This document shows, in pieces, positions 1 to 36,541 of a DNA stretch of 36,541 bases (its first letter is position 1; each line of letters opens with the position of its first letter). The notes below the pieces were generated by a model. That model worked only from the letters and a program-made list of their open reading frames with translations. It ran no database searches and was not told where the DNA came from. This stretch comes from a virus: the IMG/VR virus record IMGVR_UViG_3300032214_000234, positions 1 through 36,541 of that record; one strand, given 5' to 3'. The position numbers and the translations under genes are program-made.

Positions 1-123
1 AACCCCAATGGAAATGTATCTTTTAGATTCAACCTTAATAACCGCTCAAATCACGCCTACTCGTTATCCTACTTATAGATTATCGACTAGCACTTATGGT
101 TTTAACAAGGATGAGCCATTAGA
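1..123. repeat. terminal direct repeat, copy 1 (contig overlap)
   Basis: Bases 1-123 are identical to 36419-36541. The repeat lies inside the portal gene, and joining the ends restores one open frame, so it is most simply the overlap left by assembling a circular or circularly permuted molecule. A true short terminal repeat cannot be excluded from sequence alone, but an end inside the portal coding region would be unusual. Confidence 0.95.
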
Positions 124-922
124 ATATTTCCAAGTTATTCATGCAAGTGAAATGGCTTGGCAAGGTAGCGCTGGTTTTAACAAAGGCATTTTAGCTACCG
201 AACTTGTATCGCTTGATCAAGATATTGACCTTTATTCAAACTTTATTATGCTTAATGGTGCTAAACCAAGCGGCATGTTTGTTACAGACCAAGTTATTCC
301 TGATGCTAAATTTAAAGAAATAGCGGCAAGATTAAAAGAAGCATGGACTTCTTTAACAGGCTCTAAATCAACCGACTTATCTAAACCAGGTCAAGGTATG
401 TTGTTAGATAACGGCATGAAGTATATGCCATTAAATATGCTAACACTTCAAGATGCTGATGCACGCGCATTAAAAGAACAAACTATGAAGCGTATCTGTG
501 GTTTATTTGGTGTTCCGCCATCTATGCTAGGTATTGGCGATAGCAAATATAATAATACTCAAACTATGCTTGATGAATTTTATAAATCAACAATGTATCC
601 AATGATTGTTAATATTCAGCAAAAGTTTAAGTCATCTTTACTAAATGGCTACCCAAACCTCTGTATTGAATTCCAAACTGAAAACTTTTTAAAAGGCGCA
701 CCGCTAGATCAAATGAATTATGCCGTAGCAGGTGTGAATAATGGTATAATCACACCTAATGAAGCGCGAGAATATCTTGGCAAAGAAAACTTTGAAGGCG
801 CAGACGAATTAAAAGATACATCAAAACAAGCTCGACCTATTAGCGGCACTTCACCTCAAGATACGGGTGGCGGTGGCAACACTTCTAGCGTTGGCAAAAC
901 AGGTCAGGCAGGAAAAGCCTAA
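1..922 (+). CDS. HK97-family portal protein, C-terminal part (continues from 35931)
   Basis: This is the C-terminal two thirds of the portal, the dodecameric ring at the capsid vertex through which DNA is packaged and to which the neck attaches. Position 1 is the third base of a codon begun at 36418 of the circular molecule; the full product is about 469 aa (35931-36418 joined to 1-922). Family features seen are a central region ending in GLFGVPPSMLG, then NTQTMLDEFYKSTMYPMI, and a late GVNNGIITPNEAREYLG segment, all typical of HK97 portals. The tail is Gly/Ser/Thr-rich. The ATG at position 8 is internal and not the true start. It sits directly after the large terminase and before the prohead protease, the usual order. 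The stop shares a base with the next start (TAATG). Confidence 0.96.
   Translation, partial: TPMEMYLLDSTLITAQITPTRYPTYRLSTSTYGFNKDEPLEYFQVIHASEMAWQGSAGFNKGILATELVSLDQDIDLYSNFIMLNGAKPSGMFVTDQVIPDAKFKEIAARLKEAWTSLTGSKSTDLSKPGQGMLLDNGMKYMPLNMLTLQDADARALKEQTMKRICGLFGVPPSMLGIGDSKYNNTQTMLDEFYKSTMYPMIVNIQQKFKSSLLNGYPNLCIEFQTENFLKGAPLDQMNYAVAGVNNGIITPNEAREYLGKENFEGADELKDTSKQARPISGTSPQDTGGGGNTSSVGKTGQAGKA
730..757 (+). promoter_or_regulatory. inverted repeat around an extended -10 motif inside portal
   Basis: Eight-base arms AGGTGTGA (730-737) and TCACACCT (750-757) are perfect inverted repeats. They flank a 12-base spacer that holds TGG-TATAAT (742-750), an extended -10 consensus. No convincing -35 box is seen. 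It lies in the conserved portal segment GVNNGIITP, so part of the match is forced by the protein. It could be an internal promoter for the protease/capsid genes, or chance. Confidence 0.3.
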
Positions 923-1032
923 TGACATTAAAAGAGCTACTCGATAAATTAACGCAACAGGCTAAAAAAAGAAAGCCTAAACCTGTTGAAACTAACGGAA
1001 TGAAAAATAAGGGAGTTCCAATCAATGATTAA
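922..1032 (+). CDS. small hypothetical protein between portal and protease (36 aa)
   Basis: This short basic protein starts MTLKELLDKLTQQAKKRKPK and ends IND. I do not recognise a family. Its start overlaps the portal stop (TAATG) and its last codons overlap the protease start at 1025, the tight coupling seen for real genes in this genome. The N-terminal half looks like an amphipathic helix followed by a Lys/Arg/Pro cluster. A small internal head protein or an assembly helper is possible from position, but this is inference. Confidence 0.6.
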   Translation: MTLKELLDKLTQQAKKRKPKPVETNGMKNKGVPIND

Positions 1033-1837
1033 TAAACTAAATTTTGAAAAGTATTTTTTTGAATCAAAAGTTGAATTAGGTGTTCAAGCAGACGAAGCCA
1101 TGCATGAAACTGGTTTGATTGAAGCTATGGTAACAACTTTTGGACCAAGAGAAGGTGCTGATGGTCGTAAGTTCAATTATAAAGCTGAAGGCTTTGCTAA
1201 TTGGATGGATGAATTTATGAAATCAGAAAAACCTTTGCCAATGTATTTTCAACATAACGATATGTCAATGCCAGTTGGTGAATGGTATGAATTCATGATG
1301 GATGATGAAGGCATGCATGCAAAAGGTAAAATGTTTCTTAATACAAGCATGGGTAAAGACTTATATACCATTATGAAAGAAAGCCCAAATCTTGTTGGCG
1401 GTGTTTCTGTAGGCGCTTATGCAGACGAATACTGTATGACAGATAAAGAAGGCAATGTTTTAGCAGACGATGATGATATGGATGAAGCTTATTTCCAAAT
1501 TACTAAAGGCGGATTAAGAGAAGTATCAATTGTTATGCAACCAAATAATTTAGATGCTGAAATCTCGAAATTAGAGTGCTTTAGAGCCGATGGTTCTTTA
1601 GACTTAAAACTTATCGAGAAAGCATTGCGTGATGCAAAACTTTCAAGAAAAGATGCGACCACCGCATCTTCAATTTTCAAACAAATTTTAGAATCTCGGG
1701 ATGAGCCTAAAGTTATTTTTGAAAATACACCTATTCAGAGTGAATCCGATGCGGTGGTAAACCAAGAAGCAGAATTGCTTAAAGCTTTTGAGCAAAGAGA
1801 ACTTCTTAAACATCTTAACAATCGTTTAAAAGGATAA
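1025..1837 (+). CDS. prohead protease, HK97 type (peptidase S78-like)
   Basis: This is the capsid maturation protease, packaged in the prohead, which trims the scaffold part of the capsid protein before DNA fills the shell. At 270 aa it has the expected early core followed by a linker tail. Visible motifs are His77 in YFQHNDMSMPVGEW and Ser128 in VGGVSVGAYA, the expected catalytic His and Ser of family S78, followed by GGLREVSIV and the MQPNNLDAEI end of the protease domain. Residues after about 185 are charged and probably helical, a likely self-cleaved or scaffold-like tail. It lies between portal and major capsid protein, 3 bases before the latter. Confidence 0.93.
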   Translation: MINKLNFEKYFFESKVELGVQADEAMHETGLIEAMVTTFGPREGADGRKFNYKAEGFANWMDEFMKSEKPLPMYFQHNDMSMPVGEWYEFMMDDEGMHAKGKMFLNTSMGKDLYTIMKESPNLVGGVSVGAYADEYCMTDKEGNVLADDDDMDEAYFQITKGGLREVSIVMQPNNLDAEISKLECFRADGSLDLKLIEKALRDAKLSRKDATTASSIFKQILESRDEPKVIFENTPIQSESDAVVNQEAELLKAFEQRELLKHLNNRLKG

Positions 1838-1840
1838 ATC

Positions 1841-3175
1841 ATGGAAAAAATCATTGAAAAATTAGACGCTATAGAAGCGGCAAATTTAGCAAAGGTAGCT
1901 GAAGTAACAACTACTGTCGATGCTAAAATTGCTGAAACTGTAGCTTCTTTTGATGAAAAAGTAGCGGCACTTGAAGCTAAAGTTGCTTCAATTAATGCGC
2001 CTTCAACAATTAAAACATACAAATCAATTTCGCAAGAAGTTAATCGTATGGTTAAAGGACAACTTGCTGAATTTATGAAAGGCAATGGTCGCGTAGAAAA
2101 AGAAATTAAAATGTTTGAAGATGCTGGTCAATATGACGCATACCTCAAAGAAGCTTCAACTCTAACAGGTTCAGGTGCAGGCATTGGTGGTAGAACTGCT
2201 TATGATCCAGTATTTGCGGCATTGCGTTTAGAAAATCCTATGCGCGGTGTATCTCGTTCAGTTGCTACTGACGCTTCTACATATCAATTTAGAGCTAAAA
2301 CAGGTAATGCTGGTGCTGGTTGGGGTTATGGTATTGTTAATAATACTGCGGCTACAACTGAAGCAACTTCAATTTGGCAATTAAACTTAAAAGACTTAAA
2401 TGTTCAATTCCCAATTAGAACTGCGGCTTTAGATGACATCGATGGTTTAGAATCTAATGTAGTTTCAGATATGTTAGCTGAATTTAGCCAACGCGAAGCT
2501 CAATCTATGATCACAAACAACGATCAAGGTGCGGCTACTGCAACTGGTGGCGGTGGTTCTGACGGCTTACGCGGTCTTAATCAATATCCTGGCGCTAATG
2601 CTTCTTACACAGGCGGCACAACATCAGCTTCAGATTTTGGCTCATCAGGCACAGCATCAAGCGATGGTTTGCATGATCTAGCAACATACGATCAATTAAC
2701 AACAAACGGAAACGCATTAACAAACAATGTAACTTATGAAGATGTTGTTAATTTTGTTTATGCATTACCACAAGCATATTGGACACCTAATGCTAAATTT
2801 GTTATTAACCCTGTAATGCTTTCAGCAATTCGTGGTTTAACAGATACACAAGGTCGCCCAATTTATGTTGATGGTTTAGCACGCAATGATGGTATTGTAG
2901 GCTCATTACTAGGTTTTGATGTTGTTGTTAATACTTATGTAAATGCACCTTCTAAATATTCAGCATCGGCTGGAACTGATAGTTTATATCCAATGTATTT
3001 TGGTGACTTTACTAGAGGTCATACTATTGTTGATCGTTTAAACATGGTATTACGCCGTTATGATCAAACATTGCCAGGTTCTATTACTTTCTATGGTGAA
3101 AAACGATTAGCAACATCTATTGTTGATCCTTTTGCTTTAGTTCGTTACAGATCAACTGCAACTGCTGATCTATAG
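1841..3175 (+). CDS. major capsid protein 1, HK97 fold with N-terminal scaffold domain
   Basis: This is the main shell protein, 444 aa. Residues 1 to about 58 form an Ala/Glu/Lys-rich coiled coil (the delta or scaffold domain), followed by a linker to about 103. The conserved EASTLTGSG stretch at 104-112 is where HK97-type capsid proteins are usually trimmed, so the mature protein probably begins there. The rest has the HK97-fold signature with IWQLNLKDLNVQFPIRTA, DGLRGLNQ and a C-terminal FYGEKRLATSIVDPFA. It follows the protease by 3 bases and is followed by a strong terminator. A shorter paralogue comes right after, which is unusual. Confidence 0.95.
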   Translation: MEKIIEKLDAIEAANLAKVAEVTTTVDAKIAETVASFDEKVAALEAKVASINAPSTIKTYKSISQEVNRMVKGQLAEFMKGNGRVEKEIKMFEDAGQYDAYLKEASTLTGSGAGIGGRTAYDPVFAALRLENPMRGVSRSVATDASTYQFRAKTGNAGAGWGYGIVNNTAATTEATSIWQLNLKDLNVQFPIRTAALDDIDGLESNVVSDMLAEFSQREAQSMITNNDQGAATATGGGGSDGLRGLNQYPGANASYTGGTTSASDFGSSGTASSDGLHDLATYDQLTTNGNALTNNVTYEDVVNFVYALPQAYWTPNAKFVINPVMLSAIRGLTDTQGRPIYVDGLARNDGIVGSLLGFDVVVNTYVNAPSKYSASAGTDSLYPMYFGDFTRGHTIVDRLNMVLRRYDQTLPGSITFYGEKRLATSIVDPFALVRYRSTATADL

Positions 3176-3193
3176 CATTAATGTAATACGGGG

Positions 3194-3222
3194 AAAAGGC
3201 GGTTTTATCGCCGCCTTTTTTT
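3194..3222 (+). terminator. rho-independent terminator after major capsid gene
   Basis: AAAAGGCGG (3194-3202), an eight-base loop, then CCGCC and an unbroken run of seven T. The GC-rich stem in an AT-rich genome plus the T tract make this a clear intrinsic terminator. It separates the two capsid genes and should lower expression of the second by partial read-through. Confidence 0.9.
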
Positions 3223-3243
3223 CTTAACTAATTAGGAATACAA

Positions 3244-4302
3244 ATGAATACATCTGAAAAAATTTTAAATGGCATTAAACAGGCTTTAACTGAAGGTCAA
3301 GCCACAGTTAATTTTACTGATAATAATAAGACCAAAGATGTAGAAGAAGCATCAACGCTAACAGGATCAGGCTTAAATATTGGTGGTCGAGTTTATTTTG
3401 ATGACGCTTTTGCCGCTTTAAGATATGCAAACCCATTTAGAATGGGAAGCCGTCAAGTTACATACACAGGATCAGCCGCTCAATTCGTGGCTAAAACAGG
3501 TAATGCCGCAGACGCAACAAACCCTTTTACATACCCTGTAACTCCAAATAGTGGTAGCCCAAATATTGCTACAACAATATGGCAATTACCTACTAGAGTT
3601 ATTACTGCACAATTACCAATTAGAACTGCCGTTATGGATGATATTAATGGCATCGATCCAGCTATATCTAACGACTTAATGCTTGAGCTATCATCGCTAG
3701 AAGCACAGTCAATGGCTCTTAATGACGATCAAGCAGGCTCAACAACAACAACAACTGGCGGAACTGATGGTTTGCGCGGTTTAGTTGTATATAGCACAAG
3801 CACTTCAGCCGCATCTTATGGCTCAAGCGGAACTGCTATAACTAATGGTATTCATACTGTTTTAAAAGAAGAATTTTCAGCATCAGCAATTACTTATGAC
3901 GACATTGTTAATGCGGCTAATTTATTGCCTGGTCAATATTGGGCATTACCTACAACTGCATGGCACTTACATCCTTCTTTAATTTCTCAATTAAGAAAAT
4001 TAAAAGGATCAACAGGTGGCGCTCCAATGTTTGTTGAAACGGGAACGGAAGACGGCGGATCATTAGTTTATTTATTCGGATTCCCAGTAATTGTTAATCC
4101 TTATTTAGCCGCTCCAGCCGCAGGTAAGATTTCAGGCGTGTTAGCAAATTGGGATCAATTCTTAACTATTGCTGATGCAGAGGAAATGAATATTAAACGC
4201 TTTGATCAAACTGCACCTGGCTTTATAACTTTATTTGCAGAGAAACGATTAGCATCAACTGTTAGAAATCCTTTTGCAGGCGTATTTTTAGTAGGGGTTT
4301 AA
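3244..4302 (+). CDS. second HK97-fold capsid protein (paralogue of 1841-3175)
   Basis: This 352-aa protein aligns along its length with the preceding capsid protein. Shared blocks include EASTLTGSG (35-43 here, 104-112 there), TTIWQLP against TSIWQLN, PIRTAVMDDINGI against PIRTAALDDIDGL, GGTDGLRGL, YDDIVNAANLLPGQYW, and RFDQTAPGFITLFAEKRLASTVRNPFA. It lacks about 69 N-terminal residues, so the scaffold coiled coil is gone, but the candidate trimming site is kept. It has its own Shine-Dalgarno sequence (AGGAATACAAATG). By analogy to T4 gp23/gp24 it may be a vertex or minor capsid subunit; a decoration or redundant copy is also possible. Homology is clear; the role is inference. Confidence 0.9.
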   Translation: MNTSEKILNGIKQALTEGQATVNFTDNNKTKDVEEASTLTGSGLNIGGRVYFDDAFAALRYANPFRMGSRQVTYTGSAAQFVAKTGNAADATNPFTYPVTPNSGSPNIATTIWQLPTRVITAQLPIRTAVMDDINGIDPAISNDLMLELSSLEAQSMALNDDQAGSTTTTTGGTDGLRGLVVYSTSTSAASYGSSGTAITNGIHTVLKEEFSASAITYDDIVNAANLLPGQYWALPTTAWHLHPSLISQLRKLKGSTGGAPMFVETGTEDGGSLVYLFGFPVIVNPYLAAPAAGKISGVLANWDQFLTIADAEEMNIKRFDQTAPGFITLFAEKRLASTVRNPFAGVFLVGV

Positions 4303-4304
4303 TA

Positions 4305-4970
4305 ATGAGCGACACGCTTGGGCAAGTGCCGTATGGAACTACTCGCAATCCGTTCAACTATGATAAGTTTGAACAGATTAGTCGCGACTTAACTACAAAC
4401 TGGCTAACAACTGAAGAAATAGCGCAACAGTTAAATTTAGGAACTGATGAATCGCAAGATGCGTATTTAGAAAGTTTAGAATTAGCGGTTCGCATGCATA
4501 TTGAAGATTATCTTGGTATGTCAATTTTCCCTACATCATATAGGGTTTATTATGGCTTATCAGCAAATTTTTCAACGCCTGTTTATTTAGATTTGCCAGT
4601 TACAAGTTATGTTGATAAGTTTAATAGCGGTAATTTAAGCATTACAAAAGTTGCTTATTACAACGGAAGCACACCAAGCGTTTTAACAACTATTGCTTCA
4701 AGTAGTTATTATTATGATTCGACAGGAAATAAAGTTGTATTAAATAGCGGCATTCCATCGGATGTAAGCACTTATAGAACAAGTCCTGTTATTGTTGAAT
4801 ATACACAAAATGCAAACTTTACACAGGCTTATCCTGTAATTAAGCAAGCTGGTTTATTGTTATTTACTCATCTTTATAATAATAGATCAGAATCAGTTGC
4901 AGGTGGCTTGCAAAAGATTCCTTATGGAGTGGATTGTTTATTAAGACCTTATAAACCATTGGTAATGTAA
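4305..4970 (+). CDS. head-tail connector protein (HK97 gp6-like)
   Basis: This is a probable adaptor that sits under the portal ring. At 221 aa it shows the family's start: LTTEEIAQQLNL near residue 36, a helical AVRMHIEDYLGMSIFPTSYRV segment of the gp6/gp15 type, then a beta-rich middle with LPVTSYV and a helical end. It begins two bases after the second capsid stop and is followed without a gap by the head-closure gene, the classic neck order. Confidence 0.82.
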   Translation: MSDTLGQVPYGTTRNPFNYDKFEQISRDLTTNWLTTEEIAQQLNLGTDESQDAYLESLELAVRMHIEDYLGMSIFPTSYRVYYGLSANFSTPVYLDLPVTSYVDKFNSGNLSITKVAYYNGSTPSVLTTIASSSYYYDSTGNKVVLNSGIPSDVSTYRTSPVIVEYTQNANFTQAYPVIKQAGLLLFTHLYNNRSESVAGGLQKIPYGVDCLLRPYKPLVM

Positions 4971-5315
4971 ATGGCAATAACAAAATTTGAAACAGTAGAA
5001 GTTAATGACTTGTCTTTTGCCACAAGTAGTTATGGTGAAACACAAACAACTAAAACTCTTAAATTTACAAGCAGACCATTAATATCTGAAGTCAGAGCTA
5101 ATGTAGCTACTTCAGAAAAATTTAGAATATATAGTGATTTGGTGCAAATGAAATTTAACTACACACCATATACTAGAGATATAGTAGATAACGATAATTT
5201 ATATTCAATAACTTATCAAAATGTTGATTGGCGAATAGCTGATTCTAGTATATCTAATGATAGAATGAGTGTAACTTTAATATGTTACTTTAACAAACCA
5301 AGTGTAGATGTATAG
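4971..5315 (+). CDS. head closure / head-tail adaptor protein
   Basis: This 114-aa, mostly beta protein has the pattern of small phage head-tail joining proteins: a mid segment SDLVQMKFNYTPYTRDI and a C-terminal YQNVDWRIADSSISNDRM-type block. It likely plugs the neck between connector and tail terminator. It is butted directly between the connector and the tail-terminator-like gene. Family assignment rests on size, beta-strand pattern and position. Confidence 0.65.
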   Translation: MAITKFETVEVNDLSFATSSYGETQTTKTLKFTSRPLISEVRANVATSEKFRIYSDLVQMKFNYTPYTRDIVDNDNLYSITYQNVDWRIADSSISNDRMSVTLICYFNKPSVDV

Positions 5316-5735
5316 ATGGCAAACCAACAAGATGTTAGGGAATATGCACAGGCAATACAGGCACAATTATCTAGTATAGTTACGCCTATACCTGTATATG
5401 CTAATTTCAACAGAAATTATGCAACGCAACCTAAATTTATTACTTGGCAATTAAGAGATGTGCATCAACCAGTATATACTGGCAATATACAAAGTATTAA
5501 AGGCATAGATACACCTGTTTTTCAGATTAGTGTGTTTACACAAAATATGGCTGATGGTTTTGATACCGCTAACGATATTTTGCAATCACTACATGGCTAT
5601 AGCGGAACTTTTGGTGGCGGTGGTCATAGTTTTAATGTTTCAAAGGCGGATGTAGTGTGGTTATATCATGGATACGACAATGAGATTGGGCTTCATAATA
5701 TATTTATGGATTGCACCTTATACATACCATCATAA
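5316..5735 (+). CDS. tail terminator / tail completion protein (DUF3168-like)
   Basis: This 139-aa protein has the layout of lambda gpU/DUF3168 tail terminators: an N-terminal helix (DVREYAQAIQAQLSSI), a strand with PKFITWQLRDV, a central VFQISVFTQNMADGFDTANDI strand-helix unit, and a C-terminal strand pair. It would cap the tail tube and join it to the neck. It starts right after the head-closure stop. The similarity is structural rather than a sharp sequence match. Confidence 0.62.
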   Translation: MANQQDVREYAQAIQAQLSSIVTPIPVYANFNRNYATQPKFITWQLRDVHQPVYTGNIQSIKGIDTPVFQISVFTQNMADGFDTANDILQSLHGYSGTFGGGGHSFNVSKADVVWLYHGYDNEIGLHNIFMDCTLYIPS

Positions 5736-5769
5736 GAATTTTTAATTTTTTAATGTGAGGAAATAAATT

Positions 5770-6261
5770 ATGGCACTTCCAAATAAAGTTTTACCAGGTT
5801 TTAGCGCAAGTCTTTATTGCCAATCAGGTGCAACTCCAACAGTTTTAGATAATACTGAATTAGCAACATGGGCTGATGTTAATGCTATTGCTATTGATGC
5901 TAATCTTTTACCAGTAGAAGCTATCCCAGCTTTTGGTCAAGATGATGCAATGGCTAATTACAATGTTGCAGGTTCTCGTCAATCTGACAAGATTCCTACA
6001 CAAGCCGCTCCAACATCAATGAGCATTACTGCGGCATGGAATCCTGCTGATACACAATTACTATTAATGCGCGATGATGCTGAAAACGGCACAATTGATA
6101 GAACTTTTGTGATTTTAGCAACTGATGGCACAAACTATGTTGCTTATGCATTCAATGGTCGCGTAGGTCAATTCCAAGTTGATCCTAACCCAACTGCTGA
6201 AGCTAAATGTATGTTTACAGTTCATCCGCGCGGCAACCAATACGGATGGTCTAACTCTTAA
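5770..6261 (+). CDS. major tail (tube) protein
   Basis: This 163-aa protein is probably the subunit of the tail tube. It has a strong Shine-Dalgarno site (GTGAGGAAATAAATT before ATG), in keeping with high expression. The beta-rich pattern fits tube proteins: VLPGFSASLYCQSG at the start, a TSMSITAAWNPADTQLLLM stretch, a RTFVILATDGTNYVAYAF strand pair, and AKCMFTVHPRGNQYGW at the end. It follows the tail terminator and precedes the gp10-like and chaperone genes. Confidence 0.75.
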   Translation: MALPNKVLPGFSASLYCQSGATPTVLDNTELATWADVNAIAIDANLLPVEAIPAFGQDDAMANYNVAGSRQSDKIPTQAAPTSMSITAAWNPADTQLLLMRDDAENGTIDRTFVILATDGTNYVAYAFNGRVGQFQVDPNPTAEAKCMFTVHPRGNQYGWSNS

Positions 6262-6278
6262 TTAATTGAGGAAAAGAA

Positions 6279-6506
6279 ATGACAACACAAGTTAAAACAA
6301 CTGATGATTTATTAAGTTATTTGGTATCCCAAGCTGGTTCAGGTCAAAAGAACTGGTTTGGGTTTGCCCAACAACGCTTAACAGGCATTGCTTTAGCTCA
6401 CGATATTGCTAAAAATCATGCTGATAAATTAACGCCCGAACAAGCCGTTGATTACGCTATTAAACTTAATAATACGATTTATCAAAAAATAATTAAGGCA
6501 GATTAA
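6279..6506 (+). CDS. small hypothetical tail-module protein (75 aa)
   Basis: I do not recognise this protein. It is all-helical in appearance (QQRLTGIALAHDIAKNHADKLTPEQAVDYAIKLNNTIYQKI), without signal peptide or membrane segment. It has a good ribosome site (GAGGAAAAGAAATG) and its stop overlaps the next start by one base. Position between tube protein and gp10-like protein suggests a tail assembly role. Confidence 0.7.
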   Translation: MTTQVKTTDDLLSYLVSQAGSGQKNWFGFAQQRLTGIALAHDIAKNHADKLTPEQAVDYAIKLNNTIYQKIIKAD

Positions 6507-7054
6507 TGAGCGTTAAATTTGCGGTCAATGGTTTAAAAGAAACTCTTGATGCATTTAAAGAATTTCAAGAACAGTTTGGCGACAAAGACGCAAAAAGCAA
6601 AGTATTAATACCAGCAGTTAGGGAAGCCATGAAGCCTGTATTGGTTATGGCAAAAGCATTATCACCTAAAGACACAGGTGCATTGGATCGCTCTTTATAT
6701 ATTACCGCAAGGCGACCTACTAGAAAAGATATGAAATCAAGATATGTAACACCAAAAGATTCTGTTATATCTCTCGTTTCATCTCGACCAATTCCTAAAA
6801 AATTAAAGCAACAATTTCAAGCCGAATATGGTAATTTAAAAGGCAAGGAATACAAAAAGGCTAGAAGGAAGTTTTATACAGAACAAGGTGTTATGTTTGA
6901 CGCTAGAGCTATAGCCAATGAATTTGGCACAGGCAATATGTCAGCCAAACCATTTATGCGAGTGTCATTAGAATCACAAGCTCAAGCAGTTGCAATAAAG
7001 TTAGGTTTAATTCTTAAAGAAAAAATGGATTCTTACAAAACTAAAAATTTATAA
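6506..7054 (+). CDS. HK97 gp10-like tail/neck protein
   Basis: This 182-aa protein has the hallmark of the HK97 gp10 family: VREAMKPVLVMAKALSPKDTGALDRSLYI near residues 33-62 and EFGTGNMSAKPFMRVSLESQ near the C-terminus. The family acts in head-tail joining or tail completion. A Lys/Arg-rich insert lies in the middle (about 105-128). It usually precedes the tail terminator; here it lies after the tube protein, an altered order. Confidence 0.8.
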   Translation: MSVKFAVNGLKETLDAFKEFQEQFGDKDAKSKVLIPAVREAMKPVLVMAKALSPKDTGALDRSLYITARRPTRKDMKSRYVTPKDSVISLVSSRPIPKKLKQQFQAEYGNLKGKEYKKARRKFYTEQGVMFDARAIANEFGTGNMSAKPFMRVSLESQAQAVAIKLGLILKEKMDSYKTKNL

Positions 7055-7069
7055 CAAAAAGGAAAAGAT

Positions 7070-7540
7070 ATGAGTAAATTAGGAAGTTTATTAGGCAAAG
7101 AATATGAAGATCACAAACAATCTATTCTTACAAGAACGCTAAAATTTAATGATGCTACTTTTAAAATAGTTATTCCTAGCGTTGCAAAAATTGAAGCAAT
7201 TTATAACTACAAAAATTCGCCTAATCTTGAAAAGATTGAATCTATTTATCAGCAATTAAAAGCTAATTTAGTTATTAAGCCTGAAGATAAAGTTGAAGAA
7301 AAAGAAAATGACATTGTAGTAAATGGCAGATCAATGAGAGAATCTGCAACCAATACGCATTTAACTCAATATCAAATTTTAGAATATTTTAAATTTATTG
7401 TTCCTCAAGAAGGACAAGATATTAATACTTTAACTTATGAAGATATTAATGCAGAAATACCTTTACAAATTCAAATAGAATTTATGAATAAAATTAATGA
7501 AGTTTTAAGTCCTGACTATAAGGAAATTAGTTCAAAGTAA
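7070..7540 (+). CDS. tail assembly chaperone, upstream part
   Basis: This 156-aa protein lies where lambda gpG-type chaperones lie, between tube protein and tape measure. It starts MSKLGSLLGKEYEDHKQSIL, followed by a strand pair (TLKFNDATFKIVIPSVAKIEAI) and a helical C-terminus. Such proteins bind the tape measure during tail assembly and are absent from the virion. It ends at a TAA preceded by AAG. The next ORF is in the -1 frame and its frame is open from 7531, giving a short overlap for possible frameshifting. Confidence 0.65.
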   Translation: MSKLGSLLGKEYEDHKQSILTRTLKFNDATFKIVIPSVAKIEAIYNYKNSPNLEKIESIYQQLKANLVIKPEDKVEEKENDIVVNGRSMRESATNTHLTQYQILEYFKFIVPQEGQDINTLTYEDINAEIPLQIQIEFMNKINEVLSPDYKEISSK

Positions 7541-7560
7541 AAAGCTCGTTAAGAACCCAA

Positions 7561-7881
7561 GTGCGGGCGGCAATGGTATTTAACGGGCATACACAAGATA
7601 ATATAGACGCACTAGATGAGCAGATATTTAACGAAATTGTTGTTATGTATGCTGATGGGTTGATTGGAAATAAAAATCTTATAACAACTCTAGGAACTCT
7701 TACTGCTGGGGTATTTAATTATATGCGACCAAGTAACAGTTCACTTTATAATCTAAAAGGCGTTATTGGTAGTGCTTATGGTTATATTTATGAAGATAAA
7801 GAAATTAGTCCTAGCGATTCACTTCTTTTATTTATGAGCCAAGCACCAAACTTTAAAATAGACAGATTTAAAGGTAAATAA
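7561..7881 (+). CDS. tail assembly chaperone, downstream part (possible -1 frameshift product)
   Basis: This 106-aa ORF has the look of the second chaperone (lambda T-like): MVFNGHTQDNIDALDEQIFNEIVVMYADG followed by a glycine-containing helical region. Its only early starts are GTG at 7561 or ATG at 7573, with no good Shine-Dalgarno sequence before either. The frame is open upstream to 7531, overlapping the end of the previous gene (-1 relative). A ribosome at AAG-TAA (7535-7540) could slip back one base onto AAA and continue. Reinitiation at GTG is the alternative. It ends two bases before the tape measure start. Confidence 0.65.
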   Translation: MRAAMVFNGHTQDNIDALDEQIFNEIVVMYADGLIGNKNLITTLGTLTAGVFNYMRPSNSSLYNLKGVIGSAYGYIYEDKEISPSDSLLLFMSQAPNFKIDRFKGK

Positions 7882-7883
7882 CT

Positions 7884-9608
7884 ATGGCAATTATTTCAAG
7901 ATTAGCGGTTCTACTTGGGCTTGATGCAGGCGAGTTTAATGCTGGTTTAGGCAAAGCTAAAGATAAAGTAGAAGGCTTTTCTGATTCGGCTAAAATTGGA
8001 CTTGCGGCAGTTAGCGCTTCTTTTATTGCGCTTGGTCGTTCTGCTATTCAATATGCTGATCAAATATCGCAAGTAGCTCAAGCCAATGATACTGCAATCC
8101 ATGATGTATTAGCTCTTAATGAAGCTTTGCTTGTTGCAGGTGGCGGAGCTGATTCTGCTGGAAAACTATTTGCCGCATTTAATAATAAAGTTGATGAAGC
8201 CGCATCAGGCTCGGACAAAACTCGCGCAGTATTTCAAAAGCTTGGAGTATCCCTTGCTGACATTGGCAATTTACCTACAGATAAACTTCTTGAAAAAACT
8301 CTTAAACAATTAAGCGCAATTCCTGATTCAGCTACTCGATCAGCTAAAACTGTAGAGCTTTTAGGAAGGGCAATGCGAGGGCTTGATGTCAGAGAAGTAT
8401 ATGAAGAACTTATGGCGGCTCAAGGTAAATATACGGCAGACATGGACAAATCTTTTTACCAAGTAAAACAAACAATGGATGTTCTAACCGCCGCTTTTAC
8501 TGATTTAAAGACTTCATTTATTATTAGTTTTGGTCCTGCAATTGAAGGTTTAATTGTTTTATTTACTAAATTAACTTGGGCAATAGCTGGCACATTTTCA
8601 GGCTTAAAAGATATATTTACTCTTAATTTTGATGCAATTAAAAATTGGGATTTTGGTGTAGGAAAAGAAAAAGAACTTGAAGAAAAATTAAGAAAGATTA
8701 GAGAACAAAAACCGCCATCAAGCGGAGCAGGTGGCAGAACTCTTGAGCCAGGTGAGCTTGCACAAAAGCAAGAAGAATATTTTAAAAAAGAATTAATGAT
8801 TTCTGAAGCTAAAAGACAGAGATATAAATTAGAATCTGAATTAGTATTTTTATCACAGAATGAAAAAAAATTACAATTAGATTTATTTGATATTGAACAA
8901 AAGCGTTTGCAATTAACTTTGGGCGATCAGTTTGGTCGAAAGATGACAAAAGAGCAAGCGGCTGAATGGGCGCAAACAGAAATAAATAGAGTTAAACAAG
9001 AATATTCTATTGCACAATCACAAAGAACTTTTGCCTATGGTTGGGAAAAAGCTTATGCAAGTTATGTTGAAAATGCTACCAATGCCGCTAAATTAGGTGA
9101 GCAAGCATTCGTATCTGTCACTTCAAATATGGAGCAAGCATTAGATCAATTTGTTACTACAGGCAAACTTAAATTTGGTGATTTAGCAAAAAGTATTATT
9201 GCTGATCTTATTAAGATTCAAATGAGAGCGCAATTAACTTCTTTATTTAAAGGGTTAGGTAATATATTTGGATTTGGCGGTGGCGAAGGCGGCGGTGGAT
9301 TATTTAATACTGCACCAAGCGCAGGTGGACTTAAATTTCTAGCTGAAGGTGGACCTATTTCGGGTCCTGCTATTGTAGGTGAAAGAGGTCCTGAATTGTT
9401 TGTTCCTAGAACCGCAGGCACGATTATTCCTAATAACAAACTAGGCTCTGCTATGGGCGGTGGACCTTCTATCGTGTATAATGGTCCTTACATTGCTAAT
9501 ATGAGCGCTATTGACACACAGTCAGGTTTACAATTCTTGGCTAAAAATAAACAAGGTGTTTGGGCGGCTAATCAATCAGCTCAAAGATCAATACCACAAT
9601 CGAGATAA
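7884..9608 (+). CDS. tail tape measure protein
   Basis: This 574-aa protein sets tail length and travels in the tail tube. It has the typical Ala-rich helical start (LAVLLGLDAGEFNAGLGKAKDKV), a hydrophobic segment near residues 210-240 (SFIISFGPAIEGLIVLFTKL), a charged coiled coil at about 265-390, and the lambda-type C-terminal block GPAIVGERGPELFVPRTAGT found in many tape measure proteins. The short length implies a rather short tail, if the usual proportionality between length and residues holds. Confidence 0.9.
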   Translation: MAIISRLAVLLGLDAGEFNAGLGKAKDKVEGFSDSAKIGLAAVSASFIALGRSAIQYADQISQVAQANDTAIHDVLALNEALLVAGGGADSAGKLFAAFNNKVDEAASGSDKTRAVFQKLGVSLADIGNLPTDKLLEKTLKQLSAIPDSATRSAKTVELLGRAMRGLDVREVYEELMAAQGKYTADMDKSFYQVKQTMDVLTAAFTDLKTSFIISFGPAIEGLIVLFTKLTWAIAGTFSGLKDIFTLNFDAIKNWDFGVGKEKELEEKLRKIREQKPPSSGAGGRTLEPGELAQKQEEYFKKELMISEAKRQRYKLESELVFLSQNEKKLQLDLFDIEQKRLQLTLGDQFGRKMTKEQAAEWAQTEINRVKQEYSIAQSQRTFAYGWEKAYASYVENATNAAKLGEQAFVSVTSNMEQALDQFVTTGKLKFGDLAKSIIADLIKIQMRAQLTSLFKGLGNIFGFGGGEGGGGLFNTAPSAGGLKFLAEGGPISGPAIVGERGPELFVPRTAGTIIPNNKLGSAMGGGPSIVYNGPYIANMSAIDTQSGLQFLAKNKQGVWAANQSAQRSIPQSR

Positions 9609-9611
9609 TAT

Positions 9612-10295
9612 ATGGCAACTTTAAATACAATCCTTTCGATAGCTGAATCTGTAGGTATTGACGATCAAAGATTTATTGGTCAAATGATGAGCCGAAATCA
9701 AAGAATTGCTACCTCTGAAATTATTGGTGTGCAACCTTTTGGCTTTGAAATGAAGCCTATGAATTATCTTTTATATTCTCAAAATAGACCATTACTTTCA
9801 TCATTAAGAGCGGCTGATCGTGAGTTTGAACAATATCTTAATTTTGGTGTAACAGGCTGGGCTAATTATATTTATTATCAAGGCGATATGACTTCTGTCG
9901 AAATTGGCACTTGTCAATATCAAACATCTTCAGCCAATAAAACTATTGTATTAGGTTCACTACCTACAATGGGCGCTACAGAATATATTGTAAAGACAGG
10001 TGACTTCTTACAGATTGATAGATATTCTTATATAGCTACTGCCGATGTTCAAAGAGGTAGTAGCTCTACAGTTAATATTCCTGTTCACAGAACTATTATG
10101 ACTACACTTGCAAGCCCTATGAATGCGGTGATTGGTCAATATGGCACTACACAATCTATTGGCGGCAATACTTATATAGGCGTTACATTTCCTGTAATTT
10201 TAAATTCATATCCTACTTACACACTTATCCCAATGACTGATGATTCATTCATTCAATGGTCAGGCACATTTAAAGCGATAGAAGCGGTGTTGTAA
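9612..10295 (+). CDS. minor tail protein (distal tail-like)
   Basis: This 227-aa beta-rich protein follows the tape measure, the place of distal tail or tail-tip adaptor proteins. Segments such as GFEMKPMNYLLYSQNRPLL and YIVKTGDFLQIDRYSYI (a 'KxGDfLQid' strand common in tail-tip proteins) support a baseplate role. The family is not recognised with certainty. Its stop overlaps the next start (TAATG). Confidence 0.6.
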   Translation: MATLNTILSIAESVGIDDQRFIGQMMSRNQRIATSEIIGVQPFGFEMKPMNYLLYSQNRPLLSSLRAADREFEQYLNFGVTGWANYIYYQGDMTSVEIGTCQYQTSSANKTIVLGSLPTMGATEYIVKTGDFLQIDRYSYIATADVQRGSSSTVNIPVHRTIMTTLASPMNAVIGQYGTTQSIGGNTYIGVTFPVILNSYPTYTLIPMTDDSFIQWSGTFKAIEAVL

Positions 10296-10924
10296 TGAAT
10301 GTAATAACACCAATAGAAAATACTAATAATATTAGAATGGCGGATTTTATCCGCATAACTACTACAGATTCTCTAGGTGCAACTCAAATCTATCGCCTTG
10401 CTTCTACTCCTTCCGTATTAACAATCCCTGCCGTTGATTCAGAGCCTTTTGATGCACTTGGACCATTAGTTAAAGTAGGTGACGCAACTAGAGATATTAA
10501 ATCAACTGCTAATGAAACTTCAATTACTCTAGTGGGTATTGAATCAGCTCAATTAGGTTGGGTATTAAGTAATAAAATTAAAGGCTCTCTTGTTGAAATG
10601 TGGCATGGTTTTTTTGATGATAACAATGAGCTTATAACTACAGGTGGCACAGGCGGTCTTTATAAGTTTTTTACAGGCTATGTCAATTCATTTAATATTA
10701 CAGAGCAATGGTTTGAAGAAGCAAGAATGTATTATGGAGTTATTAATGTAACCGCATCAAGCATTCAAATTATTTTACAAAACGGAACTGCTGGAAGATA
10801 TACCAATAATAATTCATGGCAATTTTTTGCGGCTAACGATACCTCGATGGATAGAGTTGCTGTTATTCAAAATATTAATTACTTTTTTGGTAAGGATCGC
10901 GATCCAAGCCAGTATAGAACTTGA
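10295..10924 (+). CDS. minor tail / tail-tip protein
   Basis: This 209-aa beta-rich protein between the distal-tail-like gene and the hub has the layout of DUF2163-type tail-tip proteins: an N-terminal strand region (MADFIRITTTDSLGATQIYRLAS), central LVEMWHGFFDDNNELI and FFTGYVNSFNITEQ, and a C-terminal NYFFGKDRDPSQYRT. The FGKD/DPS end is like the Cys-containing ends of related tail-assembly proteins. Function is assigned by position and fold pattern. Confidence 0.6.
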   Translation: MNVITPIENTNNIRMADFIRITTTDSLGATQIYRLASTPSVLTIPAVDSEPFDALGPLVKVGDATRDIKSTANETSITLVGIESAQLGWVLSNKIKGSLVEMWHGFFDDNNELITTGGTGGLYKFFTGYVNSFNITEQWFEEARMYYGVINVTASSIQIILQNGTAGRYTNNNSWQFFAANDTSMDRVAVIQNINYFFGKDRDPSQYRT

Positions 10925-11346
10925 TAAGACAAGCTAATAAATACGATATAGATAAGATAATAGAACTTTTAAAAGATTTTGCGATTCAATCAAATAATCA
11001 ATTAAAAGGAAGTCCACTAGACTGGTCTAAAACTTATGTAACGCAAATCATTACAAATATAATTGCAGGGCAAGGATTTATATTAATTGATGATAAACAA
11101 ACAGGAATTCTTGTGGCATATAAAAGTCATTGTTTTTGGAATGATAAAAGTATTCAATTACAAGAAGTTATGTTACATGGATATAACAAATTTGTTATTA
11201 CTAGATTAATTAAAGAATATATTAAAATAGCAAAAGAATTATTAAGAAAAAAAGAAATTAATCAAGCCACAATATCATCTTATAGTGATTTAAAATTTGA
11301 AAGATATGGAATGAAATTAATAGAATATCATTGGGAAGTTAATTAA
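10921..11346 (+). CDS. GNAT-like acetyltransferase in tail module
   Basis: This 141-aa protein starts with TTG at 10921, overlapping the previous stop (TTGA). The start IRQANKYDIDKIIELLKDFA is the usual first strand and helix of GNAT folds, followed by a GFILIDDKQTGILVAY strand pair and ERYGMKLIEYHWEV at the end. The acetyl-CoA loop (Q/RxxGxG/A) is not clear, so it may be a degenerate member. Similar small acyltransferase-like genes occur in phage tail clusters; the target is unknown. Confidence 0.55.
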   Translation: MIRQANKYDIDKIIELLKDFAIQSNNQLKGSPLDWSKTYVTQIITNIIAGQGFILIDDKQTGILVAYKSHCFWNDKSIQLQEVMLHGYNKFVITRLIKEYIKIAKELLRKKEINQATISSYSDLKFERYGMKLIEYHWEVN

Positions 11347-14300
11347 TGAGCGGTTTAGTTAAAGCGTTCGCATCATTCGCAGGTGGATTTAATCCAATTA
11401 GTTTTGCAATTTCAATGATTGCATCTACAGTATTGTCAAAATTATTTGCACCTAGCCCACCAAGTTTATCAACTCAACAACCTGAACCTAATCCTGGTTC
11501 TCGCGCACAAACTCCGCCTGCTGGAAGCAATAAACTTCCTGTAATCTATGGTCATGCTTGGACAGGCGGTATTATTACAGACCTTTCTATTACTAGCGAT
11601 AATCAAACTCTTTATTATGTCTTTGCTTTATCTGAAGTAACTAACACAGAATCATCAAGTGTTGGCGATCCTGATGAAATAACTTTTGGCGATGTATATT
11701 GGGGTGGAAAAAAATGTATATTTGATGGCACAGATTTAACTAAAGTAGTTACATTGCGCGATCCTAGCACAGGTCAAGATCAAAATATTTCAGGGTATAT
11801 GAATATCTATTTTTATAAAAATGGATCAAACCAACCTGCTAATTCATCTTTATCTGCTATTTCAGTTATGCAAGATACTAATCTTACATATAAATGGGAT
11901 AGCTTTAAATTAATGACTAATTGCGCTTTTGCAATTATTAAACTTAAATACTCTCAATCAAGAAATCTTGTAGGCTTATCTGCTACTAATTTTGAAGTAA
12001 CTAATGCTCGATCAGCGCCAGGTGATTGCTTTTTAGATTACTTAACTTCTACTCGATACGGCGCATCAATTCCATTAGCAAGCATTGACACCACAAGCCT
12101 TACTGCTCTTAATACTTATTCAAATGCAAACATTAGTTACACACCTTATAGCGGCGGTTCTGCAACTACAAAAAGATTTGAATTTAATGGTCAATTAGAT
12201 ACTGCACAAAAAATAATGAAGAATATTCAATCAATGGCGGATTGCGCTGATTGTTTGGTTAAATATAATGAAATTACAGGTCTTTGGGGTGTGATTGTTC
12301 AAAGCCCAACTTATTCAGTTGCTATGGATATTAATGATAGCAATATAATTGGTGCTATTACAGTTAGCCCTATTGATATTTCTAATTCATTTAATATTAT
12401 TGAAACAAAATTTCCTGATGGCAATCAACAAGATTCATTTAATGCCGCAACTTTTGATTTGGCAGAACTTAATCCATCTTTAATGTTTCCTAATGAGCCT
12501 ATTAATAAACAATCGGTTAGCCTTTATTTAACTAACAATTCTGTAACGGCTCAATATATTGCTAATCGTATGTTAGAAGCGGCAAGGGAAGATTTACAAA
12601 TTCAATGCGAAATTAATTATATTGGGCTTGAGTTAGAAGCAGGCGATATTGTTACTGTAACTAATACTAATTATGGTTGGTCAGCTAAACTATTTAGAAT
12701 ATTAAAAGTGGTTGAAAAATTTGGTGATAACGGAACTGTAACGGCTTCATTAAATTTATCTGAATATAATCCAGCCGTTTATGATGATTATAATGTTACT
12801 CAATTTACACCTGCTGACAATACAGGGCTTCCTAGTCCTGTAACTTTTGGCACAGTTTATGCACCTACTATAACCGCTCAATTTCCATCTATTACTAACC
12901 CTGCTTTTACAATAAGAATACAAACTTCAAGTGCAGGCATTTCAGAATATGCAGAAATCTATTATTCAGCATATCAATATCCTACAGACGATCAACTTAT
13001 ATTTGCAGGAACAACTGAAGTGCAACCAGGCGGAAGTCCTTATGTAGTTAATACTTATATGCCTGATGTTCAATTATTTAATATACCCGCAGGCGATTGG
13101 TATTTCTTTACTCGAATGGTTAATAATCTTGCCAATAGTAATTATTCACTAGCATCATCTAAACTTACATGGCGACCTACAACATTCCAATATACAGAAA
13201 AATTCTTATCTGTAGCTTATGCAGATAGCATTGACGGATTAACTAATTTTAGTTTAAGCCCTACAAGCAAGCTTTATTATGGTCTTTATAATACAAACTC
13301 TACAAGCCCATCAACAACACCTTCAGACTATAAATGGTATCTAGCTGATCCTGCTTTTGGCACTAATAAATTCTTATGCTTTATAAACAGAACAGGTCGC
13401 AAGTTTAGCTTTGACACAGACTTTGCTGATTATGCTTCAGGCACAGGCGCTTTTGTGCCAACTACTTTTGCTGACTTTGATCCTAGATTGTGGTCAGCTT
13501 TGCCTGATGGATTAAATATTATTGATCTTGATAATAAAACAGGTCAATTAATTACCACAGGAACAACAACTACAGGCACAGGACAAGTTAAAGTATCTAA
13601 TACAGGCGATGGTCAATTAATCGCATCATTAGATCAATTCCTAGACTTTGGTGGACCTACTACATTTACAGGATCAGCCGCTACAATTACAGTTGATATT
13701 TATGGTCGAGTGGTTGGCTTTACAACACCTGATGATTTCTTTATGACTATAGACTATTTTAATGCGACAAGTGGACAAACAGTCTTTTCAGTAACAAGAG
13801 CCGCAACTTATATACAAGGTCAATGCCTAGTATTTCAAAATGGTCTTTTATTATCTGATACAGAATATACAGATACAGGTGGGGCTACAGGCACAGTTAC
13901 TTTAAGCACAGGGGCAACTTTAAATGATGTCGTAACTATTTATTCAATGCGAGCTATATCTAGTGGCAATTTTTATGACAATACTCATCTTAATGTAGCA
14001 AGTGTAGCGGGTGCTAATGTTACTTGGAATCTTGCTGAAATGCCTTATCAGCTAATTAATGCTGGCGATATTATGACTTTTAGTAATAGCGGAACGCCAA
14101 CTCAATACACAGTATCAAGTGTTAATTACGGAACGGCAACTATTACATTTACGACTTCACCTACAGGATTAACAACTGGCGATCCTATATATATTTATAG
14201 AGCTTCAGGATCAAGCTATCCTGTATTTAGTCGTTTTGAAGCTACCCTTACTTCAACTACAACTTACACACCAACAGATTGGAGCTTTAATTCAGGCTAT

Positions 14301-14657
14301 GAACTTCCTTTCTATAACGGAACTGTAGTGCCTGATGCTGATTTTGATATTATAGGCGATACTTATACTATTACCCCATCAATATCTAGTGGGCTTTTAA
14401 CTATTATTCAATTTAGCGGAAACAATACAACAACCCCTACAGGCACTCCGCAAAATGTCATTACTTATTCTATTGTAGGACAAACATTTTATTCATTTAA
14501 TTTTACAAACGGGGCTTTAGGAATTTATGCAAATGGTGTATTATATGAAGGCGGTGTGGATTATACGACTTCTACTAATAGCTATAATTTAACCAATAGC
14601 CCAACACAGTCGTTTATAATTCAACAACAAACATTCGCTCGCGCAGGTGCGGCATAA
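11346..14657 (+). CDS. central tail hub / host-specificity protein (lambda J-like)
   Basis: At 1103 aa this is the largest protein. The N-terminus has a hydrophobic stretch (ISFAISMIASTVLSKLFAP) and a Pro-rich linker, then PVIYGHAWTGGIITDL typical of J/tail-tip proteins. The hub core is visible at about 405-480: NRMLEAAREDLQIQCEINYI, ELEAGDIVTVTNTNYGW and FRILKVVEK. After that come fibronectin-like or fibre domains, including a TSGQTVFSV-NGLLL-GDVV-type unit at about 800-870 that resembles the end of the collagen-like protein. It probably forms the tail tip and contacts the host surface. Confidence 0.85.
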   Translation: MSGLVKAFASFAGGFNPISFAISMIASTVLSKLFAPSPPSLSTQQPEPNPGSRAQTPPAGSNKLPVIYGHAWTGGIITDLSITSDNQTLYYVFALSEVTNTESSSVGDPDEITFGDVYWGGKKCIFDGTDLTKVVTLRDPSTGQDQNISGYMNIYFYKNGSNQPANSSLSAISVMQDTNLTYKWDSFKLMTNCAFAIIKLKYSQSRNLVGLSATNFEVTNARSAPGDCFLDYLTSTRYGASIPLASIDTTSLTALNTYSNANISYTPYSGGSATTKRFEFNGQLDTAQKIMKNIQSMADCADCLVKYNEITGLWGVIVQSPTYSVAMDINDSNIIGAITVSPIDISNSFNIIETKFPDGNQQDSFNAATFDLAELNPSLMFPNEPINKQSVSLYLTNNSVTAQYIANRMLEAAREDLQIQCEINYIGLELEAGDIVTVTNTNYGWSAKLFRILKVVEKFGDNGTVTASLNLSEYNPAVYDDYNVTQFTPADNTGLPSPVTFGTVYAPTITAQFPSITNPAFTIRIQTSSAGISEYAEIYYSAYQYPTDDQLIFAGTTEVQPGGSPYVVNTYMPDVQLFNIPAGDWYFFTRMVNNLANSNYSLASSKLTWRPTTFQYTEKFLSVAYADSIDGLTNFSLSPTSKLYYGLYNTNSTSPSTTPSDYKWYLADPAFGTNKFLCFINRTGRKFSFDTDFADYASGTGAFVPTTFADFDPRLWSALPDGLNIIDLDNKTGQLITTGTTTTGTGQVKVSNTGDGQLIASLDQFLDFGGPTTFTGSAATITVDIYGRVVGFTTPDDFFMTIDYFNATSGQTVFSVTRAATYIQGQCLVFQNGLLLSDTEYTDTGGATGTVTLSTGATLNDVVTIYSMRAISSGNFYDNTHLNVASVAGANVTWNLAEMPYQLINAGDIMTFSNSGTPTQYTVSSVNYGTATITFTTSPTGLTTGDPIYIYRASGSSYPVFSRFEATLTSTTTYTPTDWSFNSGYELPFYNGTVVPDADFDIIGDTYTITPSISSGLLTIIQFSGNNTTTPTGTPQNVITYSIVGQTFYSFNFTNGALGIYANGVLYEGGVDYTTSTNSYNLTNSPTQSFIIQQQTFARAGAA

Positions 14658-14666
14658 GGGGAAAAG

Positions 14667-15233
14667 ATGACACAAGCATTTAATTTAAGTCAATTTGCCA
14701 ATAAGGTAAATACTTCAGGCCAAGCAGATTTAACAACGGCGGTCACAGGAACGCTTCCTGTTGCTAATGGTGGCACAGGTGTAACATCAGCAGGCACAAA
14801 TGGAAATGTATTAACATCAAATGGTTCAGCTTGGGTTAGCCAAGCTTTGCCAGCAAGCGGTGTTTCTTCTATTAATGGACAAACAGGCGCAGTAACTACA
14901 ACAAATATAGATTCTATTGGAAGCTCGGGAATATATATTTATACTGCCGCTTCTACTGCAACTTTAAACACGCCTGTATATGTTGCCGCTAATACAACTG
15001 TTGCTGGTTCTTCATTAAGATATGATATTTGCGATGGAACTAGCTCTCAAAGCAATACAATAGCTATTTATGCTAATGGACCTAATAATACAACTTCTTA
15101 TTCAGGTGGCGGAACTGCATTAAGTGGAACATGGAGAGTTATGGCAAGAGCACAATATAGCGCAAATGCTAATTTAGGAGCGCCAGGATATAAATGCAGA
15201 TGGACTGGTATATTAGTAATGAGAATTTCTTAA
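14667..15233 (+). CDS. short tail fibre protein
   Basis: This 188-aa protein contains GTLPVANGGTGVTSAGTNGNVL, a linker motif common in phage tail fibres, and SSINGQTGAVTTT, another fibre motif. The C-terminal 80 residues are beta-rich and end with RWTGILVMRIS, likely a small receptor-binding or trimer tip. It follows the hub with a GGGGAAAAG ribosome site. Confidence 0.78.
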   Translation: MTQAFNLSQFANKVNTSGQADLTTAVTGTLPVANGGTGVTSAGTNGNVLTSNGSAWVSQALPASGVSSINGQTGAVTTTNIDSIGSSGIYIYTAASTATLNTPVYVAANTTVAGSSLRYDICDGTSSQSNTIAIYANGPNNTTSYSGGGTALSGTWRVMARAQYSANANLGAPGYKCRWTGILVMRIS

Positions 15234-15243
15234 GGGAAAAATT

Positions 15244-15510
15244 ATGAATGTCGGTTTAACTGTTGAATATGTAAAAAATCTAAAATGGGCTAATCAAGAA
15301 CATACAATATTTGACTGTATTGTTAAATATAAAGAATTTGATGAAGAACATCCATCAGGTATTAACCCTAATGATAAATATGATCATATTTTAGAAGTAT
15401 GGAATAAAGCAATTAATGGTGATTATGGCGTTATAGAAGCTTATGAACCACCTAATACTGATCCTGTTCCGCCTATAGGTGATCCATTAAATACGCCTGT
15501 TTATGAATAA
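15244..15510 (+). CDS. small hypothetical protein downstream of tail fibre (88 aa)
   Basis: I do not recognise a family. The protein is acidic, with N-terminal strand-helix (VGLTVEYVKNLKWANQEHTI) and a Pro-rich C-terminus (PPNTDPVPPIGDPLNTP). A gene of this size right after a short fibre could be a fibre chaperone or fibre-associated protein, by position only. Confidence 0.65.
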   Translation: MNVGLTVEYVKNLKWANQEHTIFDCIVKYKEFDEEHPSGINPNDKYDHILEVWNKAINGDYGVIEAYEPPNTDPVPPIGDPLNTPVYE

Positions 15511-15512
15511 TA

Positions 15513-15665
15513 ATGTATCCTAATTCTACGCCTGAATTTAGAATCGTAGTTGATAAAAATAACATACAAACATTCCAAATAAGATATGTTAATACAACAC
15601 AAAATTATGTAGGAAATTGGAATAATGTTCCTATTGTAAAGCAAGAATTATTAAATAATAATTAA
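15513..15665 (+). CDS. small hypothetical protein (50 aa)
   Basis: ATG at 15513 lies two bases after the previous stop. The product starts MYPNSTPEFRIVV and ends VPIVKQELLNNN; it has alternating hydrophobic residues suggesting a small beta sheet (FQIRYVNTTQNYVGNW). Codon use matches its neighbours and it fills the gap before the oxygenase. Function unknown. Confidence 0.6.
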   Translation: MYPNSTPEFRIVVDKNNIQTFQIRYVNTTQNYVGNWNNVPIVKQELLNNN

Positions 15666-15702
15666 ATATAAAATAATAAAACAATATAAAAGGAATTAAA
15701 AA

Positions 15703-16293
15703 ATGTCATTTATTTTTGAGCAAGATCAATTACAAGATTACGCAACAGTAAAACAGGTTTTTTCAAAAAGTGAATGCGAACAAATTATAAAATATGCAAA
15801 TTTAAAACAAAAAAATAATGCCGAAATAAATTTAAATAATGAAGCTAAAAACGATTCTTCTATAAGACAAACAAAATTAGCTTGGATTTCATTAGATAAT
15901 TGTGAAACTTATGAAATGTTTGAATTATTTAAAAGATTTGGAAGCGTTGCATATCATTTAAACGAGCAATTTTTTAAATTTGATTTGTTTGGATTTTCAG
16001 AGGATTTTCAATTTTGCGAATATAATGCTCCAAATGATAAATATGATTGGCACATGGATAAATGTTTTGGAAAAGGAATTAGAAAGTTAGCACTTACATT
16101 GCAATTAAATGATCCTAATGAATATGAAGGCGGTAATTTTGAAATAATGACAGGAAAAGATCCTTTTACTATTAAATTAGAACAAGGTGAAATAGTTGCT
16201 TTTCCTTCTTATATTCTGCATAGAGTTACAGAAGTAACAAAAGGAAAAAGAAATTCTTTAGTTGGATGGGCAAGTGGAAAATCATTCAAATAA
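15703..16293 (+). CDS. 2-oxoglutarate/Fe(II)-dependent hydroxylase (prolyl 4-hydroxylase-like)
   Basis: This 196-aa enzyme has the full Fe(II)/2OG site: His117 and Asp119 in YDWHMD, His173 in YILHRV, and Arg183 in KGKRNSLVGW for 2-oxoglutarate. The N-terminal SKSECEQIIKYA helix is typical of PKHD/P4H-type hydroxylases. Such enzymes hydroxylate Pro, Lys or Asn side chains using O2. The gene stands just upstream of the collagen-like fibre gene, which suggests a virion substrate, but that fibre has very few prolines. Substrate unknown. Ribosome site AAAAGGAATT. Confidence 0.88.
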   Translation: MSFIFEQDQLQDYATVKQVFSKSECEQIIKYANLKQKNNAEINLNNEAKNDSSIRQTKLAWISLDNCETYEMFELFKRFGSVAYHLNEQFFKFDLFGFSEDFQFCEYNAPNDKYDWHMDKCFGKGIRKLALTLQLNDPNEYEGGNFEIMTGKDPFTIKLEQGEIVAFPSYILHRVTEVTKGKRNSLVGWASGKSFK

Positions 16294-16295
16294 TA

Positions 16296-16304
16296 TGGTA
16301 AAAT
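16296..16304 (+). promoter_or_regulatory. candidate extended -10 promoter upstream of fibre adaptor
   Basis: TGG-TAAAAT is an extended -10 motif just after the oxygenase stop, with no clear -35. It would start a transcript near 16311 and give a roughly 65-base leader with a hairpin before the next gene. In this tightly packed genome an 83-base gap is itself a hint of regulation. Confidence 0.4.
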
Positions 16305-16329
16305 AAACCATTAATAAGATAAGACCATT

Positions 16330-16354
16330 CGCCTTCTGTAAGCATATAGGGGCG
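16330..16354 (+). ncRNA. candidate leader hairpin before fibre adaptor
   Basis: CGCCTT (16330-16335) can pair with GGGGCG (16349-16354) across a 13-base loop, with two G-U pairs. The stem stands in an AT-rich noncoding leader (16311-16376). No known riboswitch consensus was recognised. It may be a translational or transcript-stability element. Confidence 0.35.
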
Positions 16355-16376
16355 TTAATTACCTAGTGAGGAAAAC

Positions 16377-16856
16377 ATGGCTATCTTTAACAAAAATACG
16401 CTTGCTCAAGTAAGTGGTTTTGACAACCCAATTATTGCAGGTGAGTTAGTTTATAACCAGCAAACTTTTTGGAATCTTGTATTTGCTTCCAATGACCTAC
16501 CTGTCGATTTAACAGGCGCTACAATTGATGCTTCTATCATACGCCGCCAATTATCCAATATCAGAGATAGTCGCTATGGATTAACTTTTGACATAGCTGA
16601 TTACTCACCGCCGCCTTCCGCAGTTCCTCTTACCATTACAAATAGAGATGATGCCGCAGGCACATTTACCCTTGTAATTGATGAAGGATCATGGGGTGTT
16701 ATAGCTTCCGATCCTCAATTAGATATTAATGCTGAAAACTGTGTAGGCTTTTCAGGTCGAATTAAAATATCATTTCCAGCAGTAGGCACTACACCTGCAC
16801 AAGATTCTATTATCTTCTTATTATTCTTGGTTCGTTCTGATGGCGTGATTAATTAA
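16377..16856 (+). CDS. fibre adaptor / BppU-like baseplate protein
   Basis: This 159-aa beta-rich protein contains PVDLTGATIDASIIRRQLS, similar in layout to the N-terminal domain of BppU-type baseplate proteins, followed by GTFTLVIDEGSW and a C-terminal strand pair. It is likely an adaptor that anchors the collagen-like fibre, whose gene begins two bases later. Ribosome site GTGAGGAAAAC. Assignment rests on motif and context. Confidence 0.6.
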   Translation: MAIFNKNTLAQVSGFDNPIIAGELVYNQQTFWNLVFASNDLPVDLTGATIDASIIRRQLSNIRDSRYGLTFDIADYSPPPSAVPLTITNRDDAAGTFTLVIDEGSWGVIASDPQLDINAENCVGFSGRIKISFPAVGTTPAQDSIIFLLFLVRSDGVIN

Positions 16857-16858
16857 TC

Positions 16859-19492
16859 ATGGCTACATTATCGATTACACCCGCACCCGCTAATGATATA
16901 TCGGTATCGGTTAATGCTACCGATGTAACCTTATCTCAAGGCACTACTCTTAATGTTGAAGTAACACCTACACCTGCTACGACTGTCATAGTTGATCGCG
17001 GTGTAACAGGCGCTTCAGGTCAATCAGGCTATTCGGGCTATTCAGGTTTTAGCGGAGCAGGCATAAGTGGCTCAAGCGGTATTTCAGGCTATAGCGGATT
17101 TAGTGGTTATAGCGGTATATCAGGCTTTTCAGGCATAAGTGGTTTTTCGGGGTATAGCGGAGTTAATGGAGCTAGTGGTATTAGTGGCTATAGTGGCTTT
17201 AATGGAGCTTCAGGCGATTCAGGTTATTCAGGAATATCAGGTTGGTCAGGCTTTAGTGGCATTAATGGTTTAAGTGGCTATAGCGGAATAAATGGCTTTA
17301 GCGGTATATCAGGATGGTCAGGCGAATCAGGTTATAGTGGATATTCAGGTCATTCAGGCATAAGCGGATGGAGTGGCGATTCAGGCATAAGTGGTTATAG
17401 TGGTTTTAGTGGCATTAGTGGACATAGTGGCGATTCAGGTATAAGTGGTTTTAGTGGCTATTCAGGCATTAGTGGCTGGAGTGGCATATCAGGATTTTCA
17501 GGCATATCAGGCTATAGTGGCATAAATGGTTTATCAGGATATTCAGGTCAAAATGGCGCATCAGGTGAATCAGGCTATAGTGGCTGGAGCGGTGAAATTG
17601 GCTTTTCAGGCATATCAGGATATAGTGGTTATAGTGGCTTTAGTGGTCAAATTGGTGCTAGTGGTATAAGTGGCTTTAGTGGCTATTCAGGTCAAGTAGG
17701 TGCTTCAGGTGATTCAGGATTTAGCGGTTGGTCGGGCGAGGTTGGCTTTTCAGGCATATCAGGATTTAGCGGATATAGCGGCATATCAGGATTTAGCGGT
17801 CAAGTAGGCACTTCAGGCTTTAGTGGCTTTAGTGGCTATAGTGGTTTTTCAGGTGAGGTCGGCGCTTCAGGTGATTCAGGATTTAGTGGATGGTCAGGTG
17901 AAGTAGGTGCAAGTGGCATAAGCGGCTTTAGCGGCTATAGTGGCATAAGTGGATATAGCGGTGATAGTGGCTTTAGCGGTGATAGTGGCATATCGGGATA
18001 TAGCGGTTATTCAGGCGCAACTGGCGCTCAAGGTCAATCATCAAGCTTTTTTAAATATAAAGCTGATCTTTCTGCTACAAGCGGACAACCTACTGATGGT
18101 CATGTCTTATGGAATAATACAAATCAAATTAGTGCAACTCAAATTAATATCAGTCACCTTACTGAAGATAATACTGACATTGATATTTTCTTATCTACCT
18201 TGCAACCAACTGAAACATTTGTTCTTCAAGATAGAAGTGTAAGTGGAAATAATCAATATTGGTTAATTACGGGTGCTACAACAAACATTAATGGCGGAAC
18301 TGTAAATAGTTATTGGACTATTCCTGTAAGTTTAATTTCTTCAGAGGGAACAGGAACAACTAATTTTCCATCTAACAAAGAATTATTTTTAGCTATTGTT
18401 AATGGTGCATCAGGCTATTCAGGTTTTAGTGGATATAGTGGTTATAGCGGTGCTTCAGGCGCTTCAGGTTATAGCGGCTATTCAGGCTATAGCGGTGAAA
18501 TAGGAAGTCCAGGCATTAGCGGCTATTCAGGTTATAGCGGCTATTCAGGTTTAGTTGGTGATTCAGGTTATAGTGGTCATAGCGGCATATCAGGTTATAG
18601 CGGCTGGTCAGGTGAAGTTGGTCAATCAGGCTTTTCAGGATATAGCGGTGAAGTGGGTGCGCCTGGTCTTTCAGGTTATAGCGGATATAGCGGTTATTCA
18701 GGTTTAGTAGGCGATTCAGGCTATTCAGGTATTAGTGGGTTTAGCGGCTTTAGCGGCGCACAAGGTGATTCAGGTTTTAGTGGCTTTAGTGGTGAACAAG
18801 GCACTCCAGGACTTTCAGGATATAGTGGCTATTCAGGTGCGCAAGGTGCTGAAGGACATTCAGGCTATTCAGGAATTAATGGTGCATCAGGCATTAGTGG
18901 TTTTAGTGGAGCTACAGGCGAATCAGGTTTTAGTGGATTTAGTGGCGCATCAGGTGAATCGGGTTATAGCGGTATAAGCGGAACTAATGGTGCAAGTGGC
19001 ATTAGTGGTTATAGCGGATATTCAGGTATAGACGGAACTAATGGTGCATCAGGTTTTAGTGGCTATTCGGGTGCTGAAGGTGCTAGTGGTTTAAGTGGGT
19101 TTAGCGGTTTTAGTGGCGCGCAAGGTTTGTCAGGTTATAGTGGTATTAATGGATTTTCAGGTATATCAGGTTTTAGTGGAGCTAATGGCGAAAGTGGTTT
19201 TAGCGGCTATAGTGGATATTCAGGATCGGGCATAAGTGGTTTTTCAGGCTTTTCAGGATATAGTGGCGTTCAAGCAAATGTAGTTAATAGTTTAATTTAT
19301 GATGCTTATACTGCAACCGCTGGTCAAACATCATTTACAACAACCAGCACTTATACTGCAAACAAAATTCAAGTTTCAGTTAATGGTGTTATACTTGTTA
19401 ATGGAACTGATTGCACAGTATCAGGCGGCACTACATTTACAACAACTGCATTAACTTTAAATGATACGGTATTAGCTATATATCCAATCTAA
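16859..19492 (+). CDS. collagen-like Gly-X-Ser repeat fibre protein
   Basis: This 877-aa protein has an N-terminal beta domain (1-47), Gly-X-Y repeats (48 to about 392), a globular insert (about 393-515), further repeats (about 516-803) and a C-terminal beta domain starting YDAYTATAGQTSF. Repeats run as GYSGISGFSGYSG, so X is mostly Tyr, Phe, Ile, Ala or Trp and Y is mostly Ser; proline is nearly absent, unlike animal collagen. It likely forms a long trimeric fibre, or polyglycine-II-like bundles, on the tail. Neighbouring oxygenase and glycosyltransferase genes may modify it. Length of the repeat tracts may vary by slippage. Confidence 0.85.
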   Translation: MATLSITPAPANDISVSVNATDVTLSQGTTLNVEVTPTPATTVIVDRGVTGASGQSGYSGYSGFSGAGISGSSGISGYSGFSGYSGISGFSGISGFSGYSGVNGASGISGYSGFNGASGDSGYSGISGWSGFSGINGLSGYSGINGFSGISGWSGESGYSGYSGHSGISGWSGDSGISGYSGFSGISGHSGDSGISGFSGYSGISGWSGISGFSGISGYSGINGLSGYSGQNGASGESGYSGWSGEIGFSGISGYSGYSGFSGQIGASGISGFSGYSGQVGASGDSGFSGWSGEVGFSGISGFSGYSGISGFSGQVGTSGFSGFSGYSGFSGEVGASGDSGFSGWSGEVGASGISGFSGYSGISGYSGDSGFSGDSGISGYSGYSGATGAQGQSSSFFKYKADLSATSGQPTDGHVLWNNTNQISATQINISHLTEDNTDIDIFLSTLQPTETFVLQDRSVSGNNQYWLITGATTNINGGTVNSYWTIPVSLISSEGTGTTNFPSNKELFLAIVNGASGYSGFSGYSGYSGASGASGYSGYSGYSGEIGSPGISGYSGYSGYSGLVGDSGYSGHSGISGYSGWSGEVGQSGFSGYSGEVGAPGLSGYSGYSGYSGLVGDSGYSGISGFSGFSGAQGDSGFSGFSGEQGTPGLSGYSGYSGAQGAEGHSGYSGINGASGISGFSGATGESGFSGFSGASGESGYSGISGTNGASGISGYSGYSGIDGTNGASGFSGYSGAEGASGLSGFSGFSGAQGLSGYSGINGFSGISGFSGANGESGFSGYSGYSGSGISGFSGFSGYSGVQANVVNSLIYDAYTATAGQTSFTTTSTYTANKIQVSVNGVILVNGTDCTVSGGTTFTTTALTLNDTVLAIYPI
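17000..18034 (+). repeat. Gly-X-Ser coding repeat tract 1
   Basis: Nine-base units of the type GGN-NNN-(TCA/AGT/AGC) repeat for about 345 codons. Synonymous Ser and Gly codons are heavily shuffled, so the DNA repeat is much less perfect than the protein repeat, which suggests selection against slippage. Confidence 0.9.
18404..19267 (+). repeat. Gly-X-Ser coding repeat tract 2
   Basis: This is a second tract of the same triplet type, about 288 codons, after the globular insert. It contains more Glu, Gln, Asn and a few Pro (GSPG, GAPG, GTPG) than tract 1. Confidence 0.88.
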
Positions 19493-19501
19493 AGGATTAA
19501 C

Positions 19502-20131
19502 ATGGACAAGATAACACAAGATGCTTTGGCATACTTTAAGAAGCATGATCCAAACCATTACAGATTTTTACTTACAAATAATTATGAGCGAGCGGTTTTT
19601 CTCAAAGGCGATCCCGTCTATCCTAGAGAATCCACTCGTTATCTTTGGGCTAACCGCAATTTATTAGGCAAGAATATTCTTGAAATAGGTTGTTCTACAG
19701 GTTACGGCTCTCAATTCATTCCTAATGATGCAAACTATATAGGTTTAGATTACGATCCTCTTATTATAGAGGTCGCACGCGAACAGGAATGGGGCTTAAA
19801 CACTTCCTTTTCTTTAGCTGATATTAACACCTATCCTTTAGCTCAATATGACACCATAATTGCTTTTGAGCTTATTGAACATATTGATAATGGACTTGAA
19901 ATAGCTCAAATGCTAAAGAATCATTGCAGACGACTTCTTCTTACTACTCCGCATAATGAGCCTGTAGGATTTTGGGGCGAGCATCATAAGCTTCATGGCT
20001 TAAATGAATCACACTTTCCCGACTTTCAATTTAATTATATAAATGAGCATGGTTATATTTCAGAAACTTTACCTAAAATTAATGATGCTAATAAATTTAA
20101 TCTTATGATTATGCGGTGGGATCGTGGATAA
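19502..20131 (+). CDS. class I SAM-dependent methyltransferase
   Basis: At 209 aa it shows motif I as ILEIGCSTGYGS (59-70), then a YIGLDYDP acidic strand end, and a FELIEHID motif typical of small-molecule or sugar methyltransferases of the UbiE/Methyltransf_11 group. It overlaps the glycosyltransferase gene that follows, so a sugar or glycan substrate is likely. It may act on glycans added to the fibre or on host surface sugars; the target is inference. Confidence 0.85.
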   Translation: MDKITQDALAYFKKHDPNHYRFLLTNNYERAVFLKGDPVYPRESTRYLWANRNLLGKNILEIGCSTGYGSQFIPNDANYIGLDYDPLIIEVAREQEWGLNTSFSLADINTYPLAQYDTIIAFELIEHIDNGLEIAQMLKNHCRRLLLTTPHNEPVGFWGEHHKLHGLNESHFPDFQFNYINEHGYISETLPKINDANKFNLMIMRWDRG

Positions 20132-21092
20132 GGTTCTTTGCTCTGTAGCTACTCGCGGTCGTTATCAAACTACTTTACCTTTAACGCTTAACGCTATAAT
20201 TAATCAGACAAAAAAAGTTGATAAGCTTATTATCTTTGATGACAATGATGAGCCACAAGATATGCGAAAAGAGTTGGTCTATAGCTACTTTTTTCAAATG
20301 CTGGATATTAAAGGCATTCAATGGGAATGGTTATATGCTCAAAAAAAAGGTCAGCATCATATTCATCAAATGGCTAATACTATGGGCTTTGATTGGGTGT
20401 GGCGGGTTGATGATGATGCAATACCCGAACCTAATGTCTTACAAACTTTATTTAATTACACAAGCAAAAAAGTAGGCGCAGTAGGTGGCGCAATACTAAC
20501 ACCGCCATTACAGTTTCAAAATGAAAAGCCTACAGGCAAAATAGAATTAATTAATAGAGAGCCTAACATTCAATGGTCTTTTATTGAAAAGGTGAAAGAG
20601 ATTGAGCATCTTCATTGTTCGTTTCTTTATAGGGCTGGGGTGCATGATTATCATCTAGGACTTTCAAGGGTAGCACATAGAGAAGAAACATTATTTACTT
20701 ATGGGCTATTTAAAAAAGGTTATAAGATTCTTGCCGTTCCTAATGCTAATACTTGGCATCTTAAAAATCCTAATGGTGGTATCAGATCAGAAACAAATCA
20801 AAAGTTATATGAGCAAGATGAATTAATATTTAGAAATACAATTGCTTATAAAGACAAAAAGATTGTAGTGCTTAATTGCGGCATGGGCGATCATATTGTA
20901 TTTAGTCATGTAATGCCTGACATTACAAATGCGGAAATCTTTACTTGCTATCCTGACATAGTGCCAGGCAGATCAATTGCTGAAGCTAGAGCTTTATTTG
21001 GTGATATAGACCAATGGAGTATTTATAAAAAAATGGCGCAATGGAAATGGACTGATAGTTTAGAGAATGCTTATAGGAAAATGTATTTATGA
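20124..21092 (+). CDS. glycosyltransferase GT2-like fused to N-terminal half of a GT9-like domain
   Basis: At 322 aa, starting at GTG 20124 inside the methyltransferase end. Residues 1 to about 240 are a GT-A glycosyltransferase with SVATRGRY at the start and Asp96-98 in WRVDDDAIPEPN as the nucleotide-sugar/metal site. Residues 246-322 are different: KIVVLNCGMGDHIVFSHVMP is the opening strand-loop of GT9/heptosyltransferase-like (GT-B) proteins. The GT9 C-terminal half appears to be encoded by the next, overlapping gene. Together they could add sugars to the fibre or to host lipopolysaccharide. Confidence 0.8.
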   Translation: MDKVLCSVATRGRYQTTLPLTLNAIINQTKKVDKLIIFDDNDEPQDMRKELVYSYFFQMLDIKGIQWEWLYAQKKGQHHIHQMANTMGFDWVWRVDDDAIPEPNVLQTLFNYTSKKVGAVGGAILTPPLQFQNEKPTGKIELINREPNIQWSFIEKVKEIEHLHCSFLYRAGVHDYHLGLSRVAHREETLFTYGLFKKGYKILAVPNANTWHLKNPNGGIRSETNQKLYEQDELIFRNTIAYKDKKIVVLNCGMGDHIVFSHVMPDITNAEIFTCYPDIVPGRSIAEARALFGDIDQWSIYKKMAQWKWTDSLENAYRKMYL

Positions 21093-21532
21093 TTATTATT
21101 AGTCCCTATGCTAAAGCTTTGAGAAGCGGAAAAACTAATGCTAAAAATTATCCTTATTGGAAGGAACTCATTAGACTAATTAAAGAACCAATAGTTCAAG
21201 TAGGCATAGATGGTGAAGAACAATTAGTCGATGACTTTAGAAAAAACTTATCACTAAAAGAACTTGAAAGCCTTGTCAATGAGTGCAAAACATGGATAAG
21301 TTGCGATTCTTTTTTTCAACATTTTTGTTGGGATAAGAAAAAACATGGTATAGTATTATGGTCGGTTTCTGATCCTTTAATATTTGGTCATCCTGAAAAT
21401 ATTAATCTTATAAAAGACAGAAAAAATTTGGTTCAAAACCAATTCCTATGGTGGGAACAAACAGAACATGATGCAAATAAATTTGTTAGTCCTGAAATAG
21501 TGATAGAAAGTTTAAATGCAAACTTCCCATGA
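21089..21532 (+). CDS. GT9-like C-terminal half domain protein
   Basis: This 147-aa protein starts by ATGA overlap with the previous gene. It has the second-domain pattern of GT9/heptosyltransferase-like proteins: IIISPYAKALRSG, NYPYWKELIRLI, VQVGIDGE, then LVNECKTWISCDSFFQHFCW and GIVLWSVSDPLIFGHP. It lacks the first Rossmann domain, which is found at the end of the upstream protein. The two chains likely assemble into one GT-B enzyme. No frameshift signal was noted at the junction. Confidence 0.7.
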   Translation: MIIISPYAKALRSGKTNAKNYPYWKELIRLIKEPIVQVGIDGEEQLVDDFRKNLSLKELESLVNECKTWISCDSFFQHFCWDKKKHGIVLWSVSDPLIFGHPENINLIKDRKNLVQNQFLWWEQTEHDANKFVSPEIVIESLNANFP

Positions 21533-21704
21533 AACCATTGATGACATATTTGATTTTCTACAAAATAAAACAATCAAAGATGTTGGCTCTGATTACTACG
21601 ATAATAAGAATTATTTGGTTATTTTATTATCTGATGGTTCTCTCTGTTATATATCTTCTAGCGGCGATTTGTTTATGGCTCTCGAGCGCCATTTCATTAA
21701 TTAG
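21516..21704 (+). CDS. small hypothetical protein (62 aa)
   Basis: ATG at 21516 overlaps the end of the GT9-like gene by 17 bases. The product starts MQTSHETIDDIFDFLQNKTI and contains YLVILLSDGSLCYISSSGDLFMALE, a likely beta hairpin followed by a helix. No family recognised. The competing frame at 21529 is taken as a shadow, since this frame has the more ordinary composition. Confidence 0.6.
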   Translation: MQTSHETIDDIFDFLQNKTIKDVGSDYYDNKNYLVILLSDGSLCYISSSGDLFMALERHFIN

Positions 21705-21718
21705 TAGAAAGAAATAAT

Positions 21719-21880
21719 ATGGATATGCAAGAACACACGAAACATGTATTAGATACAGTTTCGGGAATTACAGTTTTAGGAACTGTTATGAAATTTTTAC
21801 CAGCTATTGCGGCGTTGTTATCAATAGTTTGGTATTGCATTAGGATTTATGAATGGGCGCGTTCTAAATTTAAAAAATAA
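21719..21880 (+). CDS. small membrane protein, candidate holin (53 aa)
   Basis: ATG at 21719. The product has a polar start (MDMQEHTKHVLDTVSG), a hydrophobic region of about 25 residues (ITVLGTVMKFLPAIAALLSI then VWYCI) and a basic end (RSKFKK). This layout, LDTVSGITVLGT followed by LPAIAALLSIVW and IRIYEW, resembles putative holins of marine phages. Its stop lies one base before the HNH start. It is one of two holin candidates in the genome, the other being at 32431. Confidence 0.6.
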   Translation: MDMQEHTKHVLDTVSGITVLGTVMKFLPAIAALLSIVWYCIRIYEWARSKFKK

Positions 21881-21881
21881 T

Positions 21882-22241
21882 ATGCCCTTAAAAGATAAGA
21901 GCAAAACGAAAGAGTATTTAAGGGCTTGGAAAGACAAGAACCGAGAGAAAAATCTTTTTCAGTTAGCTCGACATCGTGCCTTAAAAAAAGGTATTGAATT
22001 CAATATAGAAATATCCGATATAGTCATTCCTGAAACTTGTCCTATTCTTGGACTTCCTATTAAAAAATTAATTGATGGTAATCGCGATTTAAGCCCTAGC
22101 CTTGATCGCATAGATAATGCTAAAGGTTACATTAAAGGCAATATTCAGGTAATATCTTTTAAAGCTAATGCTATGAAGCTAACGGCTGACAAATCAGAAT
22201 TAATTAACTTTGCTAATTGGGTGAGAGAAAACTATGAGTAA
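21882..22241 (+). CDS. HNH-family endonuclease-like protein
   Basis: Taken from ATG 21882 (119 aa), one base after the previous stop, rather than from the upstream ATG at 21849 which lies within the holin-like gene. It has a basic N-terminus, CPILGLPIKKL, then SLDRIDNAKGYIKGNIQVISFKANAMK, the signature of the small HNH/endonuclease-VII-like group in phages. It may be a homing-type or DNA-processing nuclease. The zinc-binding cysteines are incomplete in view (one CP). Confidence 0.75.
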   Translation: MPLKDKSKTKEYLRAWKDKNREKNLFQLARHRALKKGIEFNIEISDIVIPETCPILGLPIKKLIDGNRDLSPSLDRIDNAKGYIKGNIQVISFKANAMKLTADKSELINFANWVRENYE

Positions 22242-22446
22242 ATATTCGGAAGCTGGTAAAGGATCAACTAACAAACTTAAACAAAAAAGCTTGTATGATG
22301 AGAACTATGAAAAGATTTGGGGCAGTAAAAAGAATAAGCTTTATGAGGAACGCTATTATGATTCCGATGAAACAACTTCATGGGATCAAGATAAGGTTGA
22401 TATGATTGGTCTTAATAACAATACGGGCGATCATTACATTAAATGA
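22234..22446 (+). CDS. small hypothetical protein (70 aa)
   Basis: This highly charged, probably disordered protein (YSEAGKGSTNKLKQKSLYDE then YEERYYDSDETTSWDQDK) overlaps the HNH stop by 8 bases. It is the last rightward gene before the convergent region. No domain recognised. Confidence 0.65.
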   Translation: MSKYSEAGKGSTNKLKQKSLYDENYEKIWGSKKNKLYEERYYDSDETTSWDQDKVDMIGLNNNTGDHYIK

Positions 22447-22453
22447 TCTCATA

Positions 22454-22492
22454 ATTGATACCATATCGTATCAATGTAAAATATACTTTACA
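22454..22492. promoter_or_regulatory. two adjacent inverted repeats in the convergent intergenic region
   Basis: ATTGATAC (22454-22461) and GTATCAAT (22468-22475) form a perfect 8-base inverted repeat with a 6-base spacer. The next, TGTAAA (22475-22480) and TTTACA (22487-22492), is a perfect 6-base inverted repeat, also with a 6-base spacer. A TTGATA box, 16 bases and TAAAAT (22455-22482) also read as a rightward sigma70-like promoter. Candidates are a protein-binding operator, a replication or packaging element, or a promoter for a short RNA ending at the terminator near 22607. Confidence 0.45.
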
Positions 22493-22581
22493 TCCGTTTT
22501 CACTCAAGTAATTGATTTATATAGAAAAGAATGAAAACAATTTGCATGAAACTTTAAATAATACACACTATACACACAATA

Positions 22582-22607
22582 AAAAAGGGGCATTTTAAGC
22601 CCCTTTC
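22582..22607. terminator. bidirectional rho-independent terminator
   Basis: AAAGGGGC (22584-22591), a seven-base AT loop, and GCCCCTTT (22599-22606) form a strong stem. On the minus strand it is followed by a run of T, so it is best for ending the leftward operon; on the plus strand the T run is shorter but it can also stop the late transcript. Confidence 0.88.
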
Positions 22608-22616
22608 TTACAAGCA

Positions 22617-22651
22617 AAGCTACCATCAATAGCTTCCCCTATTTAAAGCTA
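22617..22651 (-). ncRNA. alternating hairpin elements in the pqqA 3' untranslated region
   Basis: Read on the minus strand after the pqqA stop, three 6-base elements occur: TAGCTT, AAGCTA, TAGCTT (plus-strand 22646-22651, 22630-22635, 22617-22622). The middle one can pair with either flanking one, giving two mutually exclusive hairpins just before the terminator. This may affect stability or termination of the pqqA transcript; no function is shown. Confidence 0.4.
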
Positions 22652-22723
22652 CTATTTATTCATTACATACATAGTAACTTCAAAGCCAAATCTCATTTCT
22701 GTAGCTGCTGGAGTTGTCCACAT
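22652..22723 (-). CDS. pqqA: PqqA-like precursor peptide of pyrroloquinoline quinone
   Basis: This 23-codon gene is too short for normal gene finding. The peptide begins MWTTPAATEM and contains RFGFEVTMY, with Glu15 and Tyr19 spaced as in bacterial PqqA (E-x-x-x-Y). In the known pathway PqqD presents PqqA to the radical SAM enzyme PqqE, which links Glu15 and Tyr19; a protease then frees the pair and PqqB/PqqC finish PQQ. Length (22-24 aa usual), the MW-P start, the R-x-G-x-E core and the polar end all fit. A clear ribosome site (AAGGGG, 6 bases before ATG) supports translation. No other pqq gene is in the phage, so it must rely on the host enzymes. It is the last gene of the leftward operon. 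Confidence 0.88.
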   Translation of the reverse strand: MWTTPAATEMRFGFEVTMYVMNK

Positions 22724-22798
22724 AATATTCCCCTTAATTAAAAAAATACTGCGATTTCATTATGGGCTACATTATGGATCAAGCCATCAGTAAAATCA

Positions 22799-23047
22799 TT
22801 AAAATGGCATTGCTGAATCGCCTGCGCCTGTATTAAATGTTGCGCTTGATCCTGCACCATCTTTAGGTTGCGGTTCTCTCATTGTTACCCAGCCGTCAAA
22901 ATTGACAGGGATAGATTCTATGAGAAGTGAAGTGCCGCCTTGTTTATTGCTCATAGCCACACCTACTTTAGTCCATCTAGCTTTTGTTTCGCCTTCTTTG
23001 TTTACATACTCGCCTGTTTTAGCGATTAAATCATGGGTTATTGCCAT
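22799..23047 (-). CDS. SSB-like small protein of the recombination operon (82 aa)
   Basis: This small protein has a single beta-barrel-like layout: DLIAKTGEYVNKEGETKARW followed by VGVAMSN, LLIESIPVNFDGWVTMREPQ and a flexible Gly/Ala tail ending DSAMPF. Small proteins of this pattern are common in plasmids and phages, and the acidic-aromatic tip recalls SSB tails. It overlaps the exonuclease gene, so a role in single-strand DNA handling is plausible but not proven. Confidence 0.55.
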   Translation of the reverse strand: MAITHDLIAKTGEYVNKEGETKARWTKVGVAMSNKQGGTSLLIESIPVNFDGWVTMREPQPKDGAGSSATFNTGAGDSAMPF

Positions 23048-23705
23048 TTTGTATTTCCTTTAAGTTGTTTACGATAGTTTCAATTTCAGACAAAAAGGCG
23101 ATCACCGCATTTTGCATGTTATTAATATATTCATCATCTCGATAAATACGCTTTACGAATCCCTGTAAATGATCGGGCATATCAGGATCATAAGATACAA
23201 GGTCGCAAAATTCTCTTTTTTCATTTCCATTAGAGCCAGGCACGCAAGCCAATTGCCATTGCACTTGGTCATAATATTGTTCTAATTGTTTACCACCCGT
23301 TAGGATGTTATCCAAATGGTTTTCAGGATTGGGTATCTTAATCTCAATTAAAGAATTAGTGGCATCAACTACTCCGTCAGGGCTACATTGACCGCCATCA
23401 ATAGATGGGTGTAAAACAATTGCTACCTGATCCACAAAGGTATTATATTTAACTTCATACCATGCCCTAGCCATAGGTTCTAAATCTATTCCTCGTTGCA
23501 TTGCAGGCGTTTTATAGGTATCTAATTTCTTACCTGTCAATCTTTCCCTAATCAATTCATTCTTATATTTTCTACGGGTTAAAGATTCAGCACCGCTTCG
23601 ACCTTCAGTTAAGACATCAGCAACCCTTGAGCCGCCAATCTTACCTATTCTTAAAGCCATCCATTCAGGACTGCCTTGTTCTATACCTCTAATTATTCTA
23701 TCCAT
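23031..23705 (-). CDS. YqaJ-family viral exonuclease (lambda Exo type)
   Basis: At 224 aa this is a PD-(D/E)XK exonuclease that works with a single-strand annealing protein. Motifs are GIEQGSPEWMALRIGKIGGS at 7-26, Glu76 in RGIDLEPMARAWYE, Asp110 in CSPDGVVD, Glu121 and Lys123 in IEIKIP, and YYDQVQWQLA. It would resect double-strand ends in 5' to 3' fashion. The ERF protein two genes upstream in the same operon is the expected partner. The start overlaps the end of the upstream gene. Confidence 0.92.
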   Translation of the reverse strand: MDRIIRGIEQGSPEWMALRIGKIGGSRVADVLTEGRSGAESLTRRKYKNELIRERLTGKKLDTYKTPAMQRGIDLEPMARAWYEVKYNTFVDQVAIVLHPSIDGGQCSPDGVVDATNSLIEIKIPNPENHLDNILTGGKQLEQYYDQVQWQLACVPGSNGNEKREFCDLVSYDPDMPDHLQGFVKRIYRDDEYINNMQNAVIAFLSEIETIVNNLKEIQNGNNP

Positions 23706-24135
23706 TTAAGTTTAAGTTCCTATAAGTTACGCCATCATGCCATTGTTGATCGGTTGATTTTTCATAAAGACCTATTACTTTATCGGGATGCAAAAGCAAA
23801 GGTTTCTGATCCTTGAAACAAAAAGCATAAAGCAAAGGGCATTTTTCAGAGCTATACCATTCCATAAACATTGGAAGCATTTTAATTTCTGAAGCTTTAA
23901 TATTGGCAGTTCCCTTAACCATTATTAAGCCAGCCTTACCATTATTGTTAATATAAAAATCAGGCATATTTCTAATAAAAGTATTGAGATCATAAAAGTT
24001 AGGAATCGGATCGTTCTTTTCATCAAAGCCTAATCTTCTATAAAAATATCCTTTTGATTGGCAATATGATTCAAATAATACTTCCGCTATATTGACGACA
24101 TTATTTCTTTCTTTATAAGAAAATCCGCCATTCAT
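23698..24135 (-). CDS. PD-(D/E)XK nuclease-like hypothetical protein (145 aa)
   Basis: The segment NMPDFYINNNGKAGLIMVKGT has the D-x(n)-x-x-K layout of restriction-like nucleases (Asp58 region and a Lys about 16 residues later), after an N-terminal helix NVVNIAEVLFESYCQSKGY. The central acidic residue before the Lys is Met/Val here, so activity is uncertain. It sits between the ERF and exonuclease genes, consistent with DNA processing. Confidence 0.5.
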   Translation of the reverse strand: MNGGFSYKERNNVVNIAEVLFESYCQSKGYFYRRLGFDEKNDPIPNFYDLNTFIRNMPDFYINNNGKAGLIMVKGTANIKASEIKMLPMFMEWYSSEKCPLLYAFCFKDQKPLLLHPDKVIGLYEKSTDQQWHDGVTYRNLNLNG

Positions 24136-24302
24136 AATTTAGGGCTTTGAATTCTGCCATATAAAGGGGCTAATAGGTATTTATCACCCAGCTCTCTTTT
24201 AATAGCTTCTATTCTTGTTTTACGGGCTTCTATAGCCATTAATTCTTGCGCTGAATAGGGTAGCGTCACTCCGTAAAAATTACTGTTTCTTAATCCTTCC
24301 AT
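24132..24302 (-). CDS. small hypothetical protein between ERF and nuclease-like genes (56 aa)
   Basis: The start ATG at 24302 overlaps the ERF stop by one base (TGATG), and the stop overlaps the next start by several bases. The peptide starts MEGLRNSNFYGVTLPYSAQE and continues with a charged helix (LMAIEARKTRIEAIKREL) then LLAPLYGRIQ. No family recognised; the coupling on both sides argues it is real. Confidence 0.65.
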   Translation of the reverse strand: MEGLRNSNFYGVTLPYSAQELMAIEARKTRIEAIKRELGDKYLLAPLYGRIQSPKL

Positions 24303-24847
24303 CATAGCTCCGCCTTTCTTTTATCTTTAGCTTCAATTACCATTTTAGATAGAGTGCGATCATTCTTAACTTCACCCATTACAAAATTATAATTAGCCTG
24401 GAGTTCTTCTAAAGTTTGTGAATGAGCTATTTTTTGAAGATAATCTGCGGCATTGAGCGCGGCTGATTGACCATCATCATCCGTATCAGAATAAAGACTT
24501 AAAAATGCTGAAAGGCTATAACGGCGAATGTAGGATACGGCGCTTCCCAATCCCTGACAATCTTGCTTTTGTAAGGGGCAGACGGCAGTATCTTCAATCC
24601 ATTCCCCCGAACTATGGATTAAACGAGTAGTTAAATGAAGTTTGCCGTCATCGGATGGACTTAACGACTGAAGTATTGCAATATTATTGTTGTTTAATGG
24701 CGCTTTAACTGCATCAATAACTGAATTGATATTGGCATACTTGGATTTGTAATGAGGGTTAGTTGAATCTTTAACGGCAAATCTAATTTCTTTTTGCGCG
24801 GATACTAAAGCTTCAGCTATCTGTTTGATGCTTTCGGAAGTTTTCAT
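24302..24847 (-). CDS. ERF-family single-strand annealing recombinase
   Basis: At 181 aa this has the ERF core: TNPHYKSKYANINSVIDAVK at 29-48 and LGSAVSYIRRYSLSAFLSLY at 100-119, followed by SDTDDDG (the acidic metal-like motif). It anneals complementary single strands during phage recombination and genome circularisation. It is co-transcribed with a YqaJ exonuclease. The C-terminal helix (about 135-181) is shorter than in P22 Erf. Confidence 0.92.
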   Translation of the reverse strand: MKTSESIKQIAEALVSAQKEIRFAVKDSTNPHYKSKYANINSVIDAVKAPLNNNNIAILQSLSPSDDGKLHLTTRLIHSSGEWIEDTAVCPLQKQDCQGLGSAVSYIRRYSLSAFLSLYSDTDDDGQSAALNAADYLQKIAHSQTLEELQANYNFVMGEVKNDRTLSKMVIEAKDKRKAEL

Positions 24848-24871
24848 CTTATCTTGTCCTAAAAAGTTTCG

Positions 24872-25276
24872 TTAAATTACATGCGATATTGTATCGTTAT
24901 AAGCCCATTTAGCAAAGCTATTTGTTTCATAGTTTTCAGCTATAAACTTTGCAATTCTTTTAATTTCCGCATCGTAAACATCTTTAATGCGACCTAATTT
25001 ATCATCTTTACTATCATACAAAATATTCTTTACTTGATTTTGAACTTCAACTTCATCATAAAAATCAGAAAAGACATCCACATTAAAAGATATATGATAT
25101 TCAATTAATTCTTGCAAAGATATATGAGGTTCTAAATCCAAAAAGTCAGGATCAGGATTCATCATAGTTTGAATATGAATCTTGTGTTGCATCTCTCGTT
25201 GCTGGTCAGACATATTTGCCCCCGTAACTTGTTGATTCTTTCGCATTTTAACCTTATCTTCTTGATTAGGCAACAT
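24872..25276 (-). CDS. hypothetical protein (134 aa)
   Basis: This acidic, helical protein (DFLDLEPHISLQELIEYHIS, then SDFYDEVEVQNQVKNILYD and AEIKRIAKFIAENYE) overlaps the upstream gene by 11 bases. The N-terminal 21 residues may be untranslated, because a GGGGG-containing ribosome site precedes an internal ATG giving MSDQQREM. No known domain; it lies next to the recombination genes. Confidence 0.6.
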   Translation of the reverse strand: MLPNQEDKVKMRKNQQVTGANMSDQQREMQHKIHIQTMMNPDPDFLDLEPHISLQELIEYHISFNVDVFSDFYDEVEVQNQVKNILYDSKDDKLGRIKDVYDAEIKRIAKFIAENYETNSFAKWAYNDTISHVI

Positions 25277-25616
25277 TTTTATTTCCCCATTTATAAGTGT
25301 CTTTAATTTTTATCCATTTAGCTTCGGCGGCTTGAAGAAAAGAATACTCATCTAATTTAGCGCCATCAAAAGTTTCATCGCCAAATTCATCTAATTCACC
25401 TTCATCATGGGAAGCCCAAGCTTTTTCAAGATTTTCAGAAATAAGTTGGTTGGCTTTGTCATACCAAATAACGCCACCATTTTTAAGATTAAAGTATTCA
25501 CATTTATATGGATCACTTGCTTGGTCAATTAACCAAAACAATTCTTCGAGGTCGCGATAAGCAAATATACCTACTATTTGTCTATCATCATAATGACGAA
25601 CTAATGCAGTAGCCAT
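25266..25616 (-). CDS. hypothetical protein (116 aa)
   Basis: Taken from ATG 25616 rather than TTG 25637, because the ATG falls right after the stop of the small membrane gene. The product begins MATALVRHYDDRQIVGIFAY and contains LEELFWLIDQASDPYKCEYF and an acidic stretch (SHDEGELDEFGDETFDGAKLD). No family recognised. It overlaps the next gene by 11 bases. Confidence 0.6.
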   Translation of the reverse strand: MATALVRHYDDRQIVGIFAYRDLEELFWLIDQASDPYKCEYFNLKNGGVIWYDKANQLISENLEKAWASHDEGELDEFGDETFDGAKLDEYSFLQAAEAKWIKIKDTYKWGNKNVA

Positions 25617-25617
25617 A

Positions 25618-25728
25618 TTATTTACCCATCCATTCAAATACCATTGGAGTTAAAATATAAAGGCAAATTGCAAACCAAGCCCAAAAGGCGGTAGCAAAGA
25701 TACATCCGAGAATTAAGTCTTTTTTCAT
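25618..25728 (-). CDS. small membrane protein (36 aa)
   Basis: ATG at 25728. It has a basic start (MKKDLILG), one long hydrophobic segment (CIFATAFWAWFAICLYIL) and a short end MVFEWMGK. A single-pass inner membrane peptide of an early operon could act in takeover or superinfection control; this is speculation. Position one base before the next start supports reality. Confidence 0.6.
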   Translation of the reverse strand: MKKDLILGCIFATAFWAWFAICLYILTPMVFEWMGK

Positions 25729-25744
25729 CTTGTCTTATCCTTTC

Positions 25745-25996
25745 TTATTCAATTTCTGATTTATAGGGATCAATTTGTGTTTGCACATACTCGTAATTAC
25801 CACTTTGCGAATTATGCTTGAGTTTTGAATTAGGTGCAACAAATTCGTATTTGTCGGCAGTCCAATTATATTTAAGCTTGGCATCTTTAGGAGCGTAGTT
25901 ATATTTATCTTCAACCCAATTATATCGAAGCTTGGGTGATTCACCTGCGAATGATGCGATTGGTAGTGCGATTAATAGTGCGGTTAGTAGTTTCAT
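25745..25996 (-). CDS. secreted small protein with three Lys-x-Asn-Trp repeats
   Basis: At 83 aa, residues 1-17 are a signal peptide (MKLLTALLIALPIASFA, likely cleaved before GES). The mature part carries three units of about 18 residues: PKLRYNWVEDKYNYAPKD, AKLKYNWTADKYEFVAPN, SKLKHNSQSGNYEYVQTQ. It is the first gene of the leftward operon with a strong promoter, so it is probably made early and exported to the periplasm. Role unknown; envelope modification or exclusion is possible. Confidence 0.78.
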   Translation of the reverse strand: MKLLTALLIALPIASFAGESPKLRYNWVEDKYNYAPKDAKLKYNWTADKYEFVAPNSKLKHNSQSGNYEYVQTQIDPYKSEIE

Positions 25997-26022
25997 ATCG
26001 TTTCCTTTTTAGTTGTTACAAG

Positions 26023-26031
26023 TGCTAATAT
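26023..26031 (+). promoter_or_regulatory. candidate rightward extended -10 promoter
   Basis: TGC-TAATAT is an extended -10 motif on the plus strand. It would start a transcript near 26038, about 25 bases before the VRR-NUC start. It overlaps the -10 box of the leftward promoter, so the two divergent operons may compete for polymerase. Confidence 0.45.
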
Positions 26032-26054
26032 ACCCTTTTAAATATTTGTGTCAA
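26027..26054 (-). promoter_or_regulatory. strong sigma70-like promoter for the leftward operon
   Basis: Minus strand: TTGACA (26054-26049), 16-base spacer, TATATT (26032-26027). Both boxes are at or near consensus. It would start RNA near 26018, about 22 bases before the first leftward start, which has AAGGA upstream. Confidence 0.8.
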
Positions 26055-26062
26055 ATTTTTTA

Positions 26063-26419
26063 ATGAAGAATAACGAACACCTGGCACAGACTTTGCTTAT
26101 TAAATGGTTTAGGCTTCAATACCCATTAATGGCTAAATGCCTGTTTGCTATTCCAAATGGCGGAGCTAGGCATATCGGAACGGCTATTAAACTTAAACAA
26201 GAAGGAGTGACCGCAGGGGTATCCGATTTGTTTCTTATGATTCCAGCAAATGGGCTTCATGGGCTATTTTTAGAGATGAAGGCAGACAAAAGTGCAAGAT
26301 TACAACAAAACCAAGAACAGTTCCTTACTTTAGCAGAATCAATGGGTTATGGTGCGGAAGTGGCTTATGGATTTGAGGAAGCTCAAAAAATAATACAAAA
26401 ATACTTGCAAGAACGATAA
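26063..26419 (+). CDS. VRR-NUC domain nuclease
   Basis: Starts at ATG 26063 (118 aa); an upstream in-frame GTG lies within the promoter. It has PNGG (31-34), Gly-Val-Ser-Asp55 and LEMKAD (Glu71, Lys73), followed by QNQEQFLTLAESMGY, the pattern of stand-alone phage VRR-NUC proteins (PD-(D/E)XK type), proposed to cleave branched DNA such as Holliday junctions. It is the first gene of the rightward operon. The ribosome site is weak. Confidence 0.9.
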   Translation: MKNNEHLAQTLLIKWFRLQYPLMAKCLFAIPNGGARHIGTAIKLKQEGVTAGVSDLFLMIPANGLHGLFLEMKADKSARLQQNQEQFLTLAESMGYGAEVAYGFEEAQKIIQKYLQER

Positions 26420-26467
26420 CAATCGGTTAATAATAAAAAAGACAAGATAAAAGAAAGGTGAAACTAA

Positions 26468-27112
26468 TTGCATTATTACCAACATAACATCGCGGATTAC
26501 CGCAAAGATACAACACACTTAACATTGCTGGAGCATGGATGTTATAGACAACTACTAGATCAATTCTATCTTGATGAAACACCGCTCCCTTTAGAAGAAG
26601 ATAAATTATTTAGATTATTTAACGCAAGGACTGAAGATGAAAAGAATGCTATTAGGAATGTCATTAATGATTTTTGGACTAAAACTGAAGATGGTTTTAT
26701 TCAAGGAAGGTCTAAAACTGAAATTGATGGCTATAAAGAACGCATTGAAGTAGCCACTAAATCCGCCAAGAAGCGATGGGACAAGGGTTCTATGCCAACC
26801 CAATGCCAACCCAATGCTAACTCACTAACTAAAGAACTTAATAACTTAATAACTAAACAACCTATAAACACATATATATCCAAAGACTTCGATGTCTTTT
26901 GGCAAGCATTCCCTAAAAAGAAAAAAAAGGAAGATGCGAGAAAAGCTTGGAATACGATAAGACCTAATATAGAAGAAGTGTTGAAAGCCATTGAATGGCA
27001 GAAACAATCGCCTGAATGGTTTAAACAGGGTGGACAATTCATTCCGTATCCCGCTACATGGATACGCTCCCATTCTTGGGAAGATGAAAAGTCCGTTTCA
27101 GTAACATTTTAG
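26468..27112 (+). CDS. DUF1376/YdaU-family replication protein
   Basis: At 214 aa, starting at TTG 26468 with AGGTGA 8 bases upstream. The N-terminal winged-helix-like domain begins HYYQHNIADYRKDTTHLTLL, the DUF1376 signature found in phage replication initiation proteins. The C-terminal DVFWQAFPKKKKKEDARKAW and QFIPYPATWIRSHSWEDE resemble the ends of phage replication initiators. It likely binds the origin and helps load host helicase. A loader-like gene lies at 28719. Confidence 0.82.
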   Translation: MHYYQHNIADYRKDTTHLTLLEHGCYRQLLDQFYLDETPLPLEEDKLFRLFNARTEDEKNAIRNVINDFWTKTEDGFIQGRSKTEIDGYKERIEVATKSAKKRWDKGSMPTQCQPNANSLTKELNNLITKQPINTYISKDFDVFWQAFPKKKKKEDARKAWNTIRPNIEEVLKAIEWQKQSPEWFKQGGQFIPYPATWIRSHSWEDEKSVSVTF

Positions 27113-27120
27113 GAAGAAAG

Positions 27121-27477
27121 ATGATAAATGAAATTTTATGTCTATCAGCAATTATGTTTGGTGAAGCAAGGGGTGAACCTGATCTTGGAAAAGTTGCAGT
27201 TGCTTATACTGCGATTAACCGCAAAGCCGATCCAAATTATCCGAAAACTATTTGTCAAGTAATGAAGCAACCCGCTCAATATCAGTTTCTTGATTACGGG
27301 ATGCCAACTAAAACACAGATAGCATATTTAGAACCGCTAGCAAAAGCGATTTTAGAAAAGAGGATAGATGATCCAACAAGGGGGGCAAAATTCTTTCATA
27401 CGAAACAAATGCCAAAACCTTTTTGGGCAAGACAAAAGGAAGTTAAGATAGCTATAGCAAATCATATATTTTATTAA
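27121..27477 (+). CDS. SleB-like cell wall hydrolase
   Basis: At 118 aa this covers a hydrolase_2 domain: MFGEARGEPDLGKVAVAY (Glu15 is the likely catalytic acid), INRKADPNYPKTICQVMKQP then QYQFLDYG and DPTRGAKFFHT. Such domains cleave peptidoglycan. There is no signal peptide, and it lies in the early region far from the lysis cassette, which is unusual. Confidence 0.85.
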   Translation: MINEILCLSAIMFGEARGEPDLGKVAVAYTAINRKADPNYPKTICQVMKQPAQYQFLDYGMPTKTQIAYLEPLAKAILEKRIDDPTRGAKFFHTKQMPKPFWARQKEVKIAIANHIFY

Positions 27478-27494
27478 CAAGAAAAGGACAAGAA

Positions 27495-27764
27495 ATGACA
27501 CAAGATACAACAATGGGTAATTTAGAAACTTGGGTTCGTCAATTAAATGGCGAACTCAATGTTCAAGATATAGCAAAAACTAGACCAGCACCAATAGAAG
27601 ATGTAGTAGCTCCCTATTCGGTATTTTTAAGGCATTATGATAAAGTAGGTCTTTGTGCCGCTACAAATAAAAGACGCGCTAGTCGATGCAATGTAGAATT
27701 TGTATTTGATGGCAATACTCGTAAACTTAAAAATGTAAGAATGATTAATCAAGATGAAGAATAA
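27495..27764 (+). CDS. hypothetical protein (89 aa)
   Basis: The product starts MTQDTTMGNLETWVRQLNGE and has a basic strand-rich end (CNVEFVFDGNTRKLKNVRM). No family recognised. Ribosome site AAAAGGACAAG. Overlaps the next start by 11 bases. Confidence 0.6.
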   Translation: MTQDTTMGNLETWVRQLNGELNVQDIAKTRPAPIEDVVAPYSVFLRHYDKVGLCAATNKRRASRCNVEFVFDGNTRKLKNVRMINQDEE

Positions 27765-27972
27765 AGAACCTGATACCAAAGAATGGCTTTTAAAAGTGCA
27801 TAGACAAACTCAAACTGATCTTGAGTATAGAAAGGCATTGGCTAGAGATGTTAATGAGCTTGTAGAAGCATTAGATTGGATGGTAGAAGGTTTAACTCAA
27901 GGTGATCCTAGATTTGATGAAATACCTTGTGTTAGAAATGCAAAGGTTATATTAGAAAAATTAAAAGGATAA
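27754..27972 (+). CDS. hypothetical helical protein (72 aa)
   Basis: Charged and helical, with EWLLKVHRQTQTDLEYRKAL and DVNELVEALDWMVEG. No family recognised. Starts within the end of the previous gene. Confidence 0.6.
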   Translation: MKNKEPDTKEWLLKVHRQTQTDLEYRKALARDVNELVEALDWMVEGLTQGDPRFDEIPCVRNAKVILEKLKG

Positions 27973-27978
27973 GACAAT

Positions 27979-28197
27979 ATGGAAACTAAAGCATGGCTGA
28001 TAGAAGAAACAGGTCAAAATGGCGAAATAGTTTGGAAGATGATTTCATTTTTTGAACCCGACAGTCTTGAGTGGATGCGCGACCTCAAAGGTAAGCGCCA
28101 CAATCTTACAATCACTAAATTAATAGCTGGTGAATCTAAAACAATCAACGGGGTTGAGAAGAAATATGATTCTTCAAAATTTGTGGTTGGTCTTTAA
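27979..28197 (+). CDS. hypothetical protein (72 aa)
   Basis: The product starts METKAWLIEETGQNGEIVWK and ends SSKFVVGL; pattern suggests a small alpha/beta protein. Ribosome site AAAAGGATAAGAC. No family recognised. Confidence 0.6.
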   Translation: METKAWLIEETGQNGEIVWKMISFFEPDSLEWMRDLKGKRHNLTITKLIAGESKTINGVEKKYDSSKFVVGL

Positions 28198-28282
28198 GAT
28201 TGTTGGTTTTCTTTTGTGGGTGGTTATATTCCTGGTTGTTTCATTGGTCTTATATTTCCTATGGGAAGAATTCAATGGTTAA
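28166..28282 (+). CDS. small membrane protein (38 aa)
   Basis: ATG at 28166 inside the end of the previous gene. Almost wholly hydrophobic (VFKIVGFLLWVVIFLVVSLV) with a polar LWEEFNG end. Single-pass membrane peptide; function unknown. Its stop overlaps the next small membrane gene. Confidence 0.5.
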   Translation: MILQNLWLVFKIVGFLLWVVIFLVVSLVLYFLWEEFNG

Positions 28283-28379
28283 AATTATTAATTTTGCAAT
28301 CAAAATATTAATGATGGGCGGTTTTTTTGGTCTTTTATTGGGATTGTCATTAGTGTTAGAATTAACATTTATTCGATGA
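28275..28379 (+). CDS. small membrane protein (34 aa)
   Basis: ATG at 28275, overlapping the previous ORF by 8 bases and the next by an ATGA junction. The product MVKIINFAIKIL continues with a Gly/Leu-rich membrane segment and ends FIR. Function unknown. Confidence 0.5.
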   Translation: MVKIINFAIKILMMGGFFGLLLGLSLVLELTFIR

Positions 28380-28567
28380 GTATTAGTATGGAAGTTCTAT
28401 TTCGCTATTTAGTCTTTGATGACTTTGGCGATCCGCATAAGCGCTTTCGCACAAAGCATGAAGCTGATATGTATATTATTAATCGACCTAATCATTCAAT
28501 TAAAAGATTACCACCGCAACCAAAAGAAAATGTATTTGATTTAATAACAGACGAGCCACCATTTTGA
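28376..28567 (+). CDS. hypothetical protein (63 aa)
   Basis: Starts by ATGA overlap. The product has YLVFDDFGDPHKRFRTKHEA and HSIKRLPPQPKE, ending in an acidic DEPPF. Small cytosolic protein of unknown function; the acidic-Pro-Phe end resembles protein-docking tips such as those of SSB, without proof. Confidence 0.6.
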   Translation: MSISMEVLFRYLVFDDFGDPHKRFRTKHEADMYIINRPNHSIKRLPPQPKENVFDLITDEPPF

Positions 28568-28707
28568 GCCATATATTAATTATTATTACAGGTCTTATCT
28601 ATTCATATATTAGCGTTGAACAATTTTATCTAGGCAATAATGGAATGGGTATTTGTTATTTTGGATATGCTTTAGGAAATGTTGGTTTATATATGATGGC
28701 TAAATAA
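28564..28707 (+). CDS. small membrane protein (47 aa)
   Basis: TTG start at 28564 overlapping the previous stop (TTGA). Two hydrophobic segments (HILIIITGLIYSYISV and ICYFGYALGNVGLYM) separated by a polar loop. No family recognised. Confidence 0.5.
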   Translation: MSHILIIITGLIYSYISVEQFYLGNNGMGICYFGYALGNVGLYMMAK

Positions 28708-28718
28708 AAGGATTTTAA

Positions 28719-29150
28719 ATGACACAAGACGATAAGATAGGTTTTAAATCAATGATGGATACAGTCACATCTTTGTATCAAAAGCCCGACCTAGATATAG
28801 ACACTTTAAGAGTTTGGTTTCATAAGTTTGAGAAGTATGAATTTTATGTAGTGACTAAAGCTTTTGATAAGTGGGTTGATAACAATAAGTTTATGCCTAC
28901 AGTATTTGACATACTTCAGTTATGTCGAGAAAAGCCAATTGAGTTTGCACAATTACAAGCACCGAAACTAAACAATCAACAGAACAAGGCTCAAGCTGAT
29001 AAGTTATTGGCTATGATCCATGAGAAGATGCCGATTGAAGATAAGAAGCTAAAAGATATGAGAGCTTGGGCGCATAAAATTATTGCTAACCCAAAGAATT
29101 ATCCAGCAATCTCACTTGAATTCGCAAAGGAAGCTATAAATGCAAAATAA
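28719..29150 (+). CDS. possible helicase loader-like replication protein (143 aa)
   Basis: All-helical, with LRVWFHKFEKYEFYVVTKAF and DNNKFMPTVFDILQLCREKP, the pattern of phage helicase loader/replisome organiser proteins of the G39P or lambda P-like sort (a 'kfMPTv.dil' segment is common in them). The C-terminal half is basic and charged. With the DUF1376 protein it would make an initiator-loader pair. Moderate certainty. Confidence 0.5.
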   Translation: MTQDDKIGFKSMMDTVTSLYQKPDLDIDTLRVWFHKFEKYEFYVVTKAFDKWVDNNKFMPTVFDILQLCREKPIEFAQLQAPKLNNQQNKAQADKLLAMIHEKMPIEDKKLKDMRAWAHKIIANPKNYPAISLEFAKEAINAK

Positions 29151-29409
29151 ATGGAGCAAAGTAAGTAAATATTGCATTGAACGCAATAATTTTTATATTT
29201 CCCGATACACTCTTGCGGATGGCGCAAATAGATATGTATTATGGGATGGATCAAAAATGATTAAAATACACGACAACGCACAGGAATTAAAAGATGAAGC
29301 ACAGAGATTGGATAGTGAATCAACAAAACTTGGGCAATCTAACGACTTATTTGGAAGACTTAATCAAAGAAGGAAAGACACCTCAAGTTACGATCAAAGA
29401 AAAGGTTAG
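29140..29409 (+). CDS. hypothetical protein (89 aa)
   Basis: The start KWSKVSKYCIERNNFYISRY and TLADGANRYVLWDGSKMIKI suggest a small beta domain common among phage accessory proteins. It overlaps the end of the previous gene by 11 bases and the NinB-like start by over 100 bases, which suggests one of the two boundaries differs. Function unknown. Confidence 0.55.
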   Translation: MQNKWSKVSKYCIERNNFYISRYTLADGANRYVLWDGSKMIKIHDNAQELKDEAQRLDSESTKLGQSNDLFGRLNQRRKDTSSYDQRKG

Positions 29410-29665
29410 TGGTGATAAGAGGTCTTTGGAAGCCAATAAGTTTTTGTGGGGCAGGCTTTATAAAAGCATATCGCAATTTACAGGTTACTTACCTATGGAA
29501 GTGCATCTTCTATGCGGGCATCTTTTCTTATCTGAACAAAAAACTATTAATGGAGTTCAAGTTCCTTATGTTCGTTCAACAACTGATCTTACAGTCGAGG
29601 AATTTACATTTTATATACAGAATATTGAGAGTTATTTTGCCCAGCTAGGTTGGTCAATTGAATAA
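29294..29665 (+). CDS. NinB-like recombination protein
   Basis: At 123 aa it has NinB/Orf features: GKTPQVTIKEKVSGDKRSLEANKFLWGRLY (RS-x-E-x-N segment; split here as KRSLEAN and FLWGRLY), a CGHLFLSEQKTING stretch, and TVEEFTFYIQNIESYFAQLG at the end. Lambda Orf/NinB binds single-stranded DNA and assists Red recombination, consistent with ERF/exonuclease here. A later start would reduce the overlap with the previous gene. Confidence 0.78.
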   Translation: MKHRDWIVNQQNLGNLTTYLEDLIKEGKTPQVTIKEKVSGDKRSLEANKFLWGRLYKSISQFTGYLPMEVHLLCGHLFLSEQKTINGVQVPYVRSTTDLTVEEFTFYIQNIESYFAQLGWSIE

Positions 29666-29948
29666 AGAAGAAAAAAAGCACTACGACAAATTGTCACAAT
29701 TAGGATGTATAGTGTGTAGGCGAGAAGGATGGGGTTATAGTCCACCTCATATTCATCATATTAGACATGGCGTAGGGTTATCCCAGCGCAGTCATTGGTC
29801 ATTAGCAATACCTTTATGCCCTAATCATCATCAAAATGGCGGTTATGGGATAGCTTTACATGCAGGACAAAAAGAATTTGAAAGAAAGTTTGGAACTGAA
29901 GTTGAGCTATTGCAAGAAACAATCAAGTTAATGAGGATTAAATTATGA
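29658..29948 (+). CDS. Ref-like HNH nuclease (recombination enhancement family)
   Basis: TTG start at 29658 inside the NinB end. At 96 aa it has CIVCRREG, HIHHIRHGVGLSQRSH, IPLCPNHHQNGGYGIALHAG and FERKFGTEVELL, matching the C-terminal nuclease domain of phage P1 Ref and lambda NinG-like proteins. Lambda genomes also place a nuclease next to NinB. Likely a structure-specific nuclease working with RecA or recombination intermediates. Confidence 0.85.
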   Translation: MNKEEKKHYDKLSQLGCIVCRREGWGYSPPHIHHIRHGVGLSQRSHWSLAIPLCPNHHQNGGYGIALHAGQKEFERKFGTEVELLQETIKLMRIKL

Positions 29949-30007
29949 TAGAATTATTATTCGGTGTTATCGTTATGATAATTGCCATTTATTTTATAAA
30001 TAGGTAA
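29945..30007 (+). CDS. tiny membrane peptide (20 aa)
   Basis: ATGA overlap with the previous stop. The peptide MIELLFGVIVMIIAIYFINR is a single hydrophobic helix. It ends 4 bases before the next start. Could be real because of the coupling, but is short enough to be chance. Confidence 0.35.
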   Translation: MIELLFGVIVMIIAIYFINR

Positions 30008-30011
30008 TTTA

Positions 30012-30443
30012 ATGCCAACTGCCCCTCTTAACACCAAGTGTCGAGAACTAGGTTGCAAGAATGAAAAAACTAGCCGATCCACCTTTTGCAATGAACATGG
30101 TGGCGCTATAACAGAAAAAGGCAAAGAGAATAGTAAGCTTTATGCAACTGCCTTTTGGAAAAAACAAAGAGTTATACAATTAAGCAAGAAACCATTGTGT
30201 GAAGCATGCTTACTTGAAGGCAAAGTAGTTCAAGCGCTTCATATAGACCATGTATTTCCTCACAGACAAGATCAGAATAAGTTTAGAAGTAATCTGTTTC
30301 AAAGTTTGTGTGCGCCCCATCACACGCTAAAAACTCAAGAAGAAAACAAGGGCATTTATCTTTACTATTCACCAAATGGAATTATTCAATACAATGACAC
30401 AGATTATGCCAAACAAGTTATTGACCAAGCAAAATTTGCGTAA
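30012..30443 (+). CDS. HNH endonuclease (143 aa)
   Basis: A zinc-finger start (CRELGCKNEKTSRSTFCNEH) is followed by LCEACLLEGKVV, LHIDHVFPHRQD and SLCAPHHTLKTQ, a full HNH core with Cys pairs. HNH proteins near terminase genes are known to assist cos cleavage in HK97-type phages; here it is about 3 kb upstream. Other roles are possible. Confidence 0.85.
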   Translation: MPTAPLNTKCRELGCKNEKTSRSTFCNEHGGAITEKGKENSKLYATAFWKKQRVIQLSKKPLCEACLLEGKVVQALHIDHVFPHRQDQNKFRSNLFQSLCAPHHTLKTQEENKGIYLYYSPNGIIQYNDTDYAKQVIDQAKFA

Positions 30444-30750
30444 GATATATAAGCTATGTGCATCATTACCGCCGTTTAATGAATACCCTATGCCCCAGCC
30501 GCATAAAATTAGTTTTAGTGTAATAAACACTAATGAAGTGTTTGGCTATTTTCACACCGAGCCAATGAGAATTGAGATTGATAAAATGTGCGATACATGG
30601 GATCATATATTTCAAACTATGATGCATGAGTGTATTCATGTTGCATTGTATAAAAGCAATCACCATGACTTTGACCAGCATGAATTAAAGTTTAATAAAA
30701 TAGCAAAAAGAATTTGTGATATGTATAAATTTGATATAAAGGAATTTTAA
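30406..30750 (+). CDS. SprT-like metalloprotease
   Basis: Taken from ATG 30406 (114 aa); ATGs at 30376 and 30394 overlap the HNH gene more. It has His74-Glu75-x-x-His78 in MMHECIHVAL and a third His92 in DFDQHELKF, the zinc site of SprT/HExxH proteins. It may process a protein bound to DNA or modify a host target. No good ribosome site is seen at any of the three starts. Confidence 0.75.
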   Translation: MPNKLLTKQNLRKIYKLCASLPPFNEYPMPQPHKISFSVINTNEVFGYFHTEPMRIEIDKMCDTWDHIFQTMMHECIHVALYKSNHHDFDQHELKFNKIAKRICDMYKFDIKEF

Positions 30751-31233
30751 ATGAATAAAGTTATAACATTTATATTAGCCCTTATTATTGGTGGCTTATT
30801 AGCTATTATTTCTGATCAAGTATTTGCGGCAGATACTAATATCACTACAAATATGAAAGGTATGCCTGTTCCTTCAGCTATTGCTCCTTCTATTTCTACT
30901 ATGAATCCCAAGATTTGTAAAACAGGTGTAAGTGGCGGAGCTAACACAGGTGTTGTATCCATTAGCGGTGGATTTACAGTTGAAGATGAGAATTGCGCAA
31001 GGGTAGTTAAAGCTGAAACCTTATCTAATCTAGGATTAAAAGTAAGTGCCGTAAGTTTAATGTGTCAAGATGAAGCTACATGGGAAGCAATGGAAATGGC
31101 ATCTAGTCCTTGCCCTTTTGGTGGAGCATTAGGCGATGTTGCTAGACGCGCTTGGTTTAAACGATACCCTGAAAGATTTTATAAATTATATGGTTCGGAT
31201 TTTAAGCTTCCTGTTATTGCTGATAAGCAGTAA
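30751..31233 (+). CDS. secreted hypothetical protein (160 aa)
   Basis: The N-terminus is a signal peptide or anchor (FILALIIGGLLAIISDQVFA, then ADTN). The mature part has four Cys (ICKTG, NCARV, LMCQDEATWEAMEMASSPC) and a C-terminal basic helix (ARRAWFKRYPERFYKLYGSD). Likely periplasmic. No family recognised. It precedes the lysis cassette and overlaps the next gene by 44 bases. Confidence 0.7.
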   Translation: MNKVITFILALIIGGLLAIISDQVFAADTNITTNMKGMPVPSAIAPSISTMNPKICKTGVSGGANTGVVSISGGFTVEDENCARVVKAETLSNLGLKVSAVSLMCQDEATWEAMEMASSPCPFGGALGDVARRAWFKRYPERFYKLYGSDFKLPVIADKQ

Positions 31234-32152
31234 TGCTTATGCTTGGTATTGCACTTATGTTCCTGATCAAAATGGATACATAACAAATTTACAATGCTAT
31301 GACATAGATGAAGCAACTGCGCTAACAGGATATTGGTGTCCATATTATCCTAATGATCCAATATGCGCACCTTATATTCAGCCAGCTTGCACAGACGCTA
31401 CAGAAACTAGAACTTTATCATGCCCTATAAATTATTCAGGTGCATTAAATCAAGTTAGGTATTATACTTGTAGCGCAAATAGTTGGTCGGCTTGGCAAGA
31501 TAGCTCAAATAATTGTATTGCTGATCCACCAACTTGTGTATCAACGACAGAAACAAGGGCTTTATCATGCGCGAATGGTTACGAAGGATTAATAACGGAA
31601 TTAAGAGCTTCACAATGCTCCGATCCGTATGGTTTGCCAACTTGGACAACTTGGTCGGAAATATCCAATACTTGCAAAATGACATTAGACAATCAGGACA
31701 ATGTAACAAGCCCTGTGAGTGTAATAAGCCCTATCAATCCGAGCGGGATACTCAACACAAGTGTTACGCCTACGATAACCGAATCTGTAATTGCACAGAC
31801 AGATATTGTGCAGACATTTAGTAACGCATTAAATAGCACTACAAGCGAAGTCAATACTGAATCTAAAAAAGAAGATACCAAATCAGAAAATAAGAAAGAT
31901 GTAGAAATTGTTCCTGGATTGGGAATAGTTTTAAGTTTGGCTTTATTACAAAGCCCAAACAATTTAACTCAACCGAATATGGTTGATTCTTATAATTTAA
32001 CGCAGGAAAATGATTATGGACTTCAACAAGGAATTTATATGGGGCTTATCACTCAAACAAGTATTTTTGATAGGTTCAACGCTTATAGCAGTCGTAGGAA
32101 CGCCGATTTATTACGGAATTACGACTTTCAACAAAATGCGTTCGGTCGTTGA
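31190..32152 (+). CDS. secreted Cys-rich repeat protein
   Basis: ATG at 31190 gives a signal peptide (MVRILSFLLLLISSNAYA, cleaved before WYC); the longer frame from 31136 would bury it. At 320 aa it holds two similar Cys-rich units near 75-120 and 121-170 (TETRTLSCPINYSG and TETRALSCANGYEG, each with a W-x-x-W and a closing Cys), thrombospondin-like in pattern. A Ser/Thr/Lys-rich linker and a hydrophobic GLGIVLSLALL follow. Likely exported; role unknown. Its end overlaps the next gene by 137 bases. Confidence 0.7.
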   Translation: MVRILSFLLLLISSNAYAWYCTYVPDQNGYITNLQCYDIDEATALTGYWCPYYPNDPICAPYIQPACTDATETRTLSCPINYSGALNQVRYYTCSANSWSAWQDSSNNCIADPPTCVSTTETRALSCANGYEGLITELRASQCSDPYGLPTWTTWSEISNTCKMTLDNQDNVTSPVSVISPINPSGILNTSVTPTITESVIAQTDIVQTFSNALNSTTSEVNTESKKEDTKSENKKDVEIVPGLGIVLSLALLQSPNNLTQPNMVDSYNLTQENDYGLQQGIYMGLITQTSIFDRFNAYSSRRNADLLRNYDFQQNAFGR

Positions 32153-32429
32153 TTCATACGATGAAAGCAAAGTGCAAGCATTAGAGATACAAATGAAAGC
32201 TCAACAAGAGCGTTTATTAGCTATACAAGATTCAAGCATTAGAATTAATGAGAAAGCATCAGACGCTATTGCATTGGCTAGAGAAACATCAGCTATTGCT
32301 AGAGGATCACAAAGAGAAGTAGAAGCTTCATTAACAAGCGTTCGTTCTGAAGTTAAAGCTCAAATAGATGGCTTAAACACTCAAATGAAAGCTATACAAA
32401 AATCAATGACTAACCCAATAGGAAATTAA
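32016..32429 (+). CDS. membrane-anchored coiled-coil protein, spanin-like
   Basis: ATG at 32016 has better ribosome spacing to AGGA than the ATG at 32010. At 137 aa it has one N-terminal membrane segment (QVFLIGSTLIAVVGTPIYYG) and then a long coiled coil (KVQALEIQMKAQQERLLAIQ through ARGSQREVEASL). That is the layout of an i-spanin or a lysis accessory, next to the holin and lysozyme. No outer-membrane partner lipoprotein is obvious. Confidence 0.6.
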   Translation: MDFNKEFIWGLSLKQVFLIGSTLIAVVGTPIYYGITTFNKMRSVVDSYDESKVQALEIQMKAQQERLLAIQDSSIRINEKASDAIALARETSAIARGSQREVEASLTSVRSEVKAQIDGLNTQMKAIQKSMTNPIGN

Positions 32430-32430
32430 C

Positions 32431-32913
32431 ATGCTTACCCTTATATCATCTTTACTATCATTTTTTAGTGGCGGATTGCCAAACATTCTTAACTTTTTTC
32501 AGGATCGCTCTGATAAGAAGCATGAGATTGAGATGTCAAAGCTTCAAACAGAAAAAGAATTGCAAATGGCTGAAAGAGGATTTATTGCTCAAGCTAAAGT
32601 AGAAGAAATACATTTAGAACAATCACAAGTAGAAGCTCAAGCACAAGAACGCAATGCTTTATATAACCATGATATTGAAATAAGTAAAGGCGCATCAAAA
32701 TGGGTAGTAAATATTAGAGCTTTAGTTAGACCTGTTATTACTTATGGATTATTTAGTTTGCTTGTGTTTGTAGAAGTTTTTGGTTTCTTTTATGCTATTC
32801 GCACAGGCGTTGATTTCCAAATAGCTATGAATTTATTATGGGATGACGAAACACAAATTATATGGGCTTCAGTTGTTTCATTTTGGTTTGGCACACAAGC
32901 GTTTAAAAAATGA
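32431..32913 (+). CDS. 3TM holin (GTA-type)
   Basis: At 160 aa it has a hydrophobic N-terminal segment (LISSLLSFFSGGLPNIL), a charged helix (about 25-80), then two C-terminal membrane segments: RALVRPVITYGLFSLLVFVE and the ASVVSFWFGTQAF end. This is the pattern of the 3TM holins of gene transfer agents and phages. It lies directly before the lysozyme, with a 4-base overlap (ATGA). Confidence 0.8.
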   Translation: MLTLISSLLSFFSGGLPNILNFFQDRSDKKHEIEMSKLQTEKELQMAERGFIAQAKVEEIHLEQSQVEAQAQERNALYNHDIEISKGASKWVVNIRALVRPVITYGLFSLLVFVEVFGFFYAIRTGVDFQIAMNLLWDDETQIIWASVVSFWFGTQAFKK

Positions 32914-33392
32914 AGATATGCGATAAAGGTTTAGCTATTATTAAGAAATATGAAGGCTTTTATAATAAGCCCTACCTATGCCCCGCTTTAATTTACACGA
33001 TAGGTTACGGTCATGTCTTATATCCCGAACAGGCAAGATTGCCATTAGCACAAAGAAAAGCATATCCACTAAAAGCAGAACATAACAGAGTATGGAGTAA
33101 AGAAGAAATAAATGATTTACTTATTAAAGACATTGCACGATTTGAAAGAGGAGTTACTATGTTATTCCCTGTGTCTTATCGATTCACTCAAGGAATGTTT
33201 AGTGCTTTATGCTCATTCGCATTCAATGGTGGCGTTGGGTTATTGCAAAGGAGTAGTGTTCGTTCTGCTTTGTTACGCGGTGATAAAGCTATGGCTGGTG
33301 AATCGTTATTGAAATATAATCGTGGTGGTGGTAAAGTATTAAACGGATTAGTTAAGCGTAGGCAAGATGAATACAATTTACTAATGTCATAA
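32910..33392 (+). CDS. lysozyme endolysin (GH24) with Glu-Cys-Thr triad
   Basis: At 160 aa it has Glu15 in IIKKYEGF, Cys24 in YLCPAL, and Thr30 in IYTIGYGH. The spacing (+9, +15) matches T4 lysozyme Glu11-Asp20-Thr26, with Asp replaced by Cys as in the P1 Lyz triad. A typical QGMFSALCSFAFNGGVG helix and RRQDEYNLLM end follow. No signal or SAR segment is visible, so release depends on the holin next door. Confidence 0.9.
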   Translation: MKICDKGLAIIKKYEGFYNKPYLCPALIYTIGYGHVLYPEQARLPLAQRKAYPLKAEHNRVWSKEEINDLLIKDIARFERGVTMLFPVSYRFTQGMFSALCSFAFNGGVGLLQRSSVRSALLRGDKAMAGESLLKYNRGGGKVLNGLVKRRQDEYNLLMS

Positions 33393-33409
33393 CAATATAA
33401 GGATAAGAC

Positions 33410-33676
33410 ATGAATAGAACAGAGATATTAAATAAAGCTAATGAGATTATCACATTCGATAGGCAAGCAACGCATGGTGAAGCAGAGGACAGCTTTGCCG
33501 ACATTGCAAACTTATGGTCAGCATACCTTCACAAAGAAATCAACCCAAAAGATGTAGCAATGATGATGGTCATGCTAAAGATAGTGCGATACAAGAAGAA
33601 TCCATCGCATATTGATAACGCAATAGATTTATGTGGTTACGCCGCAATTGCAGGCGAGCTAGGGCAGGTGGTATAA
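33410..33676 (+). CDS. DUF6378-like protein (88 aa)
   Basis: Conserved layout ITFDRQATHGEAEDSFADIA, then YLHKEINPKDVAMMMVMLKI and HIDNAIDLCGYAAIAGELG, the signature of a small phage/bacterial family of unknown function. The His and Asp pattern (DRxxxHG..E, HxDN) suggests a metal or nucleotide-hydrolase relation (MazG-like helices), not proven. Confidence 0.75.
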   Translation: MNRTEILNKANEIITFDRQATHGEAEDSFADIANLWSAYLHKEINPKDVAMMMVMLKIVRYKKNPSHIDNAIDLCGYAAIAGELGQVV

Positions 33677-33793
33677 ATGATATTAAGTAACAACGCTAAA
33701 GCATTGAATAACTTAAACATTATGGGGGTGCTAAACGAGCAAACGCGACCCCAATCTTTCACAAAAGGGGTTTTGAAAGGGGGGTGTCTTTAA
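33677..33793 (+). CDS. possible small ORF upstream of terminase (38 aa)
   Basis: ATG at 33677 follows a fair ribosome site (AGGTGGT) and its stop overlaps the terminase start (TAATG). The product starts MILSNNAKALNNLNIMGVLN. But this stretch also holds GC-rich alternating pairing elements, so it may be regulatory or packaging DNA rather than a gene. Confidence 0.35.
   Translation: MILSNNAKALNNLNIMGVLNEQTRPQSFTKGVLKGGCL
33724..33785 (+). promoter_or_regulatory. G-rich/C-rich alternating stems before terminase small subunit
   Basis: One ACCCC (33748-33752) can pair with GGGGT at 33725-33729, 33767-33771 or 33781-33785. The last includes the G-run that serves as ribosome site for the terminase small subunit. 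In the third structure an inner CTTTC/GAAAG pair adds stability. It could be a translational switch, and is also the most likely place for a cos or pac site by location. Confidence 0.4.
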
Positions 33794-34266
33794 TGAGCGC
33801 AAGAATACCAGCCGAAGTGCATTTAATTCATGGCACTAAAGGCGAAAAAATGGGAACGCTCCTTCCCGAATCAGTAAAAAAAAGAATTCCCGAATCCGAG
33901 TGGATGGACAACCCTGATGCCTGGAGCAAAAAAAGATTTTACGATGAAACTGCCGATTATCTTTTTGAAGTCTATGGCATAGGTTCGGATCAAGAACGCC
34001 ACACTCTTACTATGCTGACAGATCAGATTGACACCTATGTTGATTGCAATCGACATATTGCCGTTGAAGGTTTAGTAACTAGCTTTAATGACGGAAAGAC
34101 TATTGGTCCATCGCCTTATGTTTCTATTCGCAAAGAAGCTCTCAAGCAAATTATTCTTTTAATGAATGAGCTTGGACTTACACCAAAATCAAGATTAGCA
34201 AAACCATCATCTATGCCAAGTTCTACTTTAGGAAAATTAATGTTAGGACCACAAGTTAAGAGATGA
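33793..34266 (+). CDS. terminase small subunit, P27 family
   Basis: ATG 33793 is preferred over GTG 33784 because the G-rich ribosome site then has normal spacing. At 157 aa it has the P27-type pattern: KRFYDETADYLFEVYGIGSD, then LTMLTDQIDTYVDCN and SPYVSIRKEALKQIILLMNELGLTP, with a basic Pro/Ser tail. It recognises the packaging site and recruits the large subunit, whose start overlaps by 4 bases. Confidence 0.88.
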   Translation: MSARIPAEVHLIHGTKGEKMGTLLPESVKKRIPESEWMDNPDAWSKKRFYDETADYLFEVYGIGSDQERHTLTMLTDQIDTYVDCNRHIAVEGLVTSFNDGKTIGPSPYVSIRKEALKQIILLMNELGLTPKSRLAKPSSMPSSTLGKLMLGPQVKR

Positions 34267-35921
34267 GTTATTTAATTGGTGTTCAATATGCTCAAGATGT
34301 AGTTAAGGGCAATATTGAAGTTTGCAATAATATAAAATTAGCATGTCAGCGCTTCCTAAACTTTATGGAAGATAAGCATTGGGAATATGAGTTCTTTCCT
34401 GAATATGTAGAGCATGTATTAGATTTTGTTTCTGTTCTTAAACACACCAAAGGTCCTGACGCTGGACAACCAATAGTTCTTGAACCTTTCCAAGTTTTAC
34501 TTCTTTGTGGCATCTATGGATTCCGCCATAAGAAAGACCATGAAAAAAGAATGACCACCGATGTCATTGTTTTTATTCCTCGCAAAGCTGGCAAATCAAC
34601 TCTGACCGCAGTTATAGGTTTATATGAATTAGCATTTAATGAAGCTGGCGCTGAAGTCTTTACACTTGCAACTAATCGCGAACAAGCCACTATTGTTTTT
34701 GATGCCGCTCGCTCAATGGTTGAATCTATGCCCGATGAAATTAAATCATGGTATCGAGTAAGCAAATATGAGATTGGCAAAGCTAATGATAGTCAAACAA
34801 TGTTTAGAGCTTTATCTCGCGACAATAAAAAATCAGGCGATGGTAAAAATGCCAGTTGCGCCATAATAGACGAAGCGGCTCAAATTGCTGATCGCAATAG
34901 TATAGAGGTTATATTTTCAGGCATGGTTGCGCGCAAGAATCCATTAAGGATTTATATTACTACCGCATCATTTACTAAAGACACAAAGTTTTTTGAAGAT
35001 TTAACTGCTTTTGAAACAATACTTAATGGCGATGCACCTGACAATCCTCATTGGTTTGGTTTGTTATACGGACTTGATCCGCAAGATAATTGGAAAGATG
35101 AAACCACTTGGGCTAAAGCTAATCCAATGCATGGCATATCTGTTTACCAAGAAGCAATTAAAGAACGATGCGAACAAGCTAAATCAAAACCTGCCGCACT
35201 AAATGAATTTCTTTGCAAAACTCTTAATGTTTATGTATCTGCTAACACCGCTTGGATTGATCGCGATTACTGGGATAAGTCTATAGGCGAAGATAAAGGC
35301 GATCCTGAAGAAGTCTTTATTGGATTTGACTTGGCGGCAACTCGCGACTTAAATGCAGTTTGCACTTTAAAACGATATGCTTCCGAAGATTATTATGCTG
35401 ATTTCAAATTCTTTTTGCCTGAAGAAGCGTTATCCTTGATTCCAACTCATTATCGTGGTATATTTGACCAAGCCGTTCAATCTAAAATATTGCATATTAC
35501 TGAAGGCAATGTTATGGATGATCGCGAGATTTCAGAATATATAAAACAACAAGCTAGTTTATATAATGTTAAAGAAGTAGGTTATGACGCTTACAATGCG
35601 GCTTCTTTAGTTGCTCGACTACACGATAATAGCATTCCAGTTAAGAAAGTTGGACAGGGTATGGCGGTTTTAAATAACCCATCCAAGCATGTTGAAAAGC
35701 TCATCATGCAAAACGCTATTAAACACAATGGCAATCCATTTGTGGGTTGGCAACTAGGCAATTGCGAAGTTTATACCGATGTCAATGGCAATATTAAGAT
35801 TCGTAAGAACGAAGCAGATAAGTCAGCAAAGGTTGATGGTATAATAGCGCTTATTATTGCGATGCATTGCTCACTAGATCATCCATTGACTTCTACCTCA
35901 TTTGGTTTTAGAAGTATATAA
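34263..35921 (+). CDS. terminase large subunit
   Basis: At 552 aa it has the packaging ATPase with Walker A IPRKAGKS (105-112), Walker B CAIIDEA (199-205) and coupling motif ITTAS, and the RNase H-like nuclease with Asp356 in FIGFDLAATRDL, Asp in EVGYDAYNA and Asp in AKVDGIIALIIA near the C-terminus. This is the lambda/HK97-like P27-associated class. It ends 9 bases before the portal start. Confidence 0.96.
   Translation: MSYLIGVQYAQDVVKGNIEVCNNIKLACQRFLNFMEDKHWEYEFFPEYVEHVLDFVSVLKHTKGPDAGQPIVLEPFQVLLLCGIYGFRHKKDHEKRMTTDVIVFIPRKAGKSTLTAVIGLYELAFNEAGAEVFTLATNREQATIVFDAARSMVESMPDEIKSWYRVSKYEIGKANDSQTMFRALSRDNKKSGDGKNASCAIIDEAAQIADRNSIEVIFSGMVARKNPLRIYITTASFTKDTKFFEDLTAFETILNGDAPDNPHWFGLLYGLDPQDNWKDETTWAKANPMHGISVYQEAIKERCEQAKSKPAALNEFLCKTLNVYVSANTAWIDRDYWDKSIGEDKGDPEEVFIGFDLAATRDLNAVCTLKRYASEDYYADFKFFLPEEALSLIPTHYRGIFDQAVQSKILHITEGNVMDDREISEYIKQQASLYNVKEVGYDAYNAASLVARLHDNSIPVKKVGQGMAVLNNPSKHVEKLIMQNAIKHNGNPFVGWQLGNCEVYTDVNGNIKIRKNEADKSAKVDGIIALIIAMHCSLDHPLTSTSFGFRSI
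35837..35845 (+). promoter_or_regulatory. candidate extended -10 motif in the terminase end
   Basis: TGG-TATAAT occurs within the codons for Asp-Gly-Ile-Ile, about 90 bases before the portal start. The same ten bases (ATGGTATAAT) occur at 741-750 in the portal. No -35 is clear, so this may be chance. Confidence 0.25.
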
Positions 35922-35930
35922 AGGAAAAAC

Positions 35931-36541
35931 ATGGCTATATTAGATATATTCAAAAGAAAACCAAATCAAAACGCAAACGAAAGCAATACTCTTTTTGGTC
36001 AAACTGCGCTAGGAAATAACATCCTACGCAATGTTCAAGGTCAAAAAAATCAATCAAATAACCAATTATTATATGTAACAACAAGCTCTGTGAATGCGGC
36101 TGGTCGCGTAGTCGATATGTCTATGCTATCACGCAACTCAACTGTTATGGCTTGCGTAAATGCTAAAGCTCGCGCATTAGCTCAACTACCTATTAAGATC
36201 ATGGCTTATGATGAGAATGGTAAGCTAGTTGATGCGGTTATTGATCCTAATGTGTCAGCTAGAGATAAAGCTAAAGCAAAAGCAGTTTATTATTTATTAA
36301 ACAATCCTAATAACTATCAATCTGCATACGAATTTTGGTATCAATGGTCAATGTGGTATGACTTATCAGGCGAAACATTTACTGCTTTATGGCGTAAAGA
36401 GCAAACTAACTCTACGCTAACCCCAATGGAAATGTATCTTTTAGATTCAACCTTAATAACCGCTCAAATCACGCCTACTCGTTATCCTACTTATAGATTA
36501 TCGACTAGCACTTATGGTTTTAACAAGGATGAGCCATTAGA
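35931..36541 (+). CDS. HK97-family portal protein, N-terminal part (continues at position 1)
   Basis: ATG 35931 has AAAGGAAAAAC upstream, a clear start. The product begins MAILDIFKRKPNQN; it holds SRNSTVMACVNAKARALAQL, the usual conserved early portal helix, then YYLLNNPNNYQSAYEFWYQW and YDLSGETFTALWRK. The frame continues through the terminal overlap into position 2 onwards. Bases 36419-36541 are the repeated part. Confidence 0.95.
   Translation, partial: MAILDIFKRKPNQNANESNTLFGQTALGNNILRNVQGQKNQSNNQLLYVTTSSVNAAGRVVDMSMLSRNSTVMACVNAKARALAQLPIKIMAYDENGKLVDAVIDPNVSARDKAKAKAVYYLLNNPNNYQSAYEFWYQWSMWYDLSGETFTALWRKEQTNSTLTPMEMYLLDSTLITAQITPTRYPTYRLSTSTYGFNKDEPL
36419..36541. repeat. terminal direct repeat, copy 2
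   Basis: Identical to bases 1-123. Removing one copy gives a 36,418-bp circle with all genes intact. Confidence 0.95.

What the first reader, a model, noticed from the sequence alone, without database searches (positions are those of the whole stretch)
22652..22723. A phage-borne PqqA peptide gene, 23 codons long, at the end of the leftward operon
Seen: minus-strand ORF with MW-P start, RFGFEVTMY core, Glu15/Tyr19, length 23, and a good ribosome site. Known: PqqA is the sole precursor of PQQ, with Glu and Tyr in E-x-x-x-Y joined by PqqE; PQQ is the cofactor of methanol and other quinoprotein dehydrogenases. Inference: the phage supplies extra substrate peptide to host PqqB-E and so boosts PQQ and alcohol oxidation during infection, a minimal auxiliary metabolic gene. 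It also implies a PQQ-making, likely methylotrophic, host. It is easily missed by gene callers.
Basis: partly seen in the sequence, partly recalled or inferred. Interest (0 to 1): 0.95.

Follow-up and report, generated by a model that had tools for sequence, protein, structure and literature searches.

The report
Cofactor-precursor peptide gene in methylotroph phages
A virus of methanol-eating lake bacteria carries a 23-amino-acid gene identical in protein sequence to the host's own raw material for the cofactor PQQ, and the same tiny, unannotated gene turns up in nearly all close relatives and in several unrelated phages of these bacteria, so the phages probably feed the host pathway that powers methanol use.

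Summary
Window 22652-22723 (minus strand) encodes MWTTPAATEMRFGFEVTMYVMNK, which passes the Pfam and NCBIfam PqqA cut-offs by about 19 bits. The gene has a ribosome site, is followed by a strong terminator-type hairpin, and sits last in the leftward recombination operon of a phage close to P19250A, whose host is a freshwater Methylophilaceae isolate.

It is an old, selected gene: present about 300 bases downstream of the YqaJ exonuclease in 63 of 65 assayable relatives (dN/dS about 0.08); the other two lack it cleanly. The same peptide is present, unannotated or hidden under antisense ORFs, in Venkman, MEP301, MEP401/402 and Melnitz, and in hundreds of IMG/VR contigs with several terminase types. 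No genuine viral locus tested carries pqqB-E nearby.

Hosts encode the identical peptide, usually in several scattered copies (median 4), beside a single pqqE. The likely role is extra substrate for host PqqB-E during infection; expression and benefit are inferred, not shown.

A viral PqqA was reported for a T4-like Baikal phage in 2020. Its spread across methylophages was not found in the papers I could read. Known kind, newly recognised breadth.

The parts
22652..22723 (-). pqqA: 23-aa PQQ precursor peptide MWTTPAATEMRFGFEVTMYVMNK plus TAG stop; Glu15 and Tyr19 are the residues expected to be cross-linked
   Evidence: PF08042 40.3 bits, TIGR02107 38.8 bits; dN/dS 0.077 over 43 distinct orthologous sequences
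22730..22735 (-). Shine-Dalgarno AAGGGG, 6 nt before the ATG
   Evidence: sequence; a loosely defined Shine-Dalgarno-like 4-mer precedes 168 of 168 distinct viral pqqA copies
22581..22609 (-). Terminator-type hairpin (11 pairs, AAAGGGGC/GCCCCTTT core, T-rich 3' arm) after pqqA
   Evidence: fold, -30.5 kcal/mol for the stretch, z -4.7; GGGGCTTAATTGCCCCTTTTTT also present in relatives that lack pqqA, L398 and L451; the simple terminator scan did not list it, probably because the T run is taken up by the stem
22610..22642 (-). Second hairpin between the pqqA stop codon and the terminator hairpin
   Evidence: same fold; function unknown
22799..23047 (-). Small conserved protein directly upstream of pqqA (82 aa; the neighbour in the corresponding place in ctXG6705 is annotated as a putative single-stranded DNA-binding protein)
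   Evidence: weak PHROG matches of unknown function
23031..23705 (-). YqaJ/RecE-like exonuclease, the synteny anchor used
   Evidence: phrog_149 1.3e-40, phrog_434 2.5e-23
24302..24847 (-). Erf-like single-strand annealing protein in the same operon
   Evidence: phrog_2324 6.1e-49
34263..35921 (+). Terminase large subunit, used to place the phage (95.5% identical to P19250A)
   Evidence: phrog_9 8.7e-138

Best explanation
The ORF is a genuine pqqA gene carried as a solitary auxiliary metabolic gene. Shown by sequence: the peptide, its cross-link residues, its purifying selection, its fixed place in the phage lineage, its identity with host PqqA, and the absence of pqqE from the phage. Inferred: the phage makes PqqA from the end of its leftward operon, the host PqqD-PqqE pair joins Glu15 to Tyr19, and host peptidases, PqqB and PqqC finish PQQ. 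Because each PQQ consumes one PqqA peptide, a multicopy phage gene keeps this consumable supplied when host transcription falls, so that newly made methanol dehydrogenase can be charged and methanol oxidation keeps powering phage replication.
For: Passes two curated PqqA models by about 19 bits. Syntenic in 63/65 assayable relatives whose YqaJ is 73-96% identical. pS 0.42 against pN 0.047, dN/dS 0.077; no syntenic copy lacks Glu15 or Tyr19. The same 23 aa are encoded by host Methylophilaceae with only synonymous differences (closest copy 65 minus 1, i.e. 64 of 69 nt identical; Methylopumilus-sized genomes up to 63 of 69). No PqqE in the window, and no pqqB/C/D/E match in the 204 other viral loci tested once two mis-filed bacterial contigs are set aside. 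Hosts themselves carry stand-alone pqqA copies: 150/150 Methylophilaceae genomes, median 4, range 1-12, against a single above-cut-off pqqE in 17 of 20 genomes tested; in Methylopumilus-sized genomes such as G037 and G059 every copy is more than 100 kb from pqqE. PMC4109929 reports 3-12 pqqA copies beside single pqqBCDE; PMC9851590 reports that a stand-alone copy (pqqA3) is highly expressed alongside pqqA1 during PQQ production. Same gene in taxonomically distinct methylophages: Kyanoviridae (Melnitz), Zobellviridae (MEP401/402), P19250A, Venkman, MEP301.
Against: No expression, peptide or PQQ measurement was possible. Two close relatives (L398, L451) lack the gene with neighbouring genes and terminator intact, so it is dispensable. 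PQQ binds its enzyme tightly (own knowledge) and hosts already have several pqqA copies, so it is not proven that PqqA is limiting in infection. In Acetobacter, pqqAB raised PQQ by only 29% whereas the whole pqqABCDE cluster raised it eightfold (PMC7936290), which argues against PqqA alone being the main limit there.
Confidence: 0.74

Rival explanations
1. The phage peptide is a decoy: it occupies PqqD/PqqE or the peptidases and lowers PQQ synthesis, for example to stop respiration or formaldehyde formation during infection.
For: It can act only through host enzymes and would compete with host PqqA.
Against: The peptide is letter for letter the host's own in the window and in many relatives and keeps both cross-link residues in every syntenic copy. 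A decoy would be free, or expected, to change Glu15 or Tyr19.
Confidence: 0.05
2. The segment is an attachment site: the phage carries a copy of a host pqqA so that integration restores the host gene, as many phages do with tRNA genes.
For: Hosts have many scattered, nearly identical pqqA copies.
Against: No tyrosine integrase in the 36.5 kb record. The phage DNA differs at synonymous sites from host copies (63-64 of 69 nt at best among those found) and from its phage relatives (pS 0.42). The frame with its own ribosome site and stop is kept while flanking DNA is not.
Confidence: 0.03
3. Neutral passenger: a short host gene picked up by recombination at the end of an operon, without benefit to the phage.
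For: Small size; two natural losses among close relatives.
Against: Strong purifying selection, 63/65 retention over YqaJ divergence of up to 27%, and presence in distinct phage families.
Confidence: 0.05
4. It supplies PqqA as proposed, but the benefit is not methanol oxidation: PQQ or its intermediates matter for redox protection or for other quinoprotein dehydrogenases.
For: Some viral PqqA variants ([23 protein letters not shown] and others) do not resemble Methylophilaceae PqqA and may belong to phages of other PQQ makers.
Against: All cultured phages found with the gene infect Methylophilales methanol users.
Confidence: 0.13

Closest known systems
PqqA of Methylophilaceae (PF08042, TIGR02107)
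   Same: Identical 23-aa sequence, ribosome site, Glu15/Tyr19; solitary copies away from pqqBCDE are normal in these bacteria
   Different: Here the gene is in a phage genome, at the end of a recombination operon, with synonymous differences such as AGA for Arg11 (host copies examined use CGT or CGC)
PqqA of Lake Baikal T4-like virus VP_266 (PMC7678222)
   Same: Virus-borne PqqA predicted to support methanol oxidation in Methylophilaceae
   Different: That virus is T4-like and encodes methanol dehydrogenase itself; the present phage is P19250A-like, 36.5 kb, and I noticed no methanol dehydrogenase among its ORFs
Phages P19250A (KX815270), Venkman (MT375522), MEP301, MEP401/402, Melnitz
   Same: Carry the same peptide gene (70-100% identical), unannotated or overlaid by an antisense ORF
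   Different: Other genome positions or orientation except in P19250A (Melnitz beside a tRNA gene; Venkman and ctXG6705 beside the recombination genes but on the opposite strand)
Cyanophage psbA-type auxiliary genes (own knowledge)
   Same: Phage copy of a host component that must be resupplied during infection
   Different: Here the item is the consumable peptide substrate of a cofactor pathway, not an enzyme or protein subunit

Membership tests
PqqA (PF08042 / TIGR02107) | Profile score above the curated cut-off over the whole model | tested here: met
   40.3 vs 21.1 bits, 1-19/19; 38.8 vs 20 bits, 1-21/21
PqqA (PF08042 / TIGR02107) | E-x-x-x-Y pair for cross-linking | tested here: met
   Glu15/Tyr19 in the window and in every syntenic copy found; the only two assayable relatives without them lack the whole gene
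PqqA (PF08042 / TIGR02107) | Made as a peptide and converted to PQQ by PqqB-E | not testable with these tools
   Needs RNA-seq, mass spectrometry or an in vitro PqqE/PqqD assay
Viral auxiliary metabolic gene | Encoded in a genuine viral genome, not a host contaminant | tested here: met
   Terminase, two capsid-type proteins, tape measure and endolysin in the same record; syntenic with cultured phage P19250A
Viral auxiliary metabolic gene | Host-type metabolic gene under purifying selection | tested here: met
   Identical to host peptide, dN/dS 0.077
Viral auxiliary metabolic gene | Raises phage fitness or host flux during infection | not testable with these tools
   Needs infection experiments
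Complete PQQ operon (pqqABCDE) in the virus | pqqB-E next to pqqA | tested here: not met
   No PqqE in the window; among the viral loci tested only the two mis-filed Acinetobacter chromosome contigs L009/L010 match

The most novel reading that the evidence does not exclude
Supplying the consumable precursor peptide of PQQ is a convergent, near-obligate trait of phages that infect methylotrophic bacteria: distinct phage families acquired a solitary pqqA independently because PqqA supply limits methanol-driven phage production, mirroring the multi-copy solitary pqqA genes of the hosts.
Probability: 0.5. Interest if true: 0.78.

Novelty: new variant of a known kind. Interest (0 to 1): 0.64.

Why it matters
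If true, common phages of aquatic methanol-oxidising bacteria carry one of the smallest known auxiliary metabolic genes, and gene callers have missed it. It would mean that a virus can steer a cofactor pathway by delivering only the substrate peptide, would link viral infection to the methanol cycle in lakes and coastal seas, and would turn the question of why Methylophilaceae keep up to 12 pqqA copies into a testable one about PqqA supply. The gene is also a quick marker for PQQ-making hosts of uncultured phages.

Tried and rejected
Chance ORF: rejected (E 1e-10, synteny, dN/dS). Host contamination of viral contigs: tested with host PqqC, PqqD, PqqE and the C-terminal part of PqqB; only the two 'Acinetobacter phage MD-2021a' contigs matched, and they are bacterial chromosome. 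Attachment site: no integrase, synonymous divergence from host. The consensus promoter scan gave no more hits than shuffles (14 vs 14.3), so no promoter claim is made. A PDB sequence search found nothing for this 23-mer. The 80 'best' loci are biased to the query sequence and were not used for diversity; the pattern scan was. Hosts of the four near-length relatives without pqqA (TerL 61-79% identical: G175, G179, G185, G193) could not be determined. A tree of pqqA itself was not attempted: 69 bases carry too little signal.

Full report
What is in the window. The window is a 36.5 kb phage record (G000, a virus record) with terminase, two capsid-type proteins, tape measure protein and endolysin. 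Its right-hand 21.5 kb aligns at about 87% identity over 54% of the query to Methylophilaceae phage P19250A, isolated on IMCC19250, and its terminase is 95.5% identical to that phage's. On the minus strand, a cluster with an Erf-like annealing protein, a YqaJ/RecE-like exonuclease and an 82-aa protein ends with the ORF at 22652-22723. It reads MWTTPAATEMRFGFEVTMYVMNK, with AAGGGG six bases before the ATG. An 11-pair, T-rich terminator-type hairpin follows at 22609-22581.

It is PqqA. Both curated models are exceeded by a wide margin and over their full length; the whole record has exactly one hit, and 14 control genomes have none. A loose motif is found once in the window and never in 100 simulated sequences.

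It is a maintained phage gene. Anchoring on the YqaJ gene, 65 IMG/VR relatives have at least 700 bases of DNA beyond it, and 63 of them have PqqA about 290-480 bases downstream on the same strand. In 69 such copies (43 distinct DNA sequences, window included; some from shorter contigs) pS is 0.42 and pN 0.047, dN/dS 0.077. Gapless identity is 89% in the gene against 44% and 37% in the 60 bases on either side; the flank figures are lowered by indels. The search pattern required Glu15 and Tyr19, but no syntenic copy without them was left over: the two relatives without a hit, L398 and L451, lack the gene cleanly, with the upstream protein and the terminator intact, and have no copy elsewhere in their 10.8 and 37.5 kb contigs. 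Farther relatives of near-full length (terminase 61-79% identical: G175, G179, G185, G193) lack PqqA, and one at 76% (G176) has it; their hosts are unknown.

It is widespread in methylotroph phages and mostly invisible in annotation. A tblastn search of 50,697 phage records finds it in P19250A, Venkman, MEP301, MEP401, MEP402 and four Melnitz isolates, plus the environmental genome ctXG6705. None has it annotated as pqqA: there is no feature under it in P19250A, Venkman, MEP301 and MEP401/402, and an antisense 'hypothetical protein' in Melnitz and ctXG6705. In Melnitz the ORF is MKWTKPVAQEMRFGFEVTMYIMTR behind AAGGAGG. These phages are classified in different families (Kyanoviridae, Zobellviridae) or unclassified. 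The gene sits beside the recombination genes but inverted in Venkman and ctXG6705, near a structural module in MEP401/402 and next to a tRNA gene in Melnitz. A less biased pattern scan gave 80 loci with about 35 peptide variants; one large ORF from each of 76 of them was scanned, and these match several terminase families, replicative helicases, DNA polymerases and ribonucleotide reductases of phages. Variants unlike Methylophilaceae PqqA occur on contigs with phage portal, DNA polymerase or tail genes, so other PQQ-making hosts may be involved. Variants ending in VCNK resemble a second host paralogue ending in VCNK or VCNR, which points to more than one acquisition.

The host side explains the logic. 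All 150 Methylophilaceae genomes examined carry pqqA, with a median of 4 and a range of 1-12 copies. Of 20 genomes tested for PqqE above the curated cut-off, 17 have one, one (G003) has two, and two fragmentary genomes have none. In some larger genomes one copy lies just upstream of the pqq cluster (G008, G038), but in Methylopumilus-sized genomes all copies lie far from it (G037: pqqE at 594 kb, pqqA at 424, 469 and 1194 kb), between unrelated genes. The literature says the same: 3-12 pqqA copies with single pqqBCDE (PMC4109929), and a stand-alone copy highly expressed during PQQ production in a methanol-grown strain with five copies (PMC9851590). A solitary phage pqqA is thus one more copy of a gene that the hosts already keep apart from the enzymes. 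The closest host copy found differs from the window gene at four codons, all synonymous.

Mechanism. The phage carries no PqqE, and no PqqB-E gene lies near pqqA in any genuine viral locus tested, so the peptide can act only through host enzymes. Inference: PqqA is consumed one for one in PQQ synthesis (established pathway knowledge: PqqE with PqqD cross-links Glu and Tyr), so a replicating phage template supplies the item most easily exhausted once host gene expression drops, and newly made methanol dehydrogenase can still be charged. Against a simple 'PqqA is limiting' view, pqqAB alone raised PQQ by 29% in Acetobacter and the full cluster eightfold (PMC7936290). Decoy, attachment-site and passenger readings fit the data worse, as set out under the rivals.

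Novelty. Coutinho et al. 2020 reported PqqA in a T4-like Lake Baikal virus that also has methanol dehydrogenase (PMC7678222), and a 2026 reservoir study lists pqqA, pqqD and pqqE among viral genes (PMC13188868). The isolate papers for Venkman, Melnitz, MEP301 and MEP401/402 do not mention it; the only 'PQQ' in the Melnitz paper is a medium ingredient. The P19250A paper itself (2017, subscription journal) could not be read. So the kind is known; the breadth, the conservation and the solitary form in cultured methylophages appear not to have been described in what I could search.

Noticed in passing
window 1841-3175 and 3244-4302 (+): Two tandem ORFs both match major head protein families (phrog_10), 1.4e-35 and 5.3e-18: possibly two capsid subunits.
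   Followed up: partly
window 16859-19492 (+): 877-aa protein made largely of collagen-like G-x-SGYSG repeats, in the tail region.
   Followed up: no
window 15703-16293, 19502-20131, 20124-21092 (+): 2OG-Fe(II) oxygenase (phrog_61), a weak methyltransferase match and a glycosyltransferase-like ORF lie near each other after the tail genes: candidate modification cassette.
   Followed up: partly
L009, L010 (CAKLQF020000010, CAKLQH020000055): Records filed as 'Acinetobacter phage MD-2021a' contain bacterial chromosome (ppk, fur, pqqABCDE): a false source of viral PQQ genes.
   Followed up: yes
L002 3046-3702 (P19250A_0031): The YqaJ exonuclease of P19250A is annotated as diguanylate cyclase/phosphodiesterase, which looks wrong.
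   Followed up: partly
L477, L473, L470 and others (host genomes): OM43/Methylopumilus-type hosts carry tandem pqqA pairs about 200 bp apart, one ending VMNK and one VCNK/VCNR, away from pqqBCDE.
   Followed up: partly
L398, L451: Phages of the same lineage with a clean loss of pqqA: natural comparison strains.
   Followed up: partly
L185, L194, L199, L205, L208: Viral contigs with PqqA of the type MWTKPTYE(T/K)[13 protein letters not shown], unlike Methylophilaceae; host unknown.
   Followed up: no
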